NCBI GenBank assembly: GCA_944324225.1
Contig: CALUVL010000015.1
Coordinates: forward strand, 1 to 60,404
Direction: 5' to 3'
Origin: Candidatus Gastranaerophilales bacterium
Lineage (GTDB): Bacteria > Cyanobacteriota > Vampirovibrionia > Gastranaerophilales > Gastranaerophilaceae
Length of the DNA stretch: 60,404 bases
The translations under genes were made by a program, and so were the position numbers. Within the stretch, counting starts at the first letter, position 1; each line of letters begins with the position of its first letter. A model generated the notes under the pieces. The model was not told the DNA's origin and did not search any database. It saw only the letters and a program-made list of their open reading frames with translations. Below, piece after piece: positions 1 through 60,404 of the stretch.

Positions 1-271
1 CACTAAAAGTATCATGGCTAAAACTCAAATGCCATGCAAGATAGATGCCAAACTAAATTTAAGATAACAGAATATCAATGAAATTTGGTGCAAAAATTGA
101 GACAAAAGTGCAAGAAAAGGCCACCAAATCTCAATATTATAAATTAGCCTCAAACTCCCAACAACTTTGCTCCTTTGGCTATAAATACCTATCCAAAATG
201 TCCTGTTAAACTATACCGAGTAAATTTTCTTAAATCCGCGAAAGCCTGCACGGTGCGGCGAATTTGGCATT
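1..271. other. left-edge intergenic stretch, no confident gene
   Basis: No convincing gene is visible before the tmRNA. A plus-strand frame is open from the edge and stops near position 67, so it could be the tail of a gene outside the window, but only about 20 codons are seen. A 43-codon ATG frame at 78-209 has no Shine-Dalgarno sequence and no recognisable motif. I call neither. Confidence 0.4.
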
Positions 272-296
272 AAAAAAGAGACTATCACAAGCCTCT
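272..296 (-). terminator. intrinsic terminator of tmRNA gene
   Basis: Read on the minus strand, AGAGGC and GTCTCT form a six-pair stem with one G-U pair and an eight-base loop, followed directly by six T. It lies just downstream of the tmRNA CCA end, so it should end the ssrA transcript. Confidence 0.65.
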
Positions 297-305
297 GAAT
301 TTTAA

Positions 306-705
306 TGGTGGAGACGGCGGGAGTCGAACCCGCGTCCAAAATGGATTGTAACCGACGTCTACGAGTGTAGATTTTCATTTTTGGGCCGATTCGGGGGAAA
401 ATCAAAACCTTATAAATCAGCCTGTAGTTTTATTTTAGGGAAACCCTAAACCCCTGACGGAAGTCTTGATGCAGTTACCGCCAATCACTGCACTGCGTCT
501 TGCATGATGGCCTCATAACACCGGCAAGCTGGGCGTTACAAGGAGCTATAATTGCAAACTAGGCAGCTTTTGCATAAGCTCTGCTGAAGTCTGCTTCAAC
601 TACGTTGTTAGCATTTAATTTGTTTTGCTCGTTGATAACCGTGAACAGCGCACGAACCCGCAGCCTGTTCCAACCGAAACATCCTGTCAAATCCAAAACG
701 TCCCC
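306..705 (-). ncRNA. ssrA: transfer-messenger RNA (tmRNA)
   Basis: tmRNA rescues stalled ribosomes and tags the unfinished protein for proteolysis. On the minus strand the 5' end GGGGACG pairs with CGTCTCC near the 3' end to form the acceptor stem. The 3' part has the T-arm GGTTCGACTCC and an encoded CCA. The tag frame runs from a GCT resume codon at 612 to a TAG at 559 and reads ANNVVEADFSRAYAKAA, with the usual Ala start and Ala-Ala end. The single-piece order (5' end, tag, 3' end) shows that it is not the permuted two-piece form found in some cyanobacteria. About 400 nt is normal. Small ORFs predicted across this locus are shadows. Confidence 0.96.
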
Positions 706-845
706 ATGTATTCAATTATTAATGTACAAGACCGAATGTTGTGCGATAAAAATTTGTACTCTGTTCTATAATTATAACCGCATTTTTTATTTTTTCAAGT
801 AGAGATTAGCAAATTCAGCAGATATTTTATAAGAATTAAAATTGT

Positions 846-2024
846 TTAATTCAAAAATACTTTTTTTACTTCCAAAATTTCATCATTAAGCGTTATTGCG
901 GGATTTTTAAGTTTCTTTTGCAATACAAAATCAAAAATTTCTTTGTATTTAGGCGAGGGTTCGATTCCCATCTTCTCCAGATTTTTGCCTGTAATTTGGA
1001 TTTTAATCTGTCTTAAATTATCCAAATAATGCAGGGCTGTTTTTTCGTCTTTCAAAACCGCATAAAGTATCACGCTTTCAATTTCTTTGCCTTCAAAAGC
1101 CCTGTAAATTTCAAAATCATTTTTGAATTCTGCCGCTTCCAGTTCTTTGAAATCATCAAGAATTTTCTGCTCTTTTCGCGTAAGCTCAAGACGTGAAAGA
1201 TCACGCAGAACACCTGCGTAAATCAGCCAGATGTTTTCGGATTTTGGTGTGTATTTTTTGATTAATTGTTCCGGAGAATTTGCAGGTAATTCAACATCAT
1301 TTTCAGTTATGAGTTTATAAATTTTTTCTTTTATAAAGCGCTTGAAGACTTTGTCGCTGTTTAAGCTCAAAGTTTCAATAAGTTCTTTTTTTATGCGTTT
1401 GTAGCACATATCGTAGTTTATATTTTTCAAATATTCATCACGCAATTTTCGGGTTTCAGCTTCCAATTCAAATCCGAAACGATGAGAAAATTTGAGAGCA
1501 CGGATAATTCTTGTAGGATCATCAATGAAGCTTTTATTGTGAAGAATTCTTAGTTTTTTGTTTTTCAAATCCTCCTGCCCGCCAGTGAAGTCAAAGATTT
1601 TACCTGTAGAAAGAGATTTGTAGAGGGAATTAACTGTAAAATCCCGCCGCCTAACGTCTTCCTGTAAAGAGCAGCCGATTTTTTCGACCTGTGGAAGGTG
1701 TCCCTTGCGGTCATAGCGTTCTGTTCTGGTTGAAGCTATATCGACTTCCCGCTCTGAAAGTTTAACCCGAACTGTGCCAAAATCAGGGTTTGTGCGGACA
1801 ACTTCAATGTCAGTTTTTTCTGGCTGAATGTTAATGTCATAGAGTTTTTGAAACAGGTTCAAAATGACATTCTTCCGAGATTGCCGGAGTGTTTCAATAT
1901 CCTCAATAACGCTGCCTTCGTAAACGATATCAATATCAAGCGACTTAATCCCGAGAAGTTCATCACGAACAACTCCGCCGACAAGGTATAATTTTGAAGT
2001 ATCGTTTAAACTAATGATGTCCAT
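846..2024 (-). CDS. cca: CCA tRNA nucleotidyltransferase / poly(A) polymerase family protein
   Basis: This class II nucleotidyltransferase probably adds or repairs the CCA end of tRNAs. The head domain has the LYLVGGVVRDELLG motif, then DIDIV as the metal-binding carboxylates, DFTVNSL, and the RIIRALKFSHRFGF neck motif that reads the incoming nucleotide. The frame continues upstream to an ATG at 2081, but the 19 extra residues fall outside the family pattern and neither start has a clear Shine-Dalgarno. I prefer 2024, giving about 392 residues. It is divergent from the helicase at 2136. The sequence does not separate CCA-adding from A-adding or poly(A) activity, and cyanobacterial relatives can split these roles. 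Confidence 0.85.
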   Translation of the reverse strand: MDIISLNDTSKLYLVGGVVRDELLGIKSLDIDIVYEGSVIEDIETLRQSRKNVILNLFQKLYDINIQPEKTDIEVVRTNPDFGTVRVKLSEREVDIASTRTERYDRKGHLPQVEKIGCSLQEDVRRRDFTVNSLYKSLSTGKIFDFTGGQEDLKNKKLRILHNKSFIDDPTRIIRALKFSHRFGFELEAETRKLRDEYLKNINYDMCYKRIKKELIETLSLNSDKVFKRFIKEKIYKLITENDVELPANSPEQLIKKYTPKSENIWLIYAGVLRDLSRLELTRKEQKILDDFKELEAAEFKNDFEIYRAFEGKEIESVILYAVLKDEKTALHYLDNLRQIKIQITGKNLEKMGIEPSPKYKEIFDFVLQKKLKNPAITLNDEILEVKKVFLN

Positions 2025-2135
2025 AATACTGATTTTAGCGTAAAATGGTAAAAAATGGAATAACTTAACCCCTTGCGGCATGTTGAAAAATAAACCGGCA
2101 AAATTTAATAAAAAGGGGATTAAAGAGGAGTCATA

Positions 2136-5100
2136 ATGTTACAGGAAGCAACAAAAGCATTAAATTCGGCATTTAACAACAGTTTTATAAAAAAATTAAG
2201 CCAGTATCTTCACGACTGTGTAAGAGAAGAAGTAAAGAGTTCTACTTTCAGAAATCTTAAAGGTGATAAGGACAACAAATGGATTTTTCTTCCCGGGGAA
2301 GAAGAACTTTTTACGCAAAATAAAGAATATATTTCACTTGACGGTAAGGACAGCAAACTAACAGAACTTATGCTTCAGAGTGAACTCGGTTCTAAAGATA
2401 AATACTTAATTTACGGCTATTTGTTTCTTGTCGGCAAAAGCAGCAAATCAAAACGACAGAATGAATTTTTGACTCCTTTATTGTATATGCCATGTAAATT
2501 AGAGCGAAACGGCGTAAACATCAACTGTCTTCCGCTTGATGAAGTTTTATCTTTGAATACCGGTGCGCTTGCGGCTTTGATGAAAAAATCCGACGACGAA
2601 GATGAAACAGATATTATGCTTGAAGGGCTTCTTGACGTTGTGCCGGAACTCCCGATAACAGAAGAAAAACTAAATATATTTTTAACCACATTAAAATCCC
2701 TTGTTCCTGAGGTTGAAATCTCATACAACAAATCGGACTATGAAACAGAGGACAACATTACAAAAACCGGGGAAAACGATTTTTACAAAGAAAAAATCGA
2801 CGGTGAAAATATAGAAGATGTAATTGAACACGAAGAACAACAGCAAAAACAACGTGTTAAACTTGAAAAAATTTCTGTTACATATCAAAGCGCCATTATT
2901 TTGACAAAACGCCCCTCAATGACGGCGGGAGTTTTACACGAATTGACCCGAATTGCCGAACAGCCGAGCGGCATTTACAGAGAAACAGCATTAAGCATAA
3001 TTAACGAAGAATTTGCGCAGAGCAAGGAAAAATCAGTTCCGATTAAAGATATTAATGCGGTAAAAGAATTTTATCCGATAACCCCGCTTTCTCTGTCAGA
3101 CACCCAGCAACAGGTTATCAAAAACATCGACAACACAAAATTCGTTGCTGTTCAGGGGCCTCCGGGAACAGGTAAATCGCAAACTATCGTAAATCTGGTT
3201 GCCCATCTTGTCGCAAACGGCAAAACGGTTCTTGTGGCATCCAGAATGGATAAGGCTGTCGACGTTGTGGCTGAAAGGCTTAATGCTCTCGGAGCAAGCC
3301 ACATGGCGCTTCGCGCAGGACGTCTGAATTATCAGCGTTCTTTAAGTAACGAACTTAATGCATTGATTGCAGAACACTCTTCACTCGATAATGATTTTGA
3401 AGATGCATTATTTGCAGGCATTGATGATATGAAAAATCATCTTGATATCCTGCGTAAAACTGAAGAAAAATGTGAACAGATTATTAAGCTCGAAAAACTA
3501 TGGAGGGAAAAATCAATAGAAGCCGAGGAAGAAAGTGCCATTCATCCAGAATCTGTATTTATTAGACGCAACTTGAAGAAAAATGAGGTCGAGGCAATCC
3601 GCAGCACCATCAAAACTCTTCGTGAAAATATTCAAAAATCCGGTATTTTCAGCAAATTCACAAATTTCACAACGCTTTCACAGCTGAAAAAAATTCTTGA
3701 AATGAAAGACTTTGATGCAACCCCTCAAAATCTTTCCAAACTTGCCGAAGAACTTCAGCTTGCCGCAAAGATTTGTGATATGAATAACGTGGAAGAACAA
3801 ATTCAGACACTCGGCAACCTTCACATTTTGTCAGAGCAAATCAGACAGATGAAAAAGAAACAGCCAAAACTTGCCGTGAATATTCTCAAAAACAAACGTC
3901 GTGAAGCCCTAAGAGCACTTTTGCGTGATGAAAACAAGTGCAGAAGACTAAAAATCCATGCAAAATCACTTATCTCAAACCGTAAACGCCAGCAGACAAA
4001 TATTCTTGAAGAAGAAGATTTTAAACCTCTTCTTGAGGCATTTCCCTGCTGGTGTGTAACGACTTACGCCGTGTCTGATTCCCTTCCGCTAAAGCCCGGC
4101 ATGTTTGATGTTGCAATTATTGATGAAGCTTCACAATGCGATATTGCAAGCTGTTTCCCGATACTTTTCCGCGCTAAAAGAGCTGTAATTGTCGGTGACG
4201 ATAAACAGCTTCCGCATCTTTCATTTCTTGAAAAGGCAAAGGAACAATCTTTCTTAAGCCAGTACGGAATTCCAGACAAATACCAGCTCATCTGGCGTTT
4301 CAGGACAAATTCAATGTTTGACCTTGCGGATTATTATTCAATCAATTCAGTTATGCTTGACGAACATTTCAGAAGTCTTCCGCCTGTTATAAACTTCTCA
4401 AATCATGAGTTCTATAATGACAGAATTCGTGTTATGAGAAAAGATAAGTCGGATGATCTTGTACTTGAACTTGAAGAAGTTAAAGACGGAAAAGTTGATG
4501 CTGACGCAACCCGAAATCTTCCTGAAATAGAAGCGGTTGTCAAACGTGTTCATGAAATTGTTATTGAGGATGAACGCAAAAATTCTGATAATCCGGTTTC
4601 AATCGGAATTATTTCGCCATTTCGTGCGCAGGTTGAACAGTTGAAAGTCTCTCTCTCTAAAGTCCTTTCAGACCATATGATTAAGAAACATCAGATTGAA
4701 ATTGGTACGGCACACACATTCCAGGGTGACGAAAGAGATATTATGCTGATAAGCTGGGCAATTGCAAACAACAGTTTTCCACAAAGCCTTATCTTCCTTC
4801 AAAAACCAAACCTCTTTAACGTTGCCGTTACCCGTGCCAGAAATAAAGTTATCAATTTTATCTCAAAAGACCCGACAGAACTTCCGGAAGGGCATTTCAG
4901 AAATTACATAAACTTTCTGAAACATTATCAGAATATGCGTCAGGCAATGCTTTCCGGCGACATCGCAGAAAATACATACAAAAACGAACTTGAACAAATT
5001 ATTGCTTCCCAAATCAGAGAACGCGGGCATAAAGTTCAGGCAGGTGCAGAAATTGCCGGATTGTCTGCGGATTTACTTGTTGATGACAAGATAGTTATTG

Positions 5101-5270
5101 AAGTTGACGGAATGGAAGATAAAATCTCCTCAACAATGCCCTCAATGAAAAAACAGGCAATACTGGAACGCTGCGGTTTTAAGGTAAACAGAATAACCTT
5201 CCGTGAATGGCAATACTCGCCGAATGCCTGCCTTGACAGAGTTCTGAGAGAGCTTAATCCCGAAAAATAA
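2136..5270 (+). CDS. SF1 helicase fused to a Vsr/DUF559-like endonuclease domain
   Basis: This 1044-residue protein is probably a nucleic-acid helicase with a built-in nuclease. Residues 1-310 are an unassigned N-terminal region with an acidic stretch near 150-240. The SF1 core begins with a Q-like motif (LSDTQQQ), Walker A GPPGTGKS at 341-348, Walker B with DEAS near 660, then GDDKQLP, and motif VI VAVTRAR near 895. The last 100 residues fit a PD-(D/E)XK nuclease: an ELEQ helix, SADLLVDD, then IEVDG. That order resembles DUF559/Vsr-like domains in antiphage helicases. The start is fixed by GAGGAG seven bases upstream of the ATG. It stands alone between divergent cca and a small accessory patch. 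A role in defence is inference; DNA repair is the alternative. Confidence 0.8.
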   Translation: MLQEATKALNSAFNNSFIKKLSQYLHDCVREEVKSSTFRNLKGDKDNKWIFLPGEEELFTQNKEYISLDGKDSKLTELMLQSELGSKDKYLIYGYLFLVGKSSKSKRQNEFLTPLLYMPCKLERNGVNINCLPLDEVLSLNTGALAALMKKSDDEDETDIMLEGLLDVVPELPITEEKLNIFLTTLKSLVPEVEISYNKSDYETEDNITKTGENDFYKEKIDGENIEDVIEHEEQQQKQRVKLEKISVTYQSAIILTKRPSMTAGVLHELTRIAEQPSGIYRETALSIINEEFAQSKEKSVPIKDINAVKEFYPITPLSLSDTQQQVIKNIDNTKFVAVQGPPGTGKSQTIVNLVAHLVANGKTVLVASRMDKAVDVVAERLNALGASHMALRAGRLNYQRSLSNELNALIAEHSSLDNDFEDALFAGIDDMKNHLDILRKTEEKCEQIIKLEKLWREKSIEAEEESAIHPESVFIRRNLKKNEVEAIRSTIKTLRENIQKSGIFSKFTNFTTLSQLKKILEMKDFDATPQNLSKLAEELQLAAKICDMNNVEEQIQTLGNLHILSEQIRQMKKKQPKLAVNILKNKRREALRALLRDENKCRRLKIHAKSLISNRKRQQTNILEEEDFKPLLEAFPCWCVTTYAVSDSLPLKPGMFDVAIIDEASQCDIASCFPILFRAKRAVIVGDDKQLPHLSFLEKAKEQSFLSQYGIPDKYQLIWRFRTNSMFDLADYYSINSVMLDEHFRSLPPVINFSNHEFYNDRIRVMRKDKSDDLVLELEEVKDGKVDADATRNLPEIEAVVKRVHEIVIEDERKNSDNPVSIGIISPFRAQVEQLKVSLSKVLSDHMIKKHQIEIGTAHTFQGDERDIMLISWAIANNSFPQSLIFLQKPNLFNVAVTRARNKVINFISKDPTELPEGHFRNYINFLKHYQNMRQAMLSGDIAENTYKNELEQIIASQIRERGHKVQAGAEIAGLSADLLVDDKIVIEVDGMEDKISSTMPSMKKQAILERCGFKVNRITFREWQYSPNACLDRVLRELNPEK

Positions 5271-5358
5271 TCTGATAATTTAATATAGGGTAAGACCGAA
5301 TCCCTCCAACTACACATCAAACACTATACTGTAACATGGGTGGAAAGGAGGTGAGAAG

Positions 5359-5433
5359 ATGAAAACGGACATAATAAAAAGAGTCCTAAATGCAGTAGGG
5401 CTCTTTTTACAAATAATTTCGTTATTCATTTAG
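5359..5433 (+). CDS. 24-residue hydrophobic peptide, possible type I toxin-like
   Basis: The ORF starts MKTDIIKRVLNAVG and ends LFLQIISLFI before a TAG. A charged N-terminal third (KTD, KR) is followed by an uninterrupted hydrophobic stretch to the C-terminus, as in small membrane-active peptides. It has the strongest ribosome site I noticed in the window, AAAGGAGGTGAG seven bases before the ATG. A terminator-like hairpin lies inside its coding sequence. No family is recognised with confidence, and there is no plus-strand gene just downstream that it could lead into. If it is translated, membrane insertion is the likely fate. Confidence 0.5.
   Translation: MKTDIIKRVLNAVGLFLQIISLFI
5376..5408. 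terminator. bidirectional hairpin inside the 24-residue ORF
   Basis: AAAAAGAGTCCTA pairs with TAGGGCTCTTTTT, 13 pairs including one G-T, around the loop AATGCAG. A run of five T follows on either strand, so it could stop transcription in both directions, including an antisense RNA coming from the minus strand. Confidence 0.6.
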
Positions 5434-5443
5434 GGTCTGTAAC

Positions 5444-5463
5444 GGGTGCTTGGTAGAGCACCC
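5444..5463 (+). terminator. perfect hairpin at 3' end of the small element
   Basis: GGGTGCT and AGCACCC form seven perfect pairs around TGGTAG. The hairpin abuts the 3' half of the 10-bp closing inverted repeat. The following bases are T-rich (ATATTTATT) but not a clean T run, so it may protect or stack the RNA end rather than terminate it. Confidence 0.45.
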
Positions 5464-5520
5464 ACCCTATATTTATTATAACTTACTTTTTATAAATTTC
5501 AAGTGGTTAGGATAATCGAA

Positions 5521-5733
5521 TTATCTTTTTTCAAACTTTATGTCATATCCGAGAATATCGGCCATTATGTAGGCTTCTTTGAGTGAAAATGATTCTCGTT
5601 TAAGTTTGCCGGTTAAGCCGTAAAGAGTGTAGTTTTTGCCTGTGCGTTTAGTCATCTCTTCACACAACTGCGTTAAGGTCATACAATTAAGTGATAATAA
5701 TGACTTTACTATAGCCCTGATGTTTGTTTCCAT
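5521..5733 (-). CDS. small HTH-like protein, downstream paralogue
   Basis: A 70-residue protein that is clearly paralogous to the next gene upstream. Both share a pattern of an IKSLL or VKSLL start, TxxKM or TxLCE, YT, SL or GL, K(I/L)xRES(L/F)(T/S)LKEAY, I(L/M)ADILGYDI and a final F-x-KR. The helix spacing fits a small XRE/lambda-repressor-like DNA-binding fold. It lies two bases after the upstream paralogue, so the two are co-transcribed. No effector domain is present. Its probable role is repression of a nearby promoter, perhaps its own. The specific family is not identified. Confidence 0.65.
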   Translation of the reverse strand: METNIRAIVKSLLSLNCMTLTQLCEEMTKRTGKNYTLYGLTGKLKRESFSLKEAYIMADILGYDIKFEKR

Positions 5734-5735
5734 TT

Positions 5736-5948
5736 TTACTTCCTCTTAACAAACTCAATATCATAACCAAGTATGTCTGCTAAAATGTATGCTTCCTTAA
5801 GCGTCAAACTTTCACGATTTATTTTATTTGCCAGACTGCCACGTGTGTATGTTTTCTCGGATTTTTCGTTCATAAGCTGTGCCATTTTGGCTATTGTAAA
5901 GGCATTCAGTTGCAATAACGATTTAATATAATTTTTAATATTTACCAT
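5736..5948 (-). CDS. small HTH-like protein, upstream paralogue
   Basis: A 70-residue paralogue of the adjacent downstream gene, with the strongest match over NRESLTLKEAYILADILGYD. Its start faces away from the 73-residue ORF at 6058. The intergenic region between them holds a promoter and a dyad for the opposite gene, and either HTH protein is a plausible ligand for that dyad. Tandem duplication with divergence could give two regulators of different specificity, or a hetero-dimer. DNA binding is inferred from size and helical pattern only. Confidence 0.65.
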   Translation of the reverse strand: MVNIKNYIKSLLQLNAFTIAKMAQLMNEKSEKTYTRGSLANKINRESLTLKEAYILADILGYDIEFVKRK

Positions 5949-5967
5949 TTCAATATTATATTAAATA

Positions 5968-5996
5968 TTGACAGAACAAGAAATATATTATAATAT
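5968..5996 (+). promoter_or_regulatory. sigma70-type promoter for the 73-residue ORF
   Basis: A perfect TTGACA at 5968-5973 is followed 17 bases later by TAATAT at 5991-5996. The overlapping TATAAT at 5989-5994 would give a 15-base spacer. The promoter reads toward the ORF starting at 6058 and runs into the dyad at 5995. Confidence 0.65.
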
Positions 5997-6036
5997 TATC
6001 ACATATTTGTGCTAATTGATACAAATGTGTGATAAT
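5995..6036. promoter_or_regulatory. 16-bp inverted repeat, candidate operator
   Basis: ATTATCACATATTTGT at 5995-6010 and the reverse complement of ATTATCACACATTTGT at 6021-6036 form a dyad with one mismatch and a 10-bp spacer. The half-site centres are 26 bp apart. The dyad overlaps the -10 region and the expected start point, where a bound repressor would block RNA polymerase. The nearby HTH-like paralogues are the obvious candidate binders. Confidence 0.6.
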
Positions 6037-6057
6037 TATTACATATAAGGACACATT

Positions 6058-6279
6058 ATGCTCGATAAAAGAATTTTTGACTGCTATATTGATTCAAATG
6101 AAATAGTTGAACTTTTGAAAATTTTAAACAGTTATCTTAATGAATATATTGATGAAGTTCCTGAAATGTTTACGACTTCCATACTCACGAAAACAATACA
6201 AACAAGGTGCGAAATTCTCTCGGATAATATTGATGAAATTTGTGCTGAACAGACCGATAACTGCTTTAAAAACCAATAA
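6058..6279 (+). CDS. hypothetical 73-residue protein
   Basis: I do not recognise this protein. It is acidic and probably helical (SNEIVELLKILNSYLNEYI), with two cysteines in the C-terminal third and no signal peptide or membrane segment. The start is supported by AAGGA seven bases upstream of the ATG. It sits alone behind a strong promoter and dyad and ahead of a bidirectional terminator shared with fabF, so it is a complete single-gene unit. Its position opposite two HTH-like genes suggests a regulated partner. A toxin or antitoxin role is possible but nothing in the sequence proves it. Confidence 0.6.
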   Translation: MLDKRIFDCYIDSNEIVELLKILNSYLNEYIDEVPEMFTTSILTKTIQTRCEILSDNIDEICAEQTDNCFKNQ

Positions 6280-6284
6280 AAAAA

Positions 6285-6320
6285 AAACCGCCTGAATTCC
6301 TTCAAGCGGTTTCTTTTATT
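6285..6320. terminator. bidirectional terminator between 73-residue ORF and fabF
   Basis: AAACCGC pairs with GCGGTTT, then after a C/A mismatch TGAA pairs with TTCA around TTCC. A T-rich run follows on the plus strand and a long A run precedes it, which reads as T on the minus strand. It can end both convergent transcripts. Confidence 0.8.
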
Positions 6321-6336
6321 ATGATTTTATTTTGTC

Positions 6337-7590
6337 TTACTTAACTTCTTTGATAACAATTGAAGCGTTTTGTCCGCCAAATCCGAATGAATTTGAAAGT
6401 GCAGCGTGAACATCTGCTTTTCTTGCTTTGTGCGGAACGTAATCAAGATTTCCGACTTTTTCATCCTGATTGTCAAGATTGATTGTCGGAGGAACAATGT
6501 GTTCGTTGATTGCCTTAACGCATGCGATACATTCAACAGCCCCCGTTGCGCCCAGAAGGTGTCCGTGCATTGATTTTGTTGATGAAACCATTAAATTCGG
6601 GTTTTTAACTTTGTCGCCGAACAACCCTTCAATCGCTTTGCTTTCTGCAATATCGCCCAGTCCCGTGCTTGTGCCGTGAGCGTTGATATATTGAATATCT
6701 TCGGGTTTAAGTCCTGCGTCTTCCAGTGCAAATTGCATTGAATGAGTTGCGCCCTGACCTTCCGGATCCGGTGCTACAACGTCATAAGCGTCAGCCGTTT
6801 GTCCGTAGCCTACAACTTCAGCGTAAATTTTAGCGCCGCGTTTTTTAGCATGTTCATATTCTTCCAGAACAAGAACCCCTGCGCCTTCGCTCATTACAAA
6901 ACCGTCACGGTCAACATCCCAAGGACGTGAAGCTTTTTGCGGTTCATCATTGCGTTTTGAAAGGGTTCTGGCTGAAGAGAATGCACCGAGACCGACATCA
7001 CAAATTGTTGATTCGCATCCGCCAGCAAGAATTATATCAGCATCCCCGTATTGAATTGAACGGAATGCGTCGCCAATTGAGTGTGTTCCTGTTGCGCAAG
7101 CTGAAACTACAACTTTATTGATGCCTTTAAAGCCGTATTTCATTGAAATTCTGCCTGATGCCATGTTCACAATCATCATAGGAATTGTAAACGGAGAACA
7201 TTTGTTCGGGCCTTTTTCAAGAATTCTTACGTGGTTATCTTCAAATGTTCTGAATCCGCCTGCTGCAGAACTAACGATAACACCGATTTTGTACGGATCA
7301 ACATCATTTACTTCTTCCAATTTTGCATCTTTAACTGCTTCTTCAGCCGCAATTAATGCAAACTGGATAAAACGATCCATTTTTTTAGCTTCTTTCGGAT
7401 CAATATAATCTTCGGCATTGAAATTCTTTACTTCGCCCGAAATTTTAACAACGTGTTTTGAAATATCGATTAATTCTGACGTTGAAATTCCGCTTTTACC
7501 TTCCACAAGGCTGTTCCAAAATTTGTCTACCCCTATACCGAAAGGTGTTACTGCTCCCAGCCCTGTTATTACAACTCTTCTTTTAGACAT
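6337..7590 (-). CDS. fabF: beta-ketoacyl-ACP synthase II
   Basis: FabF condenses malonyl-ACP with a growing acyl-ACP in type II fatty acid elongation in the cytoplasm. The thiolase-fold catalytic residues are visible: Cys165 in SACATGTH, His305 in NAHGTSTG and His342 in the MHGHLLGATGAVE segment, with a lysine at 339. At 417 residues it has the usual length. It follows acpP on the minus strand, the classic acpP-fabF order, but a 256-bp gap with two hairpins separates them, so its level may be set separately. It ends at a terminator shared with the convergent small ORF. Confidence 0.97.
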   Translation of the reverse strand: MSKRRVVITGLGAVTPFGIGVDKFWNSLVEGKSGISTSELIDISKHVVKISGEVKNFNAEDYIDPKEAKKMDRFIQFALIAAEEAVKDAKLEEVNDVDPYKIGVIVSSAAGGFRTFEDNHVRILEKGPNKCSPFTIPMMIVNMASGRISMKYGFKGINKVVVSACATGTHSIGDAFRSIQYGDADIILAGGCESTICDVGLGAFSSARTLSKRNDEPQKASRPWDVDRDGFVMSEGAGVLVLEEYEHAKKRGAKIYAEVVGYGQTADAYDVVAPDPEGQGATHSMQFALEDAGLKPEDIQYINAHGTSTGLGDIAESKAIEGLFGDKVKNPNLMVSSTKSMHGHLLGATGAVECIACVKAINEHIVPPTINLDNQDEKVGNLDYVPHKARKADVHAALSNSFGFGGQNASIVIKEVK

Positions 7591-7717
7591 CTCTTTACCT
7601 TTTCAATTATTCTCAACCGATTACCGTTGCAAGCTTTTTATCTTACAAACATTAAAGAAGCCTTTATCCATACAGTAATCGAAAACGTATTTTAAAATAA
7701 ACTCTTTTTTAAATATA

Positions 7718-7752
7718 CGAGGGGAAAATGAATATTCAATTTTCGCCCCCGT
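7718..7752 (-). terminator. long hairpin between acpP and fabF
   Basis: On the minus strand a GGGGGCGAAAATTG arm can fold back onto CATTTTCCCCTCG through a central AATATT, giving a long, slightly imperfect stem. An A/T-rich tail follows. It may partly terminate the acpP transcript or stabilise its 3' end, allowing more acpP than fabF message. Confidence 0.45.
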
Positions 7753-7817
7753 AAATCTTTTCATCCTCTGCAATCGCAAAGGGTCAAGTCGTTAAGTGTT
7801 TGGACACTATCCGACAG

Positions 7818-7834
7818 TCCGCAGATTTTGCGGA
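7818..7834 (-). terminator. short stem-loop just after acpP
   Basis: TCCGCA and TGCGGA pair perfectly around five bases, 13 bases beyond the acpP stop codon. No T run follows, so I regard it as an mRNA 3'-end or processing hairpin more than a full terminator. Confidence 0.35.
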
Positions 7835-7846
7835 TACACAGATTAA

Positions 7847-8077
7847 TTATTTGTGTGAATCAATATAATTTACAGCATCTTGAACTGTTTGAATTTTTTC
7901 TGCTTCTTCATCAGGAATTTCGCAGCCGAATTCTTCTTCAAAAGCCATAACCAATTCAACAGTGTCTAATGAATCAGCGCCCAAATCAGCTGTGAAGCTT
8001 GCTTCAGGAGTAACTAATGATTCATCAACGCTTAATTGATCAACTACAACTTTTTTAACTTTTTCCAATGTACTCAT
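7847..8077 (-). CDS. acpP: acyl carrier protein
   Basis: This 76-residue acidic protein carries acyl chains on a 4'-phosphopantetheine arm for the Fab enzymes encoded around it. The attachment serine is Ser36 in the [15 protein letters not shown] helix-II motif. The length and the [10 protein letters not shown] segment are typical. The gene has its own good promoter in the gap after fabG, and stem-loops follow it, consistent with separate high-level expression. It is flanked by fabG upstream and fabF downstream on the same strand. Confidence 0.98.
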
Positions 8078-8142
8078 TTTTTTTCCTCATAAATTATTGT
8101 ATTACTACACGTTTTTATTATGCGCTCTCGCGTATACAAAAC

Positions 8143-8171
8143 ATTATAGACGGCACAAGATTTTTTTGCAA
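8143..8171 (-). promoter_or_regulatory. promoter of acpP
   Basis: On the minus strand TTGCAA (8171-8166) is followed by exactly 17 bases and a perfect TATAAT (8148-8143). The -10 box lies about 65 bases upstream of the acpP start, within the 138-bp gap after fabG. Confidence 0.7.
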
Positions 8172-8215
8172 GGAATTTACATTTCCTCAGGCAGATTGTT
8201 AAAAATCTTTACTTT

Positions 8216-8941
8216 TTAGATAATCAATCCGCCGTCTACTTCCAGCACCTGACCTGTGATGTAATCGGAATCTGCCGCTAAAAATTTAACGGCTTTTGCG
8301 ATATCTTCCGGTTCGCCGAGACGTTTCAGCGGAATGAAGTCCGTGAATTTTGATGTATCAAGATCCTTTGTCATATCGGTATTGATAAATCCCGGAGCGA
8401 TTGCGTTTACTCTGATACCTCTTGAGCCGAGTTCTTTTGCTAAAGTTTTGGTTAAGCCTATCAGGCCTGCTTTTGCCGCAGAATAATTTGCCTGTCCTGC
8501 GTTGCCTGAAACTCCGACTACACTTGACATATTGACGATAGCACCACTTCTTTGTTTCATCATAACCTTAACTACAGGCTGCGAAACATAAAATGCGCTT
8601 GAAAGGTTTGTGTTAATTACAGCGTCCCAGTTTTCGGCACTCATTCGCATAAACAACCCATCTCTTGTGATGCCTGCATTGTTTACTAAAACGTCAATTC
8701 TTCCGAATTTTTCAATTACTGCTTCAACACCCTTTTGGGCTTCTTCTTTGTTTGAAACATCAAACTTGAAAGCTTCTGCCTGTACGCCTAAAGCTTTAAG
8801 TTCATCCACTGTTTTTTTTGCGGCTTCTTCGTTTCCTGCAAAGTTTACTGCTATATCATAACCTGCTTTTGCAAGTTCTATTGCGCATGCTTTGCCTATC
8901 CCACGGGAAGCCCCCGTTATTAATGCTAATTTTTCAGACAT
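8216..8941 (-). CDS. fabG: 3-oxoacyl-ACP reductase
   Basis: FabG reduces 3-oxoacyl-ACP with NADPH in fatty acid elongation. It is a classical short-chain dehydrogenase: the cofactor motif GASRGIG at 10-16, NNAG at 87-90, and the catalytic Ser140, Tyr153 and Lys157 (YSAAK). The C-terminus has the FabG-typical ITGQVLEVDGG. At 241 residues it has the usual size. The start is backed by AAGGAG upstream of the ATG. It follows fabD by 26 bases on the minus strand and is probably co-transcribed with it. Confidence 0.96.
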   Translation of the reverse strand: MSEKLALITGASRGIGKACAIELAKAGYDIAVNFAGNEEAAKKTVDELKALGVQAEAFKFDVSNKEEAQKGVEAVIEKFGRIDVLVNNAGITRDGLFMRMSAENWDAVINTNLSSAFYVSQPVVKVMMKQRSGAIVNMSSVVGVSGNAGQANYSAAKAGLIGLTKTLAKELGSRGIRVNAIAPGFINTDMTKDLDTSKFTDFIPLKRLGEPEDIAKAVKFLAADSDYITGQVLEVDGGLII

Positions 8942-8967
8942 TTATTTTCTCCTTATTTCTAAAAATT

Positions 8968-9915
8968 TTAAACTGCTGCCAACTGCTCTTTCAATGCTGT
9001 AACCGCTGTTTCAAGAGAAGCTTTATCAAATACGTTATATACAGCAGCATCTGGTATAATTTTTTTGTTCAAACCTGCAAGTACTTTTCCGGGGCCGATT
9101 TCTACAAATATTTCGACACCTTCTTCTGCCATTTTCTGAATTGTCTGTGTCCAGTAAACTGATGAATAAATTTGTTTCGGCATCTTTGTTCTGAAGTCTT
9201 CAGCATTAGTTGTAAGAGATGCGTCAACATTTGTCACAACAGGAATTGAAGCGTTGTTTAATTCCAAATCCGAAACGAATTTTTCAAATTCTTTGCCTGC
9301 ATTTTCCATAAACTTTGAATGAAATGCGCCTGAAACGGCAAGAGGAACAACTCTTCTTGCACCTTTTTCAAGAAGAATTTCGCCGGCTTTTTGGACGGCT
9401 TTTTCGTCGCCCGTGATAACAACCTGAGCCGGAGAGTTGTAGTTTGCAACATCAACATAACCTATAGAAGAGGCTTCTTTTAATGCGTCTTCAACAGAAC
9501 CTGCCGGAGCATTTAAGACAGCCGCCATGGCTCCGCCTTTTGTTTCGCTCATAAGGTCGGCTCTTTTTTGGATTGCTTTAAGCGCTGTATCCAAAGACAT
9601 AACACCTGCTGCATACATTGCGCAATACTCGCCCAGTGAGTGGCCTGCAACAAAATCTGCATTTATTCCGCATTCGGATTTTAACGCTTCCAGGGCTGCA
9701 ATTGACATTGTTACAATGCAGGGCTGTGTGTTTACTGTTTGTTTTAAATCTTCTTCCGGTCCGTCAAAGCACAATGTTGTAATTTTTTTGCCTAAAACAG
9801 TGTCGGCAGTATCAAATACTTTTTGGGCTGAAGCAAAGTTTTCATACAAATCTTTGCCCATACCTACAGTCTGTGCTCCCTGACCAGGAAACAAAAATGC
9901 AATCTTTTTTGCCAT
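8968..9915 (-). CDS. fabD: malonyl-CoA-ACP transacylase
   Basis: FabD moves malonyl groups from CoA to ACP to supply elongation. The protein starts MAKKIAFLFPGQGAQ, and the nucleophile is Ser93 in GHSLGEY, with a catalytic His in the SGAFHSKFM segment. The frame is open to an ATG at 9948, but the extra 11 residues are not part of the family and AGAGGGAT lies just before the 9915 ATG. That gives 315 residues. It is the first gene of fabD-fabG, and a minus-strand terminator separates it from fabH upstream. Confidence 0.96.
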   Translation of the reverse strand: MAKKIAFLFPGQGAQTVGMGKDLYENFASAQKVFDTADTVLGKKITTLCFDGPEEDLKQTVNTQPCIVTMSIAALEALKSECGINADFVAGHSLGEYCAMYAAGVMSLDTALKAIQKRADLMSETKGGAMAAVLNAPAGSVEDALKEASSIGYVDVANYNSPAQVVITGDEKAVQKAGEILLEKGARRVVPLAVSGAFHSKFMENAGKEFEKFVSDLELNNASIPVVTNVDASLTTNAEDFRTKMPKQIYSSVYWTQTIQKMAEEGVEIFVEIGPGKVLAGLNKKIIPDAAVYNVFDKASLETAVTALKEQLAAV

Positions 9916-10048
9916 AAAATATCCCTCTCTAAAATGTCCCTGTGGCAATTATACTATAAACACGTGAAATGTAAATATGGTTTGCGTGCCGGAAGTTGTT
10001 GTCTTAAATACTTTTGCCTCTGTCATTAAAATGAAATATGAAGCGACG

Positions 10049-10071
10049 AAAAAAGCGGACATATTGCCCGC
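10049..10071 (-). terminator. terminator after fabH
   Basis: On the minus strand GCGGGCA and TGTCCGC form a seven-position stem with one mismatch and a three-base loop, followed by six T. It sits about 30 bases past the fabH stop and divides the fab region into two transcription units. Confidence 0.7.
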
Positions 10072-10100
10072 CTTTTGGTGAAAATTTATAGAGAAACTTT

Positions 10101-11111
10101 TTAACAAATTCCTTCTCGGAGTCTTACTATCGCCCCTCCCCAGGTCATTCCTGCGCCAAACCCGCACAATACCGCCGTTGTACCAAGTTTTACATTACCT
10201 TTTTCAACGCTTTCTGCAAGCGCTATCGGAATTGATGCGGCTGATGTGTTTCCGTAATATTTGATGTTAGTTATGACTTTTTCATCAGGATATCCGAGTC
10301 TTTCCTGAACTGCTTGTATAATTCTGATGTTTGCCTGGTGCGGAATAAGATAGTCAATATCTTCAGCTTTCATTCCGGCCTTTGTTATGAGATCTTCTAC
10401 ATAATGCGGAAGAATTTTTGCAACAAACGTATATACTCCACGTCCGTTCATTCTGATACCTTTTGGCTTTTCTTCGTATTGTTCTACAAGCGGACAGTTT
10501 TTGCCGTCAAATGAAAGTTCAATTAAGTTTCCATAGTTGCCGTCAGCTTTGATATCTATTGCGATAATATCATCAATACCATCTTCTGCCTGTGTTACAA
10601 CAACAGCACCGGCACCGTCACCAAAAAGAATAGAAGTACTTCTGTCTTCCCAGTTTACAAGGCGTGAGTTGTTGTCTGTTGCAACTATCAAAATGTTTTT
10701 ATACATACCTGATGCAATGTAGGCTTTTGCAATGCTTAAGCCGTAAATCAGACCAGAGCAGGCTGCCGTAATATCAAATGCTGGAATCTGTTTTTTTATT
10801 CCCAATCTCTGGTGAATATGGCATGCTATTGCAGGATACAAATCAGGAGGGGCTGAGGAGGCTGCAAGGATTAAATCTATATCATCAGGATTTATGCCTG
10901 ATTTATCCAGTGCTTTTTTGGCAGCATCAAAACCTAAGTCAATAGCGTTTTCTTCGCCTGACACGACTCTTCTTTCTTTTATACCTGTTCTTGTATAAAT
11001 CCATTCATCAGAAGTTTCGTACAACTTTGTCAAATCATCATTTGTTATAACTGTTTCGGGTAAACTGTATCCTACACCGGCAATTCTCAGCGGTATTAAT
11101 TTATCTGCCAT
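10101..11111 (-). CDS. fabH: 3-oxoacyl-ACP synthase III
   Basis: FabH starts fatty acid synthesis by condensing acetyl-CoA with malonyl-ACP. The catalytic triad is clear: Cys118 in TAACSGL, His258 in IPHQANIR and Asn288 in GNTSAAS. I start at the ATG at 11111, three bases after the plsX stop, because the GAGGAA within the end of plsX is well placed. A TTG one codon earlier is also in frame. At 336 residues it has a normal length. It is last in the 13197 ORF-yceD-rpmF-plsX-fabH series, the order common in many bacteria. Confidence 0.97.
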   Translation of the reverse strand: MADKLIPLRIAGVGYSLPETVITNDDLTKLYETSDEWIYTRTGIKERRVVSGEENAIDLGFDAAKKALDKSGINPDDIDLILAASSAPPDLYPAIACHIHQRLGIKKQIPAFDITAACSGLIYGLSIAKAYIASGMYKNILIVATDNNSRLVNWEDRSTSILFGDGAGAVVVTQAEDGIDDIIAIDIKADGNYGNLIELSFDGKNCPLVEQYEEKPKGIRMNGRGVYTFVAKILPHYVEDLITKAGMKAEDIDYLIPHQANIRIIQAVQERLGYPDEKVITNIKYYGNTSAASIPIALAESVEKGNVKLGTTAVLCGFGAGMTWGGAIVRLREGIC

Positions 11112-11114
11112 CAA

Positions 11115-12170
11115 CTATTCCTCATAAAATTTTTGTATTTTTTCGTTAACACCTGTTTCAACGGCATGCTTTGCAACTCTTACAGCATTTTTTATTGCGT
11201 AAGCCTTGCTTCGTCCGTGGGAGATTACCGTAATCCCTTTGACACCAAGAAGAAGCGCTCCGCCAAATTCTTCGTAGTTAATTTTTGTATAAATTCTTTT
11301 CATAAACGGTTTTGCAAGAAGTCCTATGATTTTACCGAGCAAATCAACTTTAAATTCCTGCTTCAGCATTCTGAAAAGCATCTGGGATGTCCCTTCGGTA
11401 ACTTTCAATGCAACGTTGCCTACGAATCCATCGCATACAACAACATCACATACGCTTAAGAAAATTTCTTTTCCTTCAATGTTGCCGACAAAGTTCAGCT
11501 TGCCCTGTTGTTCCTCAAGGAGTTTGTAAGTTGCTTGCGCCAATTCATTTCCTTTGCCAGCTTCTTCTCCGATATTTAAAACCCCTATTCGCGGATGGTC
11601 AATACCTAAAACGTTTTTTGAGAATGTTGCCCCCATAACTGCAAATTGGTAAAGCATTTCAGGTGTACAGTTGCTGTTTGCTCCTGCATCAATAACAACA
11701 ATCGGTTTTTTTATTGTGGGAAGTGTTACGGCAATTGCCGGTCTGTCAATTCCGGGGATTCTGCCTAAACCAAACAAGCTTGATGCCATTGCGGCTCCGG
11801 TTGAGCCGGCTGCTACTACTGCGTCAGAACTTCCGTGGGCTACTGCGTCTACCGCTAGGACTATTGAAGACTTTTTCTTTTTTCTGATTGCCTGACCGGG
11901 AGCTTCGCCCATTTCTATAACTTCTGAAGCATGGGTAATTTTTATATCAAGCTTTGATGTATCTATTTTGATACGATATTGTTTACCGGCTTTTCCGCAA
12001 TCTGAATAAAAACCTTCATGTGAAATCTTGTCGAGCTCCTGTTCAATTCTGTCTTGTTTCCCGACCAATTCAAGAGCCACACCATATTCTTGCGCAGCCC
12101 AAACTGCACCTGCTACTATCTCATGCGGAGCATGATCCCCGCCCATTGCATCAATTGCTATTCTTGTCAT
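11115..12170 (-). CDS. plsX: phosphate acyltransferase PlsX
   Basis: PlsX makes acyl-phosphate from acyl-ACP, the donor used by PlsY to acylate glycerol-3-phosphate at the membrane. The N-terminus IAIDAMGGDHAP and the inner CDGFVGNVALK segment are diagnostic. At 351 residues it has a typical length. It lies between rpmF and fabH, and its stop is three bases from the fabH ATG, so translation is probably coupled. This links fatty acid initiation to phospholipid synthesis in one transcript. Confidence 0.97.
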   Translation of the reverse strand: MTRIAIDAMGGDHAPHEIVAGAVWAAQEYGVALELVGKQDRIEQELDKISHEGFYSDCGKAGKQYRIKIDTSKLDIKITHASEVIEMGEAPGQAIRKKKKSSIVLAVDAVAHGSSDAVVAAGSTGAAMASSLFGLGRIPGIDRPAIAVTLPTIKKPIVVIDAGANSNCTPEMLYQFAVMGATFSKNVLGIDHPRIGVLNIGEEAGKGNELAQATYKLLEEQQGKLNFVGNIEGKEIFLSVCDVVVCDGFVGNVALKVTEGTSQMLFRMLKQEFKVDLLGKIIGLLAKPFMKRIYTKINYEEFGGALLLGVKGITVISHGRSKAYAIKNAVRVAKHAVETGVNEKIQKFYEE

Positions 12171-12249
12171 ATTTCCCTCTCAAAGTCTTATCAAGTTTAA
12201 CGGTTTTATGACCGGATGGCTGATTATTATCAGCCATCCGTAAAGTTAG

Positions 12250-12609
12250 TTATTTTTCTTCAGTTTCAGAAACTTCTTCAGCCGGTTCTGTTTTTTCTGT
12301 TTCTGCTGCCGGAAGTTCTTCTTTTGCTTCTACAACTTCTTCAGCCTTTGTTTCTTCAACTTTTTCTTCTTTTACTGCTTTTTTAGTTGATTTTTTTGCA
12401 GATTTCTTTTCTTCAGCTTTAACTTCTTCAACTCTGTCTTTAAGTCTTACGGGTTTACCTTTGTAGGTACCGCAAGCTGTGCAAACTGTATGAGTTAATA
12501 CCGGTTCGCCACAATTAGGGCATTTTGTAAGTTCCGGTCTTGTTGCTTTCCAGTTGCTTCTTCTTTTACCTTGTGCTGAATGTCCTGTTCTTTTCTTAGG
12601 TACTGCCAT
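12250..12609 (-). CDS. rpmF: ribosomal protein bL32 with a long charged tail
   Basis: The first 57 residues are ordinary bL32: MAVPKKRTGHSAQGKRRSNW, then two zinc-binding Cys pairs CPNC and CTAC. From about residue 60 to 119 there is an extra tail made almost only of Lys, Glu, Ala, Val and Thr (EEKKSAKKSTKKAVKEEK). Usual bL32 is near 60 residues, so the tail doubles the protein. The frame is clean, so it is not a simple read-through. It sits between yceD and plsX, its standard place. The tail's function is unknown. Confidence 0.95.
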   Translation of the reverse strand: MAVPKKRTGHSAQGKRRSNWKATRPELTKCPNCGEPVLTHTVCTACGTYKGKPVRLKDRVEEVKAEEKKSAKKSTKKAVKEEKVEETKAEEVVEAKEELPAAETEKTEPAEEVSETEEK

Positions 12610-12692
12610 TTTTCTTTTTCCTTTTTATTTTTTTACCACTACTTATATTTCTTTTTTATCCTAAAGCCTTACAGACTCTGGATTTTACAGGT

Positions 12693-13181
12693 TTACTTCC
12701 TGTCGATTTGAATGTTTTTAAATACATCAAGTCTTGGATCTGATAAATTTTCTTCTTTTAAAAACTTATCTCCATTACAATTTATACCACAAACTTTTTT
12801 ATTTGGTATATTTAATATTACAGATTGATACAATAAGTCATAAATGTCGATTTTATCTTCTCCGTTTAAATCCGTAATGAATTGTCCTTCTTTAAGTTCG
12901 GTTTCCTGACCGTAGTCGTCCATCAATGCGTATTTTGCATAAGTTTCGTCTATTTCAAAATTGAGTGCATAATCAAATTCTTTCAGGCATAAATCACATT
13001 CTAAAACAAGAGTACAGCTGACAGTTCCGGTAATTTCAATAAAATCACCCAGAGATTTTATTTTCAAATCGGCTTTTACCGGACCTTTTGAAGTGATGCC
13101 TTCAATAGTGTCTTCAAACTTGCAATCAAGCGTTTTGTCCTGTGAATTTTCAATATCTTCAATAGAAACTGTTAAATGCAT
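12693..13181 (-). CDS. yceD: YceD/DUF177-family protein
   Basis: DUF177 proteins are encoded before rpmF in most bacteria and, in plants and E. coli, are linked to 23S rRNA accumulation. This 162-residue protein has the family signature CTLVLECDLCLKEF, then an EIDETY-like segment and a second Cys pair in CGINCNGDKF, a likely metal site. The C-terminal DPRLDVFKNI matches the family ending, which typically reads DPRL followed by a short segment. It is 15 bases downstream of the 82-residue ORF and precedes rpmF. Confidence 0.85.
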   Translation of the reverse strand: MHLTVSIEDIENSQDKTLDCKFEDTIEGITSKGPVKADLKIKSLGDFIEITGTVSCTLVLECDLCLKEFDYALNFEIDETYAKYALMDDYGQETELKEGQFITDLNGEDKIDIYDLLYQSVILNIPNKKVCGINCNGDKFLKEENLSDPRLDVFKNIQIDRK

Positions 13182-13196
13182 TGATTAACCTTCTGT

Positions 13197-13445
13197 TTAC
13201 ATATACTGTTCTTCCTGCAAAGCAAGAGAGGCAATTTGATTTGAGATAAAACATACTTTCTTTAAAGGACCTGTTGTATCTTTTTCAATAAATGAAGGGG
13301 TTGGACTTTTCATTGCTATTTTTAACTCTTCATACATTGCTTCGGGATTTTCAACATAGAGCACTAACGGTGCTGTTGAACCTTTTAAAAATACAAGAAG
13401 AGATGTTCTTTTTTTAATATTTTGTGCATTAAATTGTTGAGCCAT
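13197..13445 (-). CDS. small conserved protein resembling cyanobacterial UPF0367
   Basis: An 82-residue protein with no signal peptide. The central pattern, PLVLYVENPEAMYEELKIAM followed by a KK-x-C-F-I-S-N-Q-I-A-S-L strand, recalls my memory of the UPF0367 family of cyanobacteria, where an SxEDAEAxYKxxLEAM helix is followed by a KKVAxLxSEIxAVQ strand. The likeness is by eye only. It is the first gene of the yceD-rpmF-plsX-fabH series, 15 bases ahead of yceD, so a role near ribosome or lipid metabolism is possible. The function of the family is not known to me. Confidence 0.55.
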   Translation of the reverse strand: MAQQFNAQNIKKRTSLLVFLKGSTAPLVLYVENPEAMYEELKIAMKSPTPSFIEKDTTGPLKKVCFISNQIASLALQEEQYM

Positions 13446-13870
13446 TTCTTACTCCTTTGTTTATTTTTTTTGCTTTGGCTGAATAAAAAAGCCGGATAAG
13501 TGTTTCAATTATAAAATAAAAATACAATTTGTGCAAATCAGTATATATAACTTGTTTGTTGGCGTATTGTTGCGGAGCATAATATTTTTGTAATTAGCTA
13601 TTGAGATAAACATCAGGTAGCAAAGCAATCCGGCTAATTGTGTATCCCAAGGTAAAATAAGAGGCCCTAACAAAAAACATTTTGTCATCCTGAATTTATT
13701 TCAGGATCTCAATGAGATTCTGAAACTAGTTCAGAATGACCTGGAAGGACAAAATGTTTTTTTTGTCCGGCTGTTCTGTACGAATAATTACGATATTTTT
13801 TATTTTTATGTTAATATAAATTATATCATTTACAAAAAAGAGAGATTATTTAAAGATTTAAAGGGGAAAT
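13446..13870. other. 425-bp intergenic region with a large nested hairpin
   Basis: The gap separates the divergent lipid operon and the rseP-like gene. No ORF with a ribosome site is visible. AAAAAACATTTTGTC at 13672-13686 is the exact reverse complement of GACAAAATGTTTTTT at 13748-13762, enclosing a short palindromic repeat. Both strands should carry promoters here, but I could not single one out. Confidence 0.6.
13684..13740. repeat. interspersed palindromic repeat, copy A
   Basis: The unit starts GTCATCCTGAATTTATTTCA and ends TTCAGAATGAC. Its outer arms GTCAT/ATGAC pair, and each half is also a hairpin (CCTGAA/TTCAGG and TTCTGAA/TTCAGAA). A nearly identical 59-bp copy is at 56699. This form is REP-like and sits only between genes here. 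Confidence 0.75.
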
Positions 13871-15238
13871 ATGTCTATAATTTTGATGATACTTCTTTTG
13901 AGTGTACTGATACTGGTGCATGAGGCAGGGCATTTTCTGGCGGCCAAAATGTTTAAGATGAAGGTTGCAAAGTTCGGGTTCGGGCTTCCAATCGGGCCGA
14001 CTCTGTGGGAAAAGAAAATCGGTGATGTCACTGTTCTTGTACATGCTTTTCTGTTAGGCGGTTATGTTGCTTTTCCTGATGATGAAAAGGATGAAAATTT
14101 GCCTGCGGATTCACCTGACAGATTTTTAAACAGACCTGTGTATCAGCGTTTGATAGTTGTATCGGCCGGTGTTTTTGCAAATGTTGTGTGTGCTTTTGTG
14201 CTTGTGTTTTTGACAGCGGCATTATGGGGACAGCTTCCGAGCGGAAAATATACTGTGACTGTTAAAAATATTGTTGCCGAGAAATCCGAGGCTATATGGA
14301 AATCAGGGCTTCAAAAAGGTGACAGAATTATAGAGATTAACGGTTCTGAAATTAACACTCCATACGGGCTTATGGCATTTGCAAAATTGAGCAGTAAATT
14401 TGACGGAAAAGCTGACGGGGCATATATCGGCGAAAATACGGAAAAACTTAAGAAACTCAACCCTGCTTTCAAAGAAGATGAAATCATTCCTGAAGATGTA
14501 ATGGTTCAGATTCCTTCAGTCGGGACAGAACCTCAGATAAAATTGAACAGAGATCAGATTATCGGGATTGAAAAATATAAAGACAATGAAATTCCATTAA
14601 GCGACAGCCAGAAAAAATTGAGAGATGAGATTGAGGGCAGAAAATATTTTCTATCAGACGGCACAATAACTCTTAATGATGTGGCTTATGCAATTTCTGA
14701 CAATGTTCATCCTATAAATATAACTGTTGAGCGAAATGGAAAAATTGTAAAATTAAATCCTGTTTATTCAAACAAAGACGGGCTTATCGGGGTTGAATAC
14801 TGTGCAAATGAGATTATAATTCCTACAAAAGACTTTAAATCAATTGTTGCAGGCAGTAACAAATATCTGTATGATAATACATACATGCTTCTTTACGGTC
14901 TGAAACAGATATTTACAGGTAAGGTTCCTCTGAACGACCTTCACGGTGTAATTCTCATCACAAAAATCGGCGGCGATAAAATTCAGGATGAGGGAATTTT
15001 CTCAGGCATACTTCTTGCGGCTTTGATTTCGCTTGACCTTGCGATTGTGAACTTCCTTCCGATACCGGCGCTTGACGGCGGGCATGTGTTGTTCCTGATT
15101 CTTGAAAAACTAAGAGGAAGACCGCTGGAAGAAGAAATTATTGAAAAAATCGGCACAGCAGGATTTTTATTCCTGATTGCGCTTATGGTTTTTGTAATCT
15201 TCAACGATATTTACGCACTGATTACGCATAAGATATAA
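13871..15238 (+). CDS. rseP: RseP-type site-2 metalloprotease (M50)
   Basis: This membrane zinc protease probably cleaves transmembrane segments of regulatory or signal-peptide substrates. The first membrane helix carries HEAGH at residues 17-21, and the C-terminal PALDGGH motif supplies the third zinc ligand. Between them is a large PDZ-containing extracytoplasmic region with GLQKGDRIIEINGSEI, plus a long insertion that makes it 455 residues. The last helix ends near the C-terminus. AAGGGG precedes the ATG. It stands apart from dxr, uppS and bamA, its usual neighbours. Which anti-sigma factor it cuts cannot be told from here. Confidence 0.92.
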   Translation: MSIILMILLLSVLILVHEAGHFLAAKMFKMKVAKFGFGLPIGPTLWEKKIGDVTVLVHAFLLGGYVAFPDDEKDENLPADSPDRFLNRPVYQRLIVVSAGVFANVVCAFVLVFLTAALWGQLPSGKYTVTVKNIVAEKSEAIWKSGLQKGDRIIEINGSEINTPYGLMAFAKLSSKFDGKADGAYIGENTEKLKKLNPAFKEDEIIPEDVMVQIPSVGTEPQIKLNRDQIIGIEKYKDNEIPLSDSQKKLRDEIEGRKYFLSDGTITLNDVAYAISDNVHPINITVERNGKIVKLNPVYSNKDGLIGVEYCANEIIIPTKDFKSIVAGSNKYLYDNTYMLLYGLKQIFTGKVPLNDLHGVILITKIGGDKIQDEGIFSGILLAALISLDLAIVNFLPIPALDGGHVLFLILEKLRGRPLEEEIIEKIGTAGFLFLIALMVFVIFNDIYALITHKI

Positions 15239-15486
15239 AATCTGGATAATTTTTCTAAAAATCCATAGAATTGTACACGGTTCCCGTGCAAATCACGTCG
15301 CCGTTGCGGACGATTTCGATTTTTTGCGGATTATTTGTGTTTTGGCTTTTTAAAATCCAACTTTACATTCCGTTACATTATGGCCGCAAAAATGTTAAAT
15401 TGAGAATTTTTATATAAACGGGAATTTTTCTCCCGCATAACACGACTGGCTTGAGCAGTGAATTTATCTGCATATTGTGGCTAAAC

Positions 15487-16416
15487 TTAAGTTCCCGGTT
15501 TCTTCAACCTTGCAAAATCAGCTTTAATTTCTTCTGCCTTAGCCGACAGTCTGTTGTATATTTGAGAATTTATCTCTCCGCCTACTAGAATAAGCATAGA
15601 TGTGTAATAAAGCCATACCATTAAAACTGCAAATGCTCCTATTGTTCCGTAAACCATGTTGTAGGTTTTCAGGTTGTTCACATACACCGAAAATCCCCAC
15701 GAACCTAATAACCAGAACGAACAGAAAAAGAATGTTCCCGGAAGTGCGCTTGCCCGTTTGAATTTCTCGTTCCCCCGCAAATCAGGCAGTATGTAATAAC
15801 ATAAAAATGCCATTAGATATAATGCAAGAAATGCCAGCGGCCAGCGCATTGTTAATAATGTTATGGCAACCCCGTCTGACATATGCAGATGTCGAACCAG
15901 AAAATTTATGATTACACGTCCGAAAATAATAAGGTTTATTGTCAAAAACATAACCATATTTGTTACAAAAACCATAATCAGCGATAAAACTCGTGTATAA
16001 ATAAGACTTCTGGTTTCTTCAACTTTGTATGCACGGTTTAAACCTTTTAGTACAACTGCAATCGCATTTGTTGACAGGAAGAGTGTTACAATAATTCCAA
16101 TAGTTGCCATTAATTTGCCCTGCGAAAATATTGTAACTTCCGACAAAACTGTAATTATCAAATCCATAGATTGTTCCGGCATTATTGTGGAAAGGAAAAT
16201 TAATACCGGATCCATATAGGATTTATTTCCCATCCAGCCGAAAATTGCCATCAAAAATAGCATAAAAGGAAAAATCCCTAGAACAAGCCAAAATCCCATT
16301 TCTGCAGCCATCCCAAAAAAATCATTTTTTATAACAGAAATGATCAGGCGCTTTACCCCTCTTATGAAGGGTTTAAAAATTTTAACTTTAGATTTTTCTT
16401 TTTCTGATTTCATCAA
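15487..16416 (-). CDS. YihY/BrkB-family membrane protein
   Basis: A 309-residue inner-membrane protein with about six hydrophobic helices, beginning after a basic N-terminal tail. Features of the YihY/UPF0761 family are the GFWLVLGIFPFMLFLMAIFG segment, RAYKVEETRS, and a closing VYGTIGAFAVLMVWLYYTS helix followed by GGEINSQ. The family is sometimes called BrkB or ribonuclease BN, but the RNase assignment was an error. Its real function is unknown. Its start overlaps the end of the NrnA-like gene by 29 bases in another frame, so the two are translated together. Confidence 0.9.
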   Translation of the reverse strand: MMKSEKEKSKVKIFKPFIRGVKRLIISVIKNDFFGMAAEMGFWLVLGIFPFMLFLMAIFGWMGNKSYMDPVLIFLSTIMPEQSMDLIITVLSEVTIFSQGKLMATIGIIVTLFLSTNAIAVVLKGLNRAYKVEETRSLIYTRVLSLIMVFVTNMVMFLTINLIIFGRVIINFLVRHLHMSDGVAITLLTMRWPLAFLALYLMAFLCYYILPDLRGNEKFKRASALPGTFFFCSFWLLGSWGFSVYVNNLKTYNMVYGTIGAFAVLMVWLYYTSMLILVGGEINSQIYNRLSAKAEEIKADFARLKKPGT

Positions 16417-17353
16417 GAATTTTCTTAACAGTTTCTTTTACCGTTCCCTTAATCACACATCCGGCAGCGAGCTTGTGTCCTCCTCCGCCAAATTCTGCAC
16501 AAATTTCTGCTACATCAACATTTTTGCTCCGCATTGAAACTTTGCTTACTGAAGTTCCGATTTCCCTTACTACAAATGCAACTTCGGTTGTGACAATTGC
16601 TCTCAGTTTTTCTGTTAAGCCTTCAGTGCAGTCTTCCGGAGCATTAAATTTTTCAATATCTTTTTTATAAATTGTTGTGCAGACAATTTTGTCATCATTA
16701 TAAAACTCGGCTTTACTTATACAATAAGCTTGAAAAAGCACATGGTTTTTTGATGATGATTCATAAACTTTTTTATAAATTTCAGAAGGATTTGCCCCTT
16801 TTTTAACAAGCCTGGCGGCAGCTTTAAGAGCCTCTGATGTTGTATTGTCAAATCTGAACGAACCTGTATCAGTTAAAATTGCCGTATAAAGCGCGGATGC
16901 TGTTTCTTTTGAAACTTTCCAGTCAAGAGTATCAAAAATTTCGCAAAGCACTTCACCTGTTGAACTTGCATCCGAATTAATAATATTAATATCGGCATAA
17001 CCTTTGTTTGTTTTATGATGGTCAATGTTAACTGTGCATTTAGCTTTGTCAAATAGAATTTTAGCATCGCCGATTCTGTCAATTGCGGCATCATCAACGC
17101 AGATTACTAGGTCATATTCTCGTGAGATATCAATATCTTCAAACGTCTTAATTTTTGAAGCGCAATGTAAAAATTCATAGGTTTTAGGCACTTTTGACAC
17201 ACAAAGCATATCGCATTCTTTGAAAAAATTATCCTTAACAGCGTTAGACAATGCACAGGCCGAGCCTAAAGTATCTCCGTCAGGGTTAATGTGAGATATT
17301 ATCAGTATATTTTTTGAAGATTTTATGATATTATTGAGTTGAGGAAAGTCCAT
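16388..17353 (-). CDS. nrnA: DHH-family phosphoesterase, NrnA-like
   Basis: NrnA-type enzymes degrade very short RNAs (nanoRNA) and often pAp. The DHH domain shows SHINPDGDTLGSA, VCVDDA and IDHHKTN metal motifs. The DHHA1 domain at the C-terminus has the FGGGGHKLAAGC substrate-binding glycines. At 321 residues it is a normal bifunctional oligoribonuclease/phosphatase size. RecJ is excluded because it is much longer. It is upstream of and overlaps the BrkB-like gene. Activity on pAp versus cyclic-dinucleotide products cannot be decided from motifs. Confidence 0.9.
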   Translation of the reverse strand: MDFPQLNNIIKSSKNILIISHINPDGDTLGSACALSNAVKDNFFKECDMLCVSKVPKTYEFLHCASKIKTFEDIDISREYDLVICVDDAAIDRIGDAKILFDKAKCTVNIDHHKTNKGYADINIINSDASSTGEVLCEIFDTLDWKVSKETASALYTAILTDTGSFRFDNTTSEALKAAARLVKKGANPSEIYKKVYESSSKNHVLFQAYCISKAEFYNDDKIVCTTIYKKDIEKFNAPEDCTEGLTEKLRAIVTTEVAFVVREIGTSVSKVSMRSKNVDVAEICAEFGGGGHKLAAGCVIKGTVKETVKKILDEIRKRKI

Positions 17354-17408
17354 TTTTTGATAATAGCATAAAAATCAAAAGATACAAAAATTTAACATCG
17401 GGTTATAA

Positions 17409-17741
17409 ATGAAAAAAGTTCTTTATACTGATTTTGTAGGTACAGACAGCATTATCGAAAAAATGCTCGAAAAAAAAGAAATCAGAAAGGCGATTACAAG
17501 AAATAACTTATACAGATTCTGGGGAAAAATTGCAGGAGCAAAATTTGCACAAAATTCCAGACCTCATTCAATGATAGGAGGAAATATCATGGTTATTGCC
17601 TGTGCAAACGGGGTTGTGGCTCAGGAACTTATGCTTAAAAAAACTCAATTGCTTGTGAAGTTTAAGCCGTATCTTGAGTCTTTAAAATTAAAAGTTACCG
17701 ATTTGAAATTCGACCCGAAAAAATGGTCAAATGAAGTATAA
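17409..17741 (+). CDS. DUF721/DciA-like protein
   Basis: A 110-residue basic protein fitting DUF721. It has a W-K-x-I-A-G-like core (FWGKIAGAKFAQNSRPHSM), then a hydrophobic strand GGNIMVIACANGVVAQELML and a leucine-rich C-terminus. DciA, the best-known member, helps load the DnaB replicative helicase in bacteria lacking DnaC. Single-domain members in other lineages are less studied. It is transcribed divergently from the NrnA-like gene and is followed after 26 bases by the MeTr-like gene. The DciA role is inferred. Confidence 0.7.
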   Translation: MKKVLYTDFVGTDSIIEKMLEKKEIRKAITRNNLYRFWGKIAGAKFAQNSRPHSMIGGNIMVIACANGVVAQELMLKKTQLLVKFKPYLESLKLKVTDLKFDPKKWSNEV

Positions 17742-17767
17742 TTAAAAATTTATGTTAAAATCAAGGC

Positions 17768-18685
17768 ATGATTTTAATTGGCGAAAATATTCATATAGTT
17801 TCTAAGACAATCCGCAGTGCACTTTTGGCAAGAGATGAAGACTTCATAAAAAGACAGCTTTTGCTACAAAAGAATATGAATTATGTTGACTTAAATATAG
17901 GACCAGGAAATGGCGAAGTGAGTGATATTTTTCCATGGTTGTGCCCGCTTGTTGAAGCAAATTCTGATTTAAAGATCTCTTTGGACACTACAAATTTGAG
18001 TGAGATGAAAAAAGCGTTCAAGCATATTAAAAATACCGGAGATGTTATTTTGAACAGCACATCTGCTGATGAGCCGAGAATAAGTATTATATCAGATCTT
18101 GCGATTGAATACGATTGCAGTTTTGTGGCTCTTACAATGTCGAAGGCTTCCGGCATTCCGTCAACAAGCGACGGGCGTATGGAAACAGCATTTGAAATTT
18201 ATGAAAAACTTTCAGATAAAAATCTGATTGAGAAAACATTTTTTGATCCGCTTATTTTGCCTGTCACATCCTGCCAGATTCAGGCAAAAGAGGCGCTTGA
18301 TACTTTGAAAACACTTAAAGAAGCTTTTGAAAATTCTGTTAAAACAATTATCGGTTTGTCAAATATTTCAAACGGTGCTCCTTCAAATTTGCGGCCGTTG
18401 TTAAATCAAGTTTATGCTGTTCTGGCATTTGGAGCTGGTGTTGATGCCATTATTATGGATGGAGGAGATGAAGAGTTATTCAGAATATTAAAAATGCTGC
18501 AATCAGAAAGACCGAACAGTGAAATTGATAAATTATATATTCGACTTGCTGATATGATTAAAGATTTTTCGGATTTGGACGAAATTCAATATGATGCCGG
18601 CGATGATGAACAGGTGAAGATTATTAAAGCATGCGAAGTTTTGCTGAATAAAAAAATATATTCTGACAGCTTTGCACAAGTTTAA
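17768..18685 (+). CDS. pterin-binding (MeTr/DHPS-like) protein
   Basis: This 305-residue TIM-barrel protein resembles the methyltetrahydrofolate:corrinoid methyltransferase group (AcsE/MeTr) of the pterin-binding superfamily. The signs are GENIH at the N-terminus, YVDLNIGPG, a D-T-T strand end (ISLDTTN), ILNSTSA, FDPLILPV and GLSNISNGAP. The last matches the MeTr-style GLSN loop better than folate-making DHPS. No corrinoid protein or acetyl-CoA synthase gene is in view, so its methyl acceptor is unknown. The ribosome site is weak (AAGG). Confidence 0.75.
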   Translation: MILIGENIHIVSKTIRSALLARDEDFIKRQLLLQKNMNYVDLNIGPGNGEVSDIFPWLCPLVEANSDLKISLDTTNLSEMKKAFKHIKNTGDVILNSTSADEPRISIISDLAIEYDCSFVALTMSKASGIPSTSDGRMETAFEIYEKLSDKNLIEKTFFDPLILPVTSCQIQAKEALDTLKTLKEAFENSVKTIIGLSNISNGAPSNLRPLLNQVYAVLAFGAGVDAIIMDGGDEELFRILKMLQSERPNSEIDKLYIRLADMIKDFSDLDEIQYDAGDDEQVKIIKACEVLLNKKIYSDSFAQV

Positions 18686-18797
18686 TTTTTATGTTAATAT
18701 ATAGCTAAGAATACCAGCATTGTATTCAAAATAAAAGAAAAGGGTTACGGTTATTATAAAAGTTAGGAGCACAAAAATTAAAAAGCAATTATTAATT

Positions 18798-20882
18798 ATG
18801 TCGGCAATCGCAGCACTGATGTTCAGTCCTGTTTCGGCGGAAGCTTACATGTCACCGGAAGCGAATGCTTTATATCAGCAGGCATGCACTTTAGAGTATC
18901 AGCATAATTTTTCTGAGGCAATAGTAAAAATTCAGGAAGCCATAAAAATAGCAGGCGAGGATGCTCTGCTATATACAAAACTTGCAGGACTTCTGGCAGA
19001 AACCGACAGGTATGATGAAGCGATTGAAGCTTATAATACTGTTGTCAAACTTCGCCCTGATGATGCTTTTGTTTATATCAGTATCGGTAATATTTACGAA
19101 AACCAATCAAAATATATTCAGGCGTTGGAAGCTTACAATCAGGCTCTTAAACTTTTTCCGCAGTACAAATATAACTATCTGAATATTGCAAATGTTGAAT
19201 ATCAGATGAATGATTACAATGCTGCAATTGAAAATTATACAAAATTTTTGGAAACGTATTCAAATCACAAAGAAGCAAGAGAAAGTCTTGCTAATGCCTA
19301 TCTTGCGGCCAATAAACCCGACAAAGCTGTTGTAGAATACTCCAAATTATATGATGCAGATCCTGCTAAGTTTAAATTTTATTCAAATTACGGTTTAGCA
19401 CTGTTTCAAACAGAAAATTACGGAAAAGCCGTGGAATTTTTGGAAAAAGCAATTGAGCAAGATCCGGATAGTCTGACTTCTCATATGAGTCTTGCGCTTT
19501 CTTATCAGGAACTCGGCAAAAATGAGGATGCTTTAAGACAGTATGAAATCGTATTTAAACAGGCACCGAATCTGCATTCAATTAGATTTGACTATGCAAA
19601 CCTCCTAGCAGATATGGATAAAAACGGAGAGGCTATTGCACAGTATAAGATATATGCCGAGCATTATCCGGAAGATGTCAGAGTATACAAAAATCTGGGG
19701 ATTGTTTATAAAAGGCTTAACGACTATGACAATACAATTGCAAATTATGAAAAAGCTCTTTCTATTGATAGTAAAGATATTGGGATTAAAAAAGAACTTG
19801 CCAATTGTTATCATATGAAAAAGGATTACACTGCAGCTTTGAAATATTACGATGAGGTGTTGGGCGCAGAACCTGAAAATTATGATATAAAAGTTAATAA
19901 GGCCATAGCTTTACATGCTCTAGACAGATACGAAGATGCTATTGAGCTGTACAAAGAAATCACTGCACAAAAAGAAAATCCTATTGTTGAATCGAATTTA
20001 ACAGATGCTTATGTTGCACAGGGTAAAGTTGATTTGGATTTGAATAATTACACAAAAGCTTCAGAGGAATTTGAGCAGGCAATTGCAAGAGGTACAAAAG
20101 ACGGTCTTGCATATTACGGGCTTGCAAAATGTTATCGTGTAAGCGGGGCAAACGATAAAGTAGGTGCATTATATGAGAAAGCAATAGAATTATCTCCCGG
20201 ACAAACTTTATACAGTGATGAATATGCGGAGTTTATTGCGGAAATGAATGCAACAGCTGCAACTGTGTCTGCAACAACTACTCCTGTTAAACCGGCAGAA
20301 ATTCAAACTGTTACAACGCCTGTGACAACTTCTCCTGCTGCCGCTCCGGATGCTGACGGTAAATTGCCATCTTTGAGTGTAGAGAATTCTGAAGAAAATG
20401 TTGTTACAATTGCTAATATTGACCGCAGTAAAGATTTAATTGCTAAAGGAGACGCAAATTACAAAAAAGATGATTATGATGCTGCAATTGATAACTACAA
20501 GGATGCGTTGAAAATAAATCCTAATGATGAAGTTACTCTTTTGAAGCTCGGTAATATTTATAAACTTAAAGATGATAACGGCAAAGCTCTTGATTATTAC
20601 AAAAAATCAATTGTTGTAAATCCTGATTATGCTGACGGATGGTTTAATCTCGGTTTGGTCTATGCAAATGACAACAATATTTTAAAAAGTAAAGAATGTT
20701 TTGAAAAGGTTATTTCTTTTGATCCTGAATATGCTTATGCTTATTATGCTCTTGCAATTGCCTTTGAGGGTGAAGAAAATAAGGATGAAGCTGTTAAAAA
20801 CTACAATTTGTTCCTGAAATATAATAAGGATGCCAATATGGTTAAAGTTGTTGAAGACAGGATTAATAATCTTCAAAAATAA
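18798..20882 (+). CDS. secreted TPR-repeat protein
   Basis: The called frame starts at ATG 18798 and gives 694 residues with roughly a dozen TPR units (repeating pattern A-x-x-x-Y-x-x-A-x-x-x-x-P). They are followed by a Thr/Pro/Ala-rich linker near residues 490-535 and about three more TPRs. As called, the signal peptide lacks a basic n-region. The frame is open upstream, and an ATT at 18777 lies seven bases after AGGAG, adding KKQLLI before the hydrophobic core and a VSAEA-like cleavage site. Initiation at ATT is likely in my view. TPR arrays bind proteins; the location is probably the periplasm. Confidence 0.88.
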   Translation: MSAIAALMFSPVSAEAYMSPEANALYQQACTLEYQHNFSEAIVKIQEAIKIAGEDALLYTKLAGLLAETDRYDEAIEAYNTVVKLRPDDAFVYISIGNIYENQSKYIQALEAYNQALKLFPQYKYNYLNIANVEYQMNDYNAAIENYTKFLETYSNHKEARESLANAYLAANKPDKAVVEYSKLYDADPAKFKFYSNYGLALFQTENYGKAVEFLEKAIEQDPDSLTSHMSLALSYQELGKNEDALRQYEIVFKQAPNLHSIRFDYANLLADMDKNGEAIAQYKIYAEHYPEDVRVYKNLGIVYKRLNDYDNTIANYEKALSIDSKDIGIKKELANCYHMKKDYTAALKYYDEVLGAEPENYDIKVNKAIALHALDRYEDAIELYKEITAQKENPIVESNLTDAYVAQGKVDLDLNNYTKASEEFEQAIARGTKDGLAYYGLAKCYRVSGANDKVGALYEKAIELSPGQTLYSDEYAEFIAEMNATAATVSATTTPVKPAEIQTVTTPVTTSPAAAPDADGKLPSLSVENSEENVVTIANIDRSKDLIAKGDANYKKDDYDAAIDNYKDALKINPNDEVTLLKLGNIYKLKDDNGKALDYYKKSIVVNPDYADGWFNLGLVYANDNNILKSKECFEKVISFDPEYAYAYYALAIAFEGEENKDEAVKNYNLFLKYNKDANMVKVVEDRINNLQK

Positions 20883-20922
20883 AAATATTGAAAATTAAAA
20901 CCAGATATATAGAAAAAATTTT

Positions 20923-21330
20923 ATGAAAAGGATTTTGTTATTACTCAGCATATTTTTTATAATGTTTTTTACTTCCGCCTGTGATTCGGAGAAGCCCGGA
21001 ATTTTATTCAACAAATACCCGATAACTGAAGATACCGTAATGGGGTATGAGCAAGTTTTTGAAAGAGGTACAAGAATTTATTATCTTGTTGTAATGCCTA
21101 AAAAAATTCACTCCAGATATATGTACATGCAGATTGTCAAAAAAGATAACGATTATGAACGGCTTGGCTATAAGGTGTATTATGGCAAAGATATAAGATT
21201 AAAAGACGAACAGGTATATTATTATGATGATTATATTGTGATAAACCAATCAGGTGCTTACGTGATGCAGATATTTTCAAGGGATAATCCGCAGAAGGTT
21301 CTGACTATGAATGAGTTCTGGGTTAAGTAA
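20923..21330 (+). CDS. small lipoprotein of unknown function
   Basis: A 135-residue protein with a lipoprotein signal peptide: MKR, a hydrophobic run, then the lipobox TSAC with the lipidated Cys at 20. The mature part is rich in Tyr and Lys with beta-strand pattern and has no family motif I know. It lies 40 bases after the TPR protein on the same strand and may be co-transcribed, so the two could work together at the envelope. It ends four bases from the convergent radical SAM gene. Confidence 0.75.
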   Translation: MKRILLLLSIFFIMFFTSACDSEKPGILFNKYPITEDTVMGYEQVFERGTRIYYLVVMPKKIHSRYMYMQIVKKDNDYERLGYKVYYGKDIRLKDEQVYYYDDYIVINQSGAYVMQIFSRDNPQKVLTMNEFWVK

Positions 21331-21334
21331 GGAT

Positions 21335-22816
21335 TTATTGTTCCCGATTTTTCATAGTAATATATTCTTTGCGGTTAATTAGATCTTTATTTATGGCAAA
21401 CTGCTTTCTAAGATTTGCAAGTTTTGGGGTTGCGGATTTATCTTTTATATTCAGCTGTATTTCTGTCGGGAAAAATCTTGCATAATCCATATGATAAACA
21501 CGGCCGTCCGTATCAATAAGTTTCATTCCGATATAGCGGTGATAACGTCCGTAAGTTTGGAGATCCTCTGCAAGTATAGGAGTCGTGTTGTCATGCTCCT
21601 GCATCGGGGCTTTTATGTTGAAATCTTTCATAAACTGCTTCATTCTGCCGGAGGAATTTAGTGCGGTATCAATTTTGTCCATTTTTTCTGAAGCAAGAGT
21701 AAGATAAAATTTTATGTCATCTGCTGATTTTATATATTTTTGGCTGCCGTTGAGGTCATTTTGGTATAATTTTTCAAGTTTTTTTGTGACATTCTCTATA
21801 AGATTAAACATTGCCGCAATGTCAAATCCGTCTGCATTACGAGCAGTCAATCCGAAGCTTCTTATCAGTATATTAAATTTTTCATTCTTCAAAAGAGGAG
21901 TGAAGGTGAATATGGCATTTGCGATTCTGTCCGTAAACTTGTCCTTTAATCTTAAATATACATCCTTGTTGCCTGCTTTAAGTGCTTTTACACCTGCAAC
22001 GTATGAGGCATTGAAACAGTTAAAAGAGAGATTAAAAGCATTAAGTTTGTCCATATTTTCGGGTTTTGCAAAATATTGCGCATATTTTTCTGCTCTTTCC
22101 TGAAGCTTTTTGTTGTCAGGATTCCAGCCGGAGGTGTCAAAAACAGTCTTTCGTCCGAGTGACCCGTGCAATTCATTCGTAAGGTCGATAAAATCGTGAA
22201 GCCTGCCTTTTTTATCTTTGACTGCAATGTCCATGCAGTCTGCGTCGTAAAAAAGTTCTGTTGATCTGTAAATAAGTGTATCTTCATCTTTAGTCATGTT
22301 TTCTCCGAAAAGCGGAAGGTTTCCCAGCCTTTTGCGAAGAGTTTTGAATCCGTCTGTAATCAGTTTAAAATCTTCCCACGACATTTCTCTTTTAGACGGT
22401 TTTGCATCAGCATAACAATATCCGCACATATTTTTGCAGCCTCTTTTTACCGCAATTACATGCAGATTTTCACTCAAATACTGAATATCTTTCATTGACA
22501 ACCCTTTGAAAACTTTAATTCCGTATTGCAAGCCCTCCATGTATTCCATACTCAGATTTCTAAAAATCGGCATCTGATTTTCGGGAAGTCTGTCGAGTTC
22601 TTTGGTTACTGCTGAAACGTATGATTTTACCTTTAGAAATTTAACATAATCGTTCAAGGGTTTTAGTGGATTGCCTGTAAATGCCGGCGAAGCAGGTGTT
22701 TTGCCGGCTGCTTGCGTGTCTAAAAGGTGTGACGGTGCGGAAATTCGCCGGACAACGTTAGTTTCCGGGCGAGTTAACAAGATATTTTTTTGATAGTAAT
22801 TTGAAGAAATTTTCAT
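21335..22816 (-). CDS. radical SAM protein of unknown function
   Basis: A 493-residue protein with a CxxxCxxC cluster at Cys127, Cys131 and Cys134 in RGCKNMCGYCYADA, the site of the 4Fe-4S cluster that cleaves S-adenosylmethionine. The first 55 residues look unstructured and include SPAFTGNP, a motif type seen in other lineage-specific proteins here. The C-terminal third has no second Cys cluster, so a SPASM domain is not obvious. There are no precursor peptide genes beside it. A role in modification is possible but unproved. There is no clear Shine-Dalgarno before the ATG. Confidence 0.8.
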   Translation of the reverse strand: MKISSNYYQKNILLTRPETNVVRRISAPSHLLDTQAAGKTPASPAFTGNPLKPLNDYVKFLKVKSYVSAVTKELDRLPENQMPIFRNLSMEYMEGLQYGIKVFKGLSMKDIQYLSENLHVIAVKRGCKNMCGYCYADAKPSKREMSWEDFKLITDGFKTLRKRLGNLPLFGENMTKDEDTLIYRSTELFYDADCMDIAVKDKKGRLHDFIDLTNELHGSLGRKTVFDTSGWNPDNKKLQERAEKYAQYFAKPENMDKLNAFNLSFNCFNASYVAGVKALKAGNKDVYLRLKDKFTDRIANAIFTFTPLLKNEKFNILIRSFGLTARNADGFDIAAMFNLIENVTKKLEKLYQNDLNGSQKYIKSADDIKFYLTLASEKMDKIDTALNSSGRMKQFMKDFNIKAPMQEHDNTTPILAEDLQTYGRYHRYIGMKLIDTDGRVYHMDYARFFPTEIQLNIKDKSATPKLANLRKQFAINKDLINRKEYITMKNREQ

Positions 22817-22970
22817 ATACTGTCATAAATACCGAAAATAATTTTTTTGTTGTCGAATATTGTGATTGTAAAGAAATGTAAATTTGTATAAAAATAAAGT
22901 AAATTTATTTTATCAAATTTTGTTTATATAAACATACAATCTATTAAAGGATATGAGAAAGGGGATTAAG

Positions 22971-23387
22971 ATGGAACCATTAAGGTTGAATGCATTGAAA
23001 GTGAAATTGCAGAATACTATGAGTAATGATTATTCAGTTGCAAAGACAGAAACTGTAGAAGAAAACGGCAAGAAAATCGAAACAGCTTATAATAAGCATG
23101 GTCAAGTGTTGAGAACTTCTGTGTTTGTTGACAGAAACAAGGATGGGAAATATGATCTTTCAGAAGCTGTTTCTATCAAATTCACTAATGTTGATTCAAA
23201 ATCTCAGAATACAAAAGAATACAGAGATATTGATAACGACGGAAGTTATGATGAAATTATTGAAAGTGACTGGACCGGAATGGAAACTATCCGTAAGTTA
23301 AATGGAAAAGTTAATCCTGAAAGTACAAAAATGAGTGATGCCTATGGTGTAAAAAACAGCACTTATAATGTATGGTTTAAAAAATAA
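22971..23387 (+). CDS. hypothetical protein with EF-hand-like calcium loops
   Basis: A protein of about 138 residues without a signal peptide. DRNKDGKYDLSE is a perfect 12-residue EF-hand loop (D1, N3, D5, G6, D9, E12). DIDNDGSYDE further on is a second, incomplete loop of the calcium-bulge type. I start at ATG 22971 because GAAAGGGG lies six bases upstream. An ATG at 22953 has its AAAGG only two bases away. It is flanked by the radical SAM gene (divergent) and gyrA (convergent). Calcium binding is an inference from the loops. Confidence 0.65.
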   Translation: MEPLRLNALKVKLQNTMSNDYSVAKTETVEENGKKIETAYNKHGQVLRTSVFVDRNKDGKYDLSEAVSIKFTNVDSKSQNTKEYRDIDNDGSYDEIIESDWTGMETIRKLNGKVNPESTKMSDAYGVKNSTYNVWFKK

Positions 23388-23405
23388 AATTTTTATAGAG
23401 AATAT

Positions 23406-23441
23406 CAAACGTCCGGCTTTTGTATCAAAGCCGGACGTTTG
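23406..23441. terminator. 15-bp perfect hairpin between convergent genes
   Basis: CAAACGTCCGGCTTT and AAAGCCGGACGTTTG form 15 perfect pairs around TGTATC. It lies 18 bases past the EF-hand-like ORF and 15 bases before the gyrA stop side. There is no long T run, but the stem strength and position suggest a shared bidirectional terminator. Confidence 0.65.
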
Positions 23442-23456
23442 AATGAATTTTGCTTT

Positions 23457-26015
23457 TTACTCTTGCGTATCATCTCCGCCAATAAGCTTTGTCTGGGCTA
23501 CATTTATATCATTTGCCGGTTTGGATTGTTCGCCGGAAACAATGGTATCATCTTCATCCGGATTTAGAATTTTATTAACAGAAACGACGGCATCATTTTC
23601 GGTGAGGTTTTGAGCGCGGACACCGGTTGCGGGTCTACCCTGACAGCTTATTGAACCTGCATTTATACGTGTTACAACTCCGTTTGCCGTAACCATCATA
23701 ATATCATCAGATTCTTTAACGATTGTAAGAGCGACAAGCCTTGATTTCGGTGATTTGAACTTGGTTGCAATCAATCCTAAACCGCCTCTGTTCTGGCTTC
23801 TGAATTCAGAAAGCTTGGTTCTTTTTCCGAAACCGTCTGAAGTCACAACAAGAAGATCCGCATCATAATTTCTCGGAACAATATCACATCCGACAATCGT
23901 ATCCCCTGAGCGGAGTTTCATTGAAGTTACACCTCTTGCGCTTCTACCTAAAGGTCTCAAGTCTTCAATCGGGAACCTGATTGCCATACCGCAGGATGTT
24001 CCGATAATTATTTCATCGTGTGCAGTTGCAAGTTTAACCCAGCAGAGTTCATCACCTTCTTCAAGCCCGATTGCAATAATACCGTTGCGGCGGATATTAG
24101 AGAAGTTGTCAAGTTCTATACGTTTGATGTAGCCTTTGCGTGTCAGCATAATCAGGTTCAAATCATGTGAGAATGTGCTGACCGGAACAACTGCAGTAAT
24201 TGTTTCATTTTGTTCTATAGGAAGAACGTTCACGATAGGCAAACCTTTTGCCTGACGTCCGCCTTCCGGGAAGTCGTAAACATTCAGACTGTAAACAGTT
24301 CCTTTAGATGAGAAGAACAGAACTTTATCATGCATCATTGCCGTGAAGAAGTGTTGAATATCATCATCTTCTTTTGTTTTTATACCAGATTTGCCTCTTG
24401 TTGCACGGTTCTGGCGTTCAAATGTATCAAGAGAAATCCGTTTCAAATATCCCTGATGAGTAATAAATACAGCCATCGGAGTGTTCGGAGTTAAATCTTC
24501 AATAGTTACTTCACCCTGTTCCGGAAGTATCTGGGTTTTTCTATCATCGCCATATTTTTCTTTGTCTTCAAGAAGTTCTTCTTTAATGATGTCAAGAATT
24601 TTTTGACGGCTTGCAAGTATATCTTCGTATTCAGCAATTTTCTTAACTAATTCGTCATATTCGGCTTTAACTTTATCCTGTTCCAATCCTGTCAATCTTC
24701 TTAATTGCATTTCAAGGATTGCATTTGCCTGATCAGCGTCAAGCCCGAATCTGCTCATTAAACCGTTTCTTGCATCGTCGGTTGTCTTTGAATTTTTGAT
24801 AAGCTCGATAACTTCATCAATAGAACCCAGCGCTATAATCAAACCTGCCAAAATATGTGCTCTGACTTTTGCTTTTTTGAGGAAGAAGATAGTTCTTCTT
24901 GTGACGATTTCAACCCTGTGTTCAACGAATTCATTTAGAACCTGTTTTAAGTTCATTAATCTCGGCTGTTTACCGCAGAGAGCAAGCATATTTACACCGA
25001 AAGTTGTTGCAAGCTGGGTGTATTTGAAAAGGTTATTTTTAACGACGTCAGGTTTTGCATCACGTTTAAGTTCAATAACAATTCTCATACCTTCACGGTC
25101 TGATTCGTCGCGGATATCTGAGATACCATTTATTCTTTGATCTTTAACAAGTTCAGCGATTTTTTCAATAAGCATAGACTTGTTAACCTGATAAGGAATT
25201 TCAGTAACAACAATTGCGGTCCGAGCCTGACGGCCTCCTCCGCCGGCAATTTCTTCAATAGTTGCAACGGCAGACATTTTGATAGAACCTCTGCCTGTTT
25301 CGTAAGCCTGTTTGATATCATTAAGGCCGATAATTGTTGCCGCAGTCGGGAAGTCAGGGCCTTTGATGTATTCCATAAGTTCTGCGACTGTAATATCAGG
25401 ATTGTTGATAAGAGCAATTGTGCCGTCAACAATTTCGCAGACATTGTGCGGCGGAATATTTGTTGCCATACCGACCGCAATACCTGAACAACCGTTCAAC
25501 AGAAGCATCGGAAGTCTTACCGGCAGAACTGAAGGCTCCTGCAAAGAACCATCAAAGTTAGGCTCAAATTCAACTGTTTCGCAGTCAATATCGGCAAGCA
25601 TTGATTGCGTAATTTTGTGCATACGGGCTTCTGTGTACCTCATAGCAGCGGCACCGTCGCCGTCAACAGAACCGAAGTTTCCGTGTCCGTCGACCGTCAG
25701 GTATCTTGTTGAAAAGTCCTGAGCCATACGTACCAGTGCTTCATAAACCGCACTGTCGCCGTGAGGGTGGTATTTACCGAGAACTTCACCAACAATACGT
25801 GCACATTTCTTAAACGGTTTATCCGGCGTCATTCCAAGCTCGTTCATTGCGTATAAAATGCGTCTGTGAACAGGTTTCAGCCCGTCACGAACATCAGGAA
25901 GCGCACGTCCTACGATTACACTCATTGCATAATCAATATAAGAACGTTTCATCTCTTCTCTTATATTAACAGGAATTATTTTCCCGTCACTAAACATGCT
26001 CTGCTGGTTACTCAA
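23457..26015 (-). CDS. gyrA: DNA gyrase subunit A
   Basis: GyrA cuts and rejoins DNA in the gyrase A2B2 complex that adds negative supercoils. The active-site tyrosine is Tyr127 in AMRYTEARM. The quinolone region reads [15 protein letters not shown], with Ser88 and Glu92 at the usual resistance sites, so it looks wild-type. The C-terminal beta-pinwheel includes the GyrA-box QRGGLGL-like segment ([11 protein letters not shown]). At 852 residues it is a normal size. gyrB is not in the window. The start has weak upstream support, but the family N-terminus fits. Confidence 0.97.
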
Positions 26016-26187
26016 TCTCTTATCCTCCAGTGTCTGATATCTTTATATCCATATCATAGCATAAAAACAAGCGTTTAGGTAATTTTAAATTAATCTTTAC
26101 AAATTATTGAAACTGATTTATAGGCTGCCGGATATTTAAAATGGGAGCTCTGCTGTTAAAAATCTTTTGTGATTATTTGTTCTGGAA

Positions 26188-26598
26188 CTATTTTTTAGCT
26201 TTAATTTCAATCGCATTGCAATCTTGTAAAATCTGTTTTTCTTTGTGCTGTGTAATTTGATATGGAATTGCGCCGCCGATTATGGCACCTGCAACTGCGG
26301 CATAGGCAGGTAAATCAATATCATTAGCCAGAATGCTCTTTGGATTCCTTTTTGCTATTTGCAGCATAAGTGCGCCGGCTCCTAACAATCCGGCCAAACC
26401 GGTTATCGCCATAGACACAAATGATACTTTTTCAGTCTTTTTATATTTATTTACAAATTCGTCGGTTTTATCCGCCGGTACAACAAAACTTCTCAGGTTT
26501 TTCCGTTTGATTTCACCGTTCAAATTGATTTCATCATATGATGAAACACGGCACGAATTTGTATTCGGGATTTTGGTTGTTTCTATTTTTAATGTCAT
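26188..26598 (-). CDS. hypothetical two-helix membrane protein
   Basis: I take MTLKIETTK at 26598 as the start, giving 136 residues. The frame extends to 26679, but that part looks like non-coding hydrophobic read-through. The protein has a polar N-terminal half, then two hydrophobic segments (VSFVSMAITGLAGLLGAGAL and YAAVAGAIIGGAIPY), and a basic C-terminal tail. No family is recognised. A similar plan (polar region plus glycine-rich membrane segments) is seen in the 30003 gene. It is divergent from proB. Confidence 0.55.
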   Translation of the reverse strand: MTLKIETTKIPNTNSCRVSSYDEINLNGEIKRKNLRSFVVPADKTDEFVNKYKKTEKVSFVSMAITGLAGLLGAGALMLQIAKRNPKSILANDIDLPAYAAVAGAIIGGAIPYQITQHKEKQILQDCNAIEIKAKK

Positions 26599-26710
26599 AT
26601 TTAAACTAAAACATAAAAAAATAGTAATTTGCGCTGATGAAAAACGATTATTAAGAATTATTAAAGTTGAATTCCTCAAATAAAATCTTTTTCTATGTTA
26701 TAATCCGGAT

Positions 26711-27853
26711 ATGGATAGAAAAGAATTTATAAATGCCAAACGTATTGTCGTAAAATTAGGCACAAATATTTTAAGAAATGACGAAGGTTATGTTTCTTTG
26801 CCAAGGGTATTCTCTTTTATTGAGGACATGGCCTCTCTGGTTAAATCAGGAAAAGAGGTAATCCTGATAACTTCCGGTGCTGTCGGATTGGGACGGAAAA
26901 GACTCGGACTTGAAGGAACGACCGGAACTGCCCTGAAACAGGCCTGTGCTGCCATCGGGCAGGGAAAATTGATGTCAATTTACGAAGGCGGATTTGACAC
27001 TTACGGGCTTGTGGCTGCGCAAATCCTTTTGACCGAAGATGATTTCGGAATCAGAACAAGATATTTGAGCCTCAGAACAACCTTGAATAAACTTCTTGAA
27101 CTCGGCGTAATTCCTGTAATCAACCAGAATGACACTGTTTCAAGCATTGAAGTTGATCCAAGATACGAACACATGCAGGTTTGTTTTTCTGATAACGACA
27201 AATTGTCTGCGCTTGTGGCAAGCGAACTTGATGCTGATTTACTTTTGATACTTTCTGATGTGGACGGTTTGTACGACAAAAACCCGAAAGAAAACCCTGA
27301 CGCAAAAATTATTCCTGTTGTCAAAGAAGTGACAGACGAAATTTTAGAACTCGGAACAGACGCTTCTGACGGCGGCCGCGGCGGAATGAGAACAAAGCTT
27401 ATGGCCGCAAGAATGGTAACTAGGTTCGGCGGAAGAGTTCTCATTGCAAACGGCAAAATTCCTTACGTAATCAAAAAAGTCTTTGCCGGCGAAGAACTCG
27501 GAACAATGTTTTTGCCGCAAAATGAAGGGCTTTCTGACAAAAAACGCTGGATAGGTTATGCAACAAATATTATCGGCAAAATAAAAGTCAACCACGGCGC
27601 CAAAAAGGCGCTTGTAGAAAAAGAAAAAAGCCTTTTGCCAATAGGTGTTATTGATGTTATACATGAATTTAAAAAAGGGGATGTTATATCAATAATTGAC
27701 GAAAATGACCATGAATTCGCCAGAGGAATGGTTAATTATGATTCGGATTCCTGCCGCAAAGTCATTGGTTGTCATTCTGATGACATAATAAAAGTGCTGG
27801 GCTTTAAGAATTACGATGCCATAATTACACGTGACAATATTACGATTTTGTAA
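26711..27853 (+). CDS. proB: glutamate 5-kinase
   Basis: ProB phosphorylates glutamate at the gamma carboxyl, the first step of proline synthesis. The amino-acid kinase domain shows VVKLGTNIL, ITSGAVGLGRKRLG, FSDNDKLSALVA and GRGGMRTKL. A C-terminal PUA domain (about residues 280-380) is present, giving 380 residues. It is followed after 10 bases by proA, and feedback inhibition by proline through the kinase domain is expected from the family. The start ATG lies soon after a short AT-rich leader without a strong ribosome site. Confidence 0.97.
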   Translation: MDRKEFINAKRIVVKLGTNILRNDEGYVSLPRVFSFIEDMASLVKSGKEVILITSGAVGLGRKRLGLEGTTGTALKQACAAIGQGKLMSIYEGGFDTYGLVAAQILLTEDDFGIRTRYLSLRTTLNKLLELGVIPVINQNDTVSSIEVDPRYEHMQVCFSDNDKLSALVASELDADLLLILSDVDGLYDKNPKENPDAKIIPVVKEVTDEILELGTDASDGGRGGMRTKLMAARMVTRFGGRVLIANGKIPYVIKKVFAGEELGTMFLPQNEGLSDKKRWIGYATNIIGKIKVNHGAKKALVEKEKSLLPIGVIDVIHEFKKGDVISIIDENDHEFARGMVNYDSDSCRKVIGCHSDDIIKVLGFKNYDAIITRDNITIL

Positions 27854-27863
27854 GGAGTTATAA

Positions 27864-29153
27864 ATGGATTTTGTTGAAATTGCTAAAAATGCTAAATTGG
27901 CTTCACTTATGATTGCATCGTTGAGTGAGGAAATTAAAAACAAAGCGCTTAATTCAATGGCAGATGCTATTGAAAATGCCAAAGAAGAAATTTTTGCGGC
28001 AAATAAAATGGATTCAGAACTTGCAGAGCCGCTTGTTGAATCCGGAGAGCTTTCAAAGTCCACGTTTAACCGCCTTAAGCTGGATGAGAACAAAATGCGT
28101 GATATGATAGCAGGCATTAGAGAAATCGCAAACCTTCCGGATCCGGTTAATAAAAAACTTCTTGTCAGAGAACTTGATGAAGATTTGACTTTGTATAAAG
28201 TTTCCTGTCCTATCGGGGTGTTAGGAATAATTTTTGAGGCAAGGCCGGATGTAATTTCGCAGATTTCATCGCTTGCAATCAAATCCTCAAATTCTGTAAT
28301 TTTGAAAGGCGGAAAAGAAACAACAAATACAAATAAAAAGATTTTGGAGGTTATTAATGCCGCACTGGCAAATATTGAAGGTTTTCCTGAAAATGTTATC
28401 CAGCAGGTCTTCACACGTGAAGATGTCGGCAAAATGCTTAACTGTGACAAATATATAAATCTTATTATCCCGCGCGGTGGCAACAGCCTTGTGAAATTTA
28501 TTAAAGAAAATACTAAAATCCCTGTTCTGGGACATGCTGATGGAATTTGTCATATATTTGTCGACGAAAGTGCAGACTTGATGACGGCTGAAAAAATAAT
28601 AATTGATGCCAAAACACAATATCCTAGTGCCTGTAATAGTGTGGAAACTCTCTTGATTCACGAAAACTTTCCGCACAAAGATGAGCTTCTTGCCGCATTA
28701 CAGCTTGACGAAATAAAACTTATCGACAACCCTGAAAGCTGGGCGCACGAATATGGCGACAAAATTCTTGCATTTAAAACAGTTAAAACCCTCGATGAGG
28801 CTATTGAACATATAAACACATACGGTTCGGGCCATACAGACTGTATTATTACAAAAAACGTTGAAAATGCCGAAGAATTTATGAACAGAGTAGATTCAGC
28901 AGGTGTTTATTTTAACGTATCAACAAGATTTGCTGATGGGTTCCGTTACGGTTTCGGCGCAGAAGTCGGAATTTCCACAAACAAAACCCACGCAAGAGGC
29001 CCGGTAGGCCTTGAAGGTTTGACTATATACAAATACAAACTTATCGGAAAAGGTCAGGTTGTATCAGATTATGTTGAGGGTAGAAAACAGTTTCACCATA
29101 AAGATTTGTTTCCCGTTGGCAGACTTGCTGTCAAACTTAAGAGGTGTTTATAA
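27864..29153 (+). CDS. proA: gamma-glutamyl phosphate reductase
   Basis: ProA reduces gamma-glutamyl phosphate with NADPH to glutamate semialdehyde, which cyclises toward proline. The aldehyde-dehydrogenase fold is clear: GVLGIIFEARPDVISQI, LKGGKET, IPRGG and the nucleophile Cys in YPSACNSVETLL. The C-terminal RGPVGLEGLTIYKY is typical. It has 429 residues. AAGGAG precedes the ATG, and it follows proB closely. Its stop TAA lies two bases before the tyrA ATG, so all three genes probably share one transcript. proC is not here. Confidence 0.97.
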   Translation: MDFVEIAKNAKLASLMIASLSEEIKNKALNSMADAIENAKEEIFAANKMDSELAEPLVESGELSKSTFNRLKLDENKMRDMIAGIREIANLPDPVNKKLLVRELDEDLTLYKVSCPIGVLGIIFEARPDVISQISSLAIKSSNSVILKGGKETTNTNKKILEVINAALANIEGFPENVIQQVFTREDVGKMLNCDKYINLIIPRGGNSLVKFIKENTKIPVLGHADGICHIFVDESADLMTAEKIIIDAKTQYPSACNSVETLLIHENFPHKDELLAALQLDEIKLIDNPESWAHEYGDKILAFKTVKTLDEAIEHINTYGSGHTDCIITKNVENAEEFMNRVDSAGVYFNVSTRFADGFRYGFGAEVGISTNKTHARGPVGLEGLTIYKYKLIGKGQVVSDYVEGRKQFHHKDLFPVGRLAVKLKRCL

Positions 29154-29155
29154 TT

Positions 29156-29914
29156 ATGAAAATAGGAGTTGTCGGACTCGGGCTTATCGGAGGATCAATC
29201 TTTAAAGGCCTGTCAGAAGCCGGATATGAAGTTGTCGTTGTGTCAAAATCCCAAAAAGGTGAAAATATCTATAGGGAATATGATGTACTTCGTAATTGCG
29301 AGGTTGTTTTTGTTTGTTCTGCAATGAACAAAACACTTGCTGTGCTTGATGAATTAGAATATTTTGTAAAACCTGATACTCTTGTCACCGATGTCTGCAG
29401 TCTGAAAGAATTTGTCTGCCAAAAACAAAGACCGTACAATTTTATTCCCTCTCACCCAATGGCCGGGACAGAACATCAAGGTTTTGAAAATTCGTTTCCT
29501 GAATTGTTTAATGGTGCCAGATGGGCAATTACACCTCACTTTGGCACCAAAGATATAACAAAACTGCTTGAATTAATTCAGGCTCTCGGCGCAAAAGCAA
29601 TAATAACAAAACCAGCTCTTCATGACGAAGCAGTCGCAATGATATCTCACATGCCAATGGTTATTTCTCAGGCGCTTTTTGCAGCTGCAAGCGAGAATCC
29701 TCTTGCTATGGATTTGGCCTCAAGCGGTTTTCGCGATATGACCCGCCTTGCTATGTCCAATACCGAAATGGCCGTGGATATGGTGACTATGAATAGTAAT
29801 AATATTGAACATTCAATACTTAAACTTTATAAATCTGTCGGTGATTTGATTGCATCGGATTATAGGGAAAAAATTGAAACAATTAAAGCTGAACGTTCAA
29901 AAATGTTTAAGTAA
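29156..29914 (+). CDS. tyrA: prephenate/arogenate dehydrogenase
   Basis: TyrA oxidises prephenate or arogenate in tyrosine synthesis. The Rossmann motif GVVGLGLIGGS opens the protein, followed by VTDVCSLKE and SHPMAGTEHQGF, which includes the catalytic His. About 252 residues is the short, monofunctional form without chorismate mutase or ACT domain, as in cyanobacterial arogenate dehydrogenases. The frame also allows a GTG at 29144, but the protein naturally starts MKIGVV at 29156 with AGAGG 10 bases upstream. Joining tyrA to proBA is unusual. Substrate choice cannot be read by eye. Confidence 0.9.
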   Translation: MKIGVVGLGLIGGSIFKGLSEAGYEVVVVSKSQKGENIYREYDVLRNCEVVFVCSAMNKTLAVLDELEYFVKPDTLVTDVCSLKEFVCQKQRPYNFIPSHPMAGTEHQGFENSFPELFNGARWAITPHFGTKDITKLLELIQALGAKAIITKPALHDEAVAMISHMPMVISQALFAAASENPLAMDLASSGFRDMTRLAMSNTEMAVDMVTMNSNNIEHSILKLYKSVGDLIASDYREKIETIKAERSKMFK

Positions 29915-30002
29915 TTTCAAAAATTCCGAATAGCCAAAACAGGACGTTTGGTGGATCGCCCTGCTTTTATTTTTGACTATTACTCAACATTTGCTATTTA
30001 TA

Positions 30003-30905
30003 TTATGCTTCGGTTTTGTGTGATAAATAATTTTTTATAAATGCTCCTGCAAACCCTGCCGCAGCACCTGTCAAAAGAAGAGGAGCTGTATAACGGATGT
30101 CTTTCAGGTGTTTATGTACGCCTCGAAGGATTGCTCTTGACGTTTTAGAAGCATTTTGGTCAACTTCTTTTATAATTTGTCTGAATTCTTTACCTGCATC
30201 AGAAGCTTCACCGCCGAGTTTTTTTACGATATTTTGGATGTTTTCTGATACAAAGCAGTTTTTAAATCTGGAAACTCTGTTCAGTTCGGCAACTTCCGGT
30301 GAATTTTTGCCCAACGTGAACGCAACACTGTCAAAGTCCAGATTTTTGTTATCATTTTGTTTAAATATTGATAGAACTTTTTTAGCAAGCGGAGCATCTT
30401 CACCGCCGAGTTTTGCTGTGATGTCGTCCAGAGTCAAAGATTTAAAAGCTTCTTTATCGCCTGCTTTTTCTTTGAAAAGTTTTACATCAGCGGATTCTTG
30501 AGCCAGAATTTCTTTTAGTTGGTCAAGTTTCATTTCTTTGTTTTCAGGGCGCCCGATAATTTCAAGAACCTGTTTTCCCAGAGGTGAGTCATTTCCGCCC
30601 AGTCTTTCTGCAATATTTTTCAATGTAGGATACTTGAACTGATCTCTTTCATCTACCAGTTTGATAAAAGCATCTTGAGCCGGAGTTCTTGATTTTAGAA
30701 TTTTCAGCGCATTAACTTTCTTTTCGTTTTCATTTTTTCTTGCTGAATTTGCAATAGCCCTGTACGCAATATTCTTTTTTTCTCTTTCCTGAACCGGTAT
30801 AGCGTATTTTGCGCCATAACCTACAGCTGCACCTATCAATGTTGAATTGATAACCGTTTGCAACGGATTTCTTTTTTCATAACTCTTTACTGCACTTACA
30901 TCCAT
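30003..30905 (-). CDS. hypothetical repeat protein with membrane segments at both ends
   Basis: A 300-residue protein of no recognised family. A weak membrane segment lies near residues 18-36 and a glycine/alanine-rich one near 272-294. Between them is a soluble region with three repeats near 91-118, 155-182 and 218-246. Each holds I-x-x-(R/K)-L-GG-(N/E)-x and then K or GK followed by V-L-x-I or F-R-x-I. The repeat core looks helical. It stands alone between tyrA (convergent) and a WecA-like gene. It may be an envelope-anchored protein specific to the lineage. Confidence 0.7.
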   Translation of the reverse strand: MDVSAVKSYEKRNPLQTVINSTLIGAAVGYGAKYAIPVQEREKKNIAYRAIANSARKNENEKKVNALKILKSRTPAQDAFIKLVDERDQFKYPTLKNIAERLGGNDSPLGKQVLEIIGRPENKEMKLDQLKEILAQESADVKLFKEKAGDKEAFKSLTLDDITAKLGGEDAPLAKKVLSIFKQNDNKNLDFDSVAFTLGKNSPEVAELNRVSRFKNCFVSENIQNIVKKLGGEASDAGKEFRQIIKEVDQNASKTSRAILRGVHKHLKDIRYTAPLLLTGAAAGFAGAFIKNYLSHKTEA

Positions 30906-31084
30906 AGTTAATAAACCCTTACTTAACTAACACCACGTAATTACTATATCTTACTAACCGGAAATTTTTCATCCCGACTTATAAAACATATTGCAGATTT
31001 ACACTTAAATATTTCAAGCAAATGCCACTAAAAACATTCGACTAAAACTGAGTAATTAAATCCATTTGGGATGATAACACATAA

Positions 31085-32122
31085 TTATTTTTTTGTCAAT
31101 ACTTTTATGAAATTAAGTAACAACATTACAAAAATAATTACTAAAATGCAGACAGCATAATGCTTTATGGTGTTTTCACCCATAATAAGAGAGGCTATTG
31201 CACCTGCTATAATTGCCACTGATGTTAATATAAGAACGGTTTTTTTCTGGGAAAATCCTGCATGGAGAAGTTTGTGATGAATGTGCTCGGCATCAGCCAC
31301 AAACGGAGATTTTCCCTTGCAAATTCTTCTTGTACTGCTGAAAACAATATCCATAATCGGTACTGCAAGCACTACAAACGGAAGAAGTAATGTTAATGTT
31401 GCGGCCTTCATAACCCCGACTATTGAAATTGTTGCAAGCAAAAATCCGGAAAATAACGCTCCGCTGTCCCCCATAAAGATTTTTGCAGGGTTAAAGTTGT
31501 AGGTCAAGAACGCCAGCATTGAACCGGCGAGAATAAATCCGATAAGTGCGACAATCGGGTTTGAAGGTGTCATTGAAATTGCAATTATTGCAAGTGTGAT
31601 TGAATTGACTGTAATAACAGAACCCGCAAGCCCGTCAACCCCGTCGATAAAGTTGACCGCATTTGAAATTCCGACAATCCAGAGCAAGGTAATAGGATAT
31701 GACCAAAATCCCAGATCCACCCCGCCGAAAAACGGTATAGAGTGAATTTTCACGCCCAGAAGATAAACTATTGTTGCGATTGAAAGCTGAATGAATAATT
31801 TGAACTTTGCATTCAGATTATAAACATCATCAACAAGCCCCAGAAGAAACATCAGCGAACTTCCGAGCAAAATTCCTGACAGCAAACTTCCGTAAGGATA
31901 ATAACTCATAAATACAAGACATAAAAAAGTCAGCATTGTGCTCGTCCAGATTGCGACTCCGCCAAGTCTTGAAACAGGAATTTTATGGATTTTCCTTTCG
32001 TTAGGCAGGTCAACCAGACCTTCTTTTTTCGAAAATGCAATAACAAGAGGCACCAGAAATACCCCGAAAATGTAGGCTATTACGGTTCCGATTATGTGTG
32101 CATTTGTGAGTTTGATAAGCAT
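31085..32122 (-). CDS. WecA/TagO-like undecaprenyl-phosphate sugar-1-phosphate transferase
   Basis: This polytopic membrane enzyme (345 residues, about ten helices) should transfer a sugar-1-phosphate, probably GlcNAc-1-P, from UDP-sugar to undecaprenyl phosphate. That is the first step of O-antigen or other surface glycan synthesis. Signature parts are LVDDVYNL, NFIDGVDGLAG, IFMGDSGALFSGF with the metal-binding Asp residues, and HIHHKLLHAG, which marks the WecA/TagO branch rather than MraY. It lies 14 bases after glyA and may share its transcript. No other glycan genes are near. Confidence 0.88.
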   Translation of the reverse strand: MLIKLTNAHIIGTVIAYIFGVFLVPLVIAFSKKEGLVDLPNERKIHKIPVSRLGGVAIWTSTMLTFLCLVFMSYYPYGSLLSGILLGSSLMFLLGLVDDVYNLNAKFKLFIQLSIATIVYLLGVKIHSIPFFGGVDLGFWSYPITLLWIVGISNAVNFIDGVDGLAGSVITVNSITLAIIAISMTPSNPIVALIGFILAGSMLAFLTYNFNPAKIFMGDSGALFSGFLLATISIVGVMKAATLTLLLPFVVLAVPIMDIVFSSTRRICKGKSPFVADAEHIHHKLLHAGFSQKKTVLILTSVAIIAGAIASLIMGENTIKHYAVCILVIIFVMLLLNFIKVLTKK

Positions 32123-32136
32123 TTTATTTAATATCC

Positions 32137-33378
32137 CTATTCGCTGTACAGCGGATATTTTTTACATAACTTAAGCGAGCGTTCTCTTAAGTTGTTCAAT
32201 CCAATTTCATTATCTGATGAAAATATTGCAGATGCAATAATTTTTGCAACTTCAACCATATCATCTTCTTTAAAGCCTCTTGTTGTAACGGCAGGTGTAC
32301 CGAGGCGGATTCCGCTTGTTACAAACGGGCTTTGCGGGTCATTCGGAACGGTGTTTTTGTTAGCCGTAATTCCGACTCGCTCAAGTACATTTGCCATATC
32401 TTTGCCGGTTTTGCCAGTCTTTCTTAAATCCAGAGTCATAAGATGGTTTTCGGTCATGCCGCCGACAATGTCCATCCCTTCATCCATAAGCCCCTGTGCA
32501 AGTGCTTTTGCGTTTTTGATAATCTGTGCGGCATATTCTTTGAACTCGGGTTTTGAAGCTTCAAGAAGTGCAACGGCTTTGGCTGCGATAATATGCTCTA
32601 ATGGCCCTCCCTGCATTCCGGGGAAAATCGCTTTATCAATTCCTTGAGCGTGTTCAGCTTTGCACATTGTAATTCCGCCTCTCGGGCCTCTTAAGGATTT
32701 GTGGGTTGTTGTTGTTACAAAATCCGCATATGGTGCAGGAGAGGGGTGAAGACCCGCAACAACAAGCCCTGCGATATGCGCAATATCAGCCAGAAGATAC
32801 GCTCCGACTTCGTCTGCGATTTCACGGAATTTCTTAAAGTCAATGATTTTTGAATAATTTGATGCTCCGCAGATAATAAGTTTCGGTTTATGTTCCAGAG
32901 CTATTTCACGCACATTTTCATAATCTATATTGCCGTTTTCATCAACTCCGTAACTTTTTACGTTGAAATAAAGTCCTGAGAAATTTACCGGAGAACCGTG
33001 CGAGAGGTGTCCGCCGTTTGATAAATCCATACCGAGAACATGGTCGCCTGGTTTTAGGGCATACATAAATACGGCCATATTTGCCTGTGCGCCGCTGTGT
33101 GGTTGGACATTTGCATGATCCATTCCGAAAAGTTCGCAAGCTCTTTTTTGAGCGATTTCTTCTATGATATCAATATGTTCGCAGCCGTTGTAAAATCTTT
33201 TGTGAGGTTTGCCTTCTGCGTATTTGTTTGTCAGAACACTTCCCGAGGCTTCCATAACTGCTAATGATGTGCAGTTTTCGCTTGCAATAAGCTCAATAGT
33301 GTTTTGCTGTCTTTCAAGTTCTTTTTCAATTTGTTCCGCCACGACAGGGTCGGTCTTTTTAATGTGTTCTATGTTCAT
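32137..33378 (-). CDS. glyA: serine hydroxymethyltransferase
   Basis: GlyA interconverts serine and glycine while loading one-carbon units onto tetrahydrofolate. It is a PLP enzyme: Lys227 in [13 protein letters not shown] binds the cofactor. [10 protein letters not shown] and [11 protein letters not shown] are further fingerprints. The 413-residue length is normal. AGGTGATTAG lies upstream of the ATG and gives a usable ribosome site. No glycine riboswitch was seen upstream. It precedes the WecA-like gene on the minus strand. Confidence 0.98.
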
Positions 33379-33539
33379 ATCCTAATCACCTCACAATCTA
33401 TCCTGCTGAAATTATAAATAAAACATCCGTTAAAGACAATATTTTTATATTAAGTTTACAAACTTGTGATGATATGCATGTTGGCAGAGAAATGAAGAAG
33501 ACTTATCCGGCTTGTTAAGCGGGAGCAGAATATAATGTT

Positions 33540-34259
33540 TTATGCACTGAGCTTTGCAATTTTGGCATTGAAAAGATTTTCAAGGTTTACGCCCGAAAGT
33601 ACATAGCAAATTAAATCATTCGGATTTAGGTTTGCAAGACTCTTAATCTGCGGAAATGCTCCAACAACCCTTGTGTCCGTGTAGCGTTCAATAAGTTTGG
33701 GTAAATTTTTGATATTTTCGTCATTTGTTCTGTACGGACAGTCAAAAAGTATTACTCCGCTTATCTTTACACTTCTGACGGAGGCGTGGTTAATCATAAT
33801 CAATATATCGTTAAGGTTTGAGATAAAAGGCGATATAACAAATAAAAGCGGAAGGTTTAGAAGTCTTGCAAGGTCTATTTCCAGAAGGTTTCCGTTAATA
33901 GGTGTTGCGATACCGTCGGTTCCGCATACAAAAAAACAGTCAAATTTTTCTCTGACACTTGTGTAGTCTTCAAAAATTTTGTCAAAACTTATTGTTACGC
34001 CCTCTTTTGCGGCTGCAACCATCGGGAGATCTTTGTTTCTGAAAAGATAACTGTAATAGGTTTTAACATTGTTATCCACGTGTTTTACATATAACAGATC
34101 CGGCACGGCAAGTTGTCCGTTTCTCTGGAAGCTTCCGGCATGAATCGGCTTGTAAACACCTGTTGAATAGCCAAGACTCTGCATTGTGGCAGCAATTCCG
34201 GCTGTTACAAGTGCTTTTCCGTAGCTGTTTTCAGAACCTGTTACAAATACGTCTAGCAT
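33540..34259 (-). CDS. BioD-like P-loop protein with degenerate motifs
   Basis: A 239-residue protein related to dethiobiotin synthetase: FVTGSENSYGKALVTAGIA at the N-terminus, GVYKPIHAG, and a P-loop NTPase fold pattern throughout. Key places differ. The BioD P-loop is usually G-T-D-T-x-x-G-K-T, but here Lys15 is followed by Ala16, and the usual E-G-A-G-G segment reads CGTDGIATPI. No other biotin genes are nearby. It may be a divergent BioD, a related ATPase with a new substrate, or an inactive protein. It sits 18 bases after the Xer gene end. Confidence 0.65.
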   Translation of the reverse strand: MLDVFVTGSENSYGKALVTAGIAATMQSLGYSTGVYKPIHAGSFQRNGQLAVPDLLYVKHVDNNVKTYYSYLFRNKDLPMVAAAKEGVTISFDKIFEDYTSVREKFDCFFVCGTDGIATPINGNLLEIDLARLLNLPLLFVISPFISNLNDILIMINHASVRSVKISGVILFDCPYRTNDENIKNLPKLIERYTDTRVVGAFPQIKSLANLNPNDLICYVLSGVNLENLFNAKIAKLSA

Positions 34260-34277
34260 AGCTAAATCCTAGCATGG

Positions 34278-35144
34278 TCAGCCGTTGATTGCAAAGTAAA
34301 CTTCTTTAAGCCGTTTTTTGCTAATATGTGTATAAAGCTGTGTCGTCGAAACGTCGCTGTGCCCGAGAAGCTCCTGCACTACCCTTAAATCCGCCCCGTT
34401 TTCAAGCAGGTGGGTTGCAAATGTGTGCCTTAGTGTATGAGGAGATATTGATTTATGGATTTTTTCTCCGAGTTTGTGGATAAATGTATAAACCTCCTGA
34501 CGGGTGACAGGTTTGCCGTCTTCCGTAAAAAGAAGATTTTTGGAAGTTATCCCGTGCTTTTGAAGAATAAAGTCACGTTCTTTTTCATAATTTTTTAATG
34601 CTTTCAGTGCCTTTGAACCTACCGGAACAATTCTTTCTTTAGAGCCTTTTCCTGTGCATTGAAGGTATTTGCCTGACAAATCAATGTCGTTGACTTTTAA
34701 ATTTACAAGCTCCGACACTCTCAGCCCGCATCCGTAAAGCAGTTCAAGGATTACCTTTTCAACCCTGTTTAAGTTTTCGGCAAGAAGAGTGTTTATTTCT
34801 TCAACGGTCATAACTTTAGGTAATTTTTTTGGAACTTTGGGTTGTTCAAGCGTAAGCGCCGGATTGGTGCGGCAAATTTCGTTTGCGCAGAGCCACTTGA
34901 AAAAACCTCTCAATGATGCTGTTTTTCTCATCACACTTGTCGGAGTCAGTTTTTTATCGTGAAGCATCAGAATATACCCGTTTATATGTGTTCTGGTTAT
35001 TGATGAAAGTTCTTCGGCGCCCTTTGTAATGCAGAAGTCTAAAAATTCACTTAAATCACGACTGTAGGCTTCTAGAGTGTTTATGGAAAGCCCCTTTTCT
35101 ATTTCAAGATATTCCAGATATTGTGATAAAATTTGTAAATTCAT
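34278..35144 (-). CDS. xerD: XerC/XerD-family tyrosine recombinase
   Basis: Xer recombinases resolve chromosome dimers at dif. All catalytic residues are visible: Arg in GCGLRVSELVNL, Lys in GKGSKERIVPV, HxxR in SPHTLRHTFATHLL, His in LGHSDVSTTQ and Tyr in LYTHI. A SAM-like N-terminal domain binds DNA. The real start is probably MNLQIL at 35144 (288 residues), because the extra 19 upstream residues are low-complexity. XerC or XerD identity cannot be fixed by eye. No phage or integron genes lie beside it, so a housekeeping role is likely. Confidence 0.9.
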   Translation of the reverse strand: MNLQILSQYLEYLEIEKGLSINTLEAYSRDLSEFLDFCITKGAEELSSITRTHINGYILMLHDKKLTPTSVMRKTASLRGFFKWLCANEICRTNPALTLEQPKVPKKLPKVMTVEEINTLLAENLNRVEKVILELLYGCGLRVSELVNLKVNDIDLSGKYLQCTGKGSKERIVPVGSKALKALKNYEKERDFILQKHGITSKNLLFTEDGKPVTRQEVYTFIHKLGEKIHKSISPHTLRHTFATHLLENGADLRVVQELLGHSDVSTTQLYTHISKKRLKEVYFAING

Positions 35145-35240
35145 TATATAAAATTTACTCTTTTTTTTTTTAATTTTCAATATTTGTAACAAAATTAGCA
35201 TACAGGTATCAAAAAAATTATTTATGGACTTTATTTCACT

Positions 35241-35891
35241 ATGGACAATGCAGGAAATATAGCATTTACTTCCAGAATATTTTTTTTACCAACAAAGGAT
35301 TTTTACAACCTCTGGCAGGCTAGGATTCGTCCAGATTGCTGCGTTGACGAACCATGGGGGTTTGCACAAACAAAGTTTTCCAATGACTGGCTCGGAACTT
35401 CTGCAATCAATACCTGTACATCTTTAAATCTGGTAAAACAGCAAAATCAAGCAATGATGTTTCATCTGGCAACTACAAAGGAAAATTTTACTAATTTTTT
35501 TAAATATTTTTTACCTTTTACTAAATTGCCTGAAAATTTTAAGTTTAAGTCTGTTCTTATGATAGGTTCAAAATCTCCGACCACGCCGGGATTTGATGCT
35601 AAATGGCTGAAAAATCTGGAAAATATTCAAATGTATGATAAAGACAGTTCAAAACTTTTTGAAATGATAGAGGATGTTGTTAAAAGATTTAGTCCTACAA
35701 TTTTTCAGGGACACTCAAAAGCAAATACTATTTCTAACTATATCTACTGTGTAAAAAATGATACTTATTACATTAATACAATGTTCGACATATTTGATCC
35801 AAAAAGTTATGTCAAAAATTTTGCTGACTTGAAGAGAGCCTTTGATAGAGTAGAAATATCCCCAAGAGATACATTGGATTTTATTGTTTAG
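35241..35891 (+). CDS. hypothetical protein with N-terminal FTS motif
   Basis: A 216-residue soluble protein with no recognised domain. It begins MDNAGNIAFTSRIFFLP, a short lead with F-T-S that resembles motifs in other lineage-specific proteins of this window. There is a Cys pair early (RPDCCVDEPW) and no membrane helix. No Shine-Dalgarno is seen upstream. It is divergent from the Xer gene, and its end overlaps the convergent kinase gene by 11 bases. Function unknown. Confidence 0.65.
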   Translation: MDNAGNIAFTSRIFFLPTKDFYNLWQARIRPDCCVDEPWGFAQTKFSNDWLGTSAINTCTSLNLVKQQNQAMMFHLATTKENFTNFFKYFLPFTKLPENFKFKSVLMIGSKSPTTPGFDAKWLKNLENIQMYDKDSSKLFEMIEDVVKRFSPTIFQGHSKANTISNYIYCVKNDTYYINTMFDIFDPKSYVKNFADLKRAFDRVEISPRDTLDFIV

Positions 35892-37287
35892 GAATTGAGA
35901 AGATAAATCTTACGTACTTGTTTGCTTCACTCTCAACTTTTATTGAGCCTTTGTGTGCATCTATAATCTTTTTTGCAATATAAAGCCCAAGTCCAGATGC
36001 AAGTTTTTTGTGTTTGTCTGCATAGCTTACGTATTTGAGGAAAATGTCATCAGGATTTTTAATCTCGAGTCCGACTCCGAAGTTTGTTATTGAAAATATC
36101 AGATTTTGTGCACTTTCTTTTATATCCATTATGACTTTTGATTTTGTAATCCCGTGTTCAATTGTGTTTATGATTAAGTTGTGGACTACCCTCTTGATTT
36201 CAAGCTCATCCAGCATTGCATAAGGATCTTTGGAGCTGCAATTGAGAATATATTTCATTTTCTTTTCTTCGAAAAGATATTTTGTGTCTTCAATGCAGTT
36301 TATGATTATATTTTTAAGCGAGCATTTTGCTTTTTGCAGAATAAGATTTTCATTTTCCGCCCTGTATTTTTGTGTAATATTTTCAACAAGATTTTTCATA
36401 TATTTGGCGGCGCCGAGAATGTCCGTGATAATTTCTTTTTGCAGGTCATTCAGTTTTTCGTGATTTTTGTTTAAAAGTTCCAGCGCACAGATTTCTGCAT
36501 AAATAGGTGTTTTTAAATCGTGCGTAACCATGGCAAGAAAAGTTTCTTTTTTGTCATTGAGTGCATCCTGAAGCCGTTTTGTTTTCAGCATGTTATAAAT
36601 CTGTGAACGAACAACTCCGACATCAAATGGTTTTTCAATGTAGGCGCTTGAACCTATATTGTATCCCATAATTTTGTTCTCTGCATCCGAAAGCGCAGAA
36701 ATAAAAACAATCGGAGTTTCTGAATTTATTTTTGAACGTTTGATTATATTTGCAAGTTCAAAACCTGACATTTCAGGCATCATAATGTCCAGCAAAAATA
36801 AATCAAATTTTTCATTTGAAATTATTTTTGATGCCTCAACAGGTTTGATAAATGTGGTGATGTTCAGATCTAATACTGACAGAGTTTCGACAAGAAGATC
36901 AATATTCATCTGGTTGTCGTCTACAATCATAACTTTCAGGCCTTTTAAGGAAGAATAGTTTGATATTTCCGGAGCTGTCATTTTGGACTCTTTTTGTTTG
37001 TTAAAGAAATTTTGAATAAGCTTCGGGTCGACAGGATACGGAATAACATTTTTAACACCGTTGGCGTTTGCAAGAAGAATATTTTTTCTGGATATTTCGT
37101 TTGATGTAAGCCAGATTTCAAGGTTTGGGAATTTTTTAATCAGCCGTTTTACAAGGTATAAATCTTTAAAATCGGTTTTAGCGATACAGAGTTTCTTTTT
37201 AGACAGCCCGTTTATATTTTCTAAATCCTTTAAGTTTTCAACGAAAATGAAATTCTCATTGCTGATATTATTTATAAGTTCGTTCAT
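35881..37287 (-). CDS. hybrid receiver-histidine kinase
   Basis: A 468-residue signalling protein without membrane segments. Residues 1-100 look like a receiver-type fold but lack the acidic cluster, a pseudo-receiver. Residues 115-235 form a true receiver (VDDNQMN, phospho-acceptor Asp167 in LLDIMMPE, Lys219 in IEKPFD). Residues 245-310 form HisKA with His256 in MVTHDLKTP, followed by an ATPase domain with N-box NLIINTIEHG and GLGLYIAKKI. The receiver is N-terminal to the kinase, the reverse of most hybrids, so input likely comes by phosphotransfer. No partner regulator is next door. Confidence 0.88.
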   Translation of the reverse strand: MNELINNISNENFIFVENLKDLENINGLSKKKLCIAKTDFKDLYLVKRLIKKFPNLEIWLTSNEISRKNILLANANGVKNVIPYPVDPKLIQNFFNKQKESKMTAPEISNYSSLKGLKVMIVDDNQMNIDLLVETLSVLDLNITTFIKPVEASKIISNEKFDLFLLDIMMPEMSGFELANIIKRSKINSETPIVFISALSDAENKIMGYNIGSSAYIEKPFDVGVVRSQIYNMLKTKRLQDALNDKKETFLAMVTHDLKTPIYAEICALELLNKNHEKLNDLQKEIITDILGAAKYMKNLVENITQKYRAENENLILQKAKCSLKNIIINCIEDTKYLFEEKKMKYILNCSSKDPYAMLDELEIKRVVHNLIINTIEHGITKSKVIMDIKESAQNLIFSITNFGVGLEIKNPDDIFLKYVSYADKHKKLASGLGLYIAKKIIDAHKGSIKVESEANKYVRFIFSIPKQ

Positions 37288-37386
37288 TCAATGATTATCT
37301 TTATAAATTGCGGAATAACAATTGCACAGGTGGGTAATCTTTGAAAGAAGCTTGTTAATATTGCGGAAATTCTGGAATTGTGAAAT

Positions 37387-37950
37387 TTATAGTGCTATTG
37401 TTCTGAAAATTGTATAATACCTGTAATTGCCCCAGTAAATTACAAGGGAAAGGTAGTTGTGGTCAAGATCCGTTGCCTCAAGATAAGTCTGCGGGGTCGG
37501 TTTTCTTTTTGCACTCGGGAAAATTCTTCCGATAGTATCCAGTGCTTTTATATGGAGGCTTTGCGAAATTGTCAGTTTTTTCTGCGGGATGTGATCCTGA
37601 TAGAATGTAACTGGAACAACTTCTCTTTCATAGACAGGAATTATATACCTGATTTTACCGCTGTCTTTGAAGAGAATATACCATTGGTCTTTGTATTCTC
37701 TTGGAGTAAGTACGTAATATCCGGGTTCTATAGATATTGTCTTGAAGTAAATCGGACTTGAGAGCCTGAAAAGAGGGTAAGGCGACCATGTGGAACTCTG
37801 GGTATCATAATATTCACCCGGGTCAACATCATGGATATACCTGTGGGTAGGAACTTCTAAATTTCGATAAATCTGTTCATAGTCAATGTTTTTGGCGTTG
37901 ACCGTCAGACCTGTCATGAGTATTAAAAAAGTAATAAAAACTTTTCTCAT
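37387..37950 (-). CDS. exported hypothetical protein
   Basis: A 187-residue protein with a clear signal peptide: MRK, a hydrophobic core, and a VNAKN cleavage region around residue 19. The mature part is rich in Tyr, Pro and beta strands, with DVDPGEYYDTQSS and an EPGYYVLTPREYKDQWYI stretch. There is no lipobox and no known domain. It is alone between the kinase gene upstream and a repeat-bearing gap. Periplasmic or surface location is expected; the function is unknown. Confidence 0.7.
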   Translation of the reverse strand: MRKVFITFLILMTGLTVNAKNIDYEQIYRNLEVPTHRYIHDVDPGEYYDTQSSTWSPYPLFRLSSPIYFKTISIEPGYYVLTPREYKDQWYILFKDSGKIRYIIPVYEREVVPVTFYQDHIPQKKLTISQSLHIKALDTIGRIFPSAKRKPTPQTYLEATDLDHNYLSLVIYWGNYRYYTIFRTIAL

Positions 37951-38116
37951 AAAAGTATTTTAACGTTATTTTTATAAAAAGCAATCCTTTGTCCGGAGGG
38001 AAAAGGTTTCATTTTAAATATTAAAAAACTTCGCAATAATCCCTTGACTTGGAGAATGCTAGGGTGAGGGGTTTTAAGTTGAGTAGGGCGGGATTTACTA
38101 ATCCGACATTTTATCT

Positions 38117-38164
38117 GTCATTCTGAGTGAAGCGAAGAATCTCTTATTAAGGATTCAGAATTAC
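38117..38164. repeat. interspersed palindromic repeat, copy C
   Basis: GTCATTCTGA at 38117-38126 and TCAGAATTAC at 38155-38164 are inverted with one mismatch, with AGTGAAGCGAAGAATC between. It belongs to the same GTCATYCTGA family as the other copies in the window but has a different centre. Confidence 0.6.
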
Positions 38165-38234
38165 AAATTTGTCTGTTGGATGATTGTGAATATTTTTGTA
38201 GTAAAATAAAAAAAGAGCAAAGGAGAAAGTATAA

Positions 38235-39071
38235 ATGTTGAGCGGACCTTTTTTAGACAGAAATTGGATGGGGCAGAACCCTGATTACGATTGTTCGGAT
38301 ATAATAATGCTGGGTTTGCCTTTTGACGGAACCGTATCTTATAGACCCGGATCAAGATTTGCGCCGGAGCAGATAAGGCTTGCAAGCTGGGGGCTTGAAG
38401 AATATTCGCCGTATTTTGACAAAACTCTGGAAAAGGTAAATTTCCACGATGCCGGAGATTTGGAGTTCCCGCTCGGCAATACTTACAAATCCCTTGATGT
38501 TATAGAAAAAAATGTTTTTGATATTTATCGTGACGGAAAGCGGGTTTTCGGAATAGGCGGAGAACATCTGGTGACTTTACCTGAAATCAAAGCCGTGTCA
38601 AAGTTTTATAACAATCTTGCAATTGTTCATTTTGATGCTCATACTGATTTGAGAGAAGAATACATCGGCGAAGAAATGTCGCATTCTGCCGTCATCCGCC
38701 ACTGTTCAAAGATTGTGGGTCCAAAAAATATCCGTCAGATTGGCATAAGATCCGGCATGAAAGAAGAATTTGAGTTTATGAAAACTTATAACACACTTGC
38801 TAAAAACTTTACCGATCTTGATGCATTGAAAGATAAAAAAATCTTTGTTACCGTAGACCTCGATGTTCTTGATCCTTCCGTAATGTCCGGCACCGGAACG
38901 CCTGAAGCCGGCGGATTGCAGTTTAATGAACTTTTGGACTGGTTTAAATATTTAAAAGATTTTGATATTATCGGCGCTGATGTTGTGGAATTAGCACCTG
39001 ATTATGATGCCTCAGGTGTTTCGACAGCCGTTGCAACAAAAGTTATCCGTGAATTGTTGATGATTATGTAA
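38235..39071 (+). CDS. speB: agmatinase family protein
   Basis: This 278-residue ureohydrolase probably splits agmatine into putrescine and urea with two Mn ions. Metal ligands are visible in GGEHLVTLPE, HFDAHTDLREEY and VDLDVLDPSVMSGTGTPEAGG. The start has AAAGGAG at good distance. SpeA (arginine decarboxylase) is not in view. A close relative such as guanidinobutyrase or arginase cannot be excluded by eye. It opens a likely co-directional set with ligA and two small envelope genes. Confidence 0.88.
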   Translation: MLSGPFLDRNWMGQNPDYDCSDIIMLGLPFDGTVSYRPGSRFAPEQIRLASWGLEEYSPYFDKTLEKVNFHDAGDLEFPLGNTYKSLDVIEKNVFDIYRDGKRVFGIGGEHLVTLPEIKAVSKFYNNLAIVHFDAHTDLREEYIGEEMSHSAVIRHCSKIVGPKNIRQIGIRSGMKEEFEFMKTYNTLAKNFTDLDALKDKKIFVTVDLDVLDPSVMSGTGTPEAGGLQFNELLDWFKYLKDFDIIGADVVELAPDYDASGVSTAVATKVIRELLMIM

Positions 39072-41111
<2,040 letters not shown>

Positions 41112-41112
41112 A

Positions 41113-41547
41113 ATGAGAAAAAATGCTAAAATTATACAAATATCAGGTCTTAGGGGATTAATATTCATTGCATTTGTTGCAGTTTGTCTTGTGGCAGGCT
41201 TTGTAGTATTCCCGGGGCTTGTTGGAATGTGTTTGTGGAATAATCTTCTTTCACCATATTTTAACGTGCCTGAGATAAATATTTTGCAGGGTGTTTTACT
41301 CTGGTCAATTGTTGCACTTATAATATATCTTTCAGGCAGCGGCAGATCTGTTGTGCAAATGAAAAAGGCTGCACAGCTTAATGAATCCGAAATCCGTGAT
41401 TTGATGGACAGGATAAAAACACAGTCGCAGGCTTCACGAATCAATTCAATGATTTTGAAAAGTGAAAAGTATGACGAAACTAAAAAGTCTGATGTTGAAA
41501 AAAAGTCAGACTCTGCGTTAAATGAGAATAAAAAGGAGAATTTATGA
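41113..41547 (+). CDS. small two-helix membrane protein
   Basis: A 144-residue protein with two membrane segments near residues 15-40 and 58-76 and a long charged cytoplasmic tail rich in Lys, Ser and Glu. There is no known domain. The ATG comes one base after the ligA stop, with GAGGAAA inside the end of ligA as the ribosome site, and the stop overlaps the next ATG by four bases. It is therefore part of a tightly coupled operon with ligA and the SIMPL protein. Function unknown. Confidence 0.7.
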   Translation: MRKNAKIIQISGLRGLIFIAFVAVCLVAGFVVFPGLVGMCLWNNLLSPYFNVPEINILQGVLLWSIVALIIYLSGSGRSVVQMKKAAQLNESEIRDLMDRIKTQSQASRINSMILKSEKYDETKKSDVEKKSDSALNENKKENL

Positions 41548-42308
41548 AAAGATTTTTAGTGGCAGCGGCCGCAGCCGCAGTTGTTGCAGGAATTACAATT
41601 AGTTCTGCAAATGCAGGTGTAACAGTTACTGAAACTCCGGAAAGAGGATATGTTACAATCAGTGCATCTTCAAATAAAGAATTGACACCTGATCTGGCTG
41701 AGATTTCAATTTCTGTTGTGACATCTGACAGCAAATCAATGCAGAAAGCAACTGCTGAAAATAAAGAAATTTCCGGAAAAGTTTATTCTGCTTTGAAAGA
41801 AATGATTAATCCTGAAAACGGAGATTATGTAAAGACTGCTAACTTTAGTGCAAATCCTGTTTATACATATTCTTCAAACAATAAAAGAAACCTCGATAAA
41901 TATGAAGTTTCTAATACCGTTATTGTGCATACAAAATCAATTGACAAAGCCGGCGATATGATAGATAAAGCCATCAGCCTCGGCGCAACTGACGTAAGCA
42001 ACTTAAGCTTTACGCTTTCAAAATACGAAAAAGAGTGTGATGATCTTTTATCAATTGCAACGCAGCGAGCTCGCTCTCAGGCTGATAGTATTGTAAAAGC
42101 AGCCGGTTCCTCAATCACAGGAGTAAAATCCATCAGCGGAAGCTGCAGCCCGAATGCTGTTTCAAGAGTTCCTTACAGAAACATGATGCTTAGTGCCAAA
42201 GCCGCTGACTCTGCAGAGGCAGGTACAGCCTATGGTGAATCTATTCCGCTTCAGGCAGGTGCTATAAAAATCTATGCAAATGTCAATGCAAGCTTTTTTG
42301 TTAAATAA
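41544..42308 (+). CDS. exported SIMPL-domain (DUF541) protein
   Basis: A 254-residue protein with a signal peptide (MKRFLVAAAAAAVVAGI to about residue 24). The mature part is one SIMPL/DUF541 domain: VTISASSNKELTPDLAEISI, then SNTVIVHTKSIDKAGDMID, SNLSFTLS and a closing IKIYANVNASF strand. E. coli YggE, a relative, is tied to oxidative stress; the mechanism is unknown. An AAGGAG ribosome site lies in the end of the upstream gene, whose stop overlaps this ATG. A T-rich stretch follows the stop. Confidence 0.88.
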   Translation: MKRFLVAAAAAAVVAGITISSANAGVTVTETPERGYVTISASSNKELTPDLAEISISVVTSDSKSMQKATAENKEISGKVYSALKEMINPENGDYVKTANFSANPVYTYSSNNKRNLDKYEVSNTVIVHTKSIDKAGDMIDKAISLGATDVSNLSFTLSKYEKECDDLLSIATQRARSQADSIVKAAGSSITGVKSISGSCSPNAVSRVPYRNMMLSAKAADSAEAGTAYGESIPLQAGAIKIYANVNASFFVK

Positions 42309-42394
42309 AAATAGTTAAATAATGTAAATTTTATAAACTTTTTAGCAAAAAAAAATATTCAGGATTTTTATAATAACGGCTAAAAAGGTTAACC

Positions 42395-43912
42395 ATGAAT
42401 GTATCAAAAATAAATATTTTTAATGTAAAACGACAGGGAGTATCGCCATTCGGCGGAGATACTCCCAATGTCGTTAATAACAGGGAGCTCTGGGAACAAC
42501 AGGAAGAACGTTCCGAAAAAGCAACAAAGTTTTTAAAAGGTGCAGGGATTGTGTCAGCAGCAATTCTTGCGGTTGCATACGCAGGTCGTGCCGGAGTTTT
42601 TAGAAATATCGGCAGAAAAAAGGTTGAGCCGGAAGTTGTAAAGCCTGCAGTAGAAGAAGTAAAAGAAACTATAGAAGAAATTTTTGCCAGAAAAGAACCA
42701 GTAAAACAGATTCCAGCAACATTTTCTGTTCAAAAAGTGCCTGTTGAAGGCGAGCGTTCAGAACGTTTGAAACGTACGTCTGTCAATATGGAAAAAGTTG
42801 CCGAACTTTTTGATTTTTCAACTTACAAAAAGTGTAAAAATGATGCGGATAAAGTTGCATTCTGGCAGAATTTCAGAAGTACTGTGGAAGGTCTTTCTTA
42901 TGAATATCAGTATGATTTGATACCACAGTATATCAAATTCATCTCCGGACTTGCGCCTGAAGAATTGAATGTTTCTTTTTTGTCACACAACCTTAAACGT
43001 GATAATTTTGAAAGGTACATTATCAGCATTTCTGAATTTGCCGGACAGCATCCGGAATACACAGAGGTCTTTAAAGATGCAAAAGTAAGATTTGCAAATA
43101 ATTATGTTAATTATACAAGACAGACGGACAACTTGGATAAAGAAGTCAGAGATATTATATTCCCTCCTGTTACGAATTCAGAGTATCAGTGTGCGCCGTA
43201 TCGTGCTGCATTTTTTACAAACAGTGATAATCTTATTGCACGCAAACCTAAGGATAAACAGGTTGAAGAATTTAAAAAATATTTAGACTTTTTGAAATTT
43301 ATAGGTGTTGACAGAGTTAAAAATTCAATATTATTTACGCTCGGCAAATTTGCCAAAGATGACAAGATTGATAACAATATTAAAATGGCCGGTGAGGCAA
43401 TAGAGTTTGTAAAGAAAAATCCTGAATTTAATGATGTAATTGTTGATAATTTAGTGAGTTATGAACTGGATAAAAATTTTGCTCTTGAGTTAGTTTATAA
43501 TAAATTCGGCACAATAAAGCTGGATCATGAAAATAACGAAATAAAAGCTTATACCGAACAATATAACAGGCATATTGATACAATAATCAAACTTCGTAAA
43601 ATGCTTATTGAATCAGGATTGAGGTGTAATGAAAAAACTAGAATGAAAAATCGTCAGGATTGGTTCAATATCAAAGACCCTTCAATTAATAAATATACAC
43701 TTGGTTTTCAATTTAGTCCGAAAGTTAAGGATATAAGATACGCAGCATTTGAGTATGACATGAAACAAGGAGTTACAAGAGAAGAAGCTGATATGATGAT
43801 AAGGCATTTGACAGAGCTTAATGAAACTTCTGACGATTACCTAACTGAAAAAATTCTCGGAATTAAGCTTGAAGATGCTGTAAAAATTATAAACGAATCG
43901 GTTATTTCATAA
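42395..43912 (+). CDS. hypothetical protein with SPFGG N-terminal motif
   Basis: A 505-residue protein without a recognised domain. The N-terminus MNVSKINIFNVKRQGVSPFG is polar, followed by one likely membrane helix near residues 50-65 (GAGIVSAAILAVAYAGRAGV) and a Pro/Glu/Val-rich linker. The rest is a long, mainly helical soluble domain. This plan of short tag, single helix and large domain fits a membrane-anchored protein. AAGGTT before the ATG is a weak ribosome site. Its 3' end overlaps the convergent NAGPA-domain gene by 11 bases. Function unknown. Confidence 0.7.
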   Translation: MNVSKINIFNVKRQGVSPFGGDTPNVVNNRELWEQQEERSEKATKFLKGAGIVSAAILAVAYAGRAGVFRNIGRKKVEPEVVKPAVEEVKETIEEIFARKEPVKQIPATFSVQKVPVEGERSERLKRTSVNMEKVAELFDFSTYKKCKNDADKVAFWQNFRSTVEGLSYEYQYDLIPQYIKFISGLAPEELNVSFLSHNLKRDNFERYIISISEFAGQHPEYTEVFKDAKVRFANNYVNYTRQTDNLDKEVRDIIFPPVTNSEYQCAPYRAAFFTNSDNLIARKPKDKQVEEFKKYLDFLKFIGVDRVKNSILFTLGKFAKDDKIDNNIKMAGEAIEFVKKNPEFNDVIVDNLVSYELDKNFALELVYNKFGTIKLDHENNEIKAYTEQYNRHIDTIIKLRKMLIESGLRCNEKTRMKNRQDWFNIKDPSINKYTLGFQFSPKVKDIRYAAFEYDMKQGVTREEADMMIRHLTELNETSDDYLTEKILGIKLEDAVKIINESVIS

Positions 43913-44705
43913 TTTGCATAAACGATTTAACACTTCTGCCCGTAGAATTTTCTTCCGTTGACACTACTTCAATTTCGTCTTTGTAGTTAAAAGAAGTAGA
44001 GCTTCCTCCGTCAAAAGCCATTGCTCTTGTGAGTCCCAAATCTTTGCAATATTTTTGAACTTCATACAAATCCATCGGGTGCTTATCTGTTATTATTAGA
44101 ATATGTAATTCATCATCTTTAAGGCCTATAATTGTTCTTGCGGTTTTATGTAGAACTGCGGCAGATTCTCTAACTACAACGCCGTCTTTTTTGACTACAA
44201 AATATTCTTCCTCAAGCCTTAATTGCGGAAGAATAAGCGGACCTCCCTGCGCTGAAGTTTTTACAATACAACTGAAATCTGCAGATGTATTATGTGGAAC
44301 AATCGCATATTTTAAATCTCTTGAATTTGTGCATTCCAAAATTCTGAATTCGGTTCTGTTTAAAATTTTATCAAGATTTTTTCTTAATACGCCGTTTTTA
44401 AGCAGGTTTTCGTTAAAATGCGGATCTTCTGAGGTGATATTGTCGGTAACAATATAAGAAGTTGATTTCCCATTTTCAGGGTCAAAGAAGCCGGCATTAA
44501 TTGTTAAAAGTGCATCAGATGCCTTGTGTGCTTCGCTGTTGGTAATCAGGCTTTCGCTCGAAAGAAATTTTATTTTCTTTTTGATCTTGTCACCTGTAAC
44601 AGTAATATGATATATACCGTCATTAAATTCAACTTTTACAGGTTCGGCCGCAAGGCAGATGTTACCGGAGATAATTAAAAGTAAAATAAGTAAAAATTTT
44701 TTCAT
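43902..44705 (-). CDS. exported phosphodiester glycosidase (NAGPA) domain protein
   Basis: A 267-residue protein with a signal peptide (MKKFLLILLLIISGNICLA). The mature domain fits the NAGPA/DUF2233 family: INAGFFDPENGK near the start, a GGPLILP strand, RTIIGLKDDELHILI, and MAFDGGSSTSFNYKDE with the catalytic-type Asp-Gly-Gly-Ser. Family members cut phosphodiester-linked sugars or act on cell-wall and exopolysaccharide material. The natural substrate here is unknown. It lies just after the Lpt permease gene (four bases) on the minus strand, suggesting an envelope role. Confidence 0.83.
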   Translation of the reverse strand: MKKFLLILLLIISGNICLAAEPVKVEFNDGIYHITVTGDKIKKKIKFLSSESLITNSEAHKASDALLTINAGFFDPENGKSTSYIVTDNITSEDPHFNENLLKNGVLRKNLDKILNRTEFRILECTNSRDLKYAIVPHNTSADFSCIVKTSAQGGPLILPQLRLEEEYFVVKKDGVVVRESAAVLHKTARTIIGLKDDELHILIITDKHPMDLYEVQKYCKDLGLTRAMAFDGGSSTSFNYKDEIEVVSTEENSTGRSVKSFMQIMK

Positions 44706-44709
44706 AACC

Positions 44710-45825
44710 CTATAAATCCTTTGATTTGTAAAAACCTACAATTCCTGCGAAAAAAGCAAGTGGCGGGAACAATGCCGTTATTAAAGGAGGTAGTACTCCT
44801 TTTTCAGCCAGAAGGTCAAAAAACGGCAGAGTTATATAATATAAGAATATGCACCCTATTGCAATTGTAAACCCGACTAATCTTTGTTCTCTTGGTTTGC
44901 TGAACCCGAGTAATGTTCCCATTATAGCCAGCAATACACACACAAACGGATGGAAAAATCTCTGGAGATATTTATTCAACATAAATCGGTATTCTTCCAT
45001 CAATCCTTCCTGCTTGAGAAGTGAAATGTAATTCTTTAGATCATTATTTGTAATATCTCTGTCACGTTTTGTGCTGTATGACATCAGTGTAAATGCATTT
45101 TTTGCGGATTTGCCATCATCTAAAATATTCATATGGCTGATCTTTTTGATGCTCTGGAATATTCCATCAGAATTGACATTGTACTCGGTGATGTTTCTTA
45201 AATCCCAATGGTCATCATAGCATTTTCCTTTCTCTGCAACATAAATCCCTGAAAGCTGATGAACATCATCATATTGTTTTTTAGAAAAATCAAGCACAAT
45301 TACGTTTGACATATCACCCATTGAGAATCTTGATACAACGACAGCCATGGTCGGATGACCGCCGTCATCTTTCTGGGTGTAGATATATTGAGTCACAGGT
45401 TTTGCTCCTCTTATGTCCATAAGCTTCTGGCATGACATCGGGATTAGTTTGTCGTAAGTTACAAAACAAATTGCCGTAACAATAAGGCTTAAGACAAAAA
45501 CAGGAGCCAGTATTCTGAAAAAAGACATTCCGACTGCTCTAAAGATTGTAAGTTCACTGTCTTTGCTTAATTTGTCAAAAGTAAAAAGCGTTCCTAACAG
45601 GAGCCCGACAGGAAAAGCTTTTCCTAAAATTTTCGGCAATTCATAAAAAAGAATTAAAACTGCTGTTTTAGCCGTATATACCCCTTCAAGAGTTCTTTTA
45701 ATTGTATTCAAAAGCATTTCAGGTGCAATCCATACAACCGTAAAAAGCAAAATAGCCACAAATGTTGCAAAAAATACCTGTGTGAATATATATTTGTCAT
45801 ATATGGTTATTCTGAAAGGTTTCAT
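44710..45825 (-). CDS. LptF/LptG family lipopolysaccharide export permease
   Basis: A 371-residue membrane protein of the YjgP/YjgQ family: a first pair of helices, a large periplasmic domain (about residues 130-270), then four helices with FHPFVCVLLAIMGTLLGFSKPR. In E. coli LptF and LptG pair and work with LptB to pull LPS from the inner membrane. Only one permease gene is here, so it may be a homodimer, or the partner lies elsewhere. Its ATG shares a base with the lptB stop (TAATG), so translation is coupled. Assignment as F or G is not possible. Confidence 0.88.
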   Translation of the reverse strand: MKPFRITIYDKYIFTQVFFATFVAILLFTVVWIAPEMLLNTIKRTLEGVYTAKTAVLILFYELPKILGKAFPVGLLLGTLFTFDKLSKDSELTIFRAVGMSFFRILAPVFVLSLIVTAICFVTYDKLIPMSCQKLMDIRGAKPVTQYIYTQKDDGGHPTMAVVVSRFSMGDMSNVIVLDFSKKQYDDVHQLSGIYVAEKGKCYDDHWDLRNITEYNVNSDGIFQSIKKISHMNILDDGKSAKNAFTLMSYSTKRDRDITNNDLKNYISLLKQEGLMEEYRFMLNKYLQRFFHPFVCVLLAIMGTLLGFSKPREQRLVGFTIAIGCIFLYYITLPFFDLLAEKGVLPPLITALFPPLAFFAGIVGFYKSKDL

Positions 45826-46550
45826 TAAAGTGCAAAATCCTTTCCTAAATAAAATTCTTTAGCGACAGGGTCAACAGCAACATCTTCGCTTTTTCCCTGA
45901 ATTTTAATTTTTCCGTCGAAGATTACATAAGCACGGTCAGTGATTGAGAGAGTCGCCTTCGGATTGTGGTCTGTAATGAGAACACCCAGACCTTTGTCCT
46001 GAGAAATTTTTCTAATGTTATCTTTAATTTCACCTATCGCTATAGGATCGATACCTGCGAATGGTTCATCAAGAAGCATAAAATCAGGACTTGCGGCAAG
46101 AGCTCTTGCAATTTCAACACGTCGTCTTTCTCCGCCGGAAAGAGAAACAGCTGAATAGTTTCGCAATCTTAGAACCCCGAATTCCGTTAAGAGTTCTTCC
46201 AGTTTTCTTTTTTTCTCGTCTTCTGTAAGTTTTTCATTCATCTGTAAAACTAGTTTGATATTATCTTCAACGGTAAGTTTTCTGAAGATAGAAGCTTCCT
46301 GTGGTAGATATCCTATTCCGGCTTTGGCTCTGATATTCATTGGCCATGCTGAAATGTCCTGATCATCAAGCATAATATGACCGCTATTAGGTTTTACGAG
46401 CCCGACAACCATATAAAAAGTAGTTGTTTTTCCGGCTCCGTTAGGCCCGAGGAGGCATACAACTTCACCTTTGTTAATGTTAAAAGATATATCATTAACA
46501 ACGCTTCTGTCACCGTAAATTTTAACAAGATTCTTAGCTCTAATCTCCAT
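45825..46550 (-). CDS. lptB: LPS export ABC transporter ATPase
   Basis: LptB powers LPS transport. It is a 241-residue ABC ATPase: Walker A GPNGAGKTT, Q-loop GIGYLPQEASIF typical of LptB, signature LSGGERRRVEIARAL, Walker B FMLLDEPFAGIDP and H-loop TDHN. The frame is open to 46574, but GGGGGA four bases before ATG 46550 marks the real start. It is followed by the LptF/G permease with a one-base overlap. Together these support a Gram-negative type envelope. Confidence 0.94.
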   Translation of the reverse strand: MEIRAKNLVKIYGDRSVVNDISFNINKGEVVCLLGPNGAGKTTTFYMVVGLVKPNSGHIMLDDQDISAWPMNIRAKAGIGYLPQEASIFRKLTVEDNIKLVLQMNEKLTEDEKKRKLEELLTEFGVLRLRNYSAVSLSGGERRRVEIARALAASPDFMLLDEPFAGIDPIAIGEIKDNIRKISQDKGLGVLITDHNPKATLSITDRAYVIFDGKIKIQGKSEDVAVDPVAKEFYLGKDFAL

Positions 46551-46772
46551 TGAGTCCCCCATTTTGAATAACAATATTTTACTTAAAATATATGCTCATT
46601 GCAATTTAATATTAAGGATTGAAACGAAGTTGATAGTAATATATTTTTAAGATATGTAAAGTATATAAATAAGATATGTTATATGTTTATTTATCATGGG
46701 TATACCATGAATATAAAACCATTTTCTTTTTCTTTATTTTCTCCTACACACTAACCTTTTACAATGAGATAA

Positions 46773-46800
46773 AGCCGCGCAAGCGGCTGTTATTTTTTTT
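46773..46800 (+). terminator. orphan intrinsic terminator
   Basis: AGCCGC and GCGGCT pair around GCAA, followed by GTTATTTTTTTT. It is a clean plus-strand terminator, but no plus-strand gene lies upstream of it, because lptB is on the minus strand. It could end an unannotated small RNA starting somewhere in 46600-46720. Confidence 0.7.
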
Positions 46801-46841
46801 ATACAAATTATCTCTTGACGGGCAAACGTTAAAATAAATAT

Positions 46842-46892
46842 GTTATTCTGAGCATATCATAAAAGATCCTTCGGCTCGGGACTCAGAATAAC
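46842..46892. repeat. interspersed palindromic repeat, copy D
   Basis: GTTATTCTGA at 46842-46851 and TCAGAATAAC at 46883-46892 are perfect inverted 10-mers around AAGATCCTTCGGCTCGG-type sequence. A partial copy (GTCATTCTGAGG) follows at 46907. It is the same family as copies A, B and C. Confidence 0.65.
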
Positions 46893-46932
46893 GTAGGAAG
46901 TTTCATGTCATTCTGAGGGAACATAGTAGTAG

Positions 46933-46993
46933 GTTTTGGTAATCTTTGATTACCGAAACATTTTTGTTGCGGTAAATTAAAATTTACCACAAC
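46933..46993. repeat. two adjacent strong hairpins
   Basis: GTTTTGGTAATC/GATTACCGAAAC form 12 pairs with a three-base loop (46933-46959). GTTGCGGTAAATT/AATTTACCACAAC form 12 pairs with one mismatch (46966-46993). Neither has a T run, so they look like structured RNA or palindromic repeat remains, not terminators. Confidence 0.55.
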
Positions 46994-47097
46994 ATACGGT
47001 CGAATTGTCCGAACTGTTGAAAAGTTAAAAGGCTTTTTGGTCGGTGTGATGTCATTGTTTTATGTGTAAAGATTTGTTACAAACATATCATTATGTT

Positions 47098-47126
47098 TTA
47101 AAGATTAAACGCCAAAATGCCGTCAT
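47098..47126 (+). promoter_or_regulatory. sigma-28-like promoter candidate for the 47181 gene
   Basis: TTAAAGATT at 47098-47106 and GCCGTCAT at 47119-47126 leave 16 bases between TAAA and GCCG. The flagellar-type sigma-28 consensus is TAAA, about 15 bases, GCCGATAA. The paralogue at 51592 has the same two blocks at exactly the same spacing. Confidence 0.45.
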
Positions 47127-47180
47127 ACTACATGAATAATCAGGAAATTGTTACTAACTCGAAAGGAAACACGTAAGACA

Positions 47181-48902
47181 ATGGGATTAGCGGCATCACA
47201 AGCAAGATTATTAACAATCACTGCCAGAAAGTCTGACTGTGAATATAAAAGCATGCTGCTTTCGCACCAGAAAATAGCATTGTCACGTGATATGAGCAGG
47301 CTTTCTGCAGAATATGATGATGCGATTGCTCAGACTAAATTGATTTACGATTATTACGGGAACAGCGAAGCAACACCATTAACTTACAACCTGATGATGA
47401 CACCATCAGCTATGAATAATTATACTCCGCTTCTTGTTACGGATAACGGAGGCCGAGTAGTGCTTGATTCAAGGCTTGCAAAAGCCGCAAGAGATGCGGG
47501 TATTCCGCAGGAAGGGCTTGATGGACTGCCGTCAAGTGATTTGCGTAATGCGTTTATTGATTCTCTTGCTTCAACTGGTTATATTACACAGAATACTGCT
47601 GATAATATTAAAAAGACATCTTATAACCAGACAGCAGGTGTAGGGTCTGCTGATTTGATTAATATCAATACAACAGAATGTACCCTGTCAGAATTGACTG
47701 GGATGTTAGATACTCAGTACTTTGATTTTACTGATGTTCTTTCTTTTACTAACCAGTTTGTAGATGGAGTTAAACTTGAAAACCGTGAAAGTGGAACAAA
47801 TGTTCCATCTCCAAATAACATGATAACATTCGCCGACATTATGAATGGCGATTATATGTTGTTGGCAGAAACACACGATGGTGATAACGGAGACACTTCA
47901 TACAACAACTTAACTGTTGATGGCGGCGTAACTGATGTAATCTGTGGATTAAGTTTGTGGGAAACAATGTTTCAAACATTTGAAGGGCTTTTGGATACCG
48001 GAGATGAATATACACAGGCTGCATTAGCATATGCAAGACGCATGATTACAGATATGCTTACTAATCTTGGCGCAGGAGAAGATGATGGTACTCGCGGTGA
48101 TTATGGAAGCCACGGCGGTATCGGTACTGTAGGTACAGAGGAAGGCAATGATTACAACACTGATGGTAAAAACTTCCACGACAACTTTGGGAGTTGGCGA
48201 GAACGCAATGATGCTTATGATAGCGAAGTTAATGAGCAAGCACGTGACAATATTTCTGCGGATGTTATTGGGTTAAATGGTATATACAACCACGATAATG
48301 ATGGTAAATCAGATGACGACTCTTGTATGTCAATTGTTACTATCAACATTTCTACTATGTTCGAAGCTTACCTGACATACTTTGCTCAGTACATGGAAGG
48401 TATTGATAATTCAGTTTATGAAGTTAACAATACAAAAACAAATTCAAACTTGATTGATGAAATGTTTACTTTCACAGTTGTTACGGATGTTGATACCTCA
48501 GGCGACAACCTTTTGATTGCGGCATTCTACGATACATTGTTTAACCAGATTTGTACTAAAGGCTGGACTGAAAATGACAAGGTTAACGATCAGTCTTATA
48601 TGCAGGAATCCATCAAAAATGGCAATATGTATATCTCAAGCCTTGCTGATGACGGCTACTATTATCAGGGCAACTACGCAACACACAATTACATCAAAGA
48701 AATTACCGATGAAGAAGCTGTTGCTCAGGCTGAAGCTAAGTACAACCGTGAAAAAGAAAAACTTAACTACAAAGAAAATATTCTTGATATGAAGATGAAA
48801 AACCTTGATACAGAGATTTCATCACTCACAACTGAATATGATACAATCAAATCAGTTATATCAAAGAATATTGAAAAAGGTTTTAAACGATATTCAGCAT
48901 AA
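47181..48902 (+). CDS. lineage-specific protein with conserved ends, paralogue 1
   Basis: A 573-residue protein without signal peptide or known domain. It starts MGLAASQARLLTITARKSD and ends with a coiled-coil helix holding LDTEISSLTTEYDTIKSVIS followed by KNIEKGF. Both ends match the 50468 gene, while the middle does not and is rich in Asp, Asn and Gly. Long helices at both termini with a variable centre recall the layout of flagellin-like and type III secreted structural proteins, but no homology is claimed. ATG 47181 is chosen by comparison with the paralogue; GAAAGGA lies 13 bases upstream. A hairpin terminator follows. Confidence 0.8.
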   Translation: MGLAASQARLLTITARKSDCEYKSMLLSHQKIALSRDMSRLSAEYDDAIAQTKLIYDYYGNSEATPLTYNLMMTPSAMNNYTPLLVTDNGGRVVLDSRLAKAARDAGIPQEGLDGLPSSDLRNAFIDSLASTGYITQNTADNIKKTSYNQTAGVGSADLININTTECTLSELTGMLDTQYFDFTDVLSFTNQFVDGVKLENRESGTNVPSPNNMITFADIMNGDYMLLAETHDGDNGDTSYNNLTVDGGVTDVICGLSLWETMFQTFEGLLDTGDEYTQAALAYARRMITDMLTNLGAGEDDGTRGDYGSHGGIGTVGTEEGNDYNTDGKNFHDNFGSWRERNDAYDSEVNEQARDNISADVIGLNGIYNHDNDGKSDDDSCMSIVTINISTMFEAYLTYFAQYMEGIDNSVYEVNNTKTNSNLIDEMFTFTVVTDVDTSGDNLLIAAFYDTLFNQICTKGWTENDKVNDQSYMQESIKNGNMYISSLADDGYYYQGNYATHNYIKEITDEEAVAQAEAKYNREKEKLNYKENILDMKMKNLDTEISSLTTEYDTIKSVISKNIEKGFKRYSA

Positions 48903-48903
48903 T

Positions 48904-48935
48904 AAATCCTCATACAAACTGTGTGAGGATTTAAT
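48904..48935 (+). terminator. terminator of the 47181 gene
   Basis: AAATCCTCATAC pairs with GTGTGAGGATTT (12 pairs, one G-T) around AAACT, one base after the TAA stop. A short T-rich tail follows. It ends this single-gene unit. Confidence 0.7.
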
Positions 48936-49271
48936 TTAATAGAATATTTATTAATTTATCTTTATGTTGTATAGCCACAAATGCCAGTAGGGCTGCTAAG
49001 CTGCCAATTTTATTAAAGTTTAATTCATTTAGTCTTTTGCTGGCATCCTGAATTAGCTTAATAAGTTTTAAAAGATGCTGAAGAAGACAGGACATTTGTC
49101 TGAAATCAAAGATTTTGGTAGAAGCCGTCAAATGTATGCGTCAGGTCCAAATGGCTTTTTAGATGTGTGATTTTTACTATTACCAAAATTAACATTCTTT
49201 TAGTTCATTAAGAAATTCAGCCCTCTAACATTATCAGCAGAGGACTGAACATTTTTTGTTTACAATTATCC
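48936..49271. other. intergenic stretch before trpS
   Basis: I see no reliable gene. A 66-codon minus-strand frame (48931-49131) begins with TTG and lacks a ribosome site. Near the right end is a plus-strand terminator at 49216 that has no matching upstream plus-strand gene after the one at 48904. Confidence 0.5.
49216..49257. terminator. hairpin downstream of trpS
   Basis: TTCAGCCCTCT pairs with AGAGGACTGAA with one mismatch, then CATTTTTTG follows on the plus strand. On the minus strand the tail is TTTCTT. It may end trpS on the minus strand and also act on plus-strand read-through. Confidence 0.6.
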
Positions 49272-50273
49272 TTAGTACATATTAACAAGACGTCTGACTT
49301 CTTTTAATACTTTTTGTGCTTCCTGTCTTGCTTTTTCAGAACCTTCTTTAATGATTTGGTGTACAACTTCCGGATGTGCTTCATAGTAAGCTCGTTTTTC
49401 ACGTATAGGAGCCATTTTTTCGTTGATAACTGCCGCAAGCTGGCGTTTGCAGTCGGCACAACCTCTTAAGCCTTTTTCGCATTCAGATTTAACAGTTTCA
49501 ATCTGCTCATTGGAGCCAAATATTTGCCAGTATTTGAAAGCCACTTCGCATTCATCCGGATGACCAGGATCGTCTTTTCTAATACGGCTTCTGTCAGTGA
49601 TTGCCGTCATAATCTTTTTAGCAGTAACTTCTGCTGTATCTGAAATTTTGATATCATTCTGGAAAGATTTACCCATCTTGTTGCCGTCGAGTCCGCAGAT
49701 TAAAGAACAATGATTTAAGAGCGGTTCGGGTTCATTAAAGAAGTCGCATTTGTAAATATTGTTGAACCTTCTTGCAATATCTCTCGTAATCTCAATATGT
49801 GCAACCTGATCTATTCCGACCGGTACATAAGAAGAATTGAACATCATAATATCTGCGCTCATTAATACGGGGTATCCCATCAGACCGTAACTAATTTGAG
49901 AATTGGCGCCTTCTTTTGTACGTAAAATTTTGGCCATGTCTTTCAGACAGGGGTCACGTTCAACCCAGTTCTGCGGGGTAATCATACCGAGATAGACGTT
50001 CAACTCGGCAATCTCAGGTACAAGCGACTGTACATATATTGTTGAAACTTCCGGATCAATCCCGCAGCTGAGCCAGTCTATTACAACATCAAGAACATCA
50101 GTTTTTAAGGTTTCCGTTTTGTCGTATTTTGTAGTCAGGGCGTGCCAGTCGGCGACAAAAAAGAAACTTTCATATTTTCTTTGAAGTTCAACCCAGTTCT
50201 GGATTACTCCAAGGTAATGTCCAAGGTGAAGTTTTCCTGTCGGCCGCATGCCGGATACAATTCTTTTATTCAT
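49272..50273 (-). CDS. trpS: tryptophanyl-tRNA synthetase
   Basis: TrpS charges tRNA-Trp. It is a class I synthetase: PTGKLHLGHYLG holds the HIGH-like motif and KMGKS the KMSKS loop. The 333-residue length is typical. GYPVLMSADIMM and VPVGIDQVAHIEITRDIA are family fingerprints. AAAGGACG precedes the ATG. It is a single gene between the two paralogues of the unknown family. No T-box leader was seen. Confidence 0.98.
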   Translation of the reverse strand: MNKRIVSGMRPTGKLHLGHYLGVIQNWVELQRKYESFFFVADWHALTTKYDKTETLKTDVLDVVIDWLSCGIDPEVSTIYVQSLVPEIAELNVYLGMITPQNWVERDPCLKDMAKILRTKEGANSQISYGLMGYPVLMSADIMMFNSSYVPVGIDQVAHIEITRDIARRFNNIYKCDFFNEPEPLLNHCSLICGLDGNKMGKSFQNDIKISDTAEVTAKKIMTAITDRSRIRKDDPGHPDECEVAFKYWQIFGSNEQIETVKSECEKGLRGCADCKRQLAAVINEKMAPIREKRAYYEAHPEVVHQIIKEGSEKARQEAQKVLKEVRRLVNMY

Positions 50274-50341
50274 ATTTCCACGTCCTTTCTACGCACATTA
50301 TTATAGCAAAAAATTTCGTAACTGAATAAATTTTGCATAAC

Positions 50342-50366
50342 AAAAACCGCTTTTTTAGAAAAGCGG
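50342..50366 (-). terminator. terminator of the 50468 gene
   Basis: On the minus strand CCGCTTTT and AAAAGCGG pair around a four-base loop, followed by five T and TG. It is about 100 bases past the stop codon of the paralogue gene and upstream of trpS, so it isolates the two. Confidence 0.75.
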
Positions 50367-50467
50367 CAGGGAATAGTTACGAAATTAGGGAAATATTATG
50401 TTTTTTAATGTATTACAATTTAGCCTTGCTTTTGAACAAGGAAATTATTTTTCTTTGTGGTGAGGTT

Positions 50468-51592
50468 TTATGAAAAGATGTTGAATGTTTTTTCAACATT
50501 CTTTTCGATTACGCTTTTAACGGAATCATATTCTGTCTGAAGTGCATTATGTTCTGAATCAAGTTTTTGAAGTTCAAGGTCGTATTTGTTGTCCAGTTGT
50601 TCGACTTTTTGAAGATCATTTTTGTATTTTTGTTCGACAAGCGCAATTTCTCTTTCGTCTTCAACTTCCTGAATATTTGTATCTTCAGAAATCGAAGTTG
50701 ATACAAATTTCTTTTCGCTTGTTGAGTAGTATTCAAGCTGTAATTCGCCTTTGCGTAATTGTTCTTCAAACCAGGTATTATCTTTAATTGTCATATTTGG
50801 ATCGGCTTCTGTGTAATAGCCGGTTTGTTGAATTCGCTGGAAAATATTTGTCAAATATTGAATATAACCGTAATTTTCGGGTTTTGCGGCTGTTTTGAGG
50901 TCTGTCGCTGAGTTTGAATCCCCGTAGTATGCTTCGGTTAAGGCCAGTGCATAATCGTAATTGTGACGCTGTTCTTCGGTTGTGCCTTCATAGTTCAGCG
51001 GAACCGTTTCTCCGTTGTATGTGTAGGTCGCATAACCGTTAAAATATCCGTCGCCAAGGCTTGTGTAACCGAATTCAAGCCCGTGTTCTTCATCTTCAAA
51101 TTCCAGACCGACGGATGTCAAATATACGTCCCATGCATCATGTATTTTTTGTTTTGTAATAAGTTTATCTTCATCTGTAGTTTCGCTGCCTTCTGTATTT
51201 TTGGTGATATCAATATCCGCCATTGAATACCCGAGGGCTGCTAAAAATTTGTTCAAATCACCGTTGCCGGACTCATATGCATCCGCAATATCTTTTGTTA
51301 CAAGAACTTTTCCGTCCTTATCTGTTACAACATACTGTTTGCCTGCTGCAACCGTGTTGTATCCGGTCATCAAACTGTATGAAATATCTGTATAGACTTC
51401 CTCAGAATCATTAAATCCTGTCAGAACGGTTAATTTTGTAGCATCGAGGGCCGCTAAATAATCGTTGTTCAACTGATCCATCTTATCAGCCAGCTGAATC
51501 TTAGCATAAGAAATGTCCTGACCTGAATTTTCGTTATCGGTCAGTCGTGCCGTAATACTCAGCAATCTTGCCTGTGAAGCGGACATTCCCAT
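50468..51592 (-). CDS. lineage-specific protein with conserved ends, paralogue 2
   Basis: A 374-residue protein of the same unknown family as the 47181 gene. It begins MGMSASQARLLSITARLTD, matching in about 14 of the first 19 residues, and ends with a helix holding KLDSEHNALQTEYDSVKSVI then KNVEKTF. The central part (residues about 70-310) is acidic, Tyr-rich and unlike the paralogue. No signal peptide or membrane helix is present. GAAAGGA lies 11 bases before the ATG. The promoter-like blocks upstream match those of the paralogue. Function unknown; a secreted or filament-type protein is one guess. Confidence 0.8.
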   Translation of the reverse strand: MGMSASQARLLSITARLTDNENSGQDISYAKIQLADKMDQLNNDYLAALDATKLTVLTGFNDSEEVYTDISYSLMTGYNTVAAGKQYVVTDKDGKVLVTKDIADAYESGNGDLNKFLAALGYSMADIDITKNTEGSETTDEDKLITKQKIHDAWDVYLTSVGLEFEDEEHGLEFGYTSLGDGYFNGYATYTYNGETVPLNYEGTTEEQRHNYDYALALTEAYYGDSNSATDLKTAAKPENYGYIQYLTNIFQRIQQTGYYTEADPNMTIKDNTWFEEQLRKGELQLEYYSTSEKKFVSTSISEDTNIQEVEDEREIALVEQKYKNDLQKVEQLDNKYDLELQKLDSEHNALQTEYDSVKSVIEKNVEKTFNIFS

Positions 51593-51633
51593 ATGTCGTA
51601 CAGTCCTTTCTTGTTTCGTAACTTATATCTGTA

Positions 51634-51662
51634 TTTACGACATCGGGATGAAAAATCTTTAA
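51634..51662 (-). promoter_or_regulatory. sigma-28-like promoter candidate for the 50468 gene
   Basis: On the minus strand TTAAAGATT (51662-51654) is followed, with 16 bases after TAAA, by GTCGTAAA (51641-51634). Block sequences and spacing match the candidate at 47098. No standard TTGACA/TATAAT pair competes in the same place. Confidence 0.45.
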
Positions 51663-51698
51663 TTTATCGGGGGTGTTTTTTACATTTTGTAACAAAGC

Positions 51699-52421
51699 CT
51701 AAGGTAATTCATCAGGTTCTAAAATAGTTATTGATTCAAGACCTGCAAGACATTCAAACTCTTTATACATAGCCTGAACAGGACGTTTTCTTAAAACATC
51801 TGCAGTAAACGAAATATTTGTACAGTTGTCGAATTTAGTGCTTTGTTTTTTGTTTATTTCTACAATCTGCGGGAAGTTATCTATTATATAATTATAAATC
51901 TCATCAACATTTTCGCTGACACAGGAAAGTTTTATCCGAATGCGTTTTTTATTTTTTGTGCTGTGGATAAGAACATCTTTTTCAAAAATTCTGATTGAAA
52001 TAAGAACAACAATTGCAGCAATTGTTGAAATCAATGCAAGTCCGTACATTCCGGTTCCGCATGCCATGCCGATTGCTGCAGACACCCACAATGTTGCGGC
52101 TGTCGTAAGCCCGAAAACGTTTGCGCCGTGTCTTAATACGGTTCCGCCGCCGATAAAACCGATACCGGTCAAAACCTGCGCTGCAACACGGGCCGTATCA
52201 CGGGTACCCAGTTCGTCGCCTGTTACTGAAACCTCAGGAAACCCGTAAATGGAAATTATTGTAAAAATACAGGCGCCGACGCACACAAGAATATTTGTAC
52301 GAAGTCCGGCATATTTGTTTGTCATTTCTCTTTCTAAGCCGATCGCAAAACCTAAAAGGACGGCTGATAAAATTCTCTCTATTATGTTGTAATCAAATAA
52401 TTGTCCAAATATCTCCAGCAT
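51699..52421 (-). CDS. MgtC/SapB-family membrane protein
   Basis: A 240-residue protein with an N-terminal MgtC domain of about four to five helices: LSAVLLGFAIGLEREMTNK, GLRTNILVCVGACIF, RVAAQVLTGIGFIGGGTVLR and TTAATLWVSAAIGMA. A cytoplasmic C-terminal domain with an ACT-like pattern follows. In pathogens MgtC is tied to survival at low magnesium; in general members the function is uncertain. It shares its first base with the stop region of the peptide-transporter permease and is the last gene of that minus-strand operon. Confidence 0.9.
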   Translation of the reverse strand: MLEIFGQLFDYNIIERILSAVLLGFAIGLEREMTNKYAGLRTNILVCVGACIFTIISIYGFPEVSVTGDELGTRDTARVAAQVLTGIGFIGGGTVLRHGANVFGLTTAATLWVSAAIGMACGTGMYGLALISTIAAIVVLISIRIFEKDVLIHSTKNKKRIRIKLSCVSENVDEIYNYIIDNFPQIVEINKKQSTKFDNCTNISFTADVLRKRPVQAMYKEFECLAGLESITILEPDELP

Positions 52422-53488
52422 TATCTAACCTTATTTTTCGGGTCAAGAACATCTCTTATTGTATCACCGATAAGGTTAAAAGCCAACACCGCAACAAAAA
52501 TTAAAAATCCCGGAGTCAAAAGCCATGGACGTGAAATTATGTTTGTAAATTCCTGCGCTTCTTTAAGCATATTACCCCAGCTTGCGTCAGGCTGTTGGAT
52601 TCCAAGCCCCAGGAAGCTTAAGCCTGATTCCGAAAGAATATAAGAAGGCACCGATAATGTCATCGCAACGATTACAAAGCTAGTTGTCTGCGGGAGGATG
52701 TGTTTTATTATAATTCCAAGCCTTGACTGTCCTATTGAACGGGCAGCCTGCACAAATTCTTGATTTTTGACGGACAGAACCATGCCCCTTACAACCCGTG
52801 CAAACCCTGCCCAGCCGACCAGTGCAAGTATTATAACTATCAGCATAAACCTCTGGACACTTGTCATTCCGGACGGCAAGACAGAAGCTAGGATTATTAA
52901 AAGATAAAAGCTCGGAATTGACATAACGGCTTCCGCAAATCTCATCATAACAGTATCGACTTTTCCGCCGAAGTATCCTGAAATTCCGCCGTACAAAAGC
53001 CCTATCGGGAAAAGTACAAACAATGCCAGAAAACCGATTGTCATTGAAATTCTTCCGCCGAAAAGCAGTCTGGAAAATACATCCCGCCCGTTAATGTCTG
53101 TTCCGAGCAGAAATAATCTTCCGTCCTTATCTGTTGTCACAAGATGCCTTTTCATCGGGATAAGCCCCAAAAATTTGTACGGTTCTCCCTGCGCAAAGAA
53201 TTTTATGTAGTGTTTTTGGCTTCTGTCTAGTGAATAGACAATTCTTAAGTTTTCGCCGTCAAAATCTCTCCTGTAGTTATAGGTATAAGGTTTTGAAAGT
53301 TTGCCATTTTCATCAATTGTAAAAATCTTGGATGGTGGCACATAAGCCATTGTTCTGTCCGAAAAATCTTTTGTATAAGGGGCGATAAAATCCGCAAAAA
53401 ACAATGCAAGATATATAATTCCTAAAACAATCATTGCAGCACGGGCAAATTTGTCTTTCCAGAGCGATTGCAGAACTTCTTTTATCAT
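52421..53488 (-). CDS. peptide ABC transporter permease, OppC type
   Basis: A 355-residue inner-membrane permease. An N-terminal helix is followed by a long extracytoplasmic insert (about residues 40-120), then LLGTDINGRDVFSRLLFGGR, typical of OppC/DppC. The core ends with the EAA-type loop RSIGQSRLGIIIKHILPQ that docks an ATPase. It overlaps the OppB-type gene by four bases. The long insert recalls the YejE branch that moves larger peptides, though this is a guess. No OppD/OppF ATPase gene is in the window. Confidence 0.9.
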   Translation of the reverse strand: MIKEVLQSLWKDKFARAAMIVLGIIYLALFFADFIAPYTKDFSDRTMAYVPPSKIFTIDENGKLSKPYTYNYRRDFDGENLRIVYSLDRSQKHYIKFFAQGEPYKFLGLIPMKRHLVTTDKDGRLFLLGTDINGRDVFSRLLFGGRISMTIGFLALFVLFPIGLLYGGISGYFGGKVDTVMMRFAEAVMSIPSFYLLIILASVLPSGMTSVQRFMLIVIILALVGWAGFARVVRGMVLSVKNQEFVQAARSIGQSRLGIIIKHILPQTTSFVIVAMTLSVPSYILSESGLSFLGLGIQQPDASWGNMLKEAQEFTNIISRPWLLTPGFLIFVAVLAFNLIGDTIRDVLDPKNKVR

Positions 53489-54465
53489 GCTGCACCTCCC
53501 TTAACCCGAATTCTCGGGTCTGTTATGATTAGGAGAATGTCTGCAATTAGATTGCCTAAAATAAGCATAATTGCTCCCATCATTAAAGATGCCATAACAA
53601 GGTTTATGTCAGAGCGCAAAACCGCTTCCAAGATTAACCGTCCAAGACCGGGGTATTGGAAAACGTATTCAGTGAGCGCCGCTCCGCTTAAAAGCCCCGC
53701 AAATTCGAATCCAAGAAGTGTAATCATCGGGTTGATAGCATTTCTCAGTGCATGTTTATAAACAACCTTAAATTCAGAAAGTCCCTTGGCCTTGGCAAAT
53801 TTTACGTAGTCGCTGTCAAGAACATCAAGAAGATTTGCTCTCATTTGTCTTTGCAGGCTTGCAAGCGAAATCGTGAAAAGAACCGTAACCGGCAGAACAA
53901 GGTGGTGCGCAAGATCCCATATTTTTCCGCCGAATGACATCTCTGCAAAGTTTGACGACGTAAGTCCTCCGACAGGGAACCAGCCTGTTTTTACCGCAAA
54001 AAGAAGCAATAATACCGCAAAGAAAAATGACGGAATTGCCATTCCGATACTGGTTAAAACTGTCAAAACCCTGTCAAGAGGCGACTTCCATTTTAAGGCA
54101 GCAAGCACCCCCAGCGGAACCCCCACAATCCATGTCATGAAAATTACGACAACCGCAAGCAGAAGTGTATTAGGAATTCTCTCTTTCAATTTTGTGCTGA
54201 CCTGCTCGCCGTTTGAAGTTATGCCTAAATCCCCTCTCAAAAAAGAGGATGCCCATTTGCCGTATTGGACGATTATCGGTTTGTCAAGTCCTAGGCGTTC
54301 GGTTTCTTTCTGGAGGGTTTCTTTAGACACCGACGGGTTAAGTCTTAATTCCGCAAGCGGGTCGACCGGCGACAATCTTATGATAAAGAAGCTCAGAATT
54401 GAAACTATTATCAAAAGCGGAATTGATTGAAGTATTCTTTTTAAAATATATATTAAAATTTGCAT
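53485..54465 (-). CDS. peptide ABC transporter permease, OppB type
   Basis: A 326-residue permease with six helices. The family start (IYILKRILQSIPLLIIVSIL, FFIIRLSPVDPLAELR) is clear, as is the ATPase-docking loop AKGLSEFKVVYKHALRNA. It pairs with the OppC-type protein to form the channel. The gene follows the binding-protein gene by 15 bases and overlaps the OppC-type gene (ATGA arrangement), so all are one transcript. Confidence 0.92.
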   Translation of the reverse strand: MQILIYILKRILQSIPLLIIVSILSFFIIRLSPVDPLAELRLNPSVSKETLQKETERLGLDKPIIVQYGKWASSFLRGDLGITSNGEQVSTKLKERIPNTLLLAVVVIFMTWIVGVPLGVLAALKWKSPLDRVLTVLTSIGMAIPSFFFAVLLLLFAVKTGWFPVGGLTSSNFAEMSFGGKIWDLAHHLVLPVTVLFTISLASLQRQMRANLLDVLDSDYVKFAKAKGLSEFKVVYKHALRNAINPMITLLGFEFAGLLSGAALTEYVFQYPGLGRLILEAVLRSDINLVMASLMMGAIMLILGNLIADILLIITDPRIRVKGGAA

Positions 54466-54480
54466 TTTTTCTCCGAAATT

Positions 54481-56316
54481 TTACTTATCAATATAAATTT
54501 CCTCCAGATTGTAGGTAATCCCTGTCAAAGAAGAGGGGAATATATTTTTAAACTTTGTTCTGATGGCTGTTATAATAATCGGTGAATATATATAAATAAA
54601 AGGCTTCTGTTCGTATGCAATTCTCTGGTATTCGTCGTAATATTTTTTGCGTTCTTCAAAACTTGTAGCAAGAGCGCCTTTTGTGTACATTTCGTCGATT
54701 TCACTTTCCCAGTCAAACCTGCTGCTGTTTTCTTCACCCTCAAGACGCTGATTGAACATGTGTAAAGTTCCGTCTGACATCCAGACGTTTTTTCCTCCGT
54801 TGGGTTCAAGCGGACTTCCCGTAAGCCCCATTATAACCATATCCCAGTCAAGGGTGTTTACAAGTTTGTTTACCAGAGTATTAAATTCAACAGGCTTGAA
54901 ATTAACTTTCATACCGAGATCTTCAAGGTCTTGCTTTACCATAACCCCGATTGCTTCACGTTCGGTGTTGCCTGCGTTTGTGAAAAGATCAAACTCAACA
55001 TGGTTGCCGGATTTGTCCAGAAGATGTCCTTTTTTATCCCAGACAAACCCTGACTTTTTCAGGTATTCTTTTGCTTTTTCGGTACTTTTCGGATACGGTT
55101 CAAGTTTTTTATTCAGAAAGATTGAGTTTAAACTTTCCGCGGTGTAAAGCGGTTCTCCAAGACCGTTTGCAATATTTAAAACCATATTTTTTCTGTCGAT
55201 TGCATAGTCGCATGCAAGACGGAAATTCACGTCCCTGAACCAACTTTGTTTAATCGGATTAACGTAAAACTTGCCGTCTTTGTTTTTTCGGTCGTTGAGG
55301 TTCATTGAAAGAAACATTGTGCCAGTGTTAGGTCCAAGATTGTAGATTTTGTAATCCGAATGAGCCTCACGCTCCTTAAATCTTGCAACGTTTGCGCCCT
55401 GAAGGTTTATAACATCAATTTCTCCGCCCTCAAACTTCAAGACTTCATTGTTCAAATCCCCGACAATAAAATAAACAAGCTTGTCAAGATAAGGAAGTTT
55501 TTGGTTATTTTTGTTGATAATATAATAATTCGGATTTCTTTCAAACACGACACGTTGTGCCGGCACGTATTCTTTTAATCGGAAAGCGCCTGATGTTACA
55601 AAAGTTTTCGGGTTTGTGTTCGTTGATAAAAATGTGTAAAAATAATCTTTACCTTTTTTGACAGCCGGTTCAAAAGTATGCTTTGGAGCAATAGGTGTTG
55701 AAAGCATTCTGATAAACGGTGCAAAAGGTTTAATTGTCGAGAATTTGACTGTATATTTATCTATTTTTTTGACAGTTGGCAACTGCCCGTCAATAATGAG
55801 TGAATCTCGTGTTGAAGTGTTGCCGTAGCCGTCAAAGATTATGTTTTGCCAGGTGAAAACAACATCATCTGCTGTAATTTCTTTTCCGTCAGACCATTTT
55901 GCACCTTTTCTGAGTTTTATGATATAGTTGTTGCCATTGACTTCAAAAGATTTTGCAAGTTTTGGAATAGGTTCGCCTGTTTCAGCATCAGTTGACAATA
56001 GCCCGTCATACATAACATCTGACATAAGTGAGGAGATATTATCTTTTGAATTAAACGGGTTAAATGTTTTTGGACCTTCGCCTATTGTGGATGCATGGAT
56101 TTCGCCGCCGAATTTGCCGATAGGAGCCTGAGATTGAAGATATTCAATGCCGTCTATTGTGACTGTTTTTTGTGAAGGCGGAAAATTTACATATTCCACA
56201 TCATTTTGAACAGAACTCGGCGTTTTTGCAGCTTCAGGATAATCTCTGCGCACACAAGCCTTCAAAAATACCCCGCAAATTAACAGAACTAAAACAACAT
56301 AAACCCATTTTTTCAT
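54481..56316 (-). CDS. peptide-binding lipoprotein of an ABC transporter
   Basis: A 611-residue SBP_bac_5-family protein anchored by a lipobox ending FLKAC (Cys21). Key parts are the TFNPFNSKDN segment, the KLRKGAKWSDGKEITADDVVFTW family signature read in pieces, and a C-terminal domain with GMKVNFKPVEF. It captures peptides or similar ligands for the OppB/OppC-type permeases encoded next. The length is larger than OppA (about 540). Ligand identity is unknown. It is the first gene of the operon. Confidence 0.92.
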   Translation of the reverse strand: MKKWVYVVLVLLICGVFLKACVRRDYPEAAKTPSSVQNDVEYVNFPPSQKTVTIDGIEYLQSQAPIGKFGGEIHASTIGEGPKTFNPFNSKDNISSLMSDVMYDGLLSTDAETGEPIPKLAKSFEVNGNNYIIKLRKGAKWSDGKEITADDVVFTWQNIIFDGYGNTSTRDSLIIDGQLPTVKKIDKYTVKFSTIKPFAPFIRMLSTPIAPKHTFEPAVKKGKDYFYTFLSTNTNPKTFVTSGAFRLKEYVPAQRVVFERNPNYYIINKNNQKLPYLDKLVYFIVGDLNNEVLKFEGGEIDVINLQGANVARFKEREAHSDYKIYNLGPNTGTMFLSMNLNDRKNKDGKFYVNPIKQSWFRDVNFRLACDYAIDRKNMVLNIANGLGEPLYTAESLNSIFLNKKLEPYPKSTEKAKEYLKKSGFVWDKKGHLLDKSGNHVEFDLFTNAGNTEREAIGVMVKQDLEDLGMKVNFKPVEFNTLVNKLVNTLDWDMVIMGLTGSPLEPNGGKNVWMSDGTLHMFNQRLEGEENSSRFDWESEIDEMYTKGALATSFEERKKYYDEYQRIAYEQKPFIYIYSPIIITAIRTKFKNIFPSSLTGITYNLEEIYIDK

Positions 56317-56784
56317 AAGATTAGAATATCACAAAAATAAAGTTTGTTTATATCCTAACGGGTGATTAATTAAGGGTTTGTTTTGGAGAAATGATGAAAT
56401 TATTAATTCAATATTTTAAACAAGAAAGATTTTATATCTTAGAATAATGAAAAATTTAGAATCTGAGACCTTTGATATTAATTAATATGCTTATTATACT
56501 TGAAAGGTTTGTCAAAAGTACATCTGAATTTCTGATTATTATAACCATTCTGCAAGGTATGGCTCGAAAAAGTCTAAAAATTCTACACAGACCTTGATAA
56601 ATTTAATACCTCTATTGTTCATAATTTTATTAAATAATTAAAAAAACCTTAAGGATTTTAATTTTTTTTTAAATCCGTTATATAAATATATTATGTTAGT
56701 CATCCTGAATTTATTTCAGGATCTTATAAGGGGATTCTGAAACAAGTTCAGAATAACAGATTAGTAAAAGAAGGAGAAAATATT
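56317..56784. other. 468-bp intergenic region before groES
   Basis: An AT-rich gap between divergent operons. No gene is seen. I found no CIRCE element (TTAGCACTC-N9-GAGTGCTAA) upstream of groES. The only recognised item is a palindromic repeat ending 27 bases before groES. A promoter for groES should lie here, but the very high AT content gives many weak candidates and I do not choose one. Confidence 0.6.
56699..56757. repeat. interspersed palindromic repeat, copy B
   Basis: It begins GTCATCCTGAATTTATTTCA, identical over at least 20 bases to copy A at 13684, and ends TTCAGAATAAC. The two halves again form hairpins. Copies A and B are the closest pair in the window. It lies in the groES leader, so it may be transcribed. 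Confidence 0.75.
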
Positions 56785-57069
56785 ATGATTAAACCTTTAG
56801 CAGACAGAATTGTTATCAAAGTTATTGAAGATACCGAACAAACTTCAGGCGGAATCTTTATTCCTGACAGCGCTAAAGAAAAACCCCAAAAAGGTGAAGT
56901 CGTTGCTGTCGGTGCAGGCAAAATGAACGACAAGGGCGAAAGAGAACCTATGGATGTCAAAGCAGGCGATGTTGTTCTTTATGCTAAATATGCAGGAACT
57001 GATATTAAAATGGACGGAACAGAATACAAAATTCTGTCTATAAAAGACGCACTGGCAATTATTGAGTAA
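56785..57069 (+). CDS. groES: co-chaperonin GroES
   Basis: GroES caps the GroEL chamber in ATP-driven protein folding. At 94 residues it begins [20 protein letters not shown] and includes the mobile loop [17 protein letters not shown] and [20 protein letters not shown] is a strong ribosome site. It precedes groEL by 127 bases on the same strand. The leader lacks CIRCE, so regulation by HrcA through that site is not supported here. Confidence 0.97.
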
Positions 57070-57087
57070 ATAGTTGAAGTGATTACG

Positions 57088-57153
57088 GTTTAAAGGCAGA
57101 ATGGTTAATAAAATCAAAATATTTTCAACTGTTAAACCTATAAACCTTTAAAC
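57088..57153 (+). repeat. inverted repeat between groES and groEL
   Basis: GTTTAAAGG at 57088-57096 and CCTTTAAAC at 57145-57153 are perfect reverse complements, 48 bases apart. The message between groES and groEL could fold here, which may be a processing or stability site. Its function is a guess. Confidence 0.35.
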
Positions 57154-57169
57154 AATCTAAAAGTTATAA

Positions 57170-58840
<1,671 letters not shown>

Positions 58841-58874
58841 CGGAAGAAGCCCGCTCTCACACATTGTCCTTATT

Positions 58875-59095
58875 GTTAGTAAGAGCCGCTTTAAAAAATA
58901 ATTATACAAATTTAAAAAAGACATGTATTGGCGCTTTTGCCGGTACATGTCTTTTGATGTTATTAGTAAAGTTTTACAAAGTATAAAAGCCAAAGTTCAT
59001 TTTTACGCACTGACTATATGTTAGTAAGACCCGCTTTTAAAATAAATTAGACAATTAAAAAAGATTGCAGAGATAATAGCAATGCATGTCTTTTA
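58875..59095. repeat. duplicated block after groEL
   Basis: A block starting GTTAGTAAGAGCCGCTTT at 58875 recurs, with about 80 percent identity by eye, as GTTAGTAAGACCCGCTTTT at 59020. Both run into a TTAAAAAAGA tract followed by a hairpin ending in GCATGTC or ACATGTC and TTTT. The second hairpin is decayed. It looks like a local tandem duplication of the groEL terminator region. Confidence 0.6.
58916..58955 (+). terminator. groEL terminator
   Basis: AAAAGACATGTATTGGC pairs with GCCGGTACATGTCTTTT, 17 pairs with two G-T, around a six-base loop, ending in T4. It is the strongest terminator hairpin noted after any gene here. Confidence 0.85.
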
Positions 59096-59111
59096 ATTTT
59101 AAAATGTTAAA

Positions 59112-60404
59112 TTAAACAAGATCCTGCATATTAATATATCCGCTGTAGCCGAAGTTTGCCAGTTCTTGAATTGTGTAAATTTTTCTTATTAATCCGTCTG
59201 TTCTGTTCAATTCTTCCGGTTCTCCTATGACCTGGTCACCGATTTTTCCTTGAGCTGAATTTCTAACAATATAACGTTCATAGGTATTGTCGGAGCGAGC
59301 AATGTTAGCATTGCCTTCAATTACTGTTACGGTTCCGTTTACAGGATCTGCGGATTCTATTATCCCTATATGGCTTGCGTTCCAGAAGTTTAAGCCTTCA
59401 TTAGTTTTTGCGGCATATTTCGATTTCCAGATTATTAAATCGCCTTCTTTCATCCCTGCAATTTGATTTGATATTTCGCTGGCTCTTGATTCTCTAACAG
59501 ATTCAAAATTAGTGCTGTTAATGGTTTTATTGGAAATCGGATTGTATATACCTTGTGCTTTACCCCAATTGATAAACTGTTGTACCTGTGCTTTGTGTCC
59601 GTCGATGTTTATACCTGATCTTTCTGCGATAGTGCTTACTGTATGAGCACACCATTGATGATTGGATGTTCCATATCTGCCTATTATGCCGGCCTGTGTT
59701 TTTTGTTTTTCAGATTCGGTTAATTCATTCTGGTTTTTGTATTCTACTGTACCGAGCAGTTGATTTGCATTTTTTAAGAAATTAGTATGGACACTGGTAT
59801 TGTAATAAAGCATGTCAAGGGTTTGTTGTTCAAACGGGCGTGAAATATTTCCGATACCGAAGGTTCCGTTTGAGTAGGTGTTTCTTGTTGCAGCTTCTTG
59901 TTTTTGTGTTGGCTTGTCAGAAGTTGTGTTGCTGAAGGTTTTTGATCTTGTCGAAGGACTTTCTTTATCAACAGGGATATTCATTTTCTTTGCCGGATTG
60001 TTAGGCAATTCAGCCTCCGGTGTATCCGGTTTAGTCAAAGTATCCGGAGAATTTCCTTCAGCATGCTTTTGAGTTTTTGGCGTATAGTTCTCTTCTGCCG
60101 GATTGTTGGGTAATTTAGCCTCCGGTGTATCCGGTTTAGTCAAAGTATCCGGAGAATTTCCTTCAGCATGCTTTTGAGTTTTTGGCGTATAGTTCTCTTC
60201 TGCCGGATTGTTGGGTAATTTAGCCTCCGGTGTATCCGGTTTAGTCAAAGTATCCGGAGAATTTCCTTCAGCATGCTTTTGAGTTTTTGGCGTATAGTTC
60301 TCTTCTGCCGGATTGTTGGGTAATTTAGCCTCCGGTGTATCCGGTTTAGTCAAAGTATCCGGAGAATTTCCTTCAGCATGCTTTTGAGTTTTTGGCGTAT
60401 AGTT
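59112..60404 (-). CDS. CHAP-domain protein with tandem repeats, partial at right edge
   Basis: The C-terminal half is a CHAP amidase/peptidase domain, with a Cys in NHQWCAHTVSTIAE, a His in ASHIGIIESADP and an Asn in IEGNANIA as likely catalytic residues, plus MKEGDLIIWKS. Such domains cut peptidoglycan. The N-terminal part is built of 35-residue repeats (TKPDTPEAKLPNNPAEENYT, then PKTQKHAEGNSPDTL), with at least three nearly identical copies. The frame is open to the window edge, so the true start and any signal peptide are outside. The last copy before the domain is diverged. Confidence 0.85.
   Translation of the reverse strand, partial: NYTPKTQKHAEGNSPDTLTKPDTPEAKLPNNPAEENYTPKTQKHAEGNSPDTLTKPDTPEAKLPNNPAEENYTPKTQKHAEGNSPDTLTKPDTPEAKLPNNPAEENYTPKTQKHAEGNSPDTLTKPDTPEAELPNNPAKKMNIPVDKESPSTRSKTFSNTTSDKPTQKQEAATRNTYSNGTFGIGNISRPFEQQTLDMLYYNTSVHTNFLKNANQLLGTVEYKNQNELTESEKQKTQAGIIGRYGTSNHQWCAHTVSTIAERSGINIDGHKAQVQQFINWGKAQGIYNPISNKTINSTNFESVRESRASEISNQIAGMKEGDLIIWKSKYAAKTNEGLNFWNASHIGIIESADPVNGTVTVIEGNANIARSDNTYERYIVRNSAQGKIGDQVIGEPEELNRTDGLIRKIYTIQELANFGYSGYINMQDLV
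60016..60404. repeat. 105-bp tandem coding repeats
   Basis: The block beginning TCCGGTGTATCCGGTTTAG occurs at 60016, 60121, 60226 and 60331, exactly 105 bp apart, and is nearly unchanged at the DNA level. It encodes a Pro-, Lys- and Asn-rich 35-residue repeat. The array runs past the window. Confidence 0.9.

What the first reader, a model, noticed from the sequence alone, without database searches (positions are those of the whole stretch)
47181..51592. Unknown protein family with conserved N- and C-terminal helices and divergent middles
Two proteins of 573 and 374 residues share an N-terminal MG-x-(A/S)ASQARLL(T/S)ITAR block and a C-terminal TEYD(T/S)(I/V)KSVI-x-KN(I/V)EK block, but little between. 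Fixed helical ends with a free centre is the layout of flagellin-like or secreted assembly proteins. No named family came to mind, and there is no signal peptide. The sequence shows the pattern; the structural role is inference.
Basis: partly seen in the sequence, partly recalled or inferred. Interest (0 to 1): 0.65.

Follow-up and report, generated by a model that had tools for sequence, protein, structure and literature searches.

The report
Flagellin-like family in flagellin-less gut bacteria
These two proteins belong to a large, recombining family found in every gut Gastranaerophilaceae genome sampled (non-photosynthetic relatives of cyanobacteria); their genes sit behind flagellar (sigma-28) promoters and, in several genomes, beside a flagellum-type export machine that has no flagellin, so they are probably what that machine exports instead of a flagellum.

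Summary
W1 (573 aa) and W2 (374 aa) share about 100 N-terminal and 125 C-terminal residues around unrelated middles. Both ends occur together in 114 ORFs of the fetched loci; most one-ended ORFs are cut by contig ends. All 62 sampled genomes of the bacterial family have such proteins; 0 of 84 others in the phylum do. The host genome has at least 10. Three lines tie them to type III export. (1) The genome encodes one flagellum-type export machine with rods but no flagellin and no FliG. (2) It keeps the flagellar sigma factor FliA, and a sigma-28-type promoter precedes 87/104 family genes versus 10/478 others. (3) Members sit directly beside fliN-fliR or fliI in several genomes. Models show both ends as long helices, as in flagellin, but there is no flagellin sequence homology. 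Two paralogs are nearly identical in their sequenced end parts and unrelated in the middle, which indicates recombination. Best reading: sigma-28-controlled late substrates, perhaps appendage subunits, of a conserved non-motile flagellum-derived secretion system that the literature treats as a decayed flagellum. Secretion and assembly are inferred, not shown.

The parts
47181..48902 (+). W1, 573-aa family member; homologs along the full length in more than 50 loci, several of them beside fliN-O-P-Q-R
50468..51592 (-). W2, 374-aa family member; full-length orthologs seen only in four close loci (L050-L053)
47184..47327 (+). W1 N-terminal helix (residues 2-49), conserved end block
   Evidence: AlphaFold2 model; conservation
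48711..48896 (+). W1 C-terminal helix (residues 511-572), conserved end block
47721..48260 (+). W1 divergent middle (about residues 181-360)
   Evidence: mean pairwise identity 0.16-0.23 among W1 homologs; no Pfam domain
51446..51589 (-). W2 N-terminal helix (residues 2-49)
   Evidence: AlphaFold2 model
50474..50656 (-). W2 C-terminal helix (residues 313-373)
   Evidence: AlphaFold2 model
47099..47123 (+). sigma-28 (FliA)-type promoter of W1: TAAAGATTAAACGCCAAAATGCCGT, 57 nt before the ATG
51637..51661 (-). sigma-28 (FliA)-type promoter of W2: TAAAGATTTTTCATCCCGATGTCGT, 44 nt before the ATG

Best explanation
W1 and W2 belong to a multigene family of late substrates of a flagellum-derived type III secretion system without flagellin of its own, conserved throughout the sampled Gastranaerophilaceae. 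Proposed mechanism: FliA (sigma-28) transcribes the genes from flagellin-type promoters. The unfolded proteins pass through the FliE/FliF-FlhA/FlhB/FliP/FliQ/FliR-FliI machine and its FlgB/FlgC/FlgF-G-like rod. Outside the cell the N- and C-terminal helices pair into a coiled coil that serves as assembly core, as in flagellin, and the variable middle is displayed outward. Recombination between paralogs keeps the ends fixed and exchanges the middles. Shown computationally: family, ends, promoters, machine genes, absence of flagellin and FliG, linkage, one mosaic paralog pair. Inferred: export, polymerisation, surface display, and the purpose of the variation. About 0.85 likely that they are substrates of this export system; about 0.5 that they form an extracellular appendage rather than acting as single secreted effectors or adhesins.
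For: Export machine in the window's own genome: FliE, FliF, FliH and FlhA in one cluster; FliN-like, FliO, FliP, FliQ and FliR in a second; two FlgF/G-like rods, FlgB and FlgC in a third; FliI and FlhB elsewhere. Flagellin is absent there; it occurs in 17/40 family genomes, exactly the 17 with a second, higher-scoring FlhA. FliG occurs in 16/40, not in this genome. The shared FlhA is 80-100% identical in 61 of 62 family genomes, hardly a decaying gene. FliA is above its curated cut-off in 39/40 family genomes, this one included. A strict sigma-28 motif lies upstream of 87/104 family genes, 10/478 other genes, and 0.25/104 expected after shuffling; one of the 10 is a true flagellin and one a family member. 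The spacer is the same in 80/87. In the 60-kb window the motif occurs four times, two of them exactly at W1 and W2. Members are divergent neighbours of fliN, 190-210 nt away, in eight loci, and 118 nt from fliI in one. No N-terminal hydrophobic segment. Both models have long terminal helices; best structural matches of W1 are flagellar filament and cap complexes, Z 9.2 and 9.0. Mosaic paralogs.
Against: No direct evidence of secretion or assembly. No sequence homology to flagellin (probability 0.1%). The structural matches fall in the range the tool warns is common for long helices, and for W2 generic coiled coils (MukB, SMC, Z about 11) score above flagellin (Z about 8). Most members are not next to export genes. 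17 of 104 lack the motif, L006 in this genome among them.
Confidence: 0.66

Rival explanations
1. They are individually secreted effectors or adhesins of the same export system: the paired ends act as export or chaperone handle and the variable middle acts on host cells or neighbouring microbes, with no polymer formed.
For: At least 10 scattered single genes in this genome with unrelated middles; a mosaic pair that differs in the middle; a 333-775 aa size range.
Against: From general knowledge, type III effectors normally need only an N-terminal signal, whereas here both ends are equally conserved up to the last residues, the pattern of axial proteins. No enzyme or toxin domain found in about 75 members.
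Confidence: 0.3
2. They are cytoplasmic coiled-coil proteins that happen to belong to the sigma-28 regulon and are not exported.
For: No Sec signal, and no transmembrane-like segment in nearly all members; generic coiled-coil structural matches.
Against: Flagellin-type promoters, physical linkage to export genes, co-occurrence with this machine, and rapid divergence of the middle fit exported proteins better.
Confidence: 0.08
3. The flagellum genes are leftovers of a lost flagellum (published view: genome reduction) and the family is unrelated to them.
For: [quoted passage not shown]).
Against: The machine coexists with a second flagellar set with flagellin in other genomes of the same bacterial family, its FlhA is 80-100% identical across genera, and FliA and the promoters are maintained.
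Confidence: 0.04

Closest known systems
Flagellin (FliC/Hag, PF00669/PF00700) and other flagellar axial proteins (FlgK, FlgL, FliD)
   Same: Fixed terminal helices, variable centre, sigma-28-type promoter, no signal peptide, a flagellum-type export machine in the genome, multigene family
   Different: No detectable sequence homology; this genome lacks flagellin and FliG; polymerisation not shown
Flagellar export genes kept without a filament (Lysobacter enzymogenes OH11, a non-flagellated bacterium using flagellar export homologues in twitching control, PMC7277350, abstract only; Buchnera hook-basal bodies, from general knowledge)
   Same: Export core kept, filament lost
   Different: Here a distinct machine, found throughout the bacterial family, coexists with flagellin-bearing flagellar sets in some members and has its own large candidate substrate family behind FliA-type promoters
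Non-flagellar injectisome (SctV/SctR/SctC)
   Same: Non-motile type III export
   Different: FlhA and FliP score better as flagellar than as injectisome proteins, and flagellar rod genes are present; secretin and needle genes were not sought
Partial flagellar gene set of Gastranaerophilales described by Di Rienzi 2013 and Soo 2014 (PMC3787301, PMC4040986)
   Same: Probably the same genes
   Different: Interpreted there as a non-functional remnant; the passages read mention neither these substrates nor their promoters

Membership tests
Flagellin | Sequence match to Flagellin_N/Flagellin_C | tested here: not met
   No Pfam flagellin match for W1, W2 or about 75 relatives; hhalign against flagellins of the same bacterial family, probability 0.1%; no PF00669 hit in this genome
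Flagellin | Long N- and C-terminal helices that pair, with a variable centre | tested here: inconclusive
   Models of W1 and W2 have the helices; W1 against flagellar filament 9n59_A Z 9.2, rmsd 2.4 over 106 residues; but generic coiled coils match too
Flagellin | Polymerises into a filament | not testable with these tools
   Needs purified protein or tomography
Late substrate of a flagellum-type type III system | Sigma-28-type promoter, with FliA encoded in the genome | tested here: met
   (sequence level; transcription itself not tested)
Late substrate of a flagellum-type type III system | Export core encoded in the same genome | tested here: met
   FlhA, FlhB, FliP, FliQ, FliR, FliO, FliI, FliH, FliE, FliF, FliN-like and rods
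Late substrate of a flagellum-type type III system | Sec-independent: no signal peptide | tested here: met
   Hydropathy of the first 45 residues, maximum 1.13 over 15 residues in 114 members; no dedicated signal-peptide predictor was available
Late substrate of a flagellum-type type III system | Exported in an FlhA-dependent way | not testable with these tools
   No experiment available
Functional flagellum | Flagellin and FliG present | tested here: not met
   (none in this genome)
Injectisome (non-flagellar T3SS) | SctV/SctR above curated cut-off | tested here: not met
   hrcV 583 bits against a cut-off of 692, yscR 202.7 against 208.6; FliP equivalog 234 above its 217.45. FlhA equivalog 693.5 is also below its cut-off of 772, so the lineage is divergent
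Injectisome (non-flagellar T3SS) | Secretin and needle subunit | not tested

The most novel reading that the evidence does not exclude
Gut Gastranaerophilaceae carry a previously unrecognised type III appendage system, derived from the flagellum but separate from the true flagellum some of them also have, which builds non-motile surface structures from a large family of recombining flagellin-analogous proteins unrelated to flagellin in sequence.
Probability: 0.42. Interest if true: 0.85.

Novelty: new variant of a known kind. Interest (0 to 1): 0.74.

Why it matters
The reduced flagellar gene set of these animal-gut bacteria has been read as a decaying flagellum. The data point instead to a maintained secretion machine with its own sigma factor, promoters and ten or more candidate substrates in this genome, whose variable parts appear to be shuffled by recombination. 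If right, this is a main surface or secretion interface of a little-studied gut lineage, a new case of a flagellum turned to another use, and a possible non-flagellin solution to the same assembly problem. The predictions (FliA dependence, FlhA-dependent export, filaments) are directly testable.

Tried and rejected
Foldseek against the PDB with the W1 model: no match at E <= 0.001. PDB sequence search with the W1 profile: nothing credible. NCBIfam and PHROGs on members: only noise. Glycosidase fusion: L106:1900-3879 joins the N half of a member to a piece of a GH36 enzyme in a contig titled Ruminococcaceae and ends inside the domain; read as a chimeric contig and discarded. Prophage cargo: member L001 lies beside terminase and portal genes, but the same block is conserved in position in many genomes, so it is not a fresh prophage insertion, and most members lie elsewhere. 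Literature: no paper in the library holds the motif ASQARLL, and those naming Melainabacteria or Gastranaerophilales together with type III secretion are few and, by title and counts, incidental.

Full report
Observation. Two ORFs, window:47181-48902 (+, 573 aa, W1) and window:50468-51592 (-, 374 aa, W2), separated by an ORF at 49272-50273 that looks like tryptophanyl-tRNA synthetase (read by eye), have the reported ends. BLASTP aligns residues 1-105 at 37% and the last ~125 at 30% (E 4e-13 and 1e-15) and nothing convincing between. W1 has only a sub-threshold Pfam hit and W2 none.

Family. The genome (1.93 Mb, 28 contigs, 99% complete) holds at least 10 members, both ends in one ORF wherever the gene is complete. 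A profile of seven members finds all 62 sampled genomes of the same bacterial family, usually with nine or more matches (only nine candidates per genome were scored), and none of 84 other genomes of the phylum, including three of the same class, at E <= 1e-5. Named contigs with the closest relatives are mostly titled Candidatus Gastranaerophilales; the placement in Gastranaerophilaceae is inferred from these titles. In the fetched loci 114 ORFs carry both end blocks; 12 of the 17 exceptions are cut by a contig or locus end, the rest being three short 'headless' proteins, a fragment and a chimera. The C block ends 0-4 residues from the C-terminus. W1 homologs keep 72% mean pairwise identity at both ends and 16-23% around residues 181-360.

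Machine. FHIPEP (FlhA/SctV) was sought because the layout recalls type III axial proteins. It occurs in 39 of 40 family genomes; the exception is a 63% complete genome. The window's own genome encodes FliE, FliF, FliH and FlhA together (L047), FliN-like, FliO, FliP, FliQ and FliR together (L129/L140), two FlgF/G-like rods with FlgB and FlgC (L139), FliI (L130/L141) and FlhB. Several of these score just below the curated flagellar cut-offs (FlhA 693 of 772, FliF 120 of 130, FlgB 55 of 59, FlgC 100 of 102), as expected of a divergent lineage. Flagellin is found in 17 of 40 family genomes, the same 17 that carry a second, higher-scoring FlhA, and not in this genome. FliG is found in 16 of 40 and not here. 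The shared FlhA is 80-100% identical in 61 of 62 family genomes; the remaining genome (G063) gave only a weaker, C-terminal match. Published work describes the partial flagellar set as not encoding a functional flagellum, or as ongoing genome reduction (PMC4040986, PMC3787301).

Regulation. FliA/WhiG exceeds its curated cut-off in 39 of 40 family genomes, flagellin-less ones included, and in this genome at C13:28296-28958. Upstream of the family genes lies a sigma-28-type element with consensus tTTAAAGtTTt......aaAA.gCCGTaa: 87 of 104 family genes against 10 of 478 other genes with an upstream gap, and 0.25 expected after shuffling. Orthologs are not independent, and the motif was first seen on ten of these genes, so the Fisher P of 6e-74 overstates the case; but the contrast is large. 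The spacer after TAAA is 16 in 80 of 87, and the median distance to the start codon is 57 nt. Among the 10 other genes, one is a true flagellin (L136:991-1923), a useful positive control, and one a family member. In this genome six of the ten members match strictly and three more (L003, L004, L005) with one mismatch, read by eye. The window has four matches on both strands, two of them at W1 and W2. Across all fetched loci 126 distinct sites of a slightly tighter motif were found, 85 before scored family genes and at least six more before other members.

Linkage. W1-type members are divergent neighbours of fliN-O-P-Q-R, 190-210 nt apart, in L059, L061, L064, L065, L071 and L102, and of fliN in L024 and L027; L114 has a member 118 nt before fliI; L092, L081 and L067 lie within 2-6 kb of fliI or fliE-F. 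A rough binomial estimate for 10 of 79 loci is P ~ 1e-4, with an assumed background of 3% and with non-independence as a caveat.

Structure. AlphaFold2 with 53 sequences gives W1 helices 2-49 and 511-572 (block pLDDT mostly 80-91) and an alpha/beta middle (mean pLDDT 76.5, pTM 0.47). W2 gives helices 2-49 and 313-373 with residues 125-232 unreliable. VIA-align puts flagellar filament and cap complexes first for W1 (Z 9.2 and 9.0); for W2 generic coiled coils score above flagellin. That both helices match one pair in the same chain suggests that they pack together; the coordinates themselves were not seen. Foldseek alone finds nothing at E <= 0.001, and profile comparison with flagellins is negative. 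So the layout resembles flagellin; homology is not shown. Nearly all members lack hydrophobic segments (3 of 114 reach 1.6 over 19 residues) and the N-terminus never does.

Recombination. Two paralogs, L003 and L004, have unrelated upstream flanks, about 94% identical DNA from -43 to +493 (100% near the start codon), unrelated middles, and 98% identity again from about +1006 to the contig end. Both contigs end in the same 77 bases, and two others (L009, L010) share 77 bases of the C-terminal coding end, which suggests that assembly broke inside identical stretches of such genes. This is the reported pattern at DNA level and points to gene conversion or recombination with exchange of middles. 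The complete alleles were not recovered.

Mechanism and limits. Promoter, machine, linkage, layout and mosaicism together make late type III substrates the best reading. Equal conservation of both ends up to the C-terminus favours axial, polymer-forming proteins over effectors that need only an N-terminal signal, but no step outside the cell has been observed. Headless 107-123 aa relatives (L006:7485-7811, L055:2816-3166, L056:2133-2504) suggest that the ends can exist without a middle.

Noticed in passing
L141:10513-14258 and L001:336-6621 (own genome, C4), plus L090, L091, L093, L095, L099, L109-L111, L113-L115, L117, L118, L125-L127, L154-L160: A phage-type block (endolysin, major head protein, terminase small subunit, portal-like, 429-aa terminase large subunit) lies before a family member and, in many of the stretches, secA. 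The terminase holds this position in many genomes at 78-98% identity, with dN/dS 0.02-0.11 in the measurable pairs. Looks like a domesticated prophage or gene-transfer-agent candidate; DNA packaging not tested.
   Followed up: partly
L048:7921-9396 and L049:6374-8149 (own genome): Two extra proteins carry only the cytoplasmic C-terminal part of FlhA fused to other N-termini; one is found almost throughout the bacterial family, the other in this genus. Possible substrate- or chaperone-docking decoys.
   Followed up: no
L006:7485-7811, L055:2816-3166, L056:2133-2504: 107-123 aa 'headless' relatives with both ends and almost no middle, about the size of a helical-hairpin needle subunit.
   Followed up: partly
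L146:2205-2765, L054:551-2380, L064:11160-11657, L086:4067-4468, L107:508-930, L108:11472-13220: Other genes behind the same sigma-28 motif: an OmpA-domain protein beside fliA, a LysM-amidase protein and several unknowns; candidate further members of the regulon.
   Followed up: no
window:42395-43912; L048:2022-2462; L048:5813-7870; L009:2958-3976: Many unknown proteins of this genome start with a loosely shared pattern, M-x-I/V followed within about 20 residues by an N-rich stretch and F-G or F-x-G/K; perhaps another export signal. Seen by eye only.
   Followed up: no
L003 end, L004 start, L005 start, L009 end, L010 start: Five contig ends of the own genome fall inside family genes, two pairs sharing an identical 77-mer: the family breaks short-read assemblies, so copy numbers are probably underestimated.
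   Followed up: partly
L106:1900-3879: N-terminal half of a member joined to part of a GH36 alpha-galactosidase in a contig titled Ruminococcaceae; most likely a chimeric metagenome contig.
   Followed up: yes
L161:1448-5554 (IMG/VR contig): A 337-aa, more divergent member beside endolysin and virion-like genes resembling the conserved phage-type block, hinting that the association reaches further than the loci sampled.
   Followed up: no
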